Assembly: GCA_001778375.1 (NCBI GenBank)
Contig: MFGV01000041.1
Span: forward strand, 1 to 51,507
DNA: 51,507 nt
Direction: 5' to 3'
Origin: Candidatus Firestonebacteria bacterium RIFOXYD2_FULL_39_29
GTDB taxonomy: Bacteria > Oederibacteriota > D2-FULL-39-29
Part shown: piece by piece, positions 1 through 51,507 of the stretch
Layout of the letters: each line of letters starts with the position of its first letter
How positions within the stretch are numbered: position 1 is the stretch's first letter
Translations under genes and position numbers: made by a program
The notes under the pieces: generated by a model
Told to the model about the DNA's origin: nothing
What the model saw: only the letters and a program-made list of their open reading frames with translations
Databases searched by the model: none

Positions 1-157
1 AGAATTTTAGAGGTAAAAGTTCAGATTTTTCAAGAAAGGAGGTTTTGTAACCAAGGATGCTCGCTACTTCTCAAACACAACATTTGACATTAACTCTAGG
101 GGAAGTGAATATGCCCATCATGGAGAATATGCAAAAGCAATAGCGGATACTAATAAA

Positions 158-946
158 ATGATAGAGCTAAACCCAAAAGATCCGGATGCCTATGGTCAGC
201 TTGCGTATATAAATTCAAAAATGGGTGATTATGATCTGGCAATTGAAAATTGTAATAAAGCGATAGAATTGGGAGATGATGATGAGTATTCTTATGGCAA
301 CCGTGGTAATGCGTATTTGATAAAAGGAAAATATGATTTTGCAATAGCGGATTTCGATAAGGCAATTTCTAAGGGACCCTCCTCTTTTTCGGAGAATGGT
401 AAAGGTGAACTTTATTACATAAGGGGAGAGTTTGATCTGGCAGTAAAACAATTTGATAAAACTCTTAAAATAAAAAAAAGCTCATATCCATATCTGAACA
501 AGATATTGATCTGCAAAGAGACAAATAAGGAAGCGGATATTAAGGAAATAGCTGAGGCTGCGGAGAAATATCTCAAGCAGGAGATAGAGAAAAACAAAGA
601 AGAGAGCAGTAATTATTCGTTTTTGGCGGAGATAAATTGCGAGGCGGGAATAAAACTGGATGAATCTCTGCAAATGGCAGAGAAGGCGGTGGAGCTGGAA
701 GCAAACGGCAATAATTATTATGCCCTGGGTCTTTGCCGGTACAAGAAGGGTGATGTAAAAAAAGCAATAGAATGTCTGAAAAAAGCAATAAAACTGAAGC
801 ATATGAACACCTGGTTCTTATACCGGCTGGGCTGTTACTATAAAGAAAGCGGAAATAAGATTAAAGCAAAGGAAATCTGGATGGAGGGTTTAAAGATCAA
901 CCCCGTTCACAGATTAATTAAAGCGGAATTAGAGAAATTGAAATGA
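158..946 (+). CDS. TPR-repeat protein, 5' end uncertain
   Basis: The 262-residue protein is built of tetratricopeptide repeats; units such as GDYDLAIENCNKAIELG and GKYDFAIADFDKAI show the TPR spacing of G, Y, A and P. It probably acts as a protein-interaction scaffold and no catalytic domain is visible. The first in-frame ATG is at 158, but the frame stays open back to 17 and that stretch already reads as TPR (YAHHGEYAKAIADTNKM). It contains no ATG, GTG or TTG and is preceded by in-frame stops at 8-10 and 14-16. An AAGGAGG at 36-42 leads to an ATG at 57 in another frame, which stops at 138-140. The gene therefore looks 5'-truncated or frameshifted. The TPR call is firm and the start is not. 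Confidence 0.75.
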   Translation: MIELNPKDPDAYGQLAYINSKMGDYDLAIENCNKAIELGDDDEYSYGNRGNAYLIKGKYDFAIADFDKAISKGPSSFSENGKGELYYIRGEFDLAVKQFDKTLKIKKSSYPYLNKILICKETNKEADIKEIAEAAEKYLKQEIEKNKEESSNYSFLAEINCEAGIKLDESLQMAEKAVELEANGNNYYALGLCRYKKGDVKKAIECLKKAIKLKHMNTWFLYRLGCYYKESGNKIKAKEIWMEGLKINPVHRLIKAELEKLK

Positions 947-992
947 AATCCTTTGAACTTGCGATTGTTGTATTTGCCGGGAGAAAAAACAA

Positions 993-2144
993 ATGAGAGA
1001 TATTTTACTTAAGAACTGTTATGTTTTTGCGCCTGAAATAATACCGGGAAAAAAAGATATTCTGGTTAAAGATGGCAGGATTAAGTGTATTTCCGGAAAA
1101 ATAAAGGCAAAAGGAATTCCTGTCCTTGACTGCCGGGGGAAGATTGCTGTTCCGGGATTTATTGATGTCCATGTTCAAGGTGCTGGAGGGGTTGATATAT
1201 TTGACGGGACACTGCTTGCTTTTAAAAAAATATCGAAAGCACTTGCTTCTTCAGGTACAACATCTTATCTTGCCACTACAGCATTGACTCCGGATACAAA
1301 ACAAGAACATTTGAGGGCAATCGCGGATTTTTTGAAATATTCTAATAATGAAGGTGCGGAAATGCTGGGGACTCATCTTGAGGGGCCGTTTATTAATATC
1401 AAAAAGAAAGGTATGATTCGATCTGACGGAATTATGCGCCCTTCTAATAAAATAATGGAAATAATTGAAGAGGCTTCGGAAGGCACGCTAAAAATGATGA
1501 CTATTGCTCCTGAGTTAAGAGGGGCTCTTTCTCTTATAAAAAGGCTTAAAAAATCAGGGGTTGTGGCTTCTGCCGGGCATACTATGGCTTCGTATGAAGA
1601 AGCAAAAGCCGGAATCAAGGCAGGAATTAGTCATGCCACGCACCTTTTTAATGCAATGCCGTCCTTGCATCACAGGGCGCCGGGTGTGCTAGGGGCTATT
1701 GCTGAGGATAAAAATGTAACAGTGCAGGTTATAGCTGACGGCATACATCTTCATCCTTCGGTGCTTAGACTGATTTACAAAATATTCGGTGCGGACAGGA
1801 TATGTCTTATTACCGACGGACTCTCTTCCCTCGGTCTGGGCGATGGTGAATACATCTATCACGGTATAAAATATAAAAACATCAAGGGAACCTGCTACTA
1901 TTACAATGGTACTCTGGTGGGAACCGCGCTTCCTCTCAATCTGGCGGCAAAAAGAATGATGGATTATACAGGTGCTGCTTTTGAAGAAATAGTGAGTATG
2001 CTGAGTACCGTACCTGCGAAGGTTCTTGGAAAAAAGAATAAAGGCCGGATAAGCACGGGCAAAGATGCCGATATTGCAATTGTTGACGGAAAATTCAATG
2101 TTTACACGGTGATAGTTGAGGGAAAAATTGCTTTTAAAAAATAG
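993..2144 (+). CDS. nagA: N-acetylglucosamine-6-phosphate deacetylase
   Basis: A 383-residue amidohydrolase of normal NagA length that removes acetate from GlcNAc-6-P in amino-sugar catabolism; cytosolic. Visible family motifs are PGFIDVHVQGAGG (H60, Q62), THLEGPF (H128, E130), SAGHTMAS (H196), SHATHLFNAM (H214, H217) and LITDGLSS with the presumed catalytic D275. The first motif is H-x-Q, between the H-x-H of two-metal homologues and the Q-x-N of E. coli NagA, so metal content may differ. It ends 1 base before the ATG of the next gene, suggesting co-transcription. GH20- and GH89-like hydrolases elsewhere in the window could supply its substrate. No nagB is in view. Confidence 0.92.
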   Translation: MRDILLKNCYVFAPEIIPGKKDILVKDGRIKCISGKIKAKGIPVLDCRGKIAVPGFIDVHVQGAGGVDIFDGTLLAFKKISKALASSGTTSYLATTALTPDTKQEHLRAIADFLKYSNNEGAEMLGTHLEGPFINIKKKGMIRSDGIMRPSNKIMEIIEEASEGTLKMMTIAPELRGALSLIKRLKKSGVVASAGHTMASYEEAKAGIKAGISHATHLFNAMPSLHHRAPGVLGAIAEDKNVTVQVIADGIHLHPSVLRLIYKIFGADRICLITDGLSSLGLGDGEYIYHGIKYKNIKGTCYYYNGTLVGTALPLNLAAKRMMDYTGAAFEEIVSMLSTVPAKVLGKKNKGRISTGKDADIAIVDGKFNVYTVIVEGKIAFKK

Positions 2145-2145
2145 T

Positions 2146-4875
2146 ATGATAAAAATATATGTTTGTCCTTTTTCGCTGCATAAAGGTAAGACTCCTTCTG
2201 AGGAAGTTCTAAAAAGACTCAAAATCGAAGAGCCCGGTAAAAGTATTCTGTATATCTCGCCTTCCGGCAGGAAAGCCGAGGAAGTAAAGAGCAGTTTTAC
2301 CGCGGAATGTAAAACCTGGGGTTTTTACTCTCTTGACAGATTCGTTAATAAAGTCCTGGCCGGTATAAGCACGGGAAGATATGTTGATGATAAATTAAAG
2401 CTTATCCTTGTGACTGAGATACTTTCCTCTGACGAAAAACATGCTTCTCTTTTTAATAAATCCCCCGGAACAGTGAATGTGCTTGTAGAGCTGATCACGG
2501 ATCTGAAAAATTACGGTTTTGGCGCAAACACTGCGGAGTTAAAAATGAAACTCCGAACGCTGCTTAATACTTACGACAGAGTAGTCGAAAGGGCTGTTTT
2601 CGCCGTTGATATACTGGAAAAATATCAGAAAACGATAAAAAAACTCGGGTTTACGGATGATGTCGACAGGTTGTCTCTGGCGGGTGAGTTTCTCGGAAAA
2701 AATAAAACAGGATATGATATACTGGTTCTGGACGGTTTTTTTGATGTCACAATAAAGCAAAAAGAATTCTTTTCTTCGCTTATTAAAAGCAGTGAGCAAA
2801 CAATTTTACTTCATTATCAGGAAGAAGATATTGAAGAAATAAGAGGAGTAAAGAGCGATTTTCTTGAGTTTGCGAAAACCCTTGGTGAAACTGCCGTGAT
2901 CAAAATTAAAAGAGGGAGTGAACTGCGTAATTTATCAGGTCAAAAAGTAAACAAAGCTCTTTCTATGGAAGCGGAAGTAAACGGTATTGCCCGCCGTATT
3001 CTTGAGCTGAAAAAAAACAAAAGTGAATACCGTGATATTCTGGTGACTTTTCCTTCGATGTTTACTTATATTCACTATGTCGAGAGGATATTTCCAAAAT
3101 ATAAAATTCCGTTTTCCACCTCTGTGGACAGACCGTATCTTTCGTTGCCCCAGCTTATACCGGTCTCTTTACTGTTAAAATGTGTATTAGAAGAACTTCC
3201 CAGAAGAATGATGGTTGATCTGATGAACTCTCCGCGTTTACATGGCTTTAGTCGTGTCTCCGGAGAAATGATATCTCATGCTTCAAGAAAAGCGGGAATT
3301 ACCGGAGGGATTGCTCAATGGAAAGAACTGGCGGAAAGGCTAAAAAATGAAGAACCTGATTACTTTGAAAAAAACGAGAAAAATATAAACACATTAGCGC
3401 GGGATATAGAAAAAGTATTTCTTTCTCTTTCAGTGCTTAATAAGCCTCTAAATTTGCTCGAATTTACGAAAGAAATGAAAAAGGCGCTTGTTCTATTTGA
3501 GTATTTCATTGAGGAAAAAGAGATAAAAGAAGGTTTTGATGAACTTCTGAACGGTATGGAAAAAATGCTTAAAGTATTTAAAGGAAAGAAGAATAAGCCG
3601 GAGGAAAATGCGCAGTTGTTTTTGAATATACTCTCAAAAGCGTATCATAAAGAAGAAAATGCAGATCCTGACGCTGTCAGAGTCCTTGGAGTTCTTGATA
3701 CACGCGGACTTTTTTCGGAGCATTTATTCTTTGGAGGTCTTTCTGACGGAGAGTTTCCGTTAAAACCAAAGCAGGAAATGATCATCCCCGATAAAACAAG
3801 AAAAGAGCTGGGGCTTGTGCATTTTTTAAGAAGAATAGAGCTTCAACGCCTTCATTTTTACAGGCTTATACAATCTCCAAGAACAGGTCTCTATCTCTCC
3901 TATCCCGTTCAGAAAGATGATAAACTTGTTATTGCTTCTAATTTTCTTCCGGAAGCAATTAAGGCTCCTGCTGAAATAATCGGGGTGTTGCCGGTGACTA
4001 ATGAAGAGCTTCAAATTGAAGAGGGGAGAAAAGAAGGGATTAGCGGCTTTTTCTTTGAGCCGGCGGAATTGACGGACAAAATAAAGACGGAAAAATACAT
4101 TCGGACAGTTTTTTCCGGAAATATGGAGATTAGTGTTACGGCGATTGATCGGTATTTGGATTGTCCGTTTATCTTCTATCTGGAAAAAATTCTGGGACTA
4201 GAGATCCTTTTGGAACCGAAATTTGAGATAGAGAGCGCAAAGATAGGAACAGTTCTTCACAATGTTATGGAGGGTGCTTTTGTTACAGGAATTAAGAATC
4301 ATGCCCTGCTTAAAGAAAAAATTACTTCTTCCGTTGAAACGGAATTAAAAATAACGGCTTTGCATGAATTCTGGAAGGAACATATCAGAAAACGTGTAGA
4401 TACTCTTTTAAAGCGGATTTTAAAACAGGAACAGATAATATTAGAGGAGTATCCGGTTGTTTACTCTGTAGAAAAAAAGGGACGCTTTAAGCTTGAAAAT
4501 ATAGAAGCTACGGTAAAAGGAAGGATAGACCGGGTGGACTGCAATGATAAGGAATTTATAATCATAGATTATAAGTCCGGCAGCGGTGCTAAAACGTATT
4601 TTGACAAAACAGTCAAAGGTGAGAGTATACAACTTCCATTATATGCAAGAATGGTAGCATTGGAAGGTTCCCGTTTACCGGGCGGACTATGCGTTTATGA
4701 TTTAAAAGAAGGTAAAGTCAGGTTTGTTAAGAAGGATAAAGTGAGCGAACTTTACGAGTCAGCGTTTCATACCGCAGAGAAAGCAGTCCAATCAATATTG
4801 AATGGAGATTTTCCGAAAAAAATATCGAATACGTGCTACTTCTGTCCGTATGAATCGGTTTGCAAGAAGTCATAA
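2146..4875 (+). CDS. AddB/RecB-type PD-(D/E)XK nuclease with inactive helicase-like N-terminus
   Basis: A 909-residue protein whose C-terminal third is a RecB/AddB-family nuclease: DRVD with D795, then IIDYKSG with D808 and K810. A likely 4Fe-4S staple is formed by C673 (YLDCPF), C897, C900 and C906 (CYFCPYESVC). The N-terminal two-thirds resemble the UvrD-like fold of AddB, including FSVTAIDRY-like and LLDTRG-like segments, but I see no proper Walker A, only a degenerate SLHKGKT near the N-terminus. The likely role is DNA end processing or recombination repair. An AddA partner is not adjacent. I chose ATG 2146, one base after nagA stops; an in-frame TTG at 2116 overlaps nagA and has no better ribosome site. 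Confidence 0.75.
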   Translation: MIKIYVCPFSLHKGKTPSEEVLKRLKIEEPGKSILYISPSGRKAEEVKSSFTAECKTWGFYSLDRFVNKVLAGISTGRYVDDKLKLILVTEILSSDEKHASLFNKSPGTVNVLVELITDLKNYGFGANTAELKMKLRTLLNTYDRVVERAVFAVDILEKYQKTIKKLGFTDDVDRLSLAGEFLGKNKTGYDILVLDGFFDVTIKQKEFFSSLIKSSEQTILLHYQEEDIEEIRGVKSDFLEFAKTLGETAVIKIKRGSELRNLSGQKVNKALSMEAEVNGIARRILELKKNKSEYRDILVTFPSMFTYIHYVERIFPKYKIPFSTSVDRPYLSLPQLIPVSLLLKCVLEELPRRMMVDLMNSPRLHGFSRVSGEMISHASRKAGITGGIAQWKELAERLKNEEPDYFEKNEKNINTLARDIEKVFLSLSVLNKPLNLLEFTKEMKKALVLFEYFIEEKEIKEGFDELLNGMEKMLKVFKGKKNKPEENAQLFLNILSKAYHKEENADPDAVRVLGVLDTRGLFSEHLFFGGLSDGEFPLKPKQEMIIPDKTRKELGLVHFLRRIELQRLHFYRLIQSPRTGLYLSYPVQKDDKLVIASNFLPEAIKAPAEIIGVLPVTNEELQIEEGRKEGISGFFFEPAELTDKIKTEKYIRTVFSGNMEISVTAIDRYLDCPFIFYLEKILGLEILLEPKFEIESAKIGTVLHNVMEGAFVTGIKNHALLKEKITSSVETELKITALHEFWKEHIRKRVDTLLKRILKQEQIILEEYPVVYSVEKKGRFKLENIEATVKGRIDRVDCNDKEFIIIDYKSGSGAKTYFDKTVKGESIQLPLYARMVALEGSRLPGGLCVYDLKEGKVRFVKKDKVSELYESAFHTAEKAVQSILNGDFPKKISNTCYFCPYESVCKKS

Positions 4876-4878
4876 AAA

Positions 4879-4897
4879 GACGTTACTCACGTTGCAC
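4879..4897. repeat. Family C dispersed repeat, copy 1 (CACGTT 9-mers)
   Basis: GACGTTACTCACGTTGCAC lies just after the nuclease gene. It differs at two positions from the reverse complement of the copy at 34286-34320. The period is 9 bases with CACGTT as core. Confidence 0.6.
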
Positions 4898-4905
4898 ACA
4901 TCAAA

Positions 4906-5039
4906 ACTCGTCCGTAAAAGTCTTTAAAAGTCTATAACGTCTATAAATGTAAAAGCCTGAAAGTGGTTTTCTTTTATATATTTCAATGATTTTACTTTTA
5001 TGGACATTTAAAGACGTTATGGACTTTTATGACGTTATG
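4906..5039. repeat. Family B inverted AT-rich array between convergent genes
   Basis: The left arm (4906-4951) is a run of GTCTATAAC- and GTCTTTAAAA-like units. The right arm (4981-5039) is the same kind of unit in reverse (GACGTTATG, GGACTTTTATG). Together they make a long imperfect inverted repeat. TTTCAATGATTTTA at 4981-4994 matches the start of the arrays at 9761 and 19511. Sitting between two convergent genes, it may end transcription both ways. Confidence 0.5.
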
Positions 5040-5109
5040 CCAAAGAAAATCCCGAGCAGCCTGTCCGCCAATCTTTTAGGCGGATGAGCTCGTGGAATGA
5101 ATTTGGCAT
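5037..5109. repeat. Family A dispersed element, copy 1, with terminal inverted repeats
   Basis: An 8-bp inverted pair, ATGCCAAA (5037-5044) and TTTGGCAT (5102-5109), bounds a core hairpin TCCGCC (5064-5069) / GGCGGA (5079-5084), followed by GTGGAAT. The core hairpin and GTGGAAT recur in the other family A copies. The bounded shape resembles a miniature non-autonomous element. The rest of the gap 4876-5178 holds only repeats. Confidence 0.6.
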
Positions 5110-5178
5110 GAATAATTAAAAATCTCCTATCGTCGAAACTCTGTGCGTAAGCTCGAGAGGTTCATAGACTGGTTTTTT

Positions 5179-6726
5179 TTACCTTCTTATCTCATAAGAA
5201 ATCAGGTTTTCATAGAGAGGAAGTTTTTTATTTTTTATCGGTTTATTTGTGAAGAAAACCAGCTCTCCGTATCGTACTATTATCTCAGCCGGCTTGCCGA
5301 GTTTGCTGAAGCTCTCCATGTAGGTCAGGCCGTAGATCTGTTCTTTGGCTTTAACCAGCTTTAGCATCTCTTCTTTTTCCGTTATCGGGTAGTTTGCGGA
5401 TCTGTCAGAATAGAATATCAAAGGGAGCTGAACAGCAAAGTATTCTTCTGTTTGATACGTCAGGATTCTCTGGCCTTCCGGTACGATCTCTTTAACAAAG
5501 GGAGCAATTGCTTTTATATCCGCGTTTCTATTCCAGTCCAATCTTACCGGAGTGAAAAGTATTATGCCGGAAAGAATAGCTCCTGCTCCAAATAAAGAAA
5601 CAAGTGCTATAGATCTTGCTTTTTCACTTTTAAGAATATAATTATTTGTAAATAAAGAAGCCATTACAGCAAAAGCGGGGAAGACGGGCATAATATACCA
5701 AATTTTTCTTGCGTTTGAAAGTGAAAGAATTATTAGAGTTAGAGTTACGTGAATTATCAGTATAATTGAGCCCTTGTCTTTTTCTTTTATCCATTTTGTA
5801 ATCATAAGAATAAAACCTGCCAGGGCGAGAAAAATCCAGGGTTGATAAAATTTGAAAATAGCGGCGGCGTAAGAAGTATAACTCCAAAAGTCCTGCTTTC
5901 CCGCATTTTCCTTGAGCGAGCGGTCAAAAATAATATAGCCAAAATGAACCCTGAAAAACTCTAATCCGCTTGTTTTATAACTGTAAAAATACCAGATAGA
6001 AGGAAGGGCAAGAGCAATTACTGCCGCAAAAGTAAGATTAAAGGAAAAACGCCTGGTAAAACCCTTATTAAAGAGAGTATGAAAAGCTGCAGTAAGCAGA
6101 GGAAAAACTCCAAGTAAATTCTTGGTTAGTATTGCAATACCCGTTGAAACGCCGAAAAGCAGAAAGTAAAGAGCGTTTTTATTGTCAGTTGTTTTTCCCT
6201 CTTCTTTTACAGCTTTGACAAAGAAAAAGAGGGAGAGAATTACAAAAAATGTAAGAGTGACATCCAGCATTGCATGCCTTGCGTATTTTGTAAATATCTG
6301 GGTGGTAAGTAAAATTACGGAAGAAAAAATACCGACCCGGTGGTTATAAAGCAGGCGTCCAAGAAAATAGATAAGTATTATTGTTAAAACCCCGAAGAAG
6401 GCAGAGTGAAATCTGGCGGAAAATTCCGAAATTCCGAATGTCTTAAACATAAAAGCCATAGACCAGAGACAGACCGGATCATTTTCATGCAGAGGCTTAC
6501 CCTGATAGTGCATCGTAAGCCAATCCCCGGTTTGAAGTATCTCTTTTGCCTGCTGTGCGTAGTAACAGTCGTCGAGAGATGCCAGCCCGCCCGCTCCAAG
6601 TTTTGCAAAAAGAACAATAACCGCAAAAACAGCAATTATAGCAAGTTGAATCCGCTCGTTTTTAAAAATGGAGATGAAGTAATCAATGGAATCCAAAAGC
6701 TTTGTAATCGGTGGAATCTTTTTCAC
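5179..6726 (-). CDS. ArnT/PMT-like integral membrane glycosyltransferase
   Basis: A 515-residue protein with about ten or more hydrophobic helices and the GT-C signature of the ArnT/PMT family near the N-terminus: SLDDCYYAQQAKEIL, with an acidic pair in the first outer loop, then HENDPVCLW and FSARFHSAFFG. Members transfer sugars from polyprenyl phosphate to lipids or proteins on the outer face of the inner membrane; the acceptor is unknown here. The GTG start (6724-6726) overlaps the TGA of the upstream aminopropyltransferase gene by 4 bases, so the two are translationally coupled. Codons 1-16 (KKIPPITKLLDS) lie inside dispersed repeat A4. No clear ribosome site precedes the GTG, so the exact start is less sure. 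Confidence 0.82.
   Translation of the reverse strand: MKKIPPITKLLDSIDYFISIFKNERIQLAIIAVFAVIVLFAKLGAGGLASLDDCYYAQQAKEILQTGDWLTMHYQGKPLHENDPVCLWSMAFMFKTFGISEFSARFHSAFFGVLTIILIYFLGRLLYNHRVGIFSSVILLTTQIFTKYARHAMLDVTLTFFVILSLFFFVKAVKEEGKTTDNKNALYFLLFGVSTGIAILTKNLLGVFPLLTAAFHTLFNKGFTRRFSFNLTFAAVIALALPSIWYFYSYKTSGLEFFRVHFGYIIFDRSLKENAGKQDFWSYTSYAAAIFKFYQPWIFLALAGFILMITKWIKEKDKGSIILIIHVTLTLIILSLSNARKIWYIMPVFPAFAVMASLFTNNYILKSEKARSIALVSLFGAGAILSGIILFTPVRLDWNRNADIKAIAPFVKEIVPEGQRILTYQTEEYFAVQLPLIFYSDRSANYPITEKEEMLKLVKAKEQIYGLTYMESFSKLGKPAEIIVRYGELVFFTNKPIKNKKLPLYENLISYEIRR
6679..6725. repeat. Family A dispersed repeat, copy 4, overlapping two genes
   Basis: GTAATCAATGGAATCC followed by TGTAATCGGTGGAATCTTTT closely matches 31522-31566, which is outside any gene. 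Here it holds the start codon and first ~16 codons of the glycosyltransferase and the stop codon of the aminopropyltransferase. Confidence 0.7.
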
Positions 6727-7625
6727 CTGTCGAGGACGTATTTTTGGAGGTTTTCGAACTTATCAAAAGGTTTTTTATCCGTGGAAACCTTGCCGAATTT
6801 CTTGACTATCTTTGATTCTTCCGGTGTCGGTTCCAGCAGATAACTTGAAGGTGTGAATTGTTCCAGCACGTGTCCTCTCTTTTTTAAAGCTTTGAGGTTC
6901 TTAATTATTCTTGCATGAGAGAGCGGTTCTTTTGAGGCCATTCTATAGGTCCAGCCCATGGCAAAACAAGGCATATCAATACGCGCGGTAAAGATATGGG
7001 GGAAAACACTGTTTACCGTCTTATATATAGTAGCGAAGGACTCAGGGAAGAGGACGAAATTATCCGTATGAATGGACAGTATTCCTCCCTTGTTCATTCT
7101 GTTCACACATATATTGTAGAATTCTTTTGTATAAAGCATCTTTGAGGGTCCGTGCGGTTCGGTTAAATCTATTATCATCACATCAAATTTTTCTTTGGTA
7201 TTTTCGAGGTAAGCTCTGGCATCCTGATATACTATCTCTATTCTTTTATCTTTTACAACTTTTTGTATAACAGGATAGTATTTAATGCAGAAATCAACGA
7301 CTCCTTTATCAATTTCAACCATCAGGATTCTTTCAAGTCCTTTAAATTTAATGGCTTCTTCCAGGGCAAAGCAGTCTCCGCCGCCTACTATACATATAGA
7401 TTTCGCGTTTTTATGAGCAAGAACCGGCGCAGAAACAAGATATTGGTGGTAACGGTTTTCGTCTCTTTCTGAGATTTGTATCTTTCCATCCAAAAATAAT
7501 AAAGTTCCAAAAGTCTTGTTCTTAAACAACTGCATTGATTGAAAAGGTGTTTTCCCCTTCCAGAGCGCCTTTCCTTTATAGATATGTCCGAATTCGTTTG
7601 TGGTCCATTCCTGTTTGTTTTGCAT
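6723..7625 (-). CDS. speE: Spermidine synthase-like aminopropyltransferase
   Basis: A 300-residue cytosolic methyltransferase-fold protein of the spermidine synthase family, which moves an aminopropyl group from decarboxylated SAM to putrescine. Motifs in order: IQISERDENRYHQ (substrate gate region), IVGGGDCFALEEAI (nucleotide-binding glycine loop), MVEIDKGVVDF (acidic residue binding ribose), and DLTEPHGPSKMLYTKEFY, which replaces the usual D-x-x-D-P-x-G-P loop with E before the P. ATG 7625 has AGGAGA upstream. It overlaps the glycosyltransferase by 4 bases. Genomes also hold spermidine-synthase-like enzymes of other function, and no speD or speA is nearby, so substrate is uncertain. Confidence 0.8.
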   Translation of the reverse strand: MQNKQEWTTNEFGHIYKGKALWKGKTPFQSMQLFKNKTFGTLLFLDGKIQISERDENRYHQYLVSAPVLAHKNAKSICIVGGGDCFALEEAIKFKGLERILMVEIDKGVVDFCIKYYPVIQKVVKDKRIEIVYQDARAYLENTKEKFDVMIIDLTEPHGPSKMLYTKEFYNICVNRMNKGGILSIHTDNFVLFPESFATIYKTVNSVFPHIFTARIDMPCFAMGWTYRMASKEPLSHARIIKNLKALKKRGHVLEQFTPSSYLLEPTPEESKIVKKFGKVSTDKKPFDKFENLQKYVLDR

Positions 7626-7705
7626 GTCTTTCTCCTGTTAAGTTTAAGTATAAAGTACTAGGAGAGATTATACAGATAGAAGATAAATATTTCAATTTAA
7701 ATATA

Positions 7706-7744
7706 TCACATTAAATGTGAAATCCGAAACCAGCAACCGGTTTC
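7706..7744. promoter_or_regulatory. Two small palindromes upstream of hicBA
   Basis: TCACATT-A-AATGTGA is a perfect odd palindrome at 7706-7720. GAACC-type arms follow as GAAACC (7726-7731) and GGTTTC (7739-7744). They sit between divergent genes, 22-60 bases upstream of the hicBA -35 box. They may be operators, but nothing shows which protein would bind. Confidence 0.35.
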
Positions 7745-7765
7745 AAAATTCAAAATTAGCACTGT

Positions 7766-7794
7766 TTGACAAGGATATTCCTATTTGTTATAAT
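7766..7794 (+). promoter_or_regulatory. Sigma70-type promoter of hicBA
   Basis: TTGACA (7766-7771) and TATAAT (7789-7794), both perfect consensus, are separated by 17 bases. The ATG of hicB follows 38 bases downstream. This is the strongest promoter in the window by sequence. Confidence 0.85.
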
Positions 7795-7831
7795 ACCAGT
7801 AAAGATAGTGAACAGCAGCAAGGAGATACAG

Positions 7832-8041
7832 ATGGGTAAAGAAATCATTTTCATAGTAGAGGATTCTCAAGAAGGCGGATACGAGGCAAGAGCTCTCGGT
7901 TTCTCTATTTTTACACAAGCTGAGACTATGGTTGAGTTAAGAGAGTCTGTTAAAGATGCCGTAAGATGTCATTTTGATGCAAAAGAAATACCGAGCATTA
8001 TACGGTTGCATATGGTAAAGGATGAGGTTTTGACGGCGTGA
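7832..8041 (+). CDS. hicB: HicB-family antitoxin
   Basis: A 69-residue protein with the HicB-like partial RNase H fold sequence: FIVEDSQEGGYEARALGFSIFTQAET, then MVELRESVKDAVRCHF. This form lacks a C-terminal DNA-binding domain, as short HicB members do. It should bind and block HicA. The start is ATG 7832 with AGGAG at 7821-7825; the frame extends upstream only through the promoter. Its TGA overlaps the GTG of hicA, the antitoxin-first order. A consensus promoter directly upstream fits strong expression with autoregulation by the complex. Confidence 0.85.
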   Translation: MGKEIIFIVEDSQEGGYEARALGFSIFTQAETMVELRESVKDAVRCHFDAKEIPSIIRLHMVKDEVLTA

Positions 8042-8283
8042 AAATTCCACGGGATTTAGGTGCCGGCGAACTCATTAAGCTCTTGAGGAAAAAGTACGGA
8101 TACGAAATAACTCACCAGACCGGAAGTCACATCAGGTTAACAACAACTCAAAAAGGTGAACACAGTATAACCATTCCAAATCACAATTATCTTAAAATAG
8201 GGACCTTAAATAGTATCCTGACAGATTTGGCAGTTCATATGGAACGGGAAAAACAGGTTCTAATAAAGGAACTGTTTGAGTAA
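8038..8283 (+). CDS. hicA: HicA-family mRNA interferase toxin
   Basis: An 81-residue protein with the double-stranded-RNA-binding-like HicA fold: AGELIKLLRKKYGYEITHQTGSHIRL carries the conserved G-S-H with the catalytic histidine, followed by ITIPNHNYLKIGTLNSIL. HicA toxins cleave mRNA during translation and are neutralised by HicB. It starts at GTG 8038 within a 4-base overlap with hicB, so the toxin depends on antitoxin translation. The C-terminal tail after the core (about 15 residues) is somewhat long but not unusual. The pair looks intact. Confidence 0.87.
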   Translation: MKIPRDLGAGELIKLLRKKYGYEITHQTGSHIRLTTTQKGEHSITIPNHNYLKIGTLNSILTDLAVHMEREKQVLIKELFE

Positions 8284-8296
8284 AAACAGGAAGTGT

Positions 8297-8351
8297 TGTA
8301 ATCTCATCGAAAGATCCGCCCAACATAATTGGCGGAAGTGGAATCTTTTTT
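8297..8351. repeat. Family A dispersed repeat, copy 2
   Basis: TGTAATCTCATCGAAA is followed by a hairpin GATCCGCC (8313-8320) / GGCGGA (8331-8336), then GTGGAATCTTTTT. The hairpin is inserted between the two halves seen joined at 6679 and 31522. It ends just before the ribosome site of the next gene. Confidence 0.65.
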
Positions 8352-8366
8352 GAGGAGGAGTAAATT

Positions 8367-9500
8367 ATGGCGATCTTAATAAAAGAGGCGAATAGCGCGT
8401 CGGAAGTAAAGGATTTTATAGATTTTCCGTTTGAACTCTACAAGGACAATCCTTACTGGATTCCCAATTTAAAGAGCGAGTACAGGAAGATGCTTGATGT
8501 CAATATCTATCCTTTCTGGCAGCATGCCAAGAGAAAACTCTTCCTTGCATATAAAGACAATAAACTGGCGGGACGAATTGCGGCTATCACTGATGATATG
8601 CACAATAAAGTGCATGAAGAAAAAGCCGGATTTTTCGGATATTTTGAATGCATAAATGATCAGGAAACAGCCAACGCACTTTTTGATGCGGCGAAGGCCT
8701 GGCTTAAAGAACAGGGTGCTTCCTATATGCGCGGTCCCGCGTCGCCTTCCTCCAATGATGAATACGGATTTCTCCTTGAAGGTTTTAAGTTTGAGCCTGT
8801 TATCATGATGCCTTATAATTTTAAATATTACCTTAAACTCTCGGAAAACTACGGCATGAAAAAAGTAAAAGATCTCTATGCTCTTATGAAAAGCAAATAT
8901 ACCGGAGTTCCCGAAAGAATTGAAAAGATGATGGAAAGGGTGAAGAAGACTTCGCAGTTTAACCTTAGACCTTTTGATATTAAAAATAAGGAAAGAGACG
9001 TACAGATAATAAAAGATGTTTATAATCAGGCGTGGGAGAAGAACTGGGGCTTTGTGCCGATGACCGAAGCCGAAATGGATTGCGCGGCGGAAGGCATGCT
9101 GCAGTTTATGGATCCGGAAATTGTTATTATTGCCGAGACTAAAGACGGGAATAAGCCTGCCGGTATCGCGATAACTTTACCTAACCTCAATGAAGTATTA
9201 GCGCATCTCAAAGGCGCTGACGGAATAATGGGTATGGGTATCTGGGGACTTATGAAATTCTTATGGTATAAACCTAAAATCAAAGGCTGCCGTGCCCTTA
9301 TCGGCGGTTGTTTGAAAGAGTACAGAAAGACCGGGCTTATTGCAGAAATATTTTACGAGACTGCTGTACGGGCCAACGGAAGATATGAATGGTGTGAGAT
9401 GAGCTGGAACCTTGAAGATAATGATATGGTAAATAAATTTGACACCGATATCGGCGGGTTTTTGTATAAGAAGTATAGACTTTATCAAATAGATATTTGA
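8367..9500 (+). CDS. YghO-like GNAT-family protein
   Basis: A 377-residue cytosolic protein matching the E. coli YghO group: DFIDFPFELYKDNPYWIPNL at the N-terminus, FWQHAKRKLFLAYKDNKLAGRIAAI, FFGYFECINDQETANALFDAA, and MRGPASPSSNDEYGFL. The core is a duplicated acetyltransferase-like fold. Substrate is not known for the group. ATG 8367 has GAGGAGG directly upstream. It stands alone between the TA pair and a repeat-filled gap. It could be described only as an N-acetyltransferase; the family placement is good, the reaction is not established. Confidence 0.8.
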   Translation: MAILIKEANSASEVKDFIDFPFELYKDNPYWIPNLKSEYRKMLDVNIYPFWQHAKRKLFLAYKDNKLAGRIAAITDDMHNKVHEEKAGFFGYFECINDQETANALFDAAKAWLKEQGASYMRGPASPSSNDEYGFLLEGFKFEPVIMMPYNFKYYLKLSENYGMKKVKDLYALMKSKYTGVPERIEKMMERVKKTSQFNLRPFDIKNKERDVQIIKDVYNQAWEKNWGFVPMTEAEMDCAAEGMLQFMDPEIVIIAETKDGNKPAGIAITLPNLNEVLAHLKGADGIMGMGIWGLMKFLWYKPKIKGCRALIGGCLKEYRKTGLIAEIFYETAVRANGRYEWCEMSWNLEDNDMVNKFDTDIGGFLYKKYRLYQIDI

Positions 9501-9510
9501 TAAAGAGGGT

Positions 9511-9538
9511 TCTAGGCTCTGGGCTCTAGGTGCTGGGA
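9511..9538. repeat. Heptamer repeat array
   Basis: Four 7-base units: TCTAGGC, TCTGGGC, TCTAGGT, GCTGGGA. Short degenerate heptamer arrays of this kind are common in gaps of some bacterial genomes. No function is visible. Confidence 0.5.
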
Positions 9539-9577
9539 AAAGCATAAAGTAAAAGTAGGGGGACTGTCCTTTTTTTG

Positions 9578-9618
9578 TCGTTAGATCTCGACACAGAATG
9601 GCGGAGGACTGTACCCCG
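9578..9618. repeat. Family E dispersed repeat, copy 1
   Basis: About 40 bases running from TCGTTAGATCTCG to GGACTGTACCCCG match, in reverse orientation, 19435-19476. It lies in the 316-base gap 9501-9816, which also carries a heptamer array, an A fragment at 9666-9685 (AATCCAGTAGCTTG), family D and family B copies, and no gene. Confidence 0.6.
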
Positions 9619-9693
9619 GGTAGAAAACAAGTAATTCTTCTTTTGTCATTTTTAACGTCATTTGAAATCCAGTAGCTTGATTTTTAAAACAAA

Positions 9694-9726
9694 GACGCTG
9701 GATCCCGTGTCTTAGCACGGGATGAC
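9694..9726. repeat. Family D palindromic repeat, copy 1
   Basis: The arms ATCCCGTG and CACGGGAT enclose TCTTAG, with GACGCTGG before and GAC after. The reverse complement aligns end to end with 32760-32795. It could form a hairpin in RNA but lacks the T-run of an intrinsic terminator. Confidence 0.6.
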
Positions 9727-9760
9727 AAGAACTCGCTTTTCGACTTCTCCCTAAAATAAA

Positions 9761-9820
9761 TATCCTTCAAAGATTTTAGACCTTACAAACTTTAAAAACT
9801 TTATGAACCTTATAAACTAT
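9761..9820. repeat. Family B dispersed repeat, copy 2 (9-base units)
   Basis: TTCAAAGATTTTAGA is followed by degenerate 9-base units CCTTACAAA, CTTTAAAAA, CTTTATGAA, CCTTATAAA, CTAT. The copy at 19511-19570 has the same length and order. The last unit includes the stop codon (9817-9819) of the minus-strand gene. Confidence 0.65.
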
Positions 9821-11106
9821 TCCCGATTATATGCCATAAACTCGGGAATAGTTTTGATTGGATGATAATGCATCTTATTCGCCCTAAGCGTCTCTATTCC
9901 TTCGTCGCCCATTGTGTTGAAATATTTATATTTTGAGAACTCTCCCGCCATCTTCATGAAAATATACTGGCTTGCGCCTTTTATATCGTGGTCGGCAACT
10001 TCGAACATCACACAGAAGGTCTCTTTGCCGAGAGGCGTGCCGAAGGTGTAGGCGGCAACTTTGTTTTTTACGAGAAGCACCCTGCCTTCCAAACCCAGGC
10101 TTTCATGTCCTAAAAGAGCCCGCTTGTGGGCTTTGTCTATATTCTTCAGTAAGAATTGTTCATTATCTGTTGCGGACTTTTTCTTTTTCTCTTCGAGCCA
10201 TTTGAATAAAAGATCGGCGCAGCCGTTCAGATGTTTTGCGGAGTAATTAACAAAGGTGTAGTCATTTTCTTTTTTAAAAGTATTTATAAGCCATCTGATA
10301 TGTTTATATTTATCCCCGCAAAGCATTTCCAGGTCTTTCCGCTTGTAAATATACTCTTCGTCTTTTTTGGTTATCCTGAAACCCTCTTTCTCCAGCTCTT
10401 CAGCTGTGTCTTTGGGGATATTCTCTATCCTTGACTCAGTCCTGCCTTTATTCTGAATATCCATCAGCTCAAAGCATCTTTCAAATACCGCCGGCTTGAC
10501 GTTTTTTGCAGAAAGAGGAGGGACAGGCATGAACGTATTATCCGTGTCTCTTGCGAAGACGCAAAGCGAACCGTCTATTATTTTCCAGGAGAATTTAAGG
10601 AAATCCTCCCAGGAAAAATGATAAGCAAAAGAAAAAGCAGACAAGTTTGAATCTTTCGGTAAAAAAGATTTGAAGAATAACAAATCTGATACCATTATTG
10701 GGTTTAAAATATCAGTAGCCGCTCCGGTTTTCACAAGGAATTTAAGAGGTATAAAAGTCTCTTCCCATTCAATAGGGTTCTCTGCTTTTATTTTTGTGTT
10801 TAGTATTAATTTGTTTTTATTGAACTCTTTAGCCGCGGGACAGAGCTCGTCCAGAACGAGCATGATGTTTTCTTTGTCTATGCTTTTTGCCGTTGCAAAA
10901 GGGTATATCCTGCAGTCTAAAGGACGCTTGGAATATTTCAGGCATTTTCCCGTCTTTAGATCAAATGCCTCGCAGATAAACATTTCTTTGTGCTTTTTTA
11001 GATCAAACCCGGTAGGTTTTAGATTCGGTTTTTCTTCCGGAAAGCGGCAGCATATATCGCATTTTGAACAAAGCTCTTGCTTCGTAAGTCTAATCAGTTT
11101 TTCCAT
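9817..11106 (-). CDS. YkgJ-type cysteine-cluster domain fused to DUF2156 domain
   Basis: A 429-residue two-domain protein. Residues ~8-100 are a YkgJ-type metal-binding domain: CSKCDICCRFP (C13, C16, C19, C20), CEAFDLKTGKCLKY, and PLDCRIYPF. Residues ~265-429 match DUF2156, the acetyltransferase-like domain found at the C-terminus of lysyl-phosphatidylglycerol synthases: FVNYSAKHLNGCADLLFKW, LEGRVLLVKNKVAAYTFG, MGDEGIETLRANKM. No membrane segment is present, so it is not a full MprF. A role in modifying a lipid or cell-wall acceptor with redox or metal sensing is only a guess. It is divergent from the GH1 gene; its TAG lies in repeat B2. Confidence 0.72.
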   Translation of the reverse strand: MEKLIRLTKQELCSKCDICCRFPEEKPNLKPTGFDLKKHKEMFICEAFDLKTGKCLKYSKRPLDCRIYPFATAKSIDKENIMLVLDELCPAAKEFNKNKLILNTKIKAENPIEWEETFIPLKFLVKTGAATDILNPIMVSDLLFFKSFLPKDSNLSAFSFAYHFSWEDFLKFSWKIIDGSLCVFARDTDNTFMPVPPLSAKNVKPAVFERCFELMDIQNKGRTESRIENIPKDTAEELEKEGFRITKKDEEYIYKRKDLEMLCGDKYKHIRWLINTFKKENDYTFVNYSAKHLNGCADLLFKWLEEKKKKSATDNEQFLLKNIDKAHKRALLGHESLGLEGRVLLVKNKVAAYTFGTPLGKETFCVMFEVADHDIKGASQYIFMKMAGEFSKYKYFNTMGDEGIETLRANKMHYHPIKTIPEFMAYNRE

Positions 11107-11123
11107 ATACTATATTTATCATA

Positions 11124-11152
11124 TTGAGAGAGTATATTCAACGTGATATAAT
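11124..11152 (+). promoter_or_regulatory. Sigma70-type promoter of the GH1 gene
   Basis: TTGAGA (11124-11129), 17-base spacer, TATAAT (11147-11152), 45 bases upstream of the ATG. The short shared region between the divergent genes leaves little space for separate operators. Confidence 0.7.
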
Positions 11153-11196
11153 TTGATATATTACACGAATACTTTTGTCTTACCTGGAGGCGTCAT

Positions 11197-12597
11197 ATGG
11201 AATTTCAACCTGGAACGGTAAATAGAAGCGGTAAGTTAATGAAAAAGGGCGCAAAAGTATTGAAATTTCCGAAAGGTTTTCTCTGGGGCGCGGCGTGTTC
11301 TTCCTTTCAGGCAGAGGGGGCATGGAAAGAGGATGGGAAAAGCGAGTCAATCTGGGATGTCTTCTCAAAAAAACCGGGTATTGTAAAGGGCGGGTCTGAT
11401 GCAAAAATAGCGATAGACCATTACCATCGTTATAAATCGGATATTAAGATAATGGCTGATTTAGGCTTCAAGGTTTACAGGCTTTCAACTTCCTGGTCAA
11501 GGATAGTCCCCGGAGGAACCGGAAAAGTTAACGAAAAGGGGTTGGATTTCTATGACAGGTATATTGATGAGCTTTTAAAATACGGCATAAAGCCGTTCGT
11601 GAACCTTTATCACTGGGATATGCCTAATGTGCAGGAACAAAAAGGCGGATTCAGGAATAAAGAAACAGCTCACGCATTCGCGAAATATTCTGTTGCGGTT
11701 GTGAAAAGACTTGGAGACCGCGTTAAAAATTGGACTACCTTTAACGAAATAAAACATATTTGGGAGGGATGTTACAACAGCGACTGGAACGCTCCCGGCC
11801 TTCATCTTTCCGAAAAAATTAATAACCAGGTGCTTCATAATACTCATCTGGCTCATGGTCTTGCTGTAAATGCAATGAGGGCTTATTCTACAAACGATAT
11901 AAATATAGGCCTTGTTCATGCGATGTGGATAAGGATGCCAAGAGACCCTGAGAACAAAAAAGATCTGCGGGCTGCTGAGAAATGTTTTCTGGATAAAAAC
12001 AGCCGGCTTTTGGATCCGATATACAAAGGTGAATATCCTGATTGTATGTGGAAGAAAGGGGCCGAGCCGGGAATAAACAAAGAGGAGATGAAAATAATTT
12101 CTACGCCTCTGGAATTTTTCGGGCTTAATGTATACGGCGGTTGTGACGTGAAATATAATTCCAAAAATAAGTCCGGCTGGGAAGAGATACTTTTTGATCC
12201 GGATACTCCAGTTACTGCTATGAACTGGGGCGTTACACCCAAAGCAATGTATTGGGGAATCAAGCATATTTGGGATAATTATAATATTAAGAAATTGTAT
12301 ATCTCGGAGAATGGTGCGTCTTATACCGACACTATAACACACGACGGAAGAATTCATGACACTGATAGAATTAACTTCCTTAACCAATATATGTCTGAGA
12401 TGCACAGAGCAATTAAGGATGGTTACAAAGTTGACGGTTATTTTCTCTGGTCACTTTTTGATAACTTTGAATGGGCTCAGGGGTATACGCAGAGGTTTGG
12501 TTGTGTTTATGTGGATTATCCGACCCAGAAAAGAATCTGGAAAGACAGTGCGTACTGGTACAAGTCGGTTATGAAAAGCAATGGGATAAGGATCTGA
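11197..12597 (+). CDS. GH1 family beta-glycosidase
   Basis: A 466-residue cytosolic glycoside hydrolase, normal GH1 length. Motifs: FPKGFLWGAACSSFQAEGAW at the N-terminus, SIWDVF, VYRLSTSWSRIVPGG, NLYHWDMPNVQEQKGGF, acid/base E184 in TFNEI (the common form is TFNEP), nucleophile E371 in ISENG, and the C-terminal FLWSLFDNFEWAQGYTQRFG aglycone and sugar-binding stretch. The family hydrolyses beta-glucosides, galactosides and sometimes phosphorylated sugars. No signal peptide is present. ATG 11197 has GGAGG at 11186-11190; an in-frame ATG at 11239 would remove only a non-conserved leader. Single-gene unit under its own promoter. Confidence 0.92.
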   Translation: MEFQPGTVNRSGKLMKKGAKVLKFPKGFLWGAACSSFQAEGAWKEDGKSESIWDVFSKKPGIVKGGSDAKIAIDHYHRYKSDIKIMADLGFKVYRLSTSWSRIVPGGTGKVNEKGLDFYDRYIDELLKYGIKPFVNLYHWDMPNVQEQKGGFRNKETAHAFAKYSVAVVKRLGDRVKNWTTFNEIKHIWEGCYNSDWNAPGLHLSEKINNQVLHNTHLAHGLAVNAMRAYSTNDINIGLVHAMWIRMPRDPENKKDLRAAEKCFLDKNSRLLDPIYKGEYPDCMWKKGAEPGINKEEMKIISTPLEFFGLNVYGGCDVKYNSKNKSGWEEILFDPDTPVTAMNWGVTPKAMYWGIKHIWDNYNIKKLYISENGASYTDTITHDGRIHDTDRINFLNQYMSEMHRAIKDGYKVDGYFLWSLFDNFEWAQGYTQRFGCVYVDYPTQKRIWKDSAYWYKSVMKSNGIRI

Positions 12598-12677
12598 AAT
12601 TATTATTTAGCCGATCAATAGATAGAATAAGACGGTTTAGAGAATCATGACTTTTGTTTAAGTGTTAACCGGAAACT

Positions 12678-12685
12678 GGTATAAT
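12678..12685 (+). promoter_or_regulatory. Extended -10 promoter of the leucine dehydrogenase operon
   Basis: TGGTATAAT contains a consensus -10 (12680-12685) with an upstream TG. No good -35 box is seen at 16-18 bases, which fits an extended -10 promoter. The GTG start follows about 40 bases on. Confidence 0.6.
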
Positions 12686-12724
12686 ACTGCAAGGTTGTTC
12701 TAATCAATGGCAGGAGGAGCTTTT

Positions 12725-13783
12725 GTGAAAATAATTAAAGAAATGAAAGAAAGAGGTCATGAAAGCATAATATTTTGTCAGGATAGGGAATCCGGTCTTA
12801 AAGCTATTATAGCTGTCCATAATACTGTTTTGGGACCTGCTCTCGGCGGGACAAGGATGTGGAATTATGAAAACGAGACCCTGGCGTTGGAAGATGTACT
12901 AAGGTTGTCAAAAGGCATGACCTATAAATCTGCAGCTGCAGGAATAGGGCTGGGCGGCGGGAAAGCGGTTATAATTGGAGATCCGCATAAAGCAAAAAGT
13001 GAAAGTTTATTCAGAGTTTTTGGAAAATTTATTAATATGTTGAACGGCAAATATATTACTGCGGAAGATGTTGGAACTTCGGTAGCTGATATGCTGAATA
13101 TAAGAAAAGAGACAAAATTTGTCGCCGGATTACCGGAAAGTTGCGGCAGCAGCGGAGATCCTTCTCCTTTTACGGCTTACGGGGTATATTGCGGTATTAA
13201 GGCGGGAGCAAAAGAAGTTTACGGCAAAGATAGTCTTAAAGGAAAGACAGTTGCCATTCAGGGTTTGGGAAATGTCGGGTACTCTCTTGCAAAGCACTTG
13301 CATGCTGAAGGAGCTAAATTAATAGTATATGATATCAGAAAAGACAGGCTCAAAAAGGCAGGGAAGGAATTTAAAGCGAAAATCATTCGGGAAGAAAATG
13401 AAATCTTTAATGCCGAATGTGATATATTCTCCCCCTGTGCTCTTGGAGGCATATTAAATGATAAAACTATTCCCGGGCTGAAATGCAGGTTGATAGCGGG
13501 CGCGGCAAACAATCAATTGCTCTTTGAGGAAAGACACGGCGAAATGCTGGATAAGAAAAAGATAATATATATAACTGATTTTGTAATAAATGCCGGAGGA
13601 ATTATTAATATCTTTGCGGAGATAGAAGGAAAATATAACGCGCGAAAAGCCAAAGCTGATGTGTCTAAGATTTATCAAAATGTCGAAAGGATGCTTGCTT
13701 TGGCAAAAAAGAAGAACATAACAACATATTCTTCGGCTGTTTTGATGGCGGAAGAAAGGCTGAACAGGAGAAAAAAGTCATGA
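12725..13783 (+). CDS. Leucine dehydrogenase (Glu/Leu/Phe/Val dehydrogenase family)
   Basis: A 352-residue NAD-dependent amino acid dehydrogenase that reversibly deaminates leucine, valine and isoleucine to 2-oxoacids. Motifs: HNTVLGPALGGTRMW, MTYKSAAAGIGLGGGKAVI with both active-site lysines, TAEDVGTS, and the Rossmann loop GLGNVGYSLAKHL. The length is typical of leucine rather than glutamate dehydrogenase. I chose GTG 12725 because AGGAGG at 12712-12717 sits 7 bases upstream; that ribosome site lies inside the longer frame beginning at ATG 12707. It heads an operon with ilvH-like, ptb and buk genes, joined to the next by an ATGA overlap. Confidence 0.9.
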   Translation: MKIIKEMKERGHESIIFCQDRESGLKAIIAVHNTVLGPALGGTRMWNYENETLALEDVLRLSKGMTYKSAAAGIGLGGGKAVIIGDPHKAKSESLFRVFGKFINMLNGKYITAEDVGTSVADMLNIRKETKFVAGLPESCGSSGDPSPFTAYGVYCGIKAGAKEVYGKDSLKGKTVAIQGLGNVGYSLAKHLHAEGAKLIVYDIRKDRLKKAGKEFKAKIIREENEIFNAECDIFSPCALGGILNDKTIPGLKCRLIAGAANNQLLFEERHGEMLDKKKIIYITDFVINAGGIINIFAEIEGKYNARKAKADVSKIYQNVERMLALAKKKNITTYSSAVLMAEERLNRRKKS

Positions 13784-14271
13784 AAAAAAGAGAGCATACG
13801 ATTTCCGGACTGGTTAGAAACGGATCCGGGGTTTTATTCCGGGTTGCGGAAGTATTTGCGAAAGAAAAAATAAATATAAAAAGTCTTTCCGTGGGAGAAA
13901 CAGAAAACGAAAAGATAGCAAGAATGACGATAGTTGTATATGATGAGGAAAGAAAGATAAAATTAGCCGAAGAAAAAATAAACAACATTAAAGAGGTGAT
14001 AGCTGTAGATGATTTAACAATAGAGGATATTATTGACAGGGAGCTGGCATTGATAAAAGTCAGCAGTAAAAAAGATAATGTTCCGCAGATTATGCAAATT
14101 GTTGAAATTTATAAGGCAAGTGTTGTTGGAGTCGGGAATACTACAATTACTATTGAGATAACGGGGGAAAAAGGGAAAATAGCCGGACTTATAAAACTTT
14201 TGACCCCTTTTGGAATAAAAAGTGTTGCGAGAACCGGAAAGATAGCGGTGAGAAGAGGCGATGAGATCTAG
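13780..14271 (+). CDS. ilvH: Acetolactate synthase small (regulatory) subunit-like ACT protein
   Basis: A 163-residue protein of the usual IlvN/IlvH length. The N-terminal ACT domain reads ISGLVRNGSGVLFRVAEVF and INIKSLSVGETE, where branched-chain amino acids bind in the family. A second ALS-small-subunit domain follows from about residue 85 (RELALIKV...). The normal role is feedback control of the catalytic subunit IlvB. No ilvB gene is adjacent; instead this lies inside a catabolic-looking operon, overlapping leucine dehydrogenase by 4 bases and ptb by 11 bases. It may serve an IlvB encoded elsewhere, or have been re-used as an amino-acid sensor for this pathway. Family call is firm, partner is not. 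Confidence 0.87.
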   Translation: MKKREHTISGLVRNGSGVLFRVAEVFAKEKINIKSLSVGETENEKIARMTIVVYDEERKIKLAEEKINNIKEVIAVDDLTIEDIIDRELALIKVSSKKDNVPQIMQIVEIYKASVVGVGNTTITIEITGEKGKIAGLIKLLTPFGIKSVARTGKIAVRRGDEI

Positions 14272-15160
14272 AATATTTGAATTATTAAAACCTGTTGTGT
14301 CGGATTTTCTAATGCCTAAAAAACTTGCTGTCTTGCTGCCTTATGAGGATTCTACTTTAAAGGCGTTGCAGGTTGCCTGCAAAACAGGCGTTATAAAAGC
14401 TGTTCTTATCGGCGATAAAAGCAGAATAGAGACCCTGTTGGAAAAATACAAATTTAAATGTGAAATAGTAAATGAAACGGAAGTCAGTAGAGGTGTGGAG
14501 TTTGTCAGAAATAATAAATATGAAATATTGATGAAAGGTTCTCTCAATACGGATGTATTACTGCATGCAATACTGGATAAAGAAAAAGGTTTGGAAAGGC
14601 ACTCTATTTTTTCTCACAATGCGCTTTTTGATATCCCAACTCACAATAAACTGGTTATTGTGACTGATGCAGGGGTAAATATTAGTCCGGATTTAACAAG
14701 AAAAATAGCAATAATAGAGAATTCAATAATAGTTGCGAATGTAATCGGCATTGAAACCCCTAAGGTTGCAGTTCTGGCTGCAGTTGAAAAAGTTATTTTT
14801 CCCGCCATGCCGGCCACACAAGATGCCAGCCTTCTTGCGCAAATGTCAACGCAGGGAAGGTTTAAAAATGCCGTTGTAGACGGTCCTTTTGCGCTCGACA
14901 ATGCTATTTCTGCAGCTTCTGCAAATGCAAAAGGAATTAAAAGCACTGTTGCCGGTAATGCGGATATTCTCGTGCTGCCGAATATTGAAGCAGGAAATAT
15001 TTTGTATAAAGCTTTGACATGTTTTGCCAGGGCAAAAGCAGCAAGTCTGGTTGTCGGCGCTAATATCCCTCTGGTGGTGCCCTCCAGGACGGATGATTCA
15101 GAAACGAAGTTTCTCTCAATATTACTTGCTGCTGTCTACTCGGAAAGATATGAAAAATAA
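14261..15160 (+). CDS. ptb: Phosphate butyryltransferase
   Basis: A 299-residue phosphotransacetylase-family enzyme that converts acyl-CoA plus phosphate to acyl phosphate. Visible features: AVLLPYEDSTLKALQVACKTGVIKAVLIGDK, LMKGSLNTDVLLHAIL, TDAGVNISPDLTRKIAIIENSI, and the C-terminal VVGANIPLVVPSRTDDSETK. The length (about 300) and sequence fit Ptb rather than the longer acetate enzyme. With the buk gene next door it should act on branched-chain acyl-CoAs made from leucine, valine and isoleucine. Its start overlaps ilvH, and the buk ATG lies 8 bases before its own stop, so the operon is translationally chained. Confidence 0.9.
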   Translation: MRSRIFELLKPVVSDFLMPKKLAVLLPYEDSTLKALQVACKTGVIKAVLIGDKSRIETLLEKYKFKCEIVNETEVSRGVEFVRNNKYEILMKGSLNTDVLLHAILDKEKGLERHSIFSHNALFDIPTHNKLVIVTDAGVNISPDLTRKIAIIENSIIVANVIGIETPKVAVLAAVEKVIFPAMPATQDASLLAQMSTQGRFKNAVVDGPFALDNAISAASANAKGIKSTVAGNADILVLPNIEAGNILYKALTCFARAKAASLVVGANIPLVVPSRTDDSETKFLSILLAAVYSERYEK

Positions 15161-16220
15161 TCTTAATATTTTGGTAATTAATCCCGGATCAACTTCGACA
15201 AAGGTAGCTTTGTTTAAAGGAGAAAAAAACCATAAAAGTTTTGAGTTTTCTCATGATACTGAACTGTTTCAAAAGTACTCTTCTATCCTTCAGCAGCTGG
15301 AATACAGATTTGAGCTGATCATAAAATTTGTAAAAGAAAATATTGACCCGGAAGAAATCGATGCTGTTATCGGACGAGGCGGTCTGCTAAAGCCGTTAAG
15401 AGGCGGTGTATATAAAATTAACGAAACAATGCTTGGGGATCTTTCTACCGCGAGACATGGGGAACATGCCTGCAATTTGGGAGCAATTCTGGCTTTTAAG
15501 TTTTCTAAAATGCATAAGATACCAGCTTTTATCTCTGATCCTGTGACAGTGGATGAATTGGCTCCGGAAGCCAGAATAACAGGTTCAGCTCTCTTTAAAA
15601 AAGTAAGCGTGTTCCATGCTTTAAACCAGAAATCCATAGCGAAGAGTTTTTCGGAGAATATCGGAAAATCCTATGAAAAAATAAATTTAATTGTTGTTCA
15701 TATTGGCGGCGGAATATCCGTAGGCGTTCATAAAAAAGGAAGAGTAATAGATGTAAACAATGCTTTAGAGGAGGGGCCTTTTACTCCGGAAAGAAGCGGG
15801 TCTTTACCGACGGCTCAGCTGGTAAAATTATGTTATTCCGGTAAATACAGTGAAAAAGAAATGTCGAAAATTCTGGTAGGTAAAGGCGGACTTGTTTCCC
15901 ATCTCGGTACCAGCGATTGCAGGATAATAGAAAAACGTATTTTAAAAGGTGATAAAAAAGCAAAATTAATATACAAAGCGATGGGGTATAGTATTGCAAA
16001 ATATATTGGAGCGGCCTCGACGGTATTAAACGGAAAATTAGAAGCCATAATACTGACAGGCGGGGGAGCAAAAAGCCGACTCTTAGTGCATCACATCAAG
16101 GAAAGAGTAAAATTTATAGCTCCTGTCAAAATTTATGCCGGAGAAAATGAGCTGGCGTCCCTGGCTTCCGGTGCCTTGAGAGCATTGGAAGGGAAAGAAC
16201 GAATACTCACGTATAAATAG
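15150..16220 (+). CDS. buk: Butyrate kinase (branched-chain fatty acid kinase)
   Basis: A 356-residue acetate/butyrate kinase of the ASKHA fold: ILVINPGSTSTKVALFKGEK (phosphate-1 loop), GRGGLLKPLRGGVYKIN, SDPVTVDELAPEARITG, VVHIGGGISVGVHKKGRVID, and ALEEGPFTPERSGSLPT. It makes ATP from acyl phosphate and ADP. The start at ATG 15150 overlaps ptb by 11 bases; longer in-frame starts lie deep inside ptb. Together with leucine dehydrogenase and Ptb this matches the Bacillus bcd-ptb-buk arrangement, but the 2-oxoacid dehydrogenase genes are not in view, so a ferredoxin-dependent oxidoreductase elsewhere may fill that step. Confidence 0.93.
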   Translation: MKNNLNILVINPGSTSTKVALFKGEKNHKSFEFSHDTELFQKYSSILQQLEYRFELIIKFVKENIDPEEIDAVIGRGGLLKPLRGGVYKINETMLGDLSTARHGEHACNLGAILAFKFSKMHKIPAFISDPVTVDELAPEARITGSALFKKVSVFHALNQKSIAKSFSENIGKSYEKINLIVVHIGGGISVGVHKKGRVIDVNNALEEGPFTPERSGSLPTAQLVKLCYSGKYSEKEMSKILVGKGGLVSHLGTSDCRIIEKRILKGDKKAKLIYKAMGYSIAKYIGAASTVLNGKLEAIILTGGGAKSRLLVHHIKERVKFIAPVKIYAGENELASLASGALRALEGKERILTYK

Positions 16221-16227
16221 GCTCTAT

Positions 16228-16246
16228 ATCAATTCTATTGTGAAAA
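16228..16246. repeat. Direct repeat left of the ORF6N gene
   Basis: ATCAATTCTATTGTGAAAA; the partner at 16946-16964 differs at one base. The pair encloses the ORF6N gene and about 720 bases in all, like target or attachment-site copies. Confidence 0.6.
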
Positions 16247-16258
16247 GCTGAACAACGA

Positions 16259-16807
16259 TTATCCTCGTTCTTTATTAAAACCGTATTTATTATTCTTTTT
16301 TGCGGGGGCTTTTATCATTCTTCGAATTTGTTCTACAAGGTCCTTCATTACTTCGCCTTGCGTGGTGATTTGGTTGTCATGTAGTGAGACTTTACCTTCG
16401 ATGCTCTCAAGTTTTGCAAGTATTTCCCTCTGTGTGAAAACCTTTTTCCTGAAAGCAACAAAAGTTCTCATTATTTCAATGTTAATTCTAATTGCACGTT
16501 CGCTATTAAGAACAGAAGATAGCATTGAGATACCTTGCTCTGTAAAGGCATAGGGTAGAAACCTTGATTTTGCAAGGCTGTTTGCTATCGCAATTTGCGA
16601 TAGCAAAACAACATATTCTAGTTGGGTTATTTGAAACATAAAATCAAAAGGAAAACGTGTAATATTTCTCTTAACAGTTTCATTTAGCCTGAATCCCTCA
16701 ACTGCATACAATTCTGCCAGGTCATGACCTAACATCACTTCTTGATCCCTAATTCTGTATATTTTTGTTTCTATTGCATTAATTAGAACAGGGTGTTTTT
16801 CATTCAT
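16259..16807 (-). CDS. ORF6N domain protein
   Basis: A 182-residue protein whose N-terminal ~90 residues are the ORF6N DNA-binding-related domain: IRDQEVMLGHDLAELYAVEGFRLNETVKRNITRFPFDFMFQ, followed by the typical YAFTEQGISMLSSVLNS and a C-terminal coiled stretch (LAKLESIEGKVSLHDNQI). Such genes are frequent accessory cargo in bacteria and phages, with undefined function. ATG 16807 has GGAGG upstream. It is on the opposite strand from its neighbours and bounded by direct repeats. A perfect 12-bp-arm hairpin in the coding sequence reads as LLSQIAIANS, where relatives have a different, variable linker. Confidence 0.85.
   Translation of the reverse strand: MNEKHPVLINAIETKIYRIRDQEVMLGHDLAELYAVEGFRLNETVKRNITRFPFDFMFQITQLEYVVLLSQIAIANSLAKSRFLPYAFTEQGISMLSSVLNSERAIRINIEIMRTFVAFRKKVFTQREILAKLESIEGKVSLHDNQITTQGEVMKDLVEQIRRMIKAPAKKNNKYGFNKERG
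16581..16607. repeat. Perfect inverted repeat inside the ORF6N gene
   Basis: TTTGCTATCGCA (16581-16592), loop ATT, TGCGATAGCAAA (16596-16607). All 12 arm positions pair. It lies in the coding frame without breaking it. Confidence 0.85.
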
Positions 16808-16945
16808 CTTCTTTCCTCCTTGTTGATATAAAATATTGAGGAAGAGTTATTCAGATATATGTAATTATTGTTTTAAAACATTGCTTCCCCTTGGTTTCAA
16901 TAGTATACATAAATAGATTTTAAAATGCAATATAATTTAAGGGGA

Positions 16946-16964
16946 ATCAATTCTATTGCGAAAA
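16946..16964. repeat. Direct repeat right of the ORF6N gene
   Basis: ATCAATTCTATTGCGAAAA, 18 of 19 bases as in 16228-16246, in the same orientation. The surrounding gap 16808-17087 shows no gene and no clear promoter. Confidence 0.6.
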
Positions 16965-17087
16965 CTGCTTTGTTTTGATATCATTTAAATACATTGTGAT
17001 GTTTTTACTTTTATCTGTGTCATCAACAGATGGAATGGAACTTTTATCAAACCCATCTGTCTAAATCTATAGGACTTGGAGTTTAAC

Positions 17088-17645
17088 TTGGTTTTCGAGC
17101 AGGATTCTGACCTTTTAAAGGGCTTAAAAGCGGGTAAACAGCACTATTTCAACCAGCTTGTCTTTAAATACAAAGACAAAATATATAATACTGCCTACAG
17201 GTATTTAGCCGACTATCAGGAAGCCCAGGATATCACACAGGAGTGTTTTGTCTCAGTACATAAAAATATCAGGAAATTCAGGGAGGAAAGTTCATTATCT
17301 ACCTGGATATTTACGATAACTGTGAATCTTTGCAAAAATAAATTAAAGAGCGCAGAGCATAGAAATCATGAAAAAACTTTGTCTATCATTGAAAAAGCCC
17401 TGGATGTAAAGGATGACAGAGGAAATCCTGCTGCGTTCGTGGAAAAAAAGGAGTTCGAAACCAGGATCCAGGCTGAGCTGGAAAGACTCCCGGTCGATAT
17501 GAAGGAAGCTGTAATTTTGAGAGATATTGAACAGCTTTCTTATGAGGAAATCTCTAAGATACTAAATATTGATCTAGGTACGGTAAAAAGCCGCTTGCAC
17601 AGGGCAAGACTGCAGCTTCACGACGCTCTTAAAGGGGTAATTTAG
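17088..17645 (+). CDS. ECF (sigma-E-like) RNA polymerase sigma factor
   Basis: About 185 residues with region 2 (FNQLVFKYKDKIYNTAYRYL, ITQECFVSVHKNIRKFREES, LSTWIFTITVNLCKNKLK) and region 4 (LPVDMKEAVILRDIEQLSY, EEISKILNIDLGTVKSRLHRAR helix-turn-helix). It should direct transcription of an envelope- or stress-related regulon. I chose TTG 17088 because GGAG at 17078-17081 sits 6 bases upstream; an in-frame TTG at 17076 would add four residues. No ATG fits. Its TAG shares one base with the GTG of the anti-sigma gene, the standard coupled arrangement. Confidence 0.9.
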   Translation: MVFEQDSDLLKGLKAGKQHYFNQLVFKYKDKIYNTAYRYLADYQEAQDITQECFVSVHKNIRKFREESSLSTWIFTITVNLCKNKLKSAEHRNHEKTLSIIEKALDVKDDRGNPAAFVEKKEFETRIQAELERLPVDMKEAVILRDIEQLSYEEISKILNIDLGTVKSRLHRARLQLHDALKGVI

Positions 17646-18721
17646 TGATTAAGAAAACTTGTACCGACATAAGAGAAAAATTCTCAGATTATATAGATGA
17701 GCTTTTGCCCGAGCAGGAGATGGCAGATCTTGAGATGCATATGAAGAAATGTCCTGCTTGCAAAAAAGATCTAGAGTCTTTTAACAAAACCGTTCAGGTG
17801 CTTAAAAATCTTCCGCGATATACCGCGCATCCCAATATAATTGTAAGGATCAACAATCGCATAGAAAAAAATAAAAGATGGTGGCAGAGGTTTAATCCAA
17901 AAGTTCTGAAAGGAACCTTTGGCGTTATTACTGCGGTGATTTTGTGTGTGTTCGGTCTTCAGCTTTACAACGGTACAAACGTTGTTGATATCTTAAGGGT
18001 AAAAGAAGCTGCAAAGACATCACAGGAAAACGGAGCTGCTAAAAACGAGAAGACCTTGAAATCCGAGGTACAGCAAAAAAAGAGAAAGAGTGCGGCACCG
18101 AAAGCACAAACAGCAACTACAGAAAGAAAAGCAATAACGGCAGGGACAGCAGAAACAGAGAGAGAAGAGAAAAGGAAGACGGAGACGGAAGAAAAGAAAG
18201 CCGAAGACAAAATTACGGTCAATAAAGTACAGATAGCGGGAGAATTTACTGTTGGAAAAACAGATGCAGCAGAGCAGCTCAGACAGACTAGTCAGCCTCT
18301 TGAAAAAGAGTTAAAACTTGAATACACTGCGAAGGCTTCATCATCGCCTGTTGACAGATTGTCGCCTCTTGAAAGTGCTTATGAGCAAAAAGGGCTTTAT
18401 TGCAAGAATAGCGTTGTGGAAAATATTGTAATAAAAGACGAAAAGTCGTTTGAAAAGTTATGGGCAAAATGTTTTTCTGAGATGGCAAAGCCTTTTATTG
18501 ATTTTAAAAATGAAATTATTGTTGTTATATTCCTTGGAGAGCAGGCTGAAAGCCCAAAAGATATAATACTACAAGGGATAATCAGCGAAAAAGACAAGAT
18601 CAAGGTAAAATATAGCTTAAAGTCAATTCTAAATACTGATACATCAGGCAAAATATTATCTCCATATTACATAAAAGCGGTTAAAAAATTGAGTATTCCT
18701 GTGGAGTTTATTAAGGAATAA
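17645..18721 (+). CDS. Zinc-finger anti-sigma factor with PrcB-like C-terminal domain
   Basis: A 358-residue membrane protein. Residues 1-45 are a cytosolic zf-HC2 domain with C6, H32, C36, C39 (H-x3-C-x2-C), which binds the ECF sigma factor. One membrane helix spans about 88-108 (GTFGVITAVILCVFGLQLY). A long Lys/Glu/Ala/Thr-rich linker (about 115-225) follows. The C-terminal ~100 residues outside the membrane resemble the PrcB C-terminal domain: DEKSFEKLWAKCF, DFKNEIIVVIFLGEQAESPK. That domain may sense the envelope signal. It starts with GTG at 17645, with AAGGGG upstream. The zinc-finger assignment is firm; the PrcB match is by pattern only. Confidence 0.82.
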   Translation: MIKKTCTDIREKFSDYIDELLPEQEMADLEMHMKKCPACKKDLESFNKTVQVLKNLPRYTAHPNIIVRINNRIEKNKRWWQRFNPKVLKGTFGVITAVILCVFGLQLYNGTNVVDILRVKEAAKTSQENGAAKNEKTLKSEVQQKKRKSAAPKAQTATTERKAITAGTAETEREEKRKTETEEKKAEDKITVNKVQIAGEFTVGKTDAAEQLRQTSQPLEKELKLEYTAKASSSPVDRLSPLESAYEQKGLYCKNSVVENIVIKDEKSFEKLWAKCFSEMAKPFIDFKNEIIVVIFLGEQAESPKDIILQGIISEKDKIKVKYSLKSILNTDTSGKILSPYYIKAVKKLSIPVEFIKE

Positions 18722-18825
18722 CAAAGGTTTAAAATGATGAAAAGCTGGAAATTGCAGAAGCATTATTAATGGGAGGTGGTTTTTCTTTTTTTTTATCCAA
18801 AATCGATAACGGAGGATATAAAATC

Positions 18826-19401
18826 ATGAAAAAATTGATCGTTGGTTTACTTGCAGTTTTTTTAATAGCTCCTGTTTTCGCAGGGGACAGATTTGATGGT
18901 TTAAATTACGGAAGTTCTCTTGAAGGTGTTATCCTTGACAGAGAAATTAACGGGCTTGATATCTTGAGGAATCCGGCCAATTTATTTTTTGACGACAAAG
19001 GGCAGAGTTACGATAGATTCAGGGGCTTATTGAACCGGGGTAAATTCTCCTTTTAAGTTTAACCTTGCGTTTCCTATGTCTTCGGGGATGGTTCTTGGAG
19101 GTACTGTAATATATGGTAACCAGTCTACCTGGGATATCTGGCGGGGAACTCTTCCTGTCGGCGGTGCCGCCAATCTGGCGTATACCGGTAATACAGGATT
19201 TTCTGATTCAAATACAACACAGAGTGATACAAACGGTACGGTACTCACTACTGACGACTGGACCAAAACCACGGTTTATAGCGGTACCCAGAATGTCGTT
19301 GCTGCGCAGGGCGGGAGGATGAAGCTTTCAAAAATGAAGATTATATGGTAGCGAAGGGAATTGTTAGCCAAATAGAGAAATTATCAGGATTTGTTAAATA
19401 A
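18826..19401 (+). pseudogene. Secreted surface protein gene with two compensating frameshifts
   Basis: ATG 18826, after GGAGG at 18811-18815, begins a clear signal peptide (MKKLIVGLLAVFLIAPVFAG) and a mature start (DRFDGLNYGSSLEGV, LDILRNPANLFFDD). That frame stops at 19054-19056. The next frame carries on from 19034 with protein-like sequence (NSPFKFNLAFPMSSGMVLGG, STWDIWRGTLPVGGAANLAY, TVYSGTQNVVAAQGG). From about 19312 the first frame resumes as EDEAFKNEDYMVAKGIVSQIEKLSG and stops at 19399-19401. The joined product would be about 190 residues, rich in Gly, Thr, Asn and aromatic residues like a surface or barrel protein. G-runs at 19037-19040 and 19309-19315 are likely slip sites. Sequencing error is possible. 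Confidence 0.65.
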
Positions 19402-19434
19402 TAGGTTCTTTTAGCGCTTCGCTTAGACCATCCT

Positions 19435-19476
19435 CGGGGTACAGTCATCCGTCCAAGTTCTGACGAGATCTTTCGA
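19435..19476. repeat. Family E dispersed repeat, copy 2
   Basis: CGGGGTACAGTCATCCG to ACGAGATCTTTCGA, matching the reverse complement of 9578-9618 over about 40 bases with several mismatches. It is again followed by a family B array. Confidence 0.6.
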
Positions 19477-19510
19477 CAAACTGCGTGATAGTTTCCCTGC
19501 TTTTACTTAA

Positions 19511-19570
19511 TATTTTTCAATGATTTTAGACCTTATAAATTTTACAAACCTTAAAAACCTTATGAACTAT
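19511..19570. repeat. Family B dispersed repeat, copy 3 (9-base units)
   Basis: TTCAATGATTTTAGA then 9-base units CCTTATAAA, TTTTACAAA, CCTTAAAAA, CCTTATGAA, CTAT. It ends 3 bases before the stop codon of the minus-strand DUF2723 gene, as copy 2 does at 9817. Confidence 0.65.
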
Positions 19571-19573
19571 CTT

Positions 19574-21415
19574 CTACTGCTTCACTATATTCTCAATCGT
19601 CTTTCTGTCCTTCTCATCTGATGGGGCGTATTTTAGGAAATTTCTAAAAGCATTATTTGCCTCTTTATTTTTTCCAAGCGTGTAATAAAGTACTCCCATA
19701 TTCTTCCAGGCTCCATAAAATGAAGGATCGAGAGATAACGCGCGATTATAATAAATTAAAGCGTTTGTATTGTCGTTTGCGACCTGAAATTCTGAGCCTG
19801 TGCCTGTGTAAGCTCTGACGATGTAGGTATGGAGTTCTTTCTCAAAGTCGTTTTCCTTTGAATGAAGGGTAAGATCAAGAATTGAAACTTTTGATTCTAT
19901 ATATCTTATTGAATCTGAATATTTTTCAAATTTTGCTTCTTGTTTTTTGAGGTGTGCACCAATAATTGAAGGGATTTGTCTGTAAGTCTTTCCCAAACGC
20001 TCGTTTGTTATGCCGATAGCATGAAAGTCGTATTCTCTTTCATTTGCCGTAATGAAGCTTTCCAAAGTTTCGTTAATTTGGATCCGCTCAAATGGAAAAA
20101 TAATAGAAGGGTTCGTAATTTTCAGCTGGTCTACATACCACTTGTGCGAAAGCTTTTCGAGGGAAAAGATCTTTGTTTCTCTTTTTTTCTGTTCCACCAT
20201 CTGCAGATAGTCAAATCCCATGATGGTAGAGTCTCCCGTCACGACGAGTATAGCTTGCTTTTCTCCCGAGGAGTAGAGCGCGGCCTTGCAAAAATTATCC
20301 AAGAATAAATTCTTTGAAAGATCGCATCGGGAATAATTAAAAAGCAAAGGAAGCAAGGAAAGAAGAGGAAGCAAAAGAAGAGCTTTCTTGCTTAAATATT
20401 GAGACAAAGAGTGTAAACCTGTGCCTATACCGGCTGCGAGAAAAATAAAAGAGAGCGGGTAAAAACGGGAGATGATATTGAAATATATGGGATTGTTGTC
20501 ATATTTTGTAAACAATATGAAAACCGGGCCCGTGAAAAAGAAGGCAATGAAAAAGAACCAAAGACCCTTCCTGATTTGCCGGTAAAATCCGAGTAATCCG
20601 ATAAACGCGCCCAAAATAAAAAACCCGTAAAAGAGCTCCTTGAGATAATGATAGAACGGGCTGTTGTTAAAGTAAGAAAGTTGAGAGAGATTCAGCGCGG
20701 GGGAACCGTAAATCGTTCTTAATACAATCTTCTTAAAACCTTCCCAGGTCTGCGGGTTGAACCAGTTGATTTCCGGAGCAGCAGCAGCGCGAAGAGGGAG
20801 GTAAAGATAAAAGGCCAAACCCGTGATAAAGAGAATAATCGCGGGAACCCAGCTTTTTGGTTTTTTTATTTGAGTAAAAAAGAGAAATACTGCGGCTGGA
20901 AACACAAAAAGCATTGTTTGATGATGTGCCAGGGCCGCGCCAAAAATAAAAACAAAAAGTAAAAACTTGCTTTGAGAAGTCTCCTCTTCCCATCTTACAG
21001 CAATATAGCATAAAAGTGCCGCAAAGAAAGAGTTAAGAGCGAAGACTTCGGCTAAAACTGCGTATTTCCATATAAGCGGTGAAAAGGCAAAGAACAAAGC
21101 GGTGGTTAATGAAATGATACTGCTTTTAGTCAGTCTTTTTATAGTTTGAAAAATAAGCCCTGAAGCCAGAGAGGCAAAAAAAGCGCTAAAAAGATTAACC
21201 CGGAAAGCAATAGTTGAACAGGGCATTATATGTATAAAAAAATTACCGAGTAAATTATATAAAGGATACCCGGGCGGGTGGGCAATGCCCATTTGCCAGG
21301 CTGTTACTGTGAGTTCTGCTGAGTCTCCTGACGCAACGATTGAAGGTGCCAGGGTCATCAGATACACGTACAAAGGTATCAAAAAAGCCATAAATGCCAT
21401 GATGTTTTTTACCAT
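19574..21415 (-). CDS. DUF2723 membrane protein with C-terminal TPR
   Basis: A 613-residue inner-membrane protein. The N-terminal DUF2723 signature is LAPSIVASGDSAELTVTAWQ followed by MGIAHPPGYPLYNLLG, the conserved D-S-x-E and H-P-P-G; these GT-C-like proteins are linked to glycosylation of envelope components. About ten or more hydrophobic helices reach to residue ~370. A soluble part follows, ending in a TPR (TNALIYYNRALSLDPSFYGAWKNMGVLYY, NAFRNFLKYAP). Acidic D16-type residues in the first outer loop fit a lipid-linked sugar donor site. ATG 21415 lacks a strong ribosome site. The 29-base-apart divergent sensor kinase gene suggests a shared control region. Confidence 0.82.
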   Translation of the reverse strand: MVKNIMAFMAFLIPLYVYLMTLAPSIVASGDSAELTVTAWQMGIAHPPGYPLYNLLGNFFIHIMPCSTIAFRVNLFSAFFASLASGLIFQTIKRLTKSSIISLTTALFFAFSPLIWKYAVLAEVFALNSFFAALLCYIAVRWEEETSQSKFLLFVFIFGAALAHHQTMLFVFPAAVFLFFTQIKKPKSWVPAIILFITGLAFYLYLPLRAAAAPEINWFNPQTWEGFKKIVLRTIYGSPALNLSQLSYFNNSPFYHYLKELFYGFFILGAFIGLLGFYRQIRKGLWFFFIAFFFTGPVFILFTKYDNNPIYFNIISRFYPLSFIFLAAGIGTGLHSLSQYLSKKALLLLPLLSLLPLLFNYSRCDLSKNLFLDNFCKAALYSSGEKQAILVVTGDSTIMGFDYLQMVEQKKRETKIFSLEKLSHKWYVDQLKITNPSIIFPFERIQINETLESFITANEREYDFHAIGITNERLGKTYRQIPSIIGAHLKKQEAKFEKYSDSIRYIESKVSILDLTLHSKENDFEKELHTYIVRAYTGTGSEFQVANDNTNALIYYNRALSLDPSFYGAWKNMGVLYYTLGKNKEANNAFRNFLKYAPSDEKDRKTIENIVKQ

Positions 21416-21444
21416 AAAAAGCAGTTTGATACAATTAAAAAAAA

Positions 21445-22974
21445 ATGGTAGAATCAGGTATGCAAAAGACTAAAGCACTTTTTATTCTGGTTCTGCTTAT
21501 TGTAGTGGTTAATATTATTTTTGCCTATTTCGGATATCAGATATTCACTGTTGAAACACAATCTATAGTGAGACGTCAGGAGGCATACCGGCTCAGTATC
21601 ATGAATTTAATCAGTAAACGCCTGGAAAATATTTTATTCGAGGCTGAAGGCGCGGTAATTAAAGAATTCTCCGGAAGAGCAGATAAGACTCATTCCTTGA
21701 AAGAAATAAATAATAAACGACCTTACCTTATGTATATTAAGAATGTATATTCTGTTTTGTCTTTAGAAGCCGGAACAGGAGTAAGTTACATTGATGCGGC
21801 GCTTTATGAGTATAAACAAAAAAGTGCGGGTAAAAACAGAGTGAGATATTTTGGCTCGAATCCGGAATTTAATAATAAAAAAACGGCAGGGGGGAAAAAA
21901 GAGCTTTATGCAGTAAGTGTAATTAATACTCCTGCTTATCTGGTGGTCGAGTATGATATTACAGAAATTGAAAAAATATTAAAAAAATATATAAGGGAGA
22001 TCTCCGGACCTCTTGAAGCCTATATTGAAGTTACCGACAAGGACGGAATACTTGTTGCATATTCTGAAAAGATTGACAGAAAGAAACTTCAGGTTAACGG
22101 AAAGGATTTAAAAAGTATATTTACTTTTTGGAAAGTCGGAGTAAAGGATAAAGGTCTTGAGAATGTGGAATTTCAAAGAAAAAGTAAAGTGAAGATATAT
22201 GTTGAGATAATGATATTTCTGTCTGTTTTTATGGTGGTTGCTCTATATGTCGCGATTGTTATGGTGGTAAGCGAATCCGCAGTGGTAAGACTCAGGTCTG
22301 ATTTTGTTGCCACGGTTTCACATGATTTGAAAACTCCTCTCACTTCCATAAAGATGTATTCTGAATTACTGAAAGGCGGGAAAATAAAGGATAAAAAGAA
22401 GTTAAGATCCTATATTGAAACAATAGTAACGGAAAGCGAGAGGTTGTCTTTTCTTATTAATAATGTTCTTGAATTCTCCAGAAGAGAATACCGGCTGAAA
22501 CAAAGAACCTCTAATCCCGTGGATTTATCAAGAGTAGCGGAAGAAGCGGTAGCGCTGGTGAAACCTTATGCCTTGCAGTATGGTTACAGGATAAAACTGC
22601 TTACTCATAAAGTTCCGCTCATCCCCGGCGATGAAGTAGGGATAAATCATCTGATTATGAATCTTATTGACAACGCCATTAAATATTCTCCGGATAACAG
22701 AAATATAATAGTAGGAGTTGCCGCAGCAGGGGACGAAGTGTGCCTTTCGGTTAAAGATAAAGGCATTGGTATTGATGAAGAGGAGAAAGAAGCTGTATTT
22801 GAAAAATTTTACAGGTCAAGTGATCCTTATGTAAAGACAAAAAAGGGCATAGGCATAGGGTTATCAATAGTAAAACAGATTGCGGCAGATCATGGAGCGC
22901 GTATTGAACTTAAAAGTGCAAAAGATAAAGGCAGTACGTTCAGCGTTTTTTTTAATCCAAAGAGGCTTATATGA
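21445..22974 (+). CDS. Membrane sensor histidine kinase
   Basis: A 509-residue two-helix sensor kinase. Helix 1 spans about 10-33 and helix 2 about 253-276, with a ~220-residue extracytoplasmic sensor region between them that I cannot assign. The kinase core has the H-box FVATVSHDLKTPLTSIKMYS (phospho-acceptor H293), N-box LIMNLIDNAIKYSPD, DKGIGI, FEKFYR and GIGIGLSIVKQIAADHG. ATG 21445 or ATG 21460 could start it; neither has a good ribosome site and the second begins closer to helix 1. It overlaps the response regulator by an ATGA. There is no HAMP domain visible between helix 2 and the H-box. Confidence 0.92.
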   Translation: MVESGMQKTKALFILVLLIVVVNIIFAYFGYQIFTVETQSIVRRQEAYRLSIMNLISKRLENILFEAEGAVIKEFSGRADKTHSLKEINNKRPYLMYIKNVYSVLSLEAGTGVSYIDAALYEYKQKSAGKNRVRYFGSNPEFNNKKTAGGKKELYAVSVINTPAYLVVEYDITEIEKILKKYIREISGPLEAYIEVTDKDGILVAYSEKIDRKKLQVNGKDLKSIFTFWKVGVKDKGLENVEFQRKSKVKIYVEIMIFLSVFMVVALYVAIVMVVSESAVVRLRSDFVATVSHDLKTPLTSIKMYSELLKGGKIKDKKKLRSYIETIVTESERLSFLINNVLEFSRREYRLKQRTSNPVDLSRVAEEAVALVKPYALQYGYRIKLLTHKVPLIPGDEVGINHLIMNLIDNAIKYSPDNRNIIVGVAAAGDEVCLSVKDKGIGIDEEEKEAVFEKFYRSSDPYVKTKKGIGIGLSIVKQIAADHGARIELKSAKDKGSTFSVFFNPKRLI

Positions 22975-23660
22975 AGACGATATTGATAGTAGAAGATGAA
23001 GAACCCATAAGAAAGGGGCTCCGTGATACTTTTTTGGAGGAAGGTTTTAAGGTTGTTTCAGCCGTAGACGGACTACAGGGTTATAAAATGATCCTCTCAA
23101 AAAAGCCGGATCTTGTTTTATTGGATATTATGCTTCCTGAATTGAACGGGTTGGAGGTTTGTAAAAGATTAAGGAGTGAAAGTAATCAGACTCCGATTAT
23201 TATGCTGACTGCAAAAAGTACCGAAACCGACAAGGTGGTAGGATTGGAACTTGGAGCTGATGATTATGTTACTAAACCTTTCTCGGTGCTGGAGTTAGTC
23301 TCCAGGGTGAAAGCCTTACTCAGAAGGATGGAGAAAAGAAGCGATGAAAAAGAAAGTTCGGGGATAATCGCCTTTGACGATATAAAAATAGATTTTAAAA
23401 AATTTAAAGCAGAAAGAAGCGGTAAAATAATTGATATGTCAAAGACAGAATTTAAGATACTTAAGTTCTTCATATCCAAGCGCGAGGAAGTCATTTCCAG
23501 GGATACATTTTTAGATGAGGTTTGGGGGTATGATGAATATCCCACTACCAGGACTGTAGATAATTTTATCGTAAAATTGAGGTCAAAAATAGAAAAAGAC
23601 CCCCGGAATCCAAGGCATTTGATAACAATATATGGTGTCGGCTACAAATTTATTCAATAA
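22971..23660 (+). CDS. OmpR/PhoB-family response regulator
   Basis: A 229-residue regulator. Receiver domain residues 1-120 carry the acidic pocket EDEE, phospho-acceptor D52 (LLDIMLPELNG), T80 (MLTAKS) and K102 (DDYVTKPFS). The C-terminal winged helix includes MSKTEFKILKFFISKREEVISR, FLDEVWGYDEYPTTRTVDNFIVKLRSKIE and GVGYKF. It should be phosphorylated by the overlapping kinase gene. Targets are unknown; the neighbouring pseudopilin genes or the divergent DUF2723 gene are candidates by position only. Confidence 0.95.
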   Translation: MKTILIVEDEEPIRKGLRDTFLEEGFKVVSAVDGLQGYKMILSKKPDLVLLDIMLPELNGLEVCKRLRSESNQTPIIMLTAKSTETDKVVGLELGADDYVTKPFSVLELVSRVKALLRRMEKRSDEKESSGIIAFDDIKIDFKKFKAERSGKIIDMSKTEFKILKFFISKREEVISRDTFLDEVWGYDEYPTTRTVDNFIVKLRSKIEKDPRNPRHLITIYGVGYKFIQ

Positions 23661-23800
23661 AACCCTTTGTAAATAAAGGCAAATACTGCAAAAGTCAATC
23701 TCTCGTATTTTCTGAAAAAAATACAATTTGATGACAATTTGTTCGTTACTTTTTGATATATTTATTACAGATAGTAAATTGTAATTTACCGGAGGAGTTT

Positions 23801-24274
23801 ATGAGAAGAAAGAAAGGTTTTACACTGCTGGAACTGATGATCGTTATAGCGATTATTGGATTGTTAATAGCTATAGTAATACCGGATTTACTAAAGACGA
23901 GGGAGCAGGCGGAGATAGAATCCTGTAAGGCGTCGCTTCGAGGCGTGCAGTCGGCGCTGGAACTTTACTATACACATTACAAATATTATCCTGACAATTT
24001 ACTGACACCAATAAATGAAGGGTATCTGCAGGAAGGCGGCGACAAGGATCCGTGGGGCAGGGTGTACCGATATCGTTTGGCCACCGGTTCCGGAGCTGCG
24101 AATGAATCTGAAGGTGCAAAGACTGCGAATAATTATCTTATAGGAAGCGACGGGCCGGACGCAAAGCAGGATACGGATGATGATGTTGAACCGCCAATTA
24201 ATACAAAGCGGCATTCTTTTAAGAGCAATAGAACTGCTTCTGAATCAACCGGTGAGGGCGTTTCAGAAGAATAG
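23801..24274 (+). CDS. GspG/type IV pilin-like pseudopilin, paralogue 1
   Basis: A 157-residue prepilin-like protein: six-residue leader MRRKKG, cleavage before F, then the hydrophobic FTLLELMIVIAIIGLLIAI with the conserved E at +5. The globular part has the GspG-like calcium-loop style ending: KDPWGRVYRYRLATGSG, NYLIGSDGPDAKQDTDDDV. It would be processed by a prepilin peptidase and assembled in a type II secretion or pilus-like fibre. ATG 23801 follows GGAGGAG; an in-frame TTG upstream at 23753 is not needed. No other secretion genes are adjacent. The tail after INTKRH differs from paralogue 2. Confidence 0.9.
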   Translation: MRRKKGFTLLELMIVIAIIGLLIAIVIPDLLKTREQAEIESCKASLRGVQSALELYYTHYKYYPDNLLTPINEGYLQEGGDKDPWGRVYRYRLATGSGAANESEGAKTANNYLIGSDGPDAKQDTDDDVEPPINTKRHSFKSNRTASESTGEGVSEE

Positions 24275-24358
24275 TTAATATACTGGAGTATTATTAACTG
24301 TAGTTTGCGAATAAGGGGGGACAAGAAATAAAATATTGAAAAGTATCACCGACCCTAT

Positions 24359-24393
24359 GCCCGGGATGGCTGACCCCCTCCCGGGCTTTTTTT
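24359..24393 (+). terminator. Intrinsic terminator after pseudopilin 1
   Basis: GCCCGGGA (24359-24366) pairs with TCCCGGGC (24379-24386) around a 12-base loop, followed by seven T. It separates the two pseudopilin genes, so paralogue 2 needs its own promoter. Confidence 0.9.
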
Positions 24394-24677
24394 ATTCCAT
24401 AGCGACGGATTGTTTTTGCATACAAACTAAATTGAAGGTTAAGGCTGAAACTTGAAGCCGGCAGTGATTTCGCCGATTACAAATCTTTCGGATTCCGCTG
24501 ATAAAAAAAATACATAGTCTTATCTTCTTCTCTTGCCGCGCCTCTGAGCATCTGCGCATCCATGCCTCTGTTTTTGTTATTACACCTCTGTGACATTTTT
24601 TACAATTGGTTGTGTTAATCTTGTATTGGAAGAGGAAAGAAGTTATTATCAACTGCAGTTGACTACTGGAGGTACCT
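24394..24677. other. Gap upstream of pseudopilin 2
   Basis: No gene is supported here. CCTCTG occurs three times at 24541-24594. ACAATTGGTTGTGTTA at 24601-24616 resembles ACAATTTGTTCGTTA at 23734-23748, at a similar distance before pseudopilin 1 (about 65-75 bases), so the two may share a promoter or activator site. Confidence 0.35.
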
Positions 24678-25157
24678 ATGAGAAAACAAAAAGGGTTCAC
24701 ACTGCTGGAACTGATGATTGTTATAGCGATCATCGGATTGTTGATTGCTATAGTTGTGCCGGATTTACTGAGGGCCAGGCAGGAAGCAGAGGTAAGATCT
24801 TGTGTGGCCTCGCTCCAAGGCGTGCAATCGGCGCTGGAACTGTACTACACACATTATAAGTATTATCCTGATAATTTGCTTGTAACTATTAATGAAGGGT
24901 ATCTGGGGGAAGGCGGAGACAAAGACACCTGGGGCCGGCAATACAGGTATCGTTTGTCTACAGGTTCCGGAGCTGTAAATGAATCTGAAGGCGCAAAGAC
25001 GGCGAATAACTATCTTATAGGGAGCTACGGGCCGGATGCGAAGCAGGATACGGATGATGATGTCGAACCGCCGATAAATACAAATCGCCACACGTTCAAG
25101 GGATCAAAGCAGGAAAACGCTTCTGATGAAAATTTGTATGATATTCCGGTTAGTTGA
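24678..25157 (+). CDS. GspG/type IV pilin-like pseudopilin, paralogue 2
   Basis: A 159-residue near-copy of the preceding pseudopilin. Leader MRKQKG precedes FTLLELMIVIAIIGLLIAI; most of the first ~135 residues match paralogue 1, including GVQSALELYYTHYKYYPDN and GPDAKQDTDDDVEPPINT. Changes cluster in the loops (DKDTWGRQ for DKDPWGRV, GSYGPD for GSDGPD) and the C-terminal tail is different (SKQENASDENLYDIP). A GGAGG precedes ATG 24678. A recent tandem duplication is the simplest explanation. The two could form different fibres or be major and minor subunits. Confidence 0.9.
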   Translation: MRKQKGFTLLELMIVIAIIGLLIAIVVPDLLRARQEAEVRSCVASLQGVQSALELYYTHYKYYPDNLLVTINEGYLGEGGDKDTWGRQYRYRLSTGSGAVNESEGAKTANNYLIGSYGPDAKQDTDDDVEPPINTNRHTFKGSKQENASDENLYDIPVS

Positions 25158-25190
25158 AACGGGTAGAAACAGGGTCATTCTGCCTTAAGT

Positions 25191-25228
25191 AAAGAGAGCC
25201 GCCTCTAATCGGGCGGTTCCTCTTTTAA
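25191..25228 (+). terminator. Intrinsic terminator after pseudopilin 2
   Basis: AAAGAGAGCCGCC pairs, with one bulge and wobble, with GGGCGGTTCCTCTTTT around TCTAATC. The A-run before and T-run after suggest two-way use. Confidence 0.75.
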
Positions 25229-25283
25229 AAACTAAGTAGAACTATTCAAATTAGAAATTAATGAAATCTTCATGTCTATTCCA

Positions 25284-25385
25284 TAATCAGCGGAATCCCG
25301 TAGCTTTTCAATCTCATCAAAAGATCCGCCAATTATGTTAGGCGGATCATCGAGTGATCCGCCCTATATCACTGGCGGAAGCGTA
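25284..25385. repeat. Family A dispersed repeat, copy 3, double hairpin
   Basis: AATCAGCGGAATCCCGTAGC and CAATCTCATCAAAA lead into two hairpins in series: GATCCGCC (25323-25330) / GGCGGA (25341-25346) and GATCCGCC (25356-25363) / GGCGGA (25374-25379), then AGCGTAATC. It is the longest copy. The gap 25158-25543 contains this, a terminator and the stem-loop below, and no gene. Confidence 0.7.
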
Positions 25386-25388
25386 ATC

Positions 25389-25463
25389 GAACCCGAAATC
25401 CCGTAAACTCTTAATATTTTGCAAGTTAACAACAGCATGCTTTCTACTCCGGATTTCGGGTTC
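25389..25463. repeat. Long-loop perfect inverted repeat
   Basis: GAACCCGAAATCC (25389-25401) and GGATTTCGGGTTC (25451-25463) are perfect 13-base complements with a 49-base loop. It lies about 80 bases upstream of the next gene. It could be an element end-pair, an RNA structure or an operator; no T-run follows. Confidence 0.6.
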
Positions 25464-25543
25464 TCTTATTGACTTGCTCTTATACCTTAAATCATGATAT
25501 ATATTGTCTTAGTAATTGTATGCTTTAAAAACAGGAGTGAATT

Positions 25544-27229
25544 ATGAAAAAAGAAGAGAACAAATGGCTTCCTTTAAGTTTTTTTCCGTGGGAATCGGAA
25601 TTTTACACTATTAATTGCCCGGTTTTAAAAGAGTTTAACGGGAAAAAGATAACTTTGAATAATTTTCCTGTTAAAAAAGCAGTTATATTTAAAAGTTTTA
25701 ATGATAAAAGAGACGCAGCTTTGTTGTTCTCCACCACAAAGGATTTGTTTATACTTTTTAAGAGCAAGATTGACAGAAAGGAAGGTTTACGAAAATACCG
25801 TAAAGAACCGCCTTATTGGACTGATGATACTGTCGAATTAATGATCGATCCAAAGCATAGTCACAGACAATATTATATGTTCGTTACAAGTGCTTTGGGT
25901 AAAAAGGAAAGTTCGCTAATGACCGCAGGGCAGGGCAGAGTAAGATATGAAAGAAAAGTAAGCGGAGAACCGGCTAATCTGAAATGGGAATCAAAAATAA
26001 AGATAACAAAAACAGAGTGGGTTACGCTTGTGAAGATCCCATACAGATCTCTTGGAATAGAGATGGATCCCTCAATGGTTCTGGGTATAAATTTTCTGAG
26101 AAACAGAGCAAGCGAGGGTAAAACTGTAACTACGGATATTTTTAACGGCAACAGTATTCATTCCCCCTGGGTTTTTAACGACATGGTTTTAGAAAAAAAG
26201 AGCGTTAGAGTTGAAAAAATATTTTTGGATAATATGTATGCGGATGCGGACAATATACTTTGCGTGACAATAAGAAATATTAAAAAAGATACGGCAGAAA
26301 TGATTTTAAAAGTCACTGTTCTTACAGGGGAGCAATATGATTATTATTCGGGAAACTCTGTAAAGTTTGAGCTAAAGCCGGAGGAGAAGAAGGATATAAG
26401 CCTTCTGTATAGGCTTGATCCGCTGGAAGGGGGTTGGCTTAAAATAAAAGTTGAAATATTGGAGCAAGACGGAAAAATATCCTACAGCGGTGATTTTCAT
26501 GCTTCATTTAAAAACGGTATGGAACTTGCTTATGCACAGCCTGCTCATAGCTTTAAGGATCCCAAACCGGAGGATCCTGATTTTTATATCAATAAGAGAC
26601 GGTATATCATGTCAAGTTTACCCCTGTTTGAAAGAGTTAACACGGCACAAGGGGCGCCGGGGGATTTTTGCATTAGAAGCGCAGATAAAAAAATTATGTT
26701 TAATTTGATGAAGCCGGGTGTGCTAAAAAAAATAGCTGATTTTATCCACCATCGATTTCATAATGATATTGACAGGCTCTTGGGCGCAGTTTATTTAATA
26801 CATCAGCCGGCGTTTATGAATTATGTGAATATCTCAGCATTTGTTGAAGATAACTTAACACCTCTTTCAATTCTCAGATTTCAAAATGCCCAATGCGGAA
26901 GTTATGCGGATGTTTTACTCGGAGTGTTGGAAAAGTTAAGAATAGGCAGTACAAAGAAATGCTGGACAGGTCATATTCTGGGTTTAAGCGGCCATATGAT
27001 AATGGCTGTGCATTATAAGGGACAACACGTTCCGCTTGATGCGCAAGTCGGATGTTTCTTTTATAAAAAAGGCAACAAGGACCTGGCTTCAATACAGGAT
27101 CTGATAAAAGACCCCTGGATCGCGGATCAGGCAAAAAACCGCTACAGCAGGTTTTTTCAGGATATAAAAAAACTTCATTTGGGCTATTACGGTAAAGTAA
27201 TCTGGCCTGAAAACGCCCCCGCCGAATGA
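25544..27229 (+). CDS. CBM9-like domain plus transglutaminase-like domain protein
   Basis: A 561-residue protein without a signal peptide. Residues ~30-220 resemble CBM9/DOMON-like carbohydrate-binding domains (FSTTKDLFILFKSKIDRKEG, PPYWTDDTVELMIDP, YYMFVTSALG, WESKIKITKTEWVTLVKIPY). A beta-rich middle follows (~225-330). The C-terminal ~150 residues look transglutaminase-like, with a plausible triad C451 (QCGSYADVLLGVLEKLRI), H484 (SGHMIMAVHY) and D499 (PLDAQVG). Such domains act as proteases or acyl transferases. The ligand and reaction are unknown. ATG 25544 has AGGAG upstream. Both terminators and repeats before it suggest a single-gene unit. Domain calls are by pattern. Confidence 0.65.
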   Translation: MKKEENKWLPLSFFPWESEFYTINCPVLKEFNGKKITLNNFPVKKAVIFKSFNDKRDAALLFSTTKDLFILFKSKIDRKEGLRKYRKEPPYWTDDTVELMIDPKHSHRQYYMFVTSALGKKESSLMTAGQGRVRYERKVSGEPANLKWESKIKITKTEWVTLVKIPYRSLGIEMDPSMVLGINFLRNRASEGKTVTTDIFNGNSIHSPWVFNDMVLEKKSVRVEKIFLDNMYADADNILCVTIRNIKKDTAEMILKVTVLTGEQYDYYSGNSVKFELKPEEKKDISLLYRLDPLEGGWLKIKVEILEQDGKISYSGDFHASFKNGMELAYAQPAHSFKDPKPEDPDFYINKRRYIMSSLPLFERVNTAQGAPGDFCIRSADKKIMFNLMKPGVLKKIADFIHHRFHNDIDRLLGAVYLIHQPAFMNYVNISAFVEDNLTPLSILRFQNAQCGSYADVLLGVLEKLRIGSTKKCWTGHILGLSGHMIMAVHYKGQHVPLDAQVGCFFYKKGNKDLASIQDLIKDPWIADQAKNRYSRFFQDIKKLHLGYYGKVIWPENAPAE

Positions 27230-27424
27230 GAAAGACAGCAAGTAAAGTAAGGGAAGCACAAACAGCAAATACAGTAAGTACAGAAGATAAAAAGTATAGC
27301 CTGGTCGCCAGCGTTTTGTGGCGGGAAGAAAAACAGGAAAAGAAAGTACAAGAAAAAATATTTCCATATCATTTTAACCTATTACTTCTGATGTTATTAC
27401 GTGAGCTGCGGCATTAAACTTTAA
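27230..27424. other. Purine-rich gap
   Basis: No gene is supported. The first ~60 bases are a degenerate purine-rich run (GTAAAGTAAGGGAAGC, ACAGTAAGTACAGAAG) similar in style to 32655-32725. CGCCAGCGTTTTGTGGCG at 27307-27324 can fold as a small hairpin. Confidence 0.4.
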
Positions 27425-27453
27425 TTGACTAAATCCATTCAGTATAATACAAT
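27425..27453 (+). promoter_or_regulatory. Promoter of the nucleotide-sugar/phosphomutase operon
   Basis: TTGACT (27425-27430), 17 bases, TACAAT (27448-27453). A TATAAT at 27443-27448 lies too close to that -35 box and may belong to an overlapping start. The gene follows after a strong AAGGAGGAGG. Confidence 0.6.
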
Positions 27454-27528
27454 ATAGAAGAAGGTTGCTAAAGTGTGAATATTTTTATATTTGTATTCGA
27501 AGCTAGCTGGATAAAGGAGGAGGTTTAG

Positions 27529-30072
27529 ATGAAATCTGTTATTCTTGCCGGTGGTTTTGGGACGAGACTTCGTCCGCTTACCTGTAATATTCCAAAGCCT
27601 GTTGCTACAGTCGCTAATAAACCTATGATGGAACATATCGTAGACCTTCTGAAAAAACACGGGGTTACGGAGATGATCTCCGCCTTATATTTCCAGCCGG
27701 AATCTATATCTGATTATTTCAGAGATGGTTCTGATTTTGGGATAAAGATGGATTATATCAAGACAGAGTCCGAACTGGGCACTGCCGGCTGCGTGAAATA
27801 TGCTACGAAATATATAGATGGAACATTTATCGTCATGAGCGGGGATGTGCTTACTGATTTTGATCTTACCAAGGCAGTAGAGTTTCATAAAAAGAAAAAA
27901 TCTCTGGCAACCATTGTTCTTACGCGTGTGGATAACCCGCTGGCTTTTGGAGTTGTGATTACGGATAAGAACGGAAAGATAGTGCGCTTTCTGGAAAAAC
28001 CCTCGTGGGGAGAAGTATTCTCCGATACGGTAAATACCGGTATTTACATCCTGGAAAAAGAAGTTCTGGATCTTATTCCGGAGGAAAGGGAGTTTGACTT
28101 TTCTAAGAACCTGTTTCCGCTTATGCTTGCAAAGAAAATGCCGCTTTTTGGCTATGTGGCGAAGGGTTATTGGAAGGATGTCGGCAGTTTGTCAGAATAC
28201 AGAATTTCGCATTATGATATTATGGACGGGAAAGTTGATGTTATAATTCCCGGTAAAAAGACAAACAAAGTCGGCAAAGGTATATGGATAGAAGCAGGTG
28301 TTCAGATCCACCCGACTGCAGTACTGAAAAATCCCGTGGTTATCGGAAAGAACGTCCAAATAAAAGCAAATGTAATAATTGAGAACTCGACTATAGGTGA
28401 TAACTGCATAATTGAAGAAGGCGCAAAAATTACCAATAGCGTTCTCTGGTCCGGAAGTTTTGTCAGGCAGGATGCGACTGTCTTTGAAAGTGTCATGTGT
28501 CATGCCGTGGAAATCGGTAAAAAGGCAGCTATTCACACGAATTGTGTAATAGGAGATAATTGCATAATCGGTGATGAAGCTGTTTTGAAAGCAAATGTAA
28601 AACTTTGGCCGCATAAAAATGTTGAAAGCGGCGCGATACTTTCTACCAGTCTGATTTGGGGGGATAAATGGTCCCGCACCATATTCTCGGAATACGGTGT
28701 TATCGGTCTTGCAAATATAGAGATTACTCCGGAGTTTGCGGCTAAACTTGGAGCGGCCTACGGAGCCGGAGTACCGAAAGGTTCCTCAATAATCACCTCC
28801 AGAGACAATCACAGGATTTCCAGAATGACAAACCGTGCTTTTATGACAGGGCTTCTTTCTTCAGGTGTAAATGTTTTTGATATCGGGGTTACGCCTATAG
28901 GTGTTGCAAGATATGTCTTAAAGCCGCTAAGAAGTGTGGGGGGAATGCACGTTAGAATGTCTCCCTTTGACGCGGAGAAAGTGGATATTAAATTCTTTGA
29001 CGACCAGGGTATTGATCTGGCTTCCTCAAAAGAAAAAAGTATAGAGGGCTTATTCTTCAGGGAAGATTTTAGACGCGCCCCATTCCAGGAAGTCGGAGAA
29101 GTTTCTTTCCCTTCGCATGCCATAGATCATTACAGAGAAGGATTTCTCCATGAAGTGGATAAAGAAGCTATCAGAAAAAGAAAATTTAAACTCGTGATAG
29201 ATTATGGTTTTGGAAGCTCCTCCACAATCTTTCCGTCGCTACTTGGAAAACTCGAATGCGATGTAGTGTCGCTCAATTCTTATCTGGATGAAAAAAAACT
29301 TACAAAGTCGGCGAACGAATTTAATCAATCAATAGAACAGCTTTCGAATATAACTTCCACGTTGAAAGCCGACCTAGGGATTATGCTGGATGCCGGCGCG
29401 GAAAAAATATTTATTGTTGATGAAAAGGGAAGAGTGCTGAGCGGTGACCAGGCGCTTTGTTTCCTGACCTATCTTCAATTTAAAGTAAATAAGGGCGGAA
29501 CTATTGCCGTGCCTATCTCTGCTTCTTCAGCAATCGATGAAATAGCCGCAAAACACGGAGGTAAAGTTATCCGTACCAAAACGAGCTATCGCAGCATGAT
29601 GGAAACAGCTATTTCGGGAAAAGTTGATTTTGTCGGGGAAGCGCTCGGAGGTTATATCTTCCCTAAATTTATGCCGTCCCTGGATGCTATGATGTCGGTT
29701 GTGAAAATACTTGACGCTATGGCGGTAGTAGATGAAAAGATCTCCGATATAATTAAAAAGGTGCCGGAATCTAAAATAATCCGTGAATATGTTGCCTGTC
29801 AATGGGAAACCAAAGGCACCGTGATGCGGGAATTAAATGAATATGCCAAAGATAAAAAAGCCGAGCTTATCGACGGGATAAAAATATTCGAAAAAGAAGG
29901 CTGGATAATGATCTTGCCTGACGGTGAAAAACCTTTATTTCATCTTAATGCCGAAGCTAAGACCGCTGAAGCAGCGAGAAAACTTATTACCAAGTACGGA
30001 CAAATGATAAAGGCCTGGCAGAAAGTGGGCGCCCCGGAAGGAGATACCGTCTATGACGGAAGCGAAAATTAA
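27529..30072 (+). CDS. Nucleotidyltransferase (mannose-1-P guanylyltransferase type) with decayed phosphomutase domain
   Basis: An 847-residue three-part protein. Residues 1-235 are a sugar-1-phosphate nucleotidyltransferase: AGGFGTRLRPLT, PKPVATVANKPM, GDVLTDFDL, FLEKPSWGE, NTGIYILE. Residues ~250-380 are left-handed hexapeptide repeats (VVIGKNVQIKANVIIENSTI). Residues ~385-847 match phosphogluco/phosphomannomutase but are degenerate: TASHNP is RMSPFD (S478 kept, H and N lost), the metal loop DGDxDR is DAGAEK (621-626), and GEESGG is GEALGG (703-708). That domain is probably not catalytic. ATG follows AAGGAGGAGG. An intact phosphomutase overlaps its 3' end by 20 bases and could supply the activity. 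Confidence 0.88.
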   Translation: MKSVILAGGFGTRLRPLTCNIPKPVATVANKPMMEHIVDLLKKHGVTEMISALYFQPESISDYFRDGSDFGIKMDYIKTESELGTAGCVKYATKYIDGTFIVMSGDVLTDFDLTKAVEFHKKKKSLATIVLTRVDNPLAFGVVITDKNGKIVRFLEKPSWGEVFSDTVNTGIYILEKEVLDLIPEEREFDFSKNLFPLMLAKKMPLFGYVAKGYWKDVGSLSEYRISHYDIMDGKVDVIIPGKKTNKVGKGIWIEAGVQIHPTAVLKNPVVIGKNVQIKANVIIENSTIGDNCIIEEGAKITNSVLWSGSFVRQDATVFESVMCHAVEIGKKAAIHTNCVIGDNCIIGDEAVLKANVKLWPHKNVESGAILSTSLIWGDKWSRTIFSEYGVIGLANIEITPEFAAKLGAAYGAGVPKGSSIITSRDNHRISRMTNRAFMTGLLSSGVNVFDIGVTPIGVARYVLKPLRSVGGMHVRMSPFDAEKVDIKFFDDQGIDLASSKEKSIEGLFFREDFRRAPFQEVGEVSFPSHAIDHYREGFLHEVDKEAIRKRKFKLVIDYGFGSSSTIFPSLLGKLECDVVSLNSYLDEKKLTKSANEFNQSIEQLSNITSTLKADLGIMLDAGAEKIFIVDEKGRVLSGDQALCFLTYLQFKVNKGGTIAVPISASSAIDEIAAKHGGKVIRTKTSYRSMMETAISGKVDFVGEALGGYIFPKFMPSLDAMMSVVKILDAMAVVDEKISDIIKKVPESKIIREYVACQWETKGTVMRELNEYAKDKKAELIDGIKIFEKEGWIMILPDGEKPLFHLNAEAKTAEAARKLITKYGQMIKAWQKVGAPEGDTVYDGSEN

Positions 30073-31465
30073 GTTCGGCACCTCCGGGTGGCGCGGGATA
30101 ATCAGCGACGACTTCACTTTTCAGAATGTTTCTAAAGTAGCGCAGGCTATTGCGCGCTATGTGAAGGAAAAGGAGAAGCAAACGGTCAAAAACGGAGTGA
30201 TCGTAGGCTATGATACTCGTTTTCTTTCCGAGAAGTTCGCCGCAACCGCCGCCGGCGTACTTTCTGCCAATGGCATTAAGGTTTTTCTTACCCAAAGAGA
30301 TACTCCGACTCCGGTTATTTCCTGTGAGATAATAAAGAAAAAACTTGCAGGCGGTATTAATATTACAGCCAGTCATAATCCGGCGTCCTATAACGGAATG
30401 AAATTCTCTCCTTCCTGGGGAGGCCCGGCGCTTCCGGAAACTACGAAGTTAATTGAAAATTACGCGAATGATCCTCTGCTTAAAGTGTTGTCCCCGGATA
30501 ATAAAAATGTTGTTTCCCTGGATCCAAGGGAAAAATATTTAAAAGTTATTAGAAACAAGGTGGATCTTAAACTGATAAAAAAAATGGGTATGAAAGTCGG
30601 AGTGGAACTCCTGTATGGCACCGGAAGAGATTATCTGGATCTTTTTCTTACAGAATCCTGTAAAAAAGTTGTAGTGTTTCACGACTATAGAGATGCGTAT
30701 TTTGGGGGCGGTTCGCCTGAGCCAAATAAAGAACGTTTAGGCGAGCTTGATGCCGCGATAAAAAAAGAAAAGCTGGATATCGGACTGGCTACCGACGGAG
30801 ATGCGGACAGGTACGGTATTATTGACCGCGACGGGACGTTTATTACTCCAAATGAGATCTTATCCCTCTTAATGGTTTATCTGAAAAAGAGCAGGGGTTG
30901 GAATGGCTGTGTGGTTCGCACTGTTGCCACTACCCATCTCGTTGATGCTCTGGCGGAAAAATACGGGATACCTGTAAGAGAAACTCCGGTGGGGTTTAAA
31001 TACATCGGGGAGGTAATGCTTAAAGAGTCTATGATAATAGGCGGTGAAGAGAGCGGAGGTCTAACGATTTACGGCCACATTCCGGAAAAAGACGGTATAT
31101 TAGCCTGTCTGCTGGTACTGGAAATGGTAGCTTCTGAAAAGAAGACCATAAAAGAGATTTTAAAAAAGCTGTATGCAGAAGTCGGCTATATTGCAACCGG
31201 TAGGGGAAATGTCCGGCTGACCGAGGAAAAAAAACAAAAACTTGTTTCTGCTCTTTCCAAAAAGCCGCCTGTTAAGTTCGGTAATTATACCGTGGAAAAA
31301 TTGATAACGCTGGACGGTTATAAATTTTTGCTTGGCGGAAAAAATTGGATTATGATCCGGCTTTCCGGTACAGAACCGCTGGTACGCCTTTATGCTGAGT
31401 CAGATTCGGATAAACAGCTTAATGCTTTATTAAATTTAGGAAAAAAGTATGTACTTGGTTTTTAA
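30053..31465 (+). CDS. Phosphoglucomutase/phosphomannomutase
   Basis: A 470-residue alpha-D-phosphohexomutase with all active-site loops: KFGTSGWRGIISDDF, phosphoserine S107 in TASHNP, metal loop D248, D250, D252 with R253 (DGDADR), sugar loop E332, E333, S334 (GGEESGG) and phosphate-binding RLSGTEPLVRLYAES at the C-terminus. It interconverts hexose-6-phosphate and hexose-1-phosphate. It begins 20 bases before the end of the nucleotidyltransferase gene, with AAGGAGA at 30038-30044, so the two make a pathway pair giving NDP-mannose or NDP-glucose for glycans. The exact sugar is undetermined. Confidence 0.94.
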   Translation: MTEAKIKFGTSGWRGIISDDFTFQNVSKVAQAIARYVKEKEKQTVKNGVIVGYDTRFLSEKFAATAAGVLSANGIKVFLTQRDTPTPVISCEIIKKKLAGGINITASHNPASYNGMKFSPSWGGPALPETTKLIENYANDPLLKVLSPDNKNVVSLDPREKYLKVIRNKVDLKLIKKMGMKVGVELLYGTGRDYLDLFLTESCKKVVVFHDYRDAYFGGGSPEPNKERLGELDAAIKKEKLDIGLATDGDADRYGIIDRDGTFITPNEILSLLMVYLKKSRGWNGCVVRTVATTHLVDALAEKYGIPVRETPVGFKYIGEVMLKESMIIGGEESGGLTIYGHIPEKDGILACLLVLEMVASEKKTIKEILKKLYAEVGYIATGRGNVRLTEEKKQKLVSALSKKPPVKFGNYTVEKLITLDGYKFLLGGKNWIMIRLSGTEPLVRLYAESDSDKQLNALLNLGKKYVLGF

Positions 31466-31521
31466 GAAAATCTGTGAAATATAGAAAAGTATAAAAGATT
31501 ATTGAGAGCTGTTTTAAGCTT

Positions 31522-31566
31522 GTATCAGTGGAATCCTGTAGAACTGTAATCGGTGGAATCTTTTTC
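31522..31566. repeat. Family A dispersed repeat, copy 5
   Basis: GTATCAGTGGAATCC, then TGTAATCGGTGGAATCTTTT, collinear with 6679-6725. It sits between the phosphomutase and the FtsB/DivIC gene. It is in frame with the latter's upstream extension, which should not be taken as coding. Confidence 0.7.
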
Positions 31567-31581
31567 AAAATATGGAGCTTG

Positions 31582-31986
31582 ATGTCAAAGAATAACCGCT
31601 TTAGAAAATATAATACCACCGTCCTCCCTGTCGGCAGGGTGAAAATCAGTAATTGGCCTTTAAAAGAAAAACTTATAAAAGTATTGATATATACGGTGCT
31701 TGCCGTTGTTGCCTATTTTTTTCTGGCAGGCAATGCGGGCCTTGTTCACCTTGTTCAGTCAAAACTTGAAAAGTCAAAAATAGAGAGAGATATAAACTCA
31801 CTGGAAGAAGAAAACAGAAAAGCGACAGCGGAGATACAAGCCCTTCGCAGCGACTTAAAATCCGTGGAAAGGATTGCCAGAGAAGAGCTGGGTCTTATAA
31901 AAAAAGGCGAAGTGGTCTACAAATTCATAATAAAGAAAGAGAGTGAAAATGATAGTTTTGGCAGTAGAAACGGCAACAAGCGCTGA
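31582..31986 (+). CDS. FtsB/DivIC septum formation initiator family protein
   Basis: A 134-residue bitopic membrane protein: basic cytosolic N-terminus, one helix at about 30-50 (VLIYTVLAVVAYFFLAGNAG), then a coiled coil (SKLEKSKIERDINSLEEENRKATAEIQALRSDLKSVERIA) and the family motif AREELGLIKKGEVVYKF. It belongs to the divisome core that links FtsQ and FtsL. I chose ATG 31582 with GGAG 5 bases upstream; the longer frame from 31528 would translate a dispersed repeat. The next gene starts 38 bases before its end in another frame. Confidence 0.88.
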   Translation: MSKNNRFRKYNTTVLPVGRVKISNWPLKEKLIKVLIYTVLAVVAYFFLAGNAGLVHLVQSKLEKSKIERDINSLEEENRKATAEIQALRSDLKSVERIAREELGLIKKGEVVYKFIIKKESENDSFGSRNGNKR

Positions 31987-32695
31987 AAGCGTTGCGTTAG
32001 TTTCAGAGGATAAAGTATTAGCTGAATCTGATTCTTTCATTGAATTTGGTCATTCTTCGACTCTTATGAGTAGTATTGAAAAAGTGTTTAAAATCGCCCG
32101 TATTGATATTTCTTCTATTGATGCTATTGCTGTTTCTGCCGGCCCCGGTTCATTTACCGGGCTACGTGTCGGTTTTTCTCTTGCAAAAGGCCTTGCTTAT
32201 GCGGCAAAGAAACCCTTCTATTCAATTCCTACACTTGATGCTCTTGCGTATTTGTATTCTAAATCCGGCAAAGATATTATTGAATTGACAGGAAAAAAAA
32301 TGAAGTCAGTGAATCTTCTATGCCCTCTTTTGGACGCAAGAAAAGAGGAATATTACTTTTCCCTTTACTCTGAAACCGGTAAAGGCATCATAAAAATACT
32401 TCCAGAAAATTCTCTATCCCTTACCGCCTTAATAAAAACAGTGAAAAGTATTAAATCCGAAAAAATAGTATTTATTGGCAACGGAACTCTTAAGTGCAGA
32501 GCAGAACTTGAAAAAATCTTTAAGAATGCTTCTTTCCCTGATATTCTTCCCAAAGCTTCTGCAGTTGGCGCTTTAGCGCTTTTAAAACTCCAAAAAGGTG
32601 AAAAGCAGGATTTTAATAAAACTCTTCCCCTGTACATAAGGAAGCCGGACGCAGTAATAAAGAAGCAAGGAAAGCAGGGAAAGAAAGAGAAGTAA
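31949..32695 (+). CDS. tsaB: tRNA threonylcarbamoyladenosine biosynthesis protein TsaB
   Basis: A 248-residue ASKHA-fold protein with the TsaB hallmarks: MIVLAVETATSAESVAL, VSAGPGSFTGLRVGFSLAKGLAYA, SIPTLDALA, PLLDARKEEYYF. It partners TsaD and TsaE in making t6A on tRNA position 37. ATG 31949 or the GTG two codons earlier could start it; GAAAGAGAG lies just before. The start overlaps the FtsB-like gene. The last dozen residues (KKQGKQGKKEK) run into a purine-rich repeat tract and probably are not part of the fold. rimI follows, a common pairing. Confidence 0.92.
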   Translation: MIVLAVETATSAESVALVSEDKVLAESDSFIEFGHSSTLMSSIEKVFKIARIDISSIDAIAVSAGPGSFTGLRVGFSLAKGLAYAAKKPFYSIPTLDALAYLYSKSGKDIIELTGKKMKSVNLLCPLLDARKEEYYFSLYSETGKGIIKILPENSLSLTALIKTVKSIKSEKIVFIGNGTLKCRAELEKIFKNASFPDILPKASAVGALALLKLQKGEKQDFNKTLPLYIRKPDAVIKKQGKQGKKEK

Positions 32696-32759
32696 GGGCA
32701 GAAAGGACAGTAAAAGAAGAAAGTGACAAAACATTAAAATAGTATTCGTTATATGTTTT

Positions 32760-32814
32760 GTCATCCTGGAGTGTTTTTATCCAGGATCCAGTGTCGGTGT
32801 TTGTATCAGTGGAA
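32760..32814. repeat. Family D palindromic repeat, copy 2, joined to a family A fragment
   Basis: 32760-32795 has arms ATCCTGGA (32763-32770) and TCCAGGAT (32780-32787) and ends GGATCCAGTGTC, like the copy at 9694-9726 reversed. It is followed at 32801-32814 by GTATCAGTGGAAT, the start of family A. The preceding 32696-32725 is a purine-rich tract. Confidence 0.6.
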
Positions 32815-32846
32815 TAAGTAAAAAGAGCACATAACGAAGAGGGAAT

Positions 32847-33296
32847 ATGCTTGAAATAGCTAAAATGCTCGAATCCGACGTAGACTCTGTTGCGGCTCTT
32901 GAAGCGAACGTATTTACCCTGCCCTGGTCGAGGGCTCTTATTTTAAAAGATATTAAAGAAAATAATAGTGCGAGGTTTTTTACTGCCAGAGAGGATAATT
33001 TACTTGTCGGTTACGGAGGCTTTTGGCTTCTTCAAGATGAGATGAATATTGTTAATATCGCAGTTCATCCTGAGCATAGGAAAAAAGGACTGGGAAAACA
33101 ACTTCTCAAACACTTATTAACAGAAGGTTTGAAAGAAGGCGCTAAGTTTGCAACTCTGGATGTAAGGGTCAATAATACAGCGGCAAAAAAACTTTATGAA
33201 AGCGCCGGTTTTATTTTGATAGCAGTAAGGAAAAAATATTATACTGATAATCAGGAAGATGCCTTGGTTATGTGGCTTAATCCGATTAAACTTTAA
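32847..33296 (+). CDS. rimI: Ribosomal protein S18 alanine N-acetyltransferase-type GNAT
   Basis: A 149-residue GNAT enzyme of RimI length. It has the acetyl-CoA loop VHPEHRKKGLGKQLLKHLL (Q/R-x-x-G-x-G/A form), then LDVRVNNTAAKKLYESAGF and the typical RKKYYTDNQEDALVMWL ending. It acetylates the N-terminal alanine of S18 in the model case. The position after tsaB is a frequent arrangement. GAGGG precedes ATG 32847. The EamA gene follows 11 bases on, so the unit continues. Confidence 0.9.
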   Translation: MLEIAKMLESDVDSVAALEANVFTLPWSRALILKDIKENNSARFFTAREDNLLVGYGGFWLLQDEMNIVNIAVHPEHRKKGLGKQLLKHLLTEGLKEGAKFATLDVRVNNTAAKKLYESAGFILIAVRKKYYTDNQEDALVMWLNPIKL

Positions 33297-33307
33297 AAAG
33301 GAGCAGA

Positions 33308-34201
33308 GTGAAAGACAAGGCAAAAGGAATATGGTACGGCGTTATCGCCTGTGTTACGTGGGGTACTATTTGGCCGCTGGGTAAATGGATAAACAACAAC
33401 TATGATCTTAGCCCTTATTATTTTGCGGCGTTCCGGTTCCTCTTTGCAGGTGTTGCGCTTTTAATTTTTCTTTTGGTTAAAAAAGATAAAGCCTTTTGGA
33501 TGACTTTAAAAAACCACTGGGGGCTGGCTATTATACTCGGCTTTTTCGGAGTATTTGGAATGGGTTCTCTGGTATTTTTGTCTATTAAATACACTACTAT
33601 TGTTAACTCTGCTCTACTTATGAATTCAAACACTCTTTTTATTATTTTCTTTTCGCTTTTTTTGGGAGAAAAAATCAGTAAAGTTAAAATATTTGCTGTA
33701 ATAATGGGTTTGCTGGGCTGTTATCTTATAATTAACAACGGGTTTGCTTTTAAAATGCTGGGTAGTGAAACAATAAAAGGCGATCTTCTCGCGCTGGGCG
33801 CTTCGGTCTGCTGGGCGGCTTATACCGTAATAGGAAAAGCAAAAGTAAAGGATGTGGATTCAACTCATCTTACTGCTTTGAATTTTATCTTTGGCGCGCT
33901 TATGATATTTGCATTGATATTCTTTATGAAAGCTCCGGTAGCAGATGCTTTCTCGCCGTTACCGCTCCTTGGAATTATTTATATAGGTCTGATTCCCACA
34001 GCTTACGGTTTTACCATCTGGTATTATGCCCTGGAGTATGTTGAAGCCGGAGTACTAAGTTTATTCCAGTTTATTATCCCTCTGATGACTGCAGTTTTTG
34101 GCGTCTTCTTCTTTCATGAGAAATTCACATTGTTTACCTTTATTGGAATGGTTCTGATTCTTGCAGGTATAACAGTAGCGTCTAAAACGAGCAAGGAATA
34201 A
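33308..34201 (+). CDS. EamA-family (DMT) transporter
   Basis: A 297-residue inner-membrane protein with about ten helices arranged as two EamA repeats, the second starting near residue 155 (GDLLALGASVCWAAYTVIGKAK). Repeat 1 holds FAAFRFLFAGVALLIFLLV and NSALLMNSNTLFIIFFSLFLGEKIS; repeat 2 holds YALEYVEAGVLSLFQFIIPLMT. The family exports amino acids, nucleotide sugars or other metabolites; the substrate cannot be read here. It starts with GTG 33308, GGAG five bases upstream, 11 bases after rimI. Confidence 0.88.
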   Translation: MKDKAKGIWYGVIACVTWGTIWPLGKWINNNYDLSPYYFAAFRFLFAGVALLIFLLVKKDKAFWMTLKNHWGLAIILGFFGVFGMGSLVFLSIKYTTIVNSALLMNSNTLFIIFFSLFLGEKISKVKIFAVIMGLLGCYLIINNGFAFKMLGSETIKGDLLALGASVCWAAYTVIGKAKVKDVDSTHLTALNFIFGALMIFALIFFMKAPVADAFSPLPLLGIIYIGLIPTAYGFTIWYYALEYVEAGVLSLFQFIIPLMTAVFGVFFFHEKFTLFTFIGMVLILAGITVASKTSKE

Positions 34202-34285
34202 AAACAAAATTACGATTTACGAATGACGATTGACAATTTAATGTAGGCAGGAAAAGCTTTGCCAATATAGAGATACCATATTAAT

Positions 34286-34320
34286 GTGGAACGTGAGTAA
34301 CGTGATAACGTGCAACGTTC
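34286..34320. repeat. Family C dispersed repeat, copy 2
   Basis: Units GGAACGTGA, GTAACGTGA, TAACGTG and CAACGTTC. Its reverse complement contains ACGTTACTCACGTT as at 4879-4897. Upstream, ACGATTTACGAATGACGATT at 34212-34231 is another short degenerate repeat. Confidence 0.6.
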
Positions 34321-34346
34321 TAACAGTTTCATTACAGGGGGGTTTT

Positions 34347-36191
34347 ATGCAAAAGGTTAAACTTGAAAGAACAGAGTCATTTGCTGTACTGGTAAAGGCT
34401 TATCCAAAGTATTTCACTCACGGGAAAGGACGGTCTATAGTTTTTGGTAAATGGGACTCGGAAGGATTTTCTGTGTTCTCCTTTGGCAAAGATATTTCGG
34501 TAATGTACAACGAAGAGGGTGAGATTTTCAGAGCTCTGGGTCTTCTCATGGTGGAGTTGGAGAAGAATAAGAAGGGTGTAATAAAGATCAGACAGATCCC
34601 TCCGTTTAAATTCAGGGGATTGATGCTGGATAGTTCCAGGAATGCCGTTATGACCGTGGAAGCCGGAAAGAAGATGATAATGAAACTTGCACTCTTAGGA
34701 TATAATGCGCTTTGTTTTTATACGGAAGATACTTATGAAGTCGAAAATGAACCGCTTATCGGGTATTTGAGGGGAAAATATACCATGAAGGAGATGAAAG
34801 AGCTGGATGATTATGCTTTCATGTTCGGGATTGAAATGTTTCCCTGTATCCAAACCCTGGGACACATGCCTCATATTTTTAAACATAATAAATATTTTGA
34901 ATATAAAGATGATGACCGGTGCTTTAATGTTAGATATAAAAAAAGCTATGTTTTGCTTGAAAAAATGATGAAAAGCGCTACAAAACCTTTCAGATCAAAA
35001 AGGATACATCTGAGCATGGACGAGGTGCACGGTTTGGGGCTTGGAAATGCTTTTTTACCGGGAAAAGTAAACGATCCGAGAGAGTTGTTTGTTAAACATA
35101 CCATAAGAGTTATGAAACTTTGCAAAAAACTCAGGTTAAAGCCGATGATTTACGGGGATACTATGGTAGGCTTTTGCGGTTCAAAACCATTTACTACGGA
35201 ACAAAGAAAGTTGATTCCAAAAGATCTTAAAGTAGTGTACTGGGATTATTACAGTACAAAGAAGGAAGTCTATGATAATTATATTAAACAATATGAAGCG
35301 GCCGGTTTTAATCCGATGATCTCTCCCGGGATCTGGAACTGGCACAGGCTTTGGCCGATATATCCTAAAGCAGAGAACAATCTGGATCTTTTCATGCCTG
35401 TAGCTTCCGAACATGGTATTACGGAATCTCTTATTACGGCCTGGGGTGATGACGGGAATGAAGCTCCGTTTGATGCCAGCTGGCCGGCGCTTGTTCTTCA
35501 TAGCGAATATTGCTGGTCGAAAAAAGCGGATAAGGGCCTTGTAAAAAAGCAGGTAAAAATTATTTCAGGAAACTCATTTGAAGCATTAGTCTCTCCGTGG
35601 GTTCTTGATGTGACGGATAAAAAAAGCGCGTATTTGCGTACTCCAGTTTCTGTCGGCAGGGCTTTTCTCTATGATGATCCTATAACCGGTATATTTTCGG
35701 GACATGCTTTTGGGAGAAAACTAAACCCGTACTATGAAAAAGCTTACAAGACGATCAAGTCGGCAATTACGGAAGAAAAAGAAAATAAAGATCTCTTAAG
35801 CTTTCCTCTTTTACTTGCTGATGTTTTAAGATTAAAAGCGGATTTTAAACAAAATGCCTACAAAGCTTACAATTCCGGAAATAATACTGCCTTAAAAAAA
35901 ATGGTAAAAGATGCCGGAGAACTAAAAAAGAGAATTAAAAAACTCTGGCAGGTTCAAAGAATTATCTGGCTTAAAGAAAGAAAGCCATTTGGATTGGATG
36001 TGCTTGATCTGCGGTATGCCGGACTTCTCGGACGCCTTGATGTCTTCAAAGAAAGAGTAAACGAATATTTAAGCGGAAAGATTGACTCAATTCCCGAGTT
36101 AGAAGAAAAGCCGCAAAAATGCTACGGTGATTTCCCCTTTTGCAGTTTAAAATTTTACAAGGATCTTGCCTGTTTTCATATCCCGATTTAG
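34347..36191 (+). CDS. GH20-like beta-N-acetylhexosaminidase
   Basis: A 614-residue glycoside hydrolase without signal peptide. A short N-terminal domain leads to the catalytic barrel beginning FKFRGLMLDSSRNAVMTVE. The catalytic pair is D225-E226 in HLSMDEVHGLG, in the place of the GH20 D-E, preceded by FPCIQTLGHMPHIF. Later parts include KVVYWDYYS and SPGIWNWHRLWP. Substrate-assisted GH20 enzymes remove terminal GlcNAc or GalNAc. Being cytosolic, it likely acts on imported oligosaccharides. ATG 34347 has a G-rich site 6 bases upstream; longer frames run through the CACGTT repeat. NagA at the window start could use the product after phosphorylation. Confidence 0.8.
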   Translation: MQKVKLERTESFAVLVKAYPKYFTHGKGRSIVFGKWDSEGFSVFSFGKDISVMYNEEGEIFRALGLLMVELEKNKKGVIKIRQIPPFKFRGLMLDSSRNAVMTVEAGKKMIMKLALLGYNALCFYTEDTYEVENEPLIGYLRGKYTMKEMKELDDYAFMFGIEMFPCIQTLGHMPHIFKHNKYFEYKDDDRCFNVRYKKSYVLLEKMMKSATKPFRSKRIHLSMDEVHGLGLGNAFLPGKVNDPRELFVKHTIRVMKLCKKLRLKPMIYGDTMVGFCGSKPFTTEQRKLIPKDLKVVYWDYYSTKKEVYDNYIKQYEAAGFNPMISPGIWNWHRLWPIYPKAENNLDLFMPVASEHGITESLITAWGDDGNEAPFDASWPALVLHSEYCWSKKADKGLVKKQVKIISGNSFEALVSPWVLDVTDKKSAYLRTPVSVGRAFLYDDPITGIFSGHAFGRKLNPYYEKAYKTIKSAITEEKENKDLLSFPLLLADVLRLKADFKQNAYKAYNSGNNTALKKMVKDAGELKKRIKKLWQVQRIIWLKERKPFGLDVLDLRYAGLLGRLDVFKERVNEYLSGKIDSIPELEEKPQKCYGDFPFCSLKFYKDLACFHIPI

Positions 36192-36267
36192 ATTCGCTGA
36201 AGGAAAAAGATATTAGGGAAGAAACTCCTCGAGTGCTCTCTTTAGGCTCAAAGGAAGGAAGAGTAAT

Positions 36268-36702
36268 ATGAAATTGATATCAACAGGAATAAAATGGCTG
36301 GATGAAATACTTGATGGAGGAATTTACAGGGGCAATTCTATCATTATAGAAGGCCCTCCCGGAAGCGGCAAAACAATATTTGGCCTGCAATTCATATATC
36401 AAGGCAATAAGCCTGCAATATATATCTCATCAAAAGAGACGGAAAAAACGATAGTAAACTACGGAAAAAGTTTTAAATGGAAATTAGCCGGAGCAATAAA
36501 ACAAAAGAAATTATTCGTAATATCGGATTATGAAAAAGTACTTAAGAGTATATTGTCATTCAAGGGGAGCTATTTAGAGAAAATAATACACGATAAAGGA
36601 GTGAGAAATATAGTAATAGACGATATAAATAAATTATTTGAGGTGTTTAAGGATGATATATCCCCTCATTCAATATCGGTGTTTTTAAAAATATCGGATT
36701 AA
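36268..36702 (+). CDS. Short KaiC/RadA-like RecA-superfamily ATPase
   Basis: A 144-residue protein opening like KaiC-type ATPases: [20 protein letters not shown], Walker A GPPGSGKT (residues 29-36), then [11 protein letters not shown] and a Walker B-like [12 protein letters not shown]. Members are usually 230 or more residues; this one stops soon after Walker B, before the strands that complete the fold. It could be a truncated gene or a small nucleotide-binding domain that works with another protein. GGAAGGAAG precedes ATG 36268. The following gene is 69 bases downstream. Confidence 0.75.
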
Positions 36703-36771
36703 AGAAAGTAAAATTACAATAATTAAAAGTTGAGAATAAAAGGTCCTTATAATTGATAGAGAGGAGGTCTA

Positions 36772-38208
36772 ATGGGTTTGATAAAGCGAATTAAAGAAAA
36801 GGTTAAAGAATCAAAGTTTTTCTTTGTTTCATTCACTGCGCACTTGTTGATACTATTTTTAGTCAGTGGAATAGTTATAGTAAATCCGACAATGAGGAAA
36901 ACAGTTTTTAGAGGTATCCTTCAAATGGGCGGCGGCGGAAAGGCAGAGACGCCGGAGTGGGAAACACAAAAACAACTTCCGTCTTCAAAATCTGTCGATA
37001 TTCCTTCAATGACAAAGCAAGAGATCAAGGTTACTGACGCTAAAGTCGTTATTAACACAACGATGGCTGATAAAAATCAGTCAAGCGCTGTTATTAAGCC
37101 GCTGGATATTGTCGGAGCCGGAGGCGGTGAGGGCGGCGGTATGGGTACCGGTATCGGTAAAGGAATAGGTGCGGGTATCGGTATTTTCTCTGCCAGAATG
37201 AACAGGACGGAAATGGCAAAGAAATATGGCGGATCTCCGATGACGGAAACTTCGGTCAATAAAGGTCTTGAATATCTATTTGCGAAACAAAATGCCGACG
37301 GTTCATGGGAAGTCAAGCCAAAAGTATTTGAAGGCTGGCAGGTAAGAGAACCGGAAATAGCAATTAGCAGTTTTGCAACATTAGCTTTTTTAGGTGCAGG
37401 GTATAGAGTGGATTCTCCTCATAAATATGCGAAAACATTGCAAAAGGCAATTAAATATTTAGTTTCGAAGCAGACTCCCAATGGTTATATCAGCGGAGAT
37501 ACGACATATAAGCCGGAAACAATGTATGTTCATTGCATAGCATCAATAGCATTATCCGAGGCGTTCGCAGTAGGAGGGGCGAGTAATATAAAAGCGAATC
37601 TGGAAAAAGCGATAAAAATAATTATATCGGCGCAAGAAGTTGAAAAAACCGAAGCTAACAAAGGCGGTTGGAGGTATGGACCCGGAAGCGGAGATAGTGA
37701 TTTGTCCGTAAGCGGTTGGGCTATAATGGCGCTTAAGGATGCCTTCTATAGCAACATACTTAAATTGGAAATTAAGAATGCTCTGGAGGCATCGGCAAAA
37801 TATGTTATAAAAACAGATGGCCGCTACATGACACAGGGGGCCTTTGCGAGTGCTACAGATGCAACCAGACCAATTGCAATATTTTGTCTTTTTATTACGG
37901 GAAAATCGGATGATCCGTTGATTAAAAAATTGACTGACAGTTTATGTATGGATATATCAAAAGTGGATTATTATCAGATGTATTACAATAATTTGGCGCT
38001 GTTTCAAATAGGCGGAAAAAAATGGGAAGATTGGAATAAAACATTCAGAGAATTCATTGTAACAAAGCAAAACCAGGATGGGAGTTTTCAGCCTTTAAAG
38101 CAGGGTCTTGAAAATAAAATCGGCTTCAATTATACAACTGCGATGGCAGTATTATGTCTGGAAATATACTATCGTTATTTACCGATATATCAGATTGTAA
38201 ATAAATAG
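36772..38208 (+). CDS. Membrane-anchored prenyltransferase/squalene-oxidase-repeat protein
   Basis: A 478-residue protein with one N-terminal helix (about 18-38) in a TonB-like setting (FFFVSFTAHLLILFLVSG), a glycine-rich linker (GAGGGEGGGMGTGIGKGIG), and an alpha/alpha-barrel of squalene-cyclase-type repeats: KQNADGSW, KQTPNGYI, GGWRYGPGSGDSDLSVSGWA, KQNQDGSF. The cyclase DxDD acid motif is not obvious, so an enzyme role in terpenes is doubtful; such proteins are common in envelope-related loci of uncultivated bacteria with unknown function. GAGGAGG precedes ATG 36772. A strong terminator follows. Confidence 0.78.
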   Translation: MGLIKRIKEKVKESKFFFVSFTAHLLILFLVSGIVIVNPTMRKTVFRGILQMGGGGKAETPEWETQKQLPSSKSVDIPSMTKQEIKVTDAKVVINTTMADKNQSSAVIKPLDIVGAGGGEGGGMGTGIGKGIGAGIGIFSARMNRTEMAKKYGGSPMTETSVNKGLEYLFAKQNADGSWEVKPKVFEGWQVREPEIAISSFATLAFLGAGYRVDSPHKYAKTLQKAIKYLVSKQTPNGYISGDTTYKPETMYVHCIASIALSEAFAVGGASNIKANLEKAIKIIISAQEVEKTEANKGGWRYGPGSGDSDLSVSGWAIMALKDAFYSNILKLEIKNALEASAKYVIKTDGRYMTQGAFASATDATRPIAIFCLFITGKSDDPLIKKLTDSLCMDISKVDYYQMYYNNLALFQIGGKKWEDWNKTFREFIVTKQNQDGSFQPLKQGLENKIGFNYTTAMAVLCLEIYYRYLPIYQIVNK

Positions 38209-38282
38209 TTAAGCAATAAGTTGGATCCGCGCTTATCAACGCAGAGCATACGGGCTAAAAGATCCTGAATTTAATATAAGCA

Positions 38283-38324
38283 AAAAGGACTGTAAGGGAG
38301 CAATTTACAGTCCTTTTTCATTTT
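38283..38324 (+). terminator. Intrinsic terminator before the regulator gene
   Basis: AAAAAGGACTGTAA pairs perfectly with TTACAGTCCTTTTT around GGGAGCAA. A-run and T-run on both sides. It ends 7 bases before the -35 box of the next promoter and insulates the sugar locus. Confidence 0.92.
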
Positions 38325-38330
38325 TGCCTA

Positions 38331-38378
38331 TTGACAAAAATGAAATATTGATGTATACTACCAGTAACATACCAGTAA
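38331..38378 (+). promoter_or_regulatory. Promoter and direct-repeat operator of the regulator gene
   Basis: TTGACA (38331-38336), 17 bases, TATACT (38354-38359). TACCAGTAA occurs at 38359-38367 and again at 38370-38378, one helical turn (11 bases) apart, covering the expected transcription start. This fits autorepression by the gene it drives. Confidence 0.75.
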
Positions 38379-38391
38379 TAACGGAGGTAGG

Positions 38392-39429
38392 GTGGATTTA
38401 TTATATAGGGAGATAGCTGAGAAAATAAGAAAGAAAATTGCTGGCGGTAGATATTCTGTAAATTCTAAGCTGCCAAGCGAAGCGGATCTTTCAGGGGAAC
38501 TAAAAGTCAGCCGGCCTACTATTAAGAATGCTGTACGCGTCCTTGTTAATGAAGGTGTGCTTTCCTGTGTACCTTCAGTAGGCAGTTTTATTCTCAGAAA
38601 ACCGGGAGAAAGAATAATTATCGGTTATATTGCTCCGGATCTTTCAGACCCTTTTCATACCGACATGATCTCCTGTGTTGAGAAACTGACAAACGAAAAA
38701 GGATATGGTCTTACAGTTGCTGCGAGTGGTGAAACGGTCGAGGAGGAAAGTAGAGCTGTAGTAAGATTGGTAAAAAACGGAGCCGTAGGTGTTCTTGCTT
38801 CAAGATCTCTTAACATTGCCTTAGAAAAAAGCAGATTTAAAATTCCTCTAGTGTGGTGCGGCGGGATCCCTGCTGATTCGGAAAATGACAGGGTAACAAT
38901 TGACAATAAAAAAGGAATGTTGCTGCTTGTGGAACATCTGATTTCCCTGGGAGTAAAAAAAATAGGATATGTGGAAGCTGAAAAAAAATCGAAATTTATG
39001 AGCGAGAGAGGCCGTGAATTAAAAAATATACTTGCGGATAAGATAATCAAAGTGAGAGACGAATGGTTTGTCTGTTCTGACGTAAGCGGTGAAGAGGGCG
39101 AACATAATCTCTTTGAACGCTTTTTGAAAAACGGTCTGCCGGAGGCGATAATTTGTTATAACGATCTGACAGCTGCGGGTATAATAAATGCGGCTTTAGA
39201 AAATAAAATATCCGTCCCTGAAAGATTAAAGATAACAGGGTTCGACAATATCGGATTGAGTCGTTTTTTTAAAGTTCCCATTACCACCGTGAATTATAAG
39301 ATAGCCGTTATAGCGGAGCAGGCGCTGGAACTGCTTTTAAAAAGGATATCCGGCTCAAGAGAAAATACTGTAACGGCAATAATTGAACCGGAGCTGATTG
39401 TAAGGCAATCAACGAAGCTGCTGGAGTAA
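38392..39429 (+). CDS. GntR-HTH/LacI-sensor hybrid transcriptional regulator
   Basis: A 345-residue regulator. Residues 1-70 are a GntR-type winged helix (YREIAEKIRKKIAGGRYSVNSKLPSEADL, KVSRPTIKNAVRVLVNEGVLS, GSFIL). Residues ~75-345 are a LacI/periplasmic-binding sugar sensor (IIIGYIAPDLSDPFHTDMI, ITGFDNIGLSRFF, PITTVNYK), as in AraR. It should bind sugar and release DNA. The GTG start 38392 has GGAGG at 38383-38387. The GH89-like gene follows 44 bases on without a terminator, so it is the first likely target; the cluster from 41817 is another. A consensus promoter with direct repeats sits upstream. Confidence 0.9.
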   Translation: MDLLYREIAEKIRKKIAGGRYSVNSKLPSEADLSGELKVSRPTIKNAVRVLVNEGVLSCVPSVGSFILRKPGERIIIGYIAPDLSDPFHTDMISCVEKLTNEKGYGLTVAASGETVEEESRAVVRLVKNGAVGVLASRSLNIALEKSRFKIPLVWCGGIPADSENDRVTIDNKKGMLLLVEHLISLGVKKIGYVEAEKKSKFMSERGRELKNILADKIIKVRDEWFVCSDVSGEEGEHNLFERFLKNGLPEAIICYNDLTAAGIINAALENKISVPERLKITGFDNIGLSRFFKVPITTVNYKIAVIAEQALELLLKRISGSRENTVTAIIEPELIVRQSTKLLE

Positions 39430-39473
39430 ATTGAGATTTGTAGATTATTTAATAAATAATGACAGGAGGGAAT

Positions 39474-41672
39474 ATGCATAGAATAATCAGAAGTGTAATG
39501 ATTGTCGCAATTGGATTTTGTATTTTTTCTTACGGGGCGGAGGAAGGTGAAAAGATAGAGAAAACAGGGTGGGTGATCTATAAACCTGTAAAGGCTCATT
39601 TTTCTTATGAGCATGCGGCGAATGAATTAGCGCGTTACATTAAAGAAATGAGCGGCGTGGCTGTTGCTATAAAGACGGATAAGGAAGTAAAACCTGAAGA
39701 CAAGGTTAGATTAATTATTGGAGACAGCGCGGTAAATGATTTAACAAAGGATTTAATGTCAAAAGGAAAAATTCCCGTTCCGAAAACTTTGGGAGAGGGC
39801 GGATATTTTATTAAGAGTGTAATTGATGACGGCAGAACAAATATAGTGTTTGCCGGGACCAGGGGCAGGGGTGCGATGTATGCCGTCTATAACTATCTGA
39901 GAAAATATTGTGACTGCGGGTATTTCAGAGATGGGGATTATATTCCAAAAAGAATAAGTATTCCGGTTAAAAATATAGAATTTTCCGACATACCTGTTTT
40001 TCCCATAAGGGAGGGATTTGCGTTTACGTCTATTAAAGGACCGATGTCCAAGTACTCCAATTGCTGGGATTTTGAGTACTGGAAATTATGGGCGGATTTT
40101 TCAGTGAAGACAGGGGCGAATGTTCTGCATCATTATGTTATGTGGGGTGATATTCCCTATAAAGTATTTGACAAACTTGATATAAATGATGCTGTCAACC
40201 GGTCAGGGGATGTTTTGGCTCCCAAAGACAGGTCAGCCCTTAATAAGAAAATGCTTGATTATATGAGAACTCTTGATGTTGATATCTGGTACGGATTTGG
40301 CGGTACCTGGGGTTCTGTACCAAAATCTTTTAACTCAGCTTACCCCGGGCATAGTATGTTAAATGCTACTCTTTTACTGCCGGAAGATAAGGATTTTGAT
40401 GCAATAATGAAAAAAATATGGGCAGAGTATATAAAAGAATTTGGAAAAGCGGACAGATATTTTATCATATATAATCCTGAGGGCAAGGCGGAGATGAGGT
40501 ATGATGCTTATGATAAGGCCGTCAAAATATTCAGGGAGCTGGATCCGACTGCTAAGTTTATGTTTTGGAGCTGGGACCTGGACTGGGGGACGGGAAATAA
40601 AAACATAGAAGAGTTTAATAAAAGGCTTCCCAAGGATTGTTTAGTTCAGGATCAATCCGAAGCAAAACGGGGTTTAAAGTCCGAGGGTAATCATTTTGGC
40701 GGCAGGGATTGGATACATTGTGAAAGAGCCATAGGGGAGTTTTTTTCTGGAGACAGATTAGGCAAAGGTTTCGGGGATTTCAGGGGCGACCGAATAATAA
40801 ATGACGGGGTTACTGCTGAGAGTAAGATACCTGTCGGATGCAAAGGTGCTACTTTTTATAATGAGCTTGATTCCGGGAATTTTCTTGCTTTCTCCATAGC
40901 TATGGATACCGAGTGGAATCCGGGTAAAATAAAGAAGTCTTTTGACAAAGGGGAATGGCTGGAAAGGTATATTATTGAAAGATACGGAAAAGAATCTGCA
41001 ATTAATATGGGAGCAAGCTTAAAAGAAACTTTTAAAGCGAACCTTGGAGACGGTAAATATATTGAAGGAGAAGACAAGATAATAGATAATGCCGTAAAAC
41101 TGGCGCTAAAAGAGAAAGACAGACAAAAAGACAATCAGCGATATGTGTATTATATGTATGACATGGTGACGCAGGCTCTTTGGGACTCCGGGTGGGCAAA
41201 ATATCAGCTTATAAAGGATTCTTTCAGTAAAGACCCGAAATCTTCTGATACAAAGAAATATCTTGCTAAAGCCAAAGAATATATAGAAATGTTGAACGAT
41301 ATTATGGCAAGTCAGAATCGCGATAAATTGAGTATAACTTTTGATAGTATTACTTCCAGGTCTCCGATGGCAGATAAATCTGAAGTAGCCCTTACAATAG
41401 GATCAAGAACCTTTCAAATTATAGTATATGAAAATTGGTACCTTAATTTTTACAGACAATATGTTGCATCATTAAGGGTCCTTGAGAAATCAATAGCGCA
41501 GGGAAAACTGCCTGCTCAAAGCGAAATAGATGCCGCTTTAAAAGAAATCAAGCCGGACTGGAATTATTGGAATCCGGCAGCTATTCAAAAGATAGGCAGT
41601 TATAAACCCAAAAAAGATACATTAACTCTTATTGAAGAAGCATCAAATAAAGGGATCTTTTTAGTTAAATAG
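39474..41672 (+). CDS. Secreted GH89-like (alpha-N-acetylglucosaminidase-related) glycosidase
   Basis: A 732-residue protein with a signal peptide (about 1-22, IVAIGFCIFSYG). The N-terminal domain resembles those of GH20/GH67/GH89 enzymes (EHAANELARYIKEMSG, TRGRGAMYAVYNYLRKY). The barrel region matches GH89 in layout: FEYWKLWADFSVKTGANVLH, MRTLDVDIWYGFGGTWGSVP, LPEDKDFDAIMKKIW, FIIYNPEGKAEMR in the place of the GH89 FNE acid/base segment, and TAKFMFWSWDL. GH89 cleaves alpha-linked GlcNAc. The match is remote, and DUF4838-type proteins are an alternative. ATG 39474 has AGGAGG just upstream; ATG 39459 precedes that site. Confidence 0.62.
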   Translation: MHRIIRSVMIVAIGFCIFSYGAEEGEKIEKTGWVIYKPVKAHFSYEHAANELARYIKEMSGVAVAIKTDKEVKPEDKVRLIIGDSAVNDLTKDLMSKGKIPVPKTLGEGGYFIKSVIDDGRTNIVFAGTRGRGAMYAVYNYLRKYCDCGYFRDGDYIPKRISIPVKNIEFSDIPVFPIREGFAFTSIKGPMSKYSNCWDFEYWKLWADFSVKTGANVLHHYVMWGDIPYKVFDKLDINDAVNRSGDVLAPKDRSALNKKMLDYMRTLDVDIWYGFGGTWGSVPKSFNSAYPGHSMLNATLLLPEDKDFDAIMKKIWAEYIKEFGKADRYFIIYNPEGKAEMRYDAYDKAVKIFRELDPTAKFMFWSWDLDWGTGNKNIEEFNKRLPKDCLVQDQSEAKRGLKSEGNHFGGRDWIHCERAIGEFFSGDRLGKGFGDFRGDRIINDGVTAESKIPVGCKGATFYNELDSGNFLAFSIAMDTEWNPGKIKKSFDKGEWLERYIIERYGKESAINMGASLKETFKANLGDGKYIEGEDKIIDNAVKLALKEKDRQKDNQRYVYYMYDMVTQALWDSGWAKYQLIKDSFSKDPKSSDTKKYLAKAKEYIEMLNDIMASQNRDKLSITFDSITSRSPMADKSEVALTIGSRTFQIIVYENWYLNFYRQYVASLRVLEKSIAQGKLPAQSEIDAALKEIKPDWNYWNPAAIQKIGSYKPKKDTLTLIEEASNKGIFLVK

Positions 41673-41718
41673 TGAGTTAGTAATCTGTTGAAAAACTCGA
41701 TTTAAGGCTATACACTGA

Positions 41719-41759
41719 AATTCTCCGGGAGAATTGTCTTTTGTGAACAGGGGTATAAT
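41719..41759 (+). promoter_or_regulatory. Palindrome and -10 box upstream of the sugar cluster
   Basis: AATTCTCC-G-GGAGAATT is a perfect 17-base palindrome at 41719-41735. TATAAT follows at 41754-41759. The palindrome lies where the -35 box would be, so a regulator bound there could control all seven downstream genes. The -35 itself is weak. Confidence 0.55.
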
Positions 41760-41816
41760 GAAAGAAAAATAGATTAATTTCAAATAACTGCTAAATCATT
41801 AAAAGCCGGAGGTAAC

Positions 41817-43367
41817 ATGATACGTTCTATTAAATTATCTCTCAAAGACCTTTTAGGAAAAGAATATATGGAAGGTGTTGTTGAAAACGCCGTTCTATTT
41901 TTAGGGTTAAAGAAAAACGAAGCTCTTAAACTTGCGGCTGAGAAGGTGGAGTTTTATCCCGGGGATTACGAGAAGAGGGCGGATAATCTTATTAAAAGTA
42001 TCGGGACCCGGGTTTGTAAATCACTATATAAAACGGCTTCTGGAGCGGCAACTGATAGTTTTAATAAGGCAACGAATTTAAAAGCGGCTCCTCTTGGCGG
42101 TTTTGCGTTTTTTCGCATCGGCGAGGATGGGCGCCTTTATTTGATCTCTAAGAGCGAGCATTACCACGCATCGCTGGGTCACAACTTCCCCGGATATAGG
42201 TTGCTGCAGATCGCCGGAATGCTTGGTATTACCAATATCACCCATAACAATACTCGGGGTTTTATTACCCGCCGTCTTGAGGAAGAGCTGATCCGCACGG
42301 TCAATGGATTGAAAAAAAACGATATTAAAGATGTTGAAAAGATAAGGATATCCGGAGATAAACACATTCTTAGCAGGGTTTTAAATCTCGAAACCGGGTC
42401 ACTGGCCGTAGAAGCAGGGATTAAGATGATGCTTTCGAGATTTTACCGGTTGGATAAAAAATCGGACGTGCCCATAAATGCTGGAAAGACGCCGGTCTTT
42501 CTTGTAATGGGAGATAATGAGGGAGGGAAAAATTCAAATTATCACGGAACGACTATTTTCGCGCAGATGATGCGCGGTATGTGGCCAAAGATGCATGAAA
42601 AAGCGGTTAAGGCGGGTGTTTCGCTGACTATTCCTGTAAGCATAAATGATATTAAAGATTTCAAAAAGAAATTTAAAAAGTATAATACAGGCAAATACAT
42701 GATTGCCGGGTTTTTGCACGAGATAATAATGATGAATTATGGCGGGATAAAATTAAAACAGAATTATCTGAAAAAAGTTTATAAAATTTGCCATAAAAAT
42801 AATGTCCCGGTTCTTGTTGACGAGATTCAATCCTGCATCTGGTATCCCGGAATGTATCTTTTTAAACTTTACGGGCTGCATCCCGACTTCGTCGCAATCG
42901 GCAAGGGTTTTCCGGGAGGACAATATCCTGCATCAAAAATAATAATGACAAAAGAAATGGATACTCTTAACCAGTTTGGCGCGCTTGTTACGAACGGGCA
43001 GGAGGAGCTGGCCTCGCTTGCGTATTTGATAACTATGGCTTTTGCGGAAGCGAATGCGCCGCATATAAATGAAATCGGAAAGTACTATGAAAAATCTCTG
43101 AGAAAAATGGCGGAAAAATACAAGGGTATCGTAAATATGATTGAAGGCAGGGAACTTCTTTCGTCAATATGTTTTAAAACAGCCGAACAAGCTGCGAAGT
43201 TTGCCGAGTTGCTGGCTGCTGAAGGCATTGACATAAGCGCCCAGACATACAAAGCAAATTGTCCGCCCGCGGCTTTAACAAAACTTCCCATTATTTCTAC
43301 AAAAAAAATGGTGAAGTACCTTATCTGTAAAATGGAATCAGCGTTTATGCGCATGAAAACGGAGTAA
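41817..43367 (+). CDS. Class III aminotransferase
   Basis: A 516-residue PLP enzyme of the class III (acetylornithine/glutamate-1-semialdehyde type) fold: LVDEIQSCIWYPGMYLF with cofactor-binding D335, and VAIGKGFPGGQYPASK with Schiff-base K363. NGQEELASLAYLITMAF follows. A ~150-residue N-terminal part is longer than in ordinary members (ASLGHNFPGYRLLQIAGMLG, THNNTRGFITRRLEEEL). It likely transfers an amino group to or from a keto sugar or an omega-amine. GGAGG-type site precedes ATG 41817. The Gfo/Idh gene follows 3 bases after its stop, placing it in the sugar cluster. Confidence 0.85.
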   Translation: MIRSIKLSLKDLLGKEYMEGVVENAVLFLGLKKNEALKLAAEKVEFYPGDYEKRADNLIKSIGTRVCKSLYKTASGAATDSFNKATNLKAAPLGGFAFFRIGEDGRLYLISKSEHYHASLGHNFPGYRLLQIAGMLGITNITHNNTRGFITRRLEEELIRTVNGLKKNDIKDVEKIRISGDKHILSRVLNLETGSLAVEAGIKMMLSRFYRLDKKSDVPINAGKTPVFLVMGDNEGGKNSNYHGTTIFAQMMRGMWPKMHEKAVKAGVSLTIPVSINDIKDFKKKFKKYNTGKYMIAGFLHEIIMMNYGGIKLKQNYLKKVYKICHKNNVPVLVDEIQSCIWYPGMYLFKLYGLHPDFVAIGKGFPGGQYPASKIIMTKEMDTLNQFGALVTNGQEELASLAYLITMAFAEANAPHINEIGKYYEKSLRKMAEKYKGIVNMIEGRELLSSICFKTAEQAAKFAELLAAEGIDISAQTYKANCPPAALTKLPIISTKKMVKYLICKMESAFMRMKTE

Positions 43368-43370
43368 ATT

Positions 43371-44501
43371 ATGGAAAAAGTTAAGTTTGGAATAATAGGA
43401 TGCGGTCTTATGGGCCGGGAGTTTGCAAGTGCAGCTGCAAGGTGGTGCCATCTTGAAGGAGATATTCCGGCGCCCGAGATAATAGGCATCTCGGATACGA
43501 ATGCCGCGTCATTTGGTTGGTTTGATAAACATTTCCCCGGAATAAAAAAGAAAAGTTCTGATTGTAATGAGCTTCTAAATATGAAAGAAATAGAGGCAAT
43601 CTATTGCGCCGTACCGCACAACCTTCACGAGAAATTATATATAGATATAATAAACTCGGGAAAACATCTTCTTGGTGAAAAACCCTTTGGAATTGACAAG
43701 ACTGCAAATGAAAATATACTTGCCGCTGTTAAGAAGAACCCAAAGGTTTTTGTCAGGTGTTCTTCAGAGTTTCCGTTCTATCCTGCGGCTCAGAGACTCT
43801 GGGACTGGATAGAGAAGAAAGAGTTCGGGCGTATATTAGAAGTTAAAGCCGGTTTTTGTCATTCGAGCGATATGGACCTAAATAAACCTGTTAACTGGAA
43901 GAGACAGTCAAAATACAACGGGGAATATGGCTGTTTGGGAGACCTGGGAATACATGCAGAACATATACCCTTCCGGGCGGGTTGGGTTCCAAAAAATGTC
44001 CACGCGCGGCTTTCAAAGTTTGTTGAAAAACGTCCTGACGGCAGTGGTAAAATGGCAGAATGCGATGTCTGGGATAATGCTTCTCTTTCTTGCGAGGTAA
44101 AAACAGAGCAGGGACCGTTCCCTATGTTTATAGAAACTAAGAGAATGGATCCCGGTGCTACAAATATGTGGTATCTTCAGGTCAAAGGTATGAACGGGTC
44201 TGCATATTTTACCACGGATGATTCTAACGCCTTTCATTATCTGAAAACTGACGGAAAGGAACAGCCGTGGTCGAGGATAGTTGTCGGCTGTAAACCTCAG
44301 TTTCCGGTAATTACCGGAAATATATTTGAATTTGGATTTACCGACGCAATCCTGCAGATGTGGGCGGCTTTTATCTGTGAAGCTGCTGGGAAAAAAATAA
44401 AGTTCGGATGTTTCAGGCCGGAAGAGACAAAAATATCCCACTCGCTTCATACGGCGGCTTTAGAATCTCAAAAAACAAATATGACGGTGGAGGTAAAATG
44501 A
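43371..44501 (+). CDS. Gfo/Idh/MocA-family oxidoreductase 1
   Basis: A 376-residue NAD(P)-dependent dehydrogenase. The Rossmann start is KFGIIGCGLMGREFASAAA; YCAVPHNLHEKLYIDIINSGKHLLGEKPFG holds the conserved E-K-P, and the C-terminal sheet domain includes CLGDLGIHAEHIPF with a conserved D-x-x-x-H type pattern. Members oxidise or reduce sugars and inositols at one carbon. It overlaps the following isomerase-like gene by ATGA. It differs clearly from the second Gfo/Idh protein at 49433, so the cluster may oxidise and re-reduce different carbons. Confidence 0.9.
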   Translation: MEKVKFGIIGCGLMGREFASAAARWCHLEGDIPAPEIIGISDTNAASFGWFDKHFPGIKKKSSDCNELLNMKEIEAIYCAVPHNLHEKLYIDIINSGKHLLGEKPFGIDKTANENILAAVKKNPKVFVRCSSEFPFYPAAQRLWDWIEKKEFGRILEVKAGFCHSSDMDLNKPVNWKRQSKYNGEYGCLGDLGIHAEHIPFRAGWVPKNVHARLSKFVEKRPDGSGKMAECDVWDNASLSCEVKTEQGPFPMFIETKRMDPGATNMWYLQVKGMNGSAYFTTDDSNAFHYLKTDGKEQPWSRIVVGCKPQFPVITGNIFEFGFTDAILQMWAAFICEAAGKKIKFGCFRPEETKISHSLHTAALESQKTNMTVEVK

Positions 44502-45868
44502 GAGAACCAAAAATCGGATTTTTACCTCTTTATCTTGAACTTTACGATAAGTTTGATCCGAAAATAAGAGATGAATTTAAAAATATAGTAGAAGAGCTGA
44601 AGAAGATGCTTTCTTTGAACGCTTTTGTGGTTTCTTCAGGGATTGTAACCAAAAAAAAAGAAGCAGATTGCATGGAAAGAATTTTTAAAAAAGCAAAAGT
44701 TGAGGCTGTCTTTACTTTTCATCTTTCGTACTCTCCGAGTTATCTGGTCTCAAGCATTCTGGCAAGGTTTGGTAAACCGGTGTTCTTTCTAAATACCACG
44801 ATGACCGGGAGTTATAAAAGAATGAAGCCTGAATTTCTTATGCAAAATCATGGTATTCACGGGGTTATGGACCTGGCCTCTGTTTTACGTTCGTATGGAA
44901 AAAGTTATAATATTATCTCAGGGTATCATAAAGATAAAGAATTTAAAGAAAAAATAAAGAAAACTTTAAAGAATATAGCTGCGGCCGGATCTTTTAAAGG
45001 GCAAAAGATAGGTATTACTGGAAAACCGTTTGAGATGATGGGTGATTTTGCAGTACCTTTTGGGCTTTTAAAGAAAAAGTACGGAGCAAGTGTAGTTACT
45101 GTAAAAGAATCTGAAGTTGTCTCCGAAATGAAGAAAATAAAATCCACGGCAATAACAAAAGAGATAAAGAGTGACAGGATAAAATACCGCATGCTAAACG
45201 TTCCGGAAAATGTACATGAAGAAGGCGTGCGCAGCTATCTTGCGATGAAGAGTATTGTGTGCAGGAAAAAACTGGATGCTTTTACCATGAACTTTTTGGA
45301 TTATAAAATAATATCTGTACCTTTTTATGCAATTGACAGATTAATGGAAGACGGATTGGGTTATGCAGGTGAAGGTGATGTACTGACTGCAATGTTAAAA
45401 AAACTCATAGAACCATTTGCCCGCAATTTAATGTTTACAGAGTTTTTCTGTCCGGATTGGAAACGGGGGCTTATTTTGATGTCGCATATGGGAGAGAGTA
45501 ATCCTGTGTTTGCTGAAAAAAAGACACGTCACAGCATTATAGCGAAAAAAGCTTTTGGCAGTGATAAACTTACTATGTACCATAAATACAAAGCAGAGAA
45601 GGGAATGATCACCTTTGTGAATATTTCCAAACTGCCGGATGGCGGATTTAAACTGGTAACCGGGCTTCTCAATATTATTGATGAAAAATTATTTGATTGT
45701 CTGGATATGCCTCAGTTTTCGGTTAAACCCTTTATTCCGGTGGGGGATTTTCTGGAAAAATACTCTATGGCCGGGGGAGGTCACCATATTTATATAGCAA
45801 AAGGCAATATTACAGGGGATATATTGAATGCCGGAACAGTTTTAGGGATGCAGGCATTAAAAATATGA
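44498..45868 (+). CDS. L-arabinose/L-fucose isomerase-like protein
   Basis: A 456-residue protein of the FucI/AraA fold group. Visible family-like features are IGFLPLYLELYDKF at the N-terminus, GYAGEGDVLTAML (metal-binding E region), LMSHMGESNPVFA and AGGGHHIYIAKGNITGDILN with the H-H metal ligands. It should interconvert an aldose and ketose using Mn2+. The start is ATG 44498 in an ATGA overlap, with GGAGG just upstream; longer frames lie within the previous gene. Sequence alone does not decide the sugar. Confidence 0.8.
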   Translation: MREPKIGFLPLYLELYDKFDPKIRDEFKNIVEELKKMLSLNAFVVSSGIVTKKKEADCMERIFKKAKVEAVFTFHLSYSPSYLVSSILARFGKPVFFLNTTMTGSYKRMKPEFLMQNHGIHGVMDLASVLRSYGKSYNIISGYHKDKEFKEKIKKTLKNIAAAGSFKGQKIGITGKPFEMMGDFAVPFGLLKKKYGASVVTVKESEVVSEMKKIKSTAITKEIKSDRIKYRMLNVPENVHEEGVRSYLAMKSIVCRKKLDAFTMNFLDYKIISVPFYAIDRLMEDGLGYAGEGDVLTAMLKKLIEPFARNLMFTEFFCPDWKRGLILMSHMGESNPVFAEKKTRHSIIAKKAFGSDKLTMYHKYKAEKGMITFVNISKLPDGGFKLVTGLLNIIDEKLFDCLDMPQFSVKPFIPVGDFLEKYSMAGGGHHIYIAKGNITGDILNAGTVLGMQALKI

Positions 45869-48279
45869 GAAAAACAGATGTTTTTATAGGATTGGACCTG
45901 GGTACTTCCCAACTTAAAGGAGTAGCGGCAGATAAAGAAGGAAATATTCTTATTGCCAAAAAATGTATTTCACCGGTAATTAAAAAAGGCGGCGGTAAGT
46001 TTGAAATAGATTCAAAAAAATATTACTTTGAGATCTGCAAACTGATTAAGGCGCTTGCCGTAGAAGTGCAGGAAAACAAATACAAAATACGAGCTCTCAG
46101 CATGGCTTCTGCAAGCGGGAACACTCTTTTAATCGGAAAAAACGGAGAACCGCTTTGGAATGCAATAAGCTGGCAGGATAAAAGAATGATAGGCAGACTT
46201 AAGGGATGTTTCAAAGAGCTTGATACAAAATTGGTTCAGGAAATTTTAGGCTGGCCTTTTCTTGAAATGTTCCCGTTAGCGCATATTACCTGGTTTAAAG
46301 AGTTTAAAAAAACTATTTTTAAAAAAACCGCGCTTATAGGAATGACTTCAGAGTATGCGGCTTTTCGTTTAACCGGTAAATGGGGAATGGATCCGTCTTC
46401 CGCTACACCTTTTTACCTGGTGGATCAGAAAAAGGCTCAATACTACAAACCATATCTTGATCAGTTGAATATTAAACGAAAAATGCTTCCTGCAATTATG
46501 AAAGCAAACAGTATTTTAGGGTGTTTGACGAAAAATGCGTCTAAAGAAACAGGTTTAAAAAGAGAGGTAATTGTAATACCGGGTACTTTTGATCATCCGG
46601 CCTGCGCAAGGGGTGCCGGAGTACTTTGTCCCGGTCAGATCCTTTTATCCTGTGGAACTTCCTGGGTTGGATTTTTCCCTGTTAAAGATAGGAAGAAGAT
46701 ATTAAAGTTAAAAATGCTTGCGGATCCGTTCCTGCGTAAGAAGAATACCTGGGCAGGTATGTTTTCCATTCCTGAACTTGGAACTGTTATCGACGAAGCG
46801 GTAAAAGAAATTGCGGGGAAAGGGCGGTATAAGCTTTTTGATGTTCTGGCCGGAACCTATAATGGCAGATTAAAGAGGATTACCAAACCATCCTCCTGGT
46901 CTACAACATTTAAAAAAATGAGAAGAGAAGAAGCTGCTTTTCATGTTATGAGATGGTTATGTATATTGATGAAAAAAAAGATCAAAGAATTAAAGAAAAT
47001 AGGGATAAAGGCTAATAAAGTATATATGGCCGGCGGGCCGTCAAGGAGCGGTATCTGGCCAAAAATAATGGCGGAAACGCTCGGAGTTGAAATAAGATGC
47101 CTGAATAAAGAATATACAGGCGCGGCAGGAGCTGCTCTGACTGCTTCAATAGGTGCAGGAGTTTTTAAAGATGAATTTGAGGCGTGGGAGAAAAGAAGAG
47201 AGAACGTAACTGTCTTTAAACCGGAATCCGGCATACGAAAAAAACTTTTTAACATAAAAGAAATTGACAAGGATGTTTATTCTAAAGAGTTGGCTGAGTT
47301 TTTGCCTGAAAAAATTCTAGATATACACTCACATATTTGGCTTAAGAAGTTTAAAATTAAAACAGAATCAGAAGACAGAGGGGCAGAGTGGCCTAAGCTT
47401 GTGGCTGAGGAAAATTCTATGGAAGATCTTCAAGCTACCTACTCTCTTCTTTTTCCGGGAAAGAAGGTTATCCCTGTTGTCTTTGGTATGCCTGAAAAAT
47501 ACTTGTCGCTTGAAAAAACTAATAATTATGCGTCAATAGCTGCCAAAAAAGAAAATTTTCCAAGCCTTCTGGTCAGTACGCCGGAATGGAGAGGAAAAGA
47601 ACTGGAGAATAGAGTGAAAACCGGGGGATTTATCGGATTAAAACCCTATTTGAATTTTGCGCCGGGGTATATTAAAAGTAAAGATATAGAAATATTTGAT
47701 TTTCTTCCAAAGGAGCAGCTTGAAGTTGCATCCAGGTTTGGCCTTGTAATAATACTTCATATTCCCCGCCCGGGAAGGCTTAAGGATCCTGTCAATATAA
47801 AACAACTCTTGGAAATAGAAAAGAGATATCCGGAAATAAAACTTGTGGTGGCGCATTTGGGCAGGACGTATTGCGAAGAGGATCTTGGGGATGCGTGTAA
47901 ATTATTAGTAAAAACAAAAAATATGATGTTTGATTTTAGTGCTAATACTAATTCGGAAATAATGGAGAAATTTTTGAGGACCTTTGGCCCGGGTCGGTTG
48001 GTTTTCGGCTCGGATTTTCCCATAACCAGAATGAGGATGAAAAGAATCAATGAGAACGGAAAATATGTCAATCTTGTTCCGCCCGGACTCTATGGGGATG
48101 TGTCAAGAGATCCGTCAATGCGGGAGGCTTCGGCAAAAACGATAGAGAAGATGACTTTATTTATATATGAAGAGCTACTGGCCTTTAAAAAAGCCGCACA
48201 GAAAATGAAAATCACTTCAAAAGAAGTTGAGGATGTTTTCTATAACAATGCGGTGAAGTTATTAGGGAGAAGTCTATGA
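45865..48279 (+). CDS. FGGY carbohydrate kinase fused to amidohydrolase (TIM-barrel) domain
   Basis: An 804-residue fusion. Residues ~5-450 are an FGGY sugar kinase: phosphate loop FIGLDLGTSQLKGVAAD, NAISWQDKR, catalytic D243 in PGTFDHPACARG, LLSCGTSWVG, and adenosine-site MAGGPSRSGIWPKIMAE. Residues ~480-804 are an amidohydrolase-2 domain with a full metal set: H488 and H490 (DIHSHIW), H632 (ILHIPRPG), H664 (VVAHLGRTY), D717 (FGSDFP). Related amidohydrolases open sugar lactones or decarboxylate. No stop, frameshift or ribosome site lies at the junction. It overlaps both neighbours by 4 bases. The fusion should couple sugar phosphorylation with a hydrolytic step in one pathway. Confidence 0.88.
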   Translation: MRKTDVFIGLDLGTSQLKGVAADKEGNILIAKKCISPVIKKGGGKFEIDSKKYYFEICKLIKALAVEVQENKYKIRALSMASASGNTLLIGKNGEPLWNAISWQDKRMIGRLKGCFKELDTKLVQEILGWPFLEMFPLAHITWFKEFKKTIFKKTALIGMTSEYAAFRLTGKWGMDPSSATPFYLVDQKKAQYYKPYLDQLNIKRKMLPAIMKANSILGCLTKNASKETGLKREVIVIPGTFDHPACARGAGVLCPGQILLSCGTSWVGFFPVKDRKKILKLKMLADPFLRKKNTWAGMFSIPELGTVIDEAVKEIAGKGRYKLFDVLAGTYNGRLKRITKPSSWSTTFKKMRREEAAFHVMRWLCILMKKKIKELKKIGIKANKVYMAGGPSRSGIWPKIMAETLGVEIRCLNKEYTGAAGAALTASIGAGVFKDEFEAWEKRRENVTVFKPESGIRKKLFNIKEIDKDVYSKELAEFLPEKILDIHSHIWLKKFKIKTESEDRGAEWPKLVAEENSMEDLQATYSLLFPGKKVIPVVFGMPEKYLSLEKTNNYASIAAKKENFPSLLVSTPEWRGKELENRVKTGGFIGLKPYLNFAPGYIKSKDIEIFDFLPKEQLEVASRFGLVIILHIPRPGRLKDPVNIKQLLEIEKRYPEIKLVVAHLGRTYCEEDLGDACKLLVKTKNMMFDFSANTNSEIMEKFLRTFGPGRLVFGSDFPITRMRMKRINENGKYVNLVPPGLYGDVSRDPSMREASAKTIEKMTLFIYEELLAFKKAAQKMKITSKEVEDVFYNNAVKLLGRSL

Positions 48280-49364
48280 ACCTGAAATATAAAAGCGACT
48301 GGGAAGAAACCAAGAAGAGATATAAAGCCTGGTGGGCTCATGACAATAACGGCCGCTGCGGTATGTGGGTAACGGCACGGTTAAAAGGCGTAAAGCCGGC
48401 CATGCTTCCTGAAGTTTCCTCGGATCCGGAGGTTAAATGGCGCAACCTTGAATATCATGCAATTAAAATTGATAATAATCAAAAAAGTACCTTCTATGGC
48501 GGAGAAGCTTTTCCTTCCTGGGACATAGGTCATCCCGGACATGATTCCATGCCTGTTTTTCTCGGGTGCAAGGTAAAACTTGAGGAAACAACCGGCTGGG
48601 TGAATCCTTTATGTACCGTAGAAAAATATGAAACTGATAAACTTGTGTTTAATGAGAATAATCCACATTTTAGGTTTGCTCTGAAATGGCAGAAGTTTGC
48701 CGTAGAAAAGGCCCGGGGCTGTTCTGTTCCTCCGGTTGTGACGGCGCTCGGTGCCTGCGGTGATGCGCTTGCCGGGATAAGGGGCAGTGAACAGCTCCTT
48801 TATGATATTCTGGATATTCCGGAAGAGGTAAAAAAAGCGGATCTTCGCTTAATAGAATTATTTATCAAATATTATTCTTGTTTTTATGAATTGGCAAAAG
48901 AGGCTGCAGAGGGTTCCTCTGCCTGGTTTCCTTTATGGGCTCCCGGAAAATTCTATCCTTTGCAAAATGATTTTGCCTATATGATATCCCCGGAGTCTTT
49001 CAGAAAAGTATTTATGCCGTCGTTGGAGAAACAAATGGAGTTTCTGGATTATTCCGTTTATCATGTTGACGGGGAAGGATGTTTTAATCATCTTGATGCG
49101 ATACTTGAGATAAAAAAACTTCAAGCAGTGCAGATCCTGCCGGGGGACGGTAAACCAACTCCTTTACATTATCTTCCGCTTTTGAAAAAAGTCCAGGCGG
49201 CAAAAAAGAACCTGCATATAACTCTGGAACAAAATGAAGTTGAAGAAGCTCTTAAACTTCTTTCAGCAAAGGGATTGTTTATTCATGTCAATAATATTTT
49301 AGGATCCAAAGAAGATGTTGAAACACTGTTGAAAAATACGGAAAAATGGTCGCATGACAGATGA
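48276..49364 (+). CDS. Uroporphyrinogen decarboxylase (URO-D)-like barrel protein
   Basis: A 362-residue protein with URO-D/methyltransferase-like barrel features: the C-terminal half reads YMISPESFRKVFMPSLEKQMEFLDYSVYHVDGEG, then HYLPLLKKVQ, and LFIHVNNILGSKEDVETLL. Family members decarboxylate uroporphyrinogen or transfer methyl groups with corrinoids, but this is unlikely to be HemE, since the HemE N-terminal signature is absent and it lies inside a sugar operon. URO-D-like genes of unknown function are seen in carbohydrate loci of uncultivated bacteria. The start overlaps the fusion kinase gene by ATGA. The reaction is unknown. Confidence 0.7.
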   Translation: MNLKYKSDWEETKKRYKAWWAHDNNGRCGMWVTARLKGVKPAMLPEVSSDPEVKWRNLEYHAIKIDNNQKSTFYGGEAFPSWDIGHPGHDSMPVFLGCKVKLEETTGWVNPLCTVEKYETDKLVFNENNPHFRFALKWQKFAVEKARGCSVPPVVTALGACGDALAGIRGSEQLLYDILDIPEEVKKADLRLIELFIKYYSCFYELAKEAAEGSSAWFPLWAPGKFYPLQNDFAYMISPESFRKVFMPSLEKQMEFLDYSVYHVDGEGCFNHLDAILEIKKLQAVQILPGDGKPTPLHYLPLLKKVQAAKKNLHITLEQNEVEEALKLLSAKGLFIHVNNILGSKEDVETLLKNTEKWSHDR

Positions 49365-49432
49365 AATACAAGTATAATATTAAAGGTATAAAGCGAAAAC
49401 AGCAACATCGGTATGAAATTACAGGAGGCTTT

Positions 49433-50674
49433 ATGAAAGATAAAATAAAAGTAGGGGTAATTGGTGTAGGCAGGGGGCGATCTTTTATGAATGGTACCAA
49501 ATATGCAGGAATGGAGCTGGTCGCGATCTGTGACAAATGGAAAGAAAAGCTGAAAGAAGTTAATAAAAAATATAATGTTGCGGTATATACTGACTATGAC
49601 AAGTTCCTTAATCATAAAATGGATGCGGTGATTGTGGCAAATTACTTTCACGAACATGCACCTTTTGCTATCAAAGCGCTTAGAGCGGGAAAACATGTGA
49701 TGAGTGAATGCACTCCCGCAAAGACCATGGCGGAATGTGTTGAGCTTGCCAGAGAAGTGGAAAAAAGTAAAAAAATATACGTACTGGCGGAGAATTATCC
49801 TTTTACGGCCTTTAACCAGGAGATGGCGAGATTGTACAAAACCGGGGAGATAGGAAAGATTATTTATGCTGAAGGTGAGTATAATCATCCGATGTCAGCG
49901 GAACAACTTCTCGGAATATCTCCGGGGTGGAACCACTGGAGAAGCTGGATGCCGGCTACTTACTACTGTACTCACGCGCTTGCACCGCTTATGGCAATTA
50001 CGGGGGAAATGCCGGTTTCCGTGAACGGGCAGGCGATGGCAAACTGGGAATACGCAAGAAAAATGATAAGGTTTCAGGATCCGGGGTCAGTGATGCTTGT
50101 CAGAACTAAAGGCGGATCAGTTTTTCGAATATTCGGTACATTCACTCCCGGACATTCAATCTGGTACCGTCTTCATGGAACCAGGGGAAGTATGGAAAAT
50201 GTAAGAAGCGAGGGATACTGGGGTAACGGTCAGGTCAGAATAGTGCATGAACCTTTTGACCTCAAGTCCGGAGAAAGCAGAGAAAAATCCTACAAACCTG
50301 AGTTTCCCGGCTGGGCAAAAGAGTTGGCGGAAAAAGCTGATCATGGCGGCGGGGATTTTTTCACAAATCATATTTTTGCACAAGCTATAAGAACCGGCAA
50401 GCAGCCATTTATGAATGTTTACAGGAGCGTTGCGCAGTCTGCGGTTGCTATTCAGGGCTGGAGAAGTTGTCTTGATAACGGTAATTATTATCCTATACCT
50501 GATTTCAGCAAAGAGTCTGAGAGAAAAAAGTACGAAAATGACAACTGGTCCCCGTTCAAAGAGGATAAGAAGAACGGCCTTCCGCCTTCCAGTATAGAAG
50601 GCGATATGGAATGGACTCCGGCAATGAGAAAAAAAGCAAAGGAGATCTGGAAAAAGACAGGATATAGACCGTAG
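49433..50674 (+). CDS. Gfo/Idh/MocA-family oxidoreductase 2
   Basis: A 413-residue dehydrogenase: Rossmann start KVGVIGVGRGRSFMNGTKYA, VIVANYFHEHAPFAIKALRAGKHVMSECTPAKTM, where the usual E-K-P is E-C-T-P-A-K, then ENYPFTAFNQEM. The changed E-K-P loop is seen in a subgroup of the family and may alter cofactor or substrate binding. A long C-terminal tail ends in EWTPAMRKKAKEIWKKTG. ATG 49433 has AGGAGG at 49423-49428; the 72-base in-frame extension upstream overlaps the URO-D gene and is rejected. It is the last clearly metabolic gene of the cluster. Confidence 0.88.
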   Translation: MKDKIKVGVIGVGRGRSFMNGTKYAGMELVAICDKWKEKLKEVNKKYNVAVYTDYDKFLNHKMDAVIVANYFHEHAPFAIKALRAGKHVMSECTPAKTMAECVELAREVEKSKKIYVLAENYPFTAFNQEMARLYKTGEIGKIIYAEGEYNHPMSAEQLLGISPGWNHWRSWMPATYYCTHALAPLMAITGEMPVSVNGQAMANWEYARKMIRFQDPGSVMLVRTKGGSVFRIFGTFTPGHSIWYRLHGTRGSMENVRSEGYWGNGQVRIVHEPFDLKSGESREKSYKPEFPGWAKELAEKADHGGGDFFTNHIFAQAIRTGKQPFMNVYRSVAQSAVAIQGWRSCLDNGNYYPIPDFSKESERKKYENDNWSPFKEDKKNGLPPSSIEGDMEWTPAMRKKAKEIWKKTGYRP

Positions 50675-50675
50675 A

Positions 50676-50714
50676 GAAACGTTATGAACGTTCCACGTTA
50701 TCAAGTTGCTAACG
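50676..50714. repeat. Family C dispersed repeat, copy 3
   Basis: AACGTTATGAACGTTCCACG and CACGTTATCA plus TGCTAACG follow the stop of the oxidoreductase gene. CACGTTATCA also occurs in the reverse complement of 34286-34320. Confidence 0.55.
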
Positions 50715-50737
50715 AAAAGAAAAGAGGAGGTATAACA

Positions 50738-51289
50738 ATGAGTGAATTGCCTACTGTATATATGTTAAGGGATAATCTTGAGGGTGTTTTGGCCTGCGAA
50801 TTACCGGCCCCTTACTCCGTAAAGTGGTATCAAAAAGGAGATGAAAGAACCTGGGTGAATATTGTTTCTGCCGCAGAACTTAATTATGTTGGAAATTTGC
50901 AAAAGTATAAGGAGCAGTTTGGCGAAGATGCAAATATTATCAGCCAAAGACAATTATTTATTTTAAACGGTATCGGAAAACCTGTCGGGACCTGTACCTC
51001 CTGGTTTGGTACCGAAGGGAAAGATAAAGGTTCAGGCCGGATACACTGGGTGTCAATACTGCCGGAGGAACAGGGAAAAGGGCTGTCAAAACCGATGCTC
51101 TCAATTTCTTTAATGAGAATGAAAGAACTTGGTCATAAAAACGCATATCTTACCACGCAGCCTCCGAAACTGCCTGCCATATCTCTATATTTAAAATTTG
51201 GCTTTAAACCCCAATTAAGGAATGTAGGTGATGCAATTATCTGGGAAAAAATATTTGCCGAACTGAAAAAAGTTCGAAAAGGTTCATAA
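50738..51289 (+). CDS. GNAT-family N-acetyltransferase
   Basis: A 183-residue GNAT enzyme. The acetyl-CoA loop is WVSILPEEQGKGLSKPMLS (Q-x-x-G-x-G/S type), followed by AYLTTQPPKLPAISLYLKFGFKP, the typical C-terminal helix and strand. FILNGIGKPVGTCTSW forms the preceding strands. The substrate is not known; in the context of an aminotransferase it might acetylate an amino sugar. ATG 50738 has GAGGAGG at 50724-50730. The upstream in-frame extension is repeat sequence. It may be co-transcribed with the cluster or separate; no promoter is obvious. Confidence 0.82.
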   Translation: MSELPTVYMLRDNLEGVLACELPAPYSVKWYQKGDERTWVNIVSAAELNYVGNLQKYKEQFGEDANIISQRQLFILNGIGKPVGTCTSWFGTEGKDKGSGRIHWVSILPEEQGKGLSKPMLSISLMRMKELGHKNAYLTTQPPKLPAISLYLKFGFKPQLRNVGDAIIWEKIFAELKKVRKGS

Positions 51290-51317
51290 GCAAGTTTTAA
51301 CGGCAGGAATGATATAT

Positions 51318-51420
51318 ACATGAAGACATCCGTTTTCATGTTTTAATCTTGTTTTATCTGTGCCATCTCATTTATATCGGTGTCATTAGGCCCGAATTAG
51401 TATTTTCGTCATTTCGGGCC
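51318..51420. other. End-of-window gap with two inverted repeats
   Basis: ACATGAA (51319-51325) and TTCATGT (51336-51342) form a small hairpin followed by TTTTAATCTTGTTTT, a weak terminator for the plus strand. GGCCCGAA (51389-51396) and TTCGGGCC (51413-51420) form a second hairpin without a T-run. No gene is supported from 51290 to the end. Confidence 0.4.
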
Positions 51421-51507
51421 AGCGATTCCGCAACTATAATAAATAGCCCTATAAAAACCTGTATATACCCTGAGAAAAACGATTATTACCTGTTTAAGCA
51501 AATTCGC

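Follow-up and report, generated by a model that had tools for sequence, protein, structure and literature searches.

A kinase-amidohydrolase fusion protein encoded in a putative sugar-catabolic operon of Candidatus Firestonebacteria

Results and Discussion

Kinase and amidohydrolase share one open reading frame

The contig of Candidatus Firestonebacteria bacterium RIFOXYD2_FULL_39_29 analysed here (51,507 nucleotides; the window) encodes a protein of 804 amino acids in which an FGGY carbohydrate kinase (aa ~1-455) is followed by a complete Amidohydro_2 domain (aa ~456-804). This fusion is a real new domain architecture built from known families, and it is probably a truly bifunctional enzyme belonging to an uncharacterised pathway of sugar catabolism, formed by the union of two genes that elsewhere often lie side by side. 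The first-pass annotation had placed both halves in a single uninterrupted frame with intact active sites, within an operon of 4-base overlaps, and each of these statements was borne out. The ORF (45865-48279, + strand) is open over 804 codons without a stop; the preceding gene for an AraA-like isomerase ends at 45868, downstream of the fusion start at 45865, and the fusion ends at 48279, downstream of the start of the next gene at 48276. The residues named for the kinase (D243) and for the amidohydrolase (H488, H490, H632, H664 and D717) are all present and nearly invariant among relatives. The surrounding genes are listed in Table 1.

The join lies at about aa 456-458. Up to FKPESGIRKK the fusion resembles the tail of a stand-alone kinase (locus L006), and from LFNIKEIDKDVYSKEL onward it resembles the N-terminus of stand-alone amidohydrolases, the kinase tail passing straight into the amidohydrolase N-terminus (47190-47300). 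In this junction neither ATG nor GTG is present in frame at the position where the stand-alone relatives start; only TTG is found, further in. Because the start codon of the amidohydrolase is lost and no stop lies between the halves, two separately translated genes are unlikely.

Table 1. Features of the fusion gene and its surroundings (positions in the window).
Feature	Position	Strand	Evidence
GntR-type DNA-binding and LacI-type sugar-binding domains; probable sugar-responsive regulator	38392..39429	+	Pfam GntR and Peripla_BP_3
NAGLU / GH67N-like protein; may be a glycosidase belonging to this operon	39459..41672	+	Pfam NAGLU, E 1.3e-9
Class-III aminotransferase AMT1, 516 aa; recurrent neighbour	41817..43367	+	Pfam Aminotran_3, E 3.8e-22; 50% identical to homologue in G059 cluster
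Gfo/Idh/MocA oxidoreductase 1; recurrent neighbour	43371..44501	+	Pfam; homologues in 10/51 neighbourhoods
AraA-like (L-arabinose isomerase family) sugar isomerase; 4-base overlap with fusion; third cassette member	44498..45868	+	Pfam AraA_N/central/C; homologue in 30/51 neighbourhoods
FGGY carbohydrate kinase domain of fusion, aa 1-455	45865..47229	+	Pfam FGGY_N, E 1.3e-37; motifs aligned with 25 relatives
Amidohydro_2 domain of fusion, aa 456-804; H488, H490, K593, H632, H664, R667, D717	47230..48279	+	Pfam, E 1.4e-16; residues in 50-51/51 relatives
362-aa protein; conserved partner; 4-base overlap with fusion	48276..49364	+	Homologues in 6/51 neighbourhoods; 47% identical to one beside the amidohydrolase in L045
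Gfo/Idh/MocA oxidoreductase 2; true start may be 49433	49361..50674	+	Pfam; 51-53% identical to cluster homologues
GNAT acetyltransferase	50684..51289	+	Pfam Acetyltransf_1; homologous domain fused to same amidohydrolase in G306, G776, G795, G804

The kinase half is a divergent FGGY protein

The match to Pfam FGGY_N (aa 7-246) is far above the cutoff (130.1 bits versus 28.8), whereas that to FGGY_C stays under it (24.6 bits versus 27) and is partial (aa 366-430, profile positions 132-197 of 198). The profile of the related kinases aligns over its full length with FGGY structures. The catalytic D243 is kept in 26 of 26 related kinases, and the phosphate (G13-T14 and G264-T-S-W) and adenosine (G390-G391) motifs are present, with G13, G264-T265 and G390-G391 conserved. 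The N-terminal domain, the catalytic Asp and both kinds of motif are thus shared with FGGY kinases of the XylB, LsrK and FucK type (PF00370/PF02782), from which the fusion differs by its divergent C-terminal half and by the attached amidohydrolase. The best family models were those for xylulokinase and autoinducer-2 kinase, but the kinase half lies far under every equivalog cutoff (180 bits versus 380 for XylB). At aa 363-364 (46951-46956), R-W replaces the E-G found in most clostridial kinase relatives; some of the other relatives have K or Q at position 363. Translation of the other frames gave no compensated frameshift in the C-terminal part of the kinase, and the loop at about 317-357 was modelled with low confidence. 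With FGGY_C under the cutoff and E363/G364 replaced, kinase activity is not assured; from the sequence, we infer a sugar kinase.

The amidohydrolase half represents a family of its own

The Amidohydro_2 profile (PF04909) matched aa 556-722, again well above the cutoff (61.6 bits versus 26.4). H488, H490, H664 and D717 are present in all 51 related amidohydrolases and H632 in 50 of them; K593 and R667 are invariant alongside this HxH/His/His/Asp set. In the AlphaFold2 model of the domain, which is of modest quality (pTM 0.75, pLDDT 67), strands and helices alternate as in a TIM barrel. The HxH motif, two further His, the late Asp and the TIM-barrel pattern are common to known Amidohydro_2 members (gamma-resorcylate, dihydroxybenzoate and salicylate decarboxylases, and uncharacterised proteins such as 3cjp, 2f6k and 3nur), yet identity in the fold matches is only about 10-17% and the profile matches are weak (salicylate decarboxylase, E 1e-5 across 35 profile positions). 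Foldseek matches to Amidohydro_2 decarboxylases and hydrolases reached E 1e-7, but with a TM of about 0.5. Unlike the known members, the amidohydrolase of the fusion constitutes its own family of about 340 aa, tied to sugar genes. R635 and R638 are found in every amidohydrolase whose locus also encodes an isomerase or kinase (32 of 32), compared with 8/19 and 13/19, respectively, in the others; next to the predicted metal ligand H632, these arginines would suit a phosphate or carboxylate.

A full-length model of the fusion, which had been proposed as a check, was obtained, but its pTM of 0.52 means that the mutual orientation of the two domains is not reliable. The modest quality of the models reflects that the input to structure prediction was restricted to the window and two loci.

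Isomerase, kinase and amidohydrolase form a recurrent cassette

As stated in the first-pass annotation, the kinase and the amidohydrolase are normally separate proteins. Their genes are often neighbours, and the proposal that both serve the same undescribed sugar pathway is supported by a conserved cassette of AraA-like isomerase, kinase and amidohydrolase. The order is isomerase, kinase, amidohydrolase in a Clostridia MAG from goat caecum (L005), and amidohydrolase, kinase, isomerase, with short overlaps, in a Chlorobiota MAG (L006); the amidohydrolases of Clostridia and Chlorobiota are 45-51% identical to that of the window, the kinases 33-39% and the isomerases 30-33%. Among the 72 amidohydrolase genes in the examined neighbourhoods besides the window (one duplicate locus removed), 18 directly adjoin a kinase gene in the same orientation, the kinase coming first in 15 of these pairs, at distances of -113 to +24 bases. 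When genes were clustered over 51 neighbourhoods, the isomerase was found in 30, the FGGY kinase in 26, Gfo/Idh type 2 in 15, UPF0047 in 11, and Gfo/Idh type 1, DeoR and a GutQ-like SIS protein in 10 each; URO-D, TIM-like, aminotransferase, DeoC-type and FSA-type aldolase, and GNAT genes came next. The FSA-type aldolase, SIS, TIM-like and UPF0047 genes agree with a sugar context. In clostridial loci L100, L101, L106, L107, L110, L113 and L132, a TIM-like isomerase gene is accompanied by UPF0047 (YjbQ), in some cases by two such genes; FSA-type aldolase and GutQ-like SIS genes are recurrent there as well. A tandem pair of amidohydrolase genes of this family follows the kinase gene in L102 (8462-10553).

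The closest unfused counterparts of the window operon are clostridial loci L134, L115, L135 and L108, in which kinase, amidohydrolase and isomerase genes follow in this order together with an aminotransferase gene of the AMT1 family, all separate, with -1 to +22 bases between kinase and amidohydrolase. AMT1-type loci also contain MFS transporter genes and a GH20 gene (L115). In L183, the Gfo, isomerase, kinase and amidohydrolase genes come after two genes for ABC-transporter permeases, an arrangement that supports a role in sugar import and catabolism; ABC permease genes are also located ahead of the amidohydrolase gene in L098. Many loci carry the amidohydrolase with neither kinase nor isomerase; in L123, L126, L127, L128 and L130 (one family within the phylum of G306) it adjoins a conserved PHP-domain protein instead.

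The isomerase of the window has the three AraA domains according to Pfam, and it shares conserved Glu and His residues, kept across 30 relatives, with AraA and the sulfoquinovose isomerase SftI, but it scores far under both cutoffs (AraA, 106 bits versus 622; SftI, 22 versus 700). Pathways for sulfoquinovose, D-apiose and tetrulose were considered and rejected: the score for the sulfoquinovose model is too low, and in the open-licence literature no paper was found that links the cassette to one of these sugars. The 362-aa protein encoded downstream of the fusion had no Pfam or NCBIfam match, and its UroD-type resemblance is putative only.

The same amidohydrolase is fused to other partners

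In 13 rows of the tree the amidohydrolase is fused to a class-III aminotransferase; 12 of them fall in a single clade and one stands apart, and most come from a planctomycete-like phylum. L181 has such a fusion as well. These proteins are about 780-825 aa long (L043, L044, L049, L141, L143, L145, L148, L150-L154, L160, L181), and the corresponding label changes at least two times on the tree. From their sequences, the aminotransferase partner would be HemL-like and the host phylum planctomycete-like. Fusions to a GNAT domain, found in another phylum, lie on three separate branches (L045:7260-8852, L118:8276-9844, L124:5208-6812 and L125:5721-7334); L045 is labelled "none" on the tree despite its GNAT domain, the match being under the labelling cutoff. 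Both enzyme types are also encoded by separate genes in the window operon, where the aminotransferase belongs to another subfamily. That they are separate there and fused elsewhere is the strongest indication of one common route. Since the amidohydrolase is also encoded in loci that lack the kinase and has these other fusion partners, its substrate need not be the kinase product.

The pairing, but not the fusion, is found in the other genomes searched

The amidohydrolase profile was searched in roughly 1,850 genomes (samples overlapping somewhat). The fusion was found to be neither widespread nor already characterised: it is the sole kinase fusion in the loci examined from these genomes, and no description of the kinase-amidohydrolase union or of the cassette was found in the open-licence literature, although the architecture may already be listed in a domain database without comment. 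An 822-aa FGGY frame in G010 was rejected as a second fusion, being an open GC-rich upstream frame. The fusion is single-copy in its own genome, and no close amidohydrolase was found in the 44 other searched genomes of its phylum. Plasmid matches were found, best in kinases, none covering 80% of the query. The amidohydrolase family is present in 32 of 391 genomes (about 8%) of the class of L005, in 16 of 35 genomes of the G306 phylum and in 22 of 294 of the G181 phylum, with few elsewhere. Thus, the kinase-amidohydrolase fusion looks private to the window genome, whereas the pairing of the two enzymes is not.

A precedent is provided by FGGY kinases fused to DUF4867 (cupin, SftX family), of which 10 proteins have been reported (PMC11968277). 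As in the window, an FGGY kinase there carries a pathway partner at its C-terminus; the fold of the partner and the gene cluster differ.

Proposed pathway and alternatives

The recurrent cassette, together with aminotransferase and GNAT fusions that have counterparts in the window operon, suggests that the fusion joins two steps of one uncharacterised sugar-catabolic pathway. The AraA-like isomerase would convert an imported aldose (or sugar derivative) to a ketose, which the FGGY domain, judging from its family, would phosphorylate with ATP, D243 acting as the base. The amidohydrolase domain, probably a mono-metal enzyme with H488, H490, H632 and D717 as ligands and H664 as acid/base (metal-dependent catalysis being typical of the family), would act in a further step, on another intermediate or the same one in this route; the order of steps, substrate and reaction are guesses. 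Consecutive steps and channelling, as suggested in the first-pass annotation, are hypothetical. Against a bifunctional enzyme count the occurrence of the kinase fusion in one genome, the many loci in which the amidohydrolase lacks both kinase and isomerase, the two oxidoreductases and the aminotransferase of the operon, whose place is not explained, as well as the weak structural matches and modest models (domain pLDDT 67, full-length pTM 0.52).

The label "lactonase-like" given to the amidohydrolase in the first-pass annotation was not supported: the L-fucono-1,5-lactonase model matched 30 residues with 16.9 bits versus 400 (E 0.0036), and the nearest structures, themselves weak matches, are Amidohydro_2 decarboxylases and uncharacterised hydrolases. 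Because these are also the nearest, if weak, profile matches, we favour, with low confidence, chemistry of the C-C bond or decarboxylation type rather than hydrolysis of a lactone. The amidohydrolase is not simply the only aldolase of the pathway, since some clusters carry a dedicated FSA- or DeoC-type aldolase in addition to it. A broader proposal, less likely than not, is that gut Clostridia, planctomycete-like bacteria and others share a sugar pathway that is widespread and undescribed. The amidohydrolase would be its central new enzyme, performing C-C bond chemistry on a sugar or sugar phosphate, and would have been fused in separate lineages to the kinase, an aminotransferase and the acetyltransferase of this pathway.

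It is rather doubtful that the domain is nevertheless a sugar lactonase. In this reading one of the Gfo/Idh enzymes encoded in the operon would oxidise the sugar to a lactone for the domain to open, in a branch parallel to the kinase step. Amidohydro_2 does include sugar lactonases, Gfo/Idh oxidoreductases are encoded twice in the operon and are found in many clusters, and the very weak match to the L-fucono-1,5-lactonase model points the same way; yet decarboxylases and uncharacterised hydrolases are nearest by profile and fold, and L006, L099 and L114 have kinase, isomerase and amidohydrolase without a Gfo gene in view. A sugar derivative that contains nitrogen (amide, lactam or imine) is an unlikely substrate, too; the amino group would then be dealt with by the aminotransferase and acetyltransferase, and the kinase would pass the freed sugar on to central metabolism. 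The separate fusions of the amidohydrolase to both enzyme types, the AMT1, GNAT and NAGLU-like genes of the window and the GH20 gene of L115 would agree with it, but aminotransferase and GNAT are missing from most sampled clostridial cassettes. That the join is non-functional or artefactual, through an assembly error or as a fused pseudo-enzyme with a decaying kinase half, would fit a kinase fusion seen only once and the divergent C-terminal half of the kinase, but is highly improbable given the long in-frame join, the lost internal start codon, the active sites conserved in both halves and the clean 4-base overlaps on either side.

Implications

The fusion indicates that kinase and amidohydrolase cooperate. 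Through it a cassette came to light that has no described function and that is present in several other phyla and in about 8% of the genomes sampled from one class of Clostridia. The amidohydrolase, a recurrent hub of fusions, is a more useful lead than the kinase fusion, which by itself is of moderate interest. Joined to three kinds of partner in separate lineages, the amidohydrolase assigns four enzyme types to what would be one route, so that a search for the substrate becomes practicable, and the separate, side-by-side kinase and amidohydrolase genes of many bacteria, including gut Clostridia, offer a concrete handle on the pathway.
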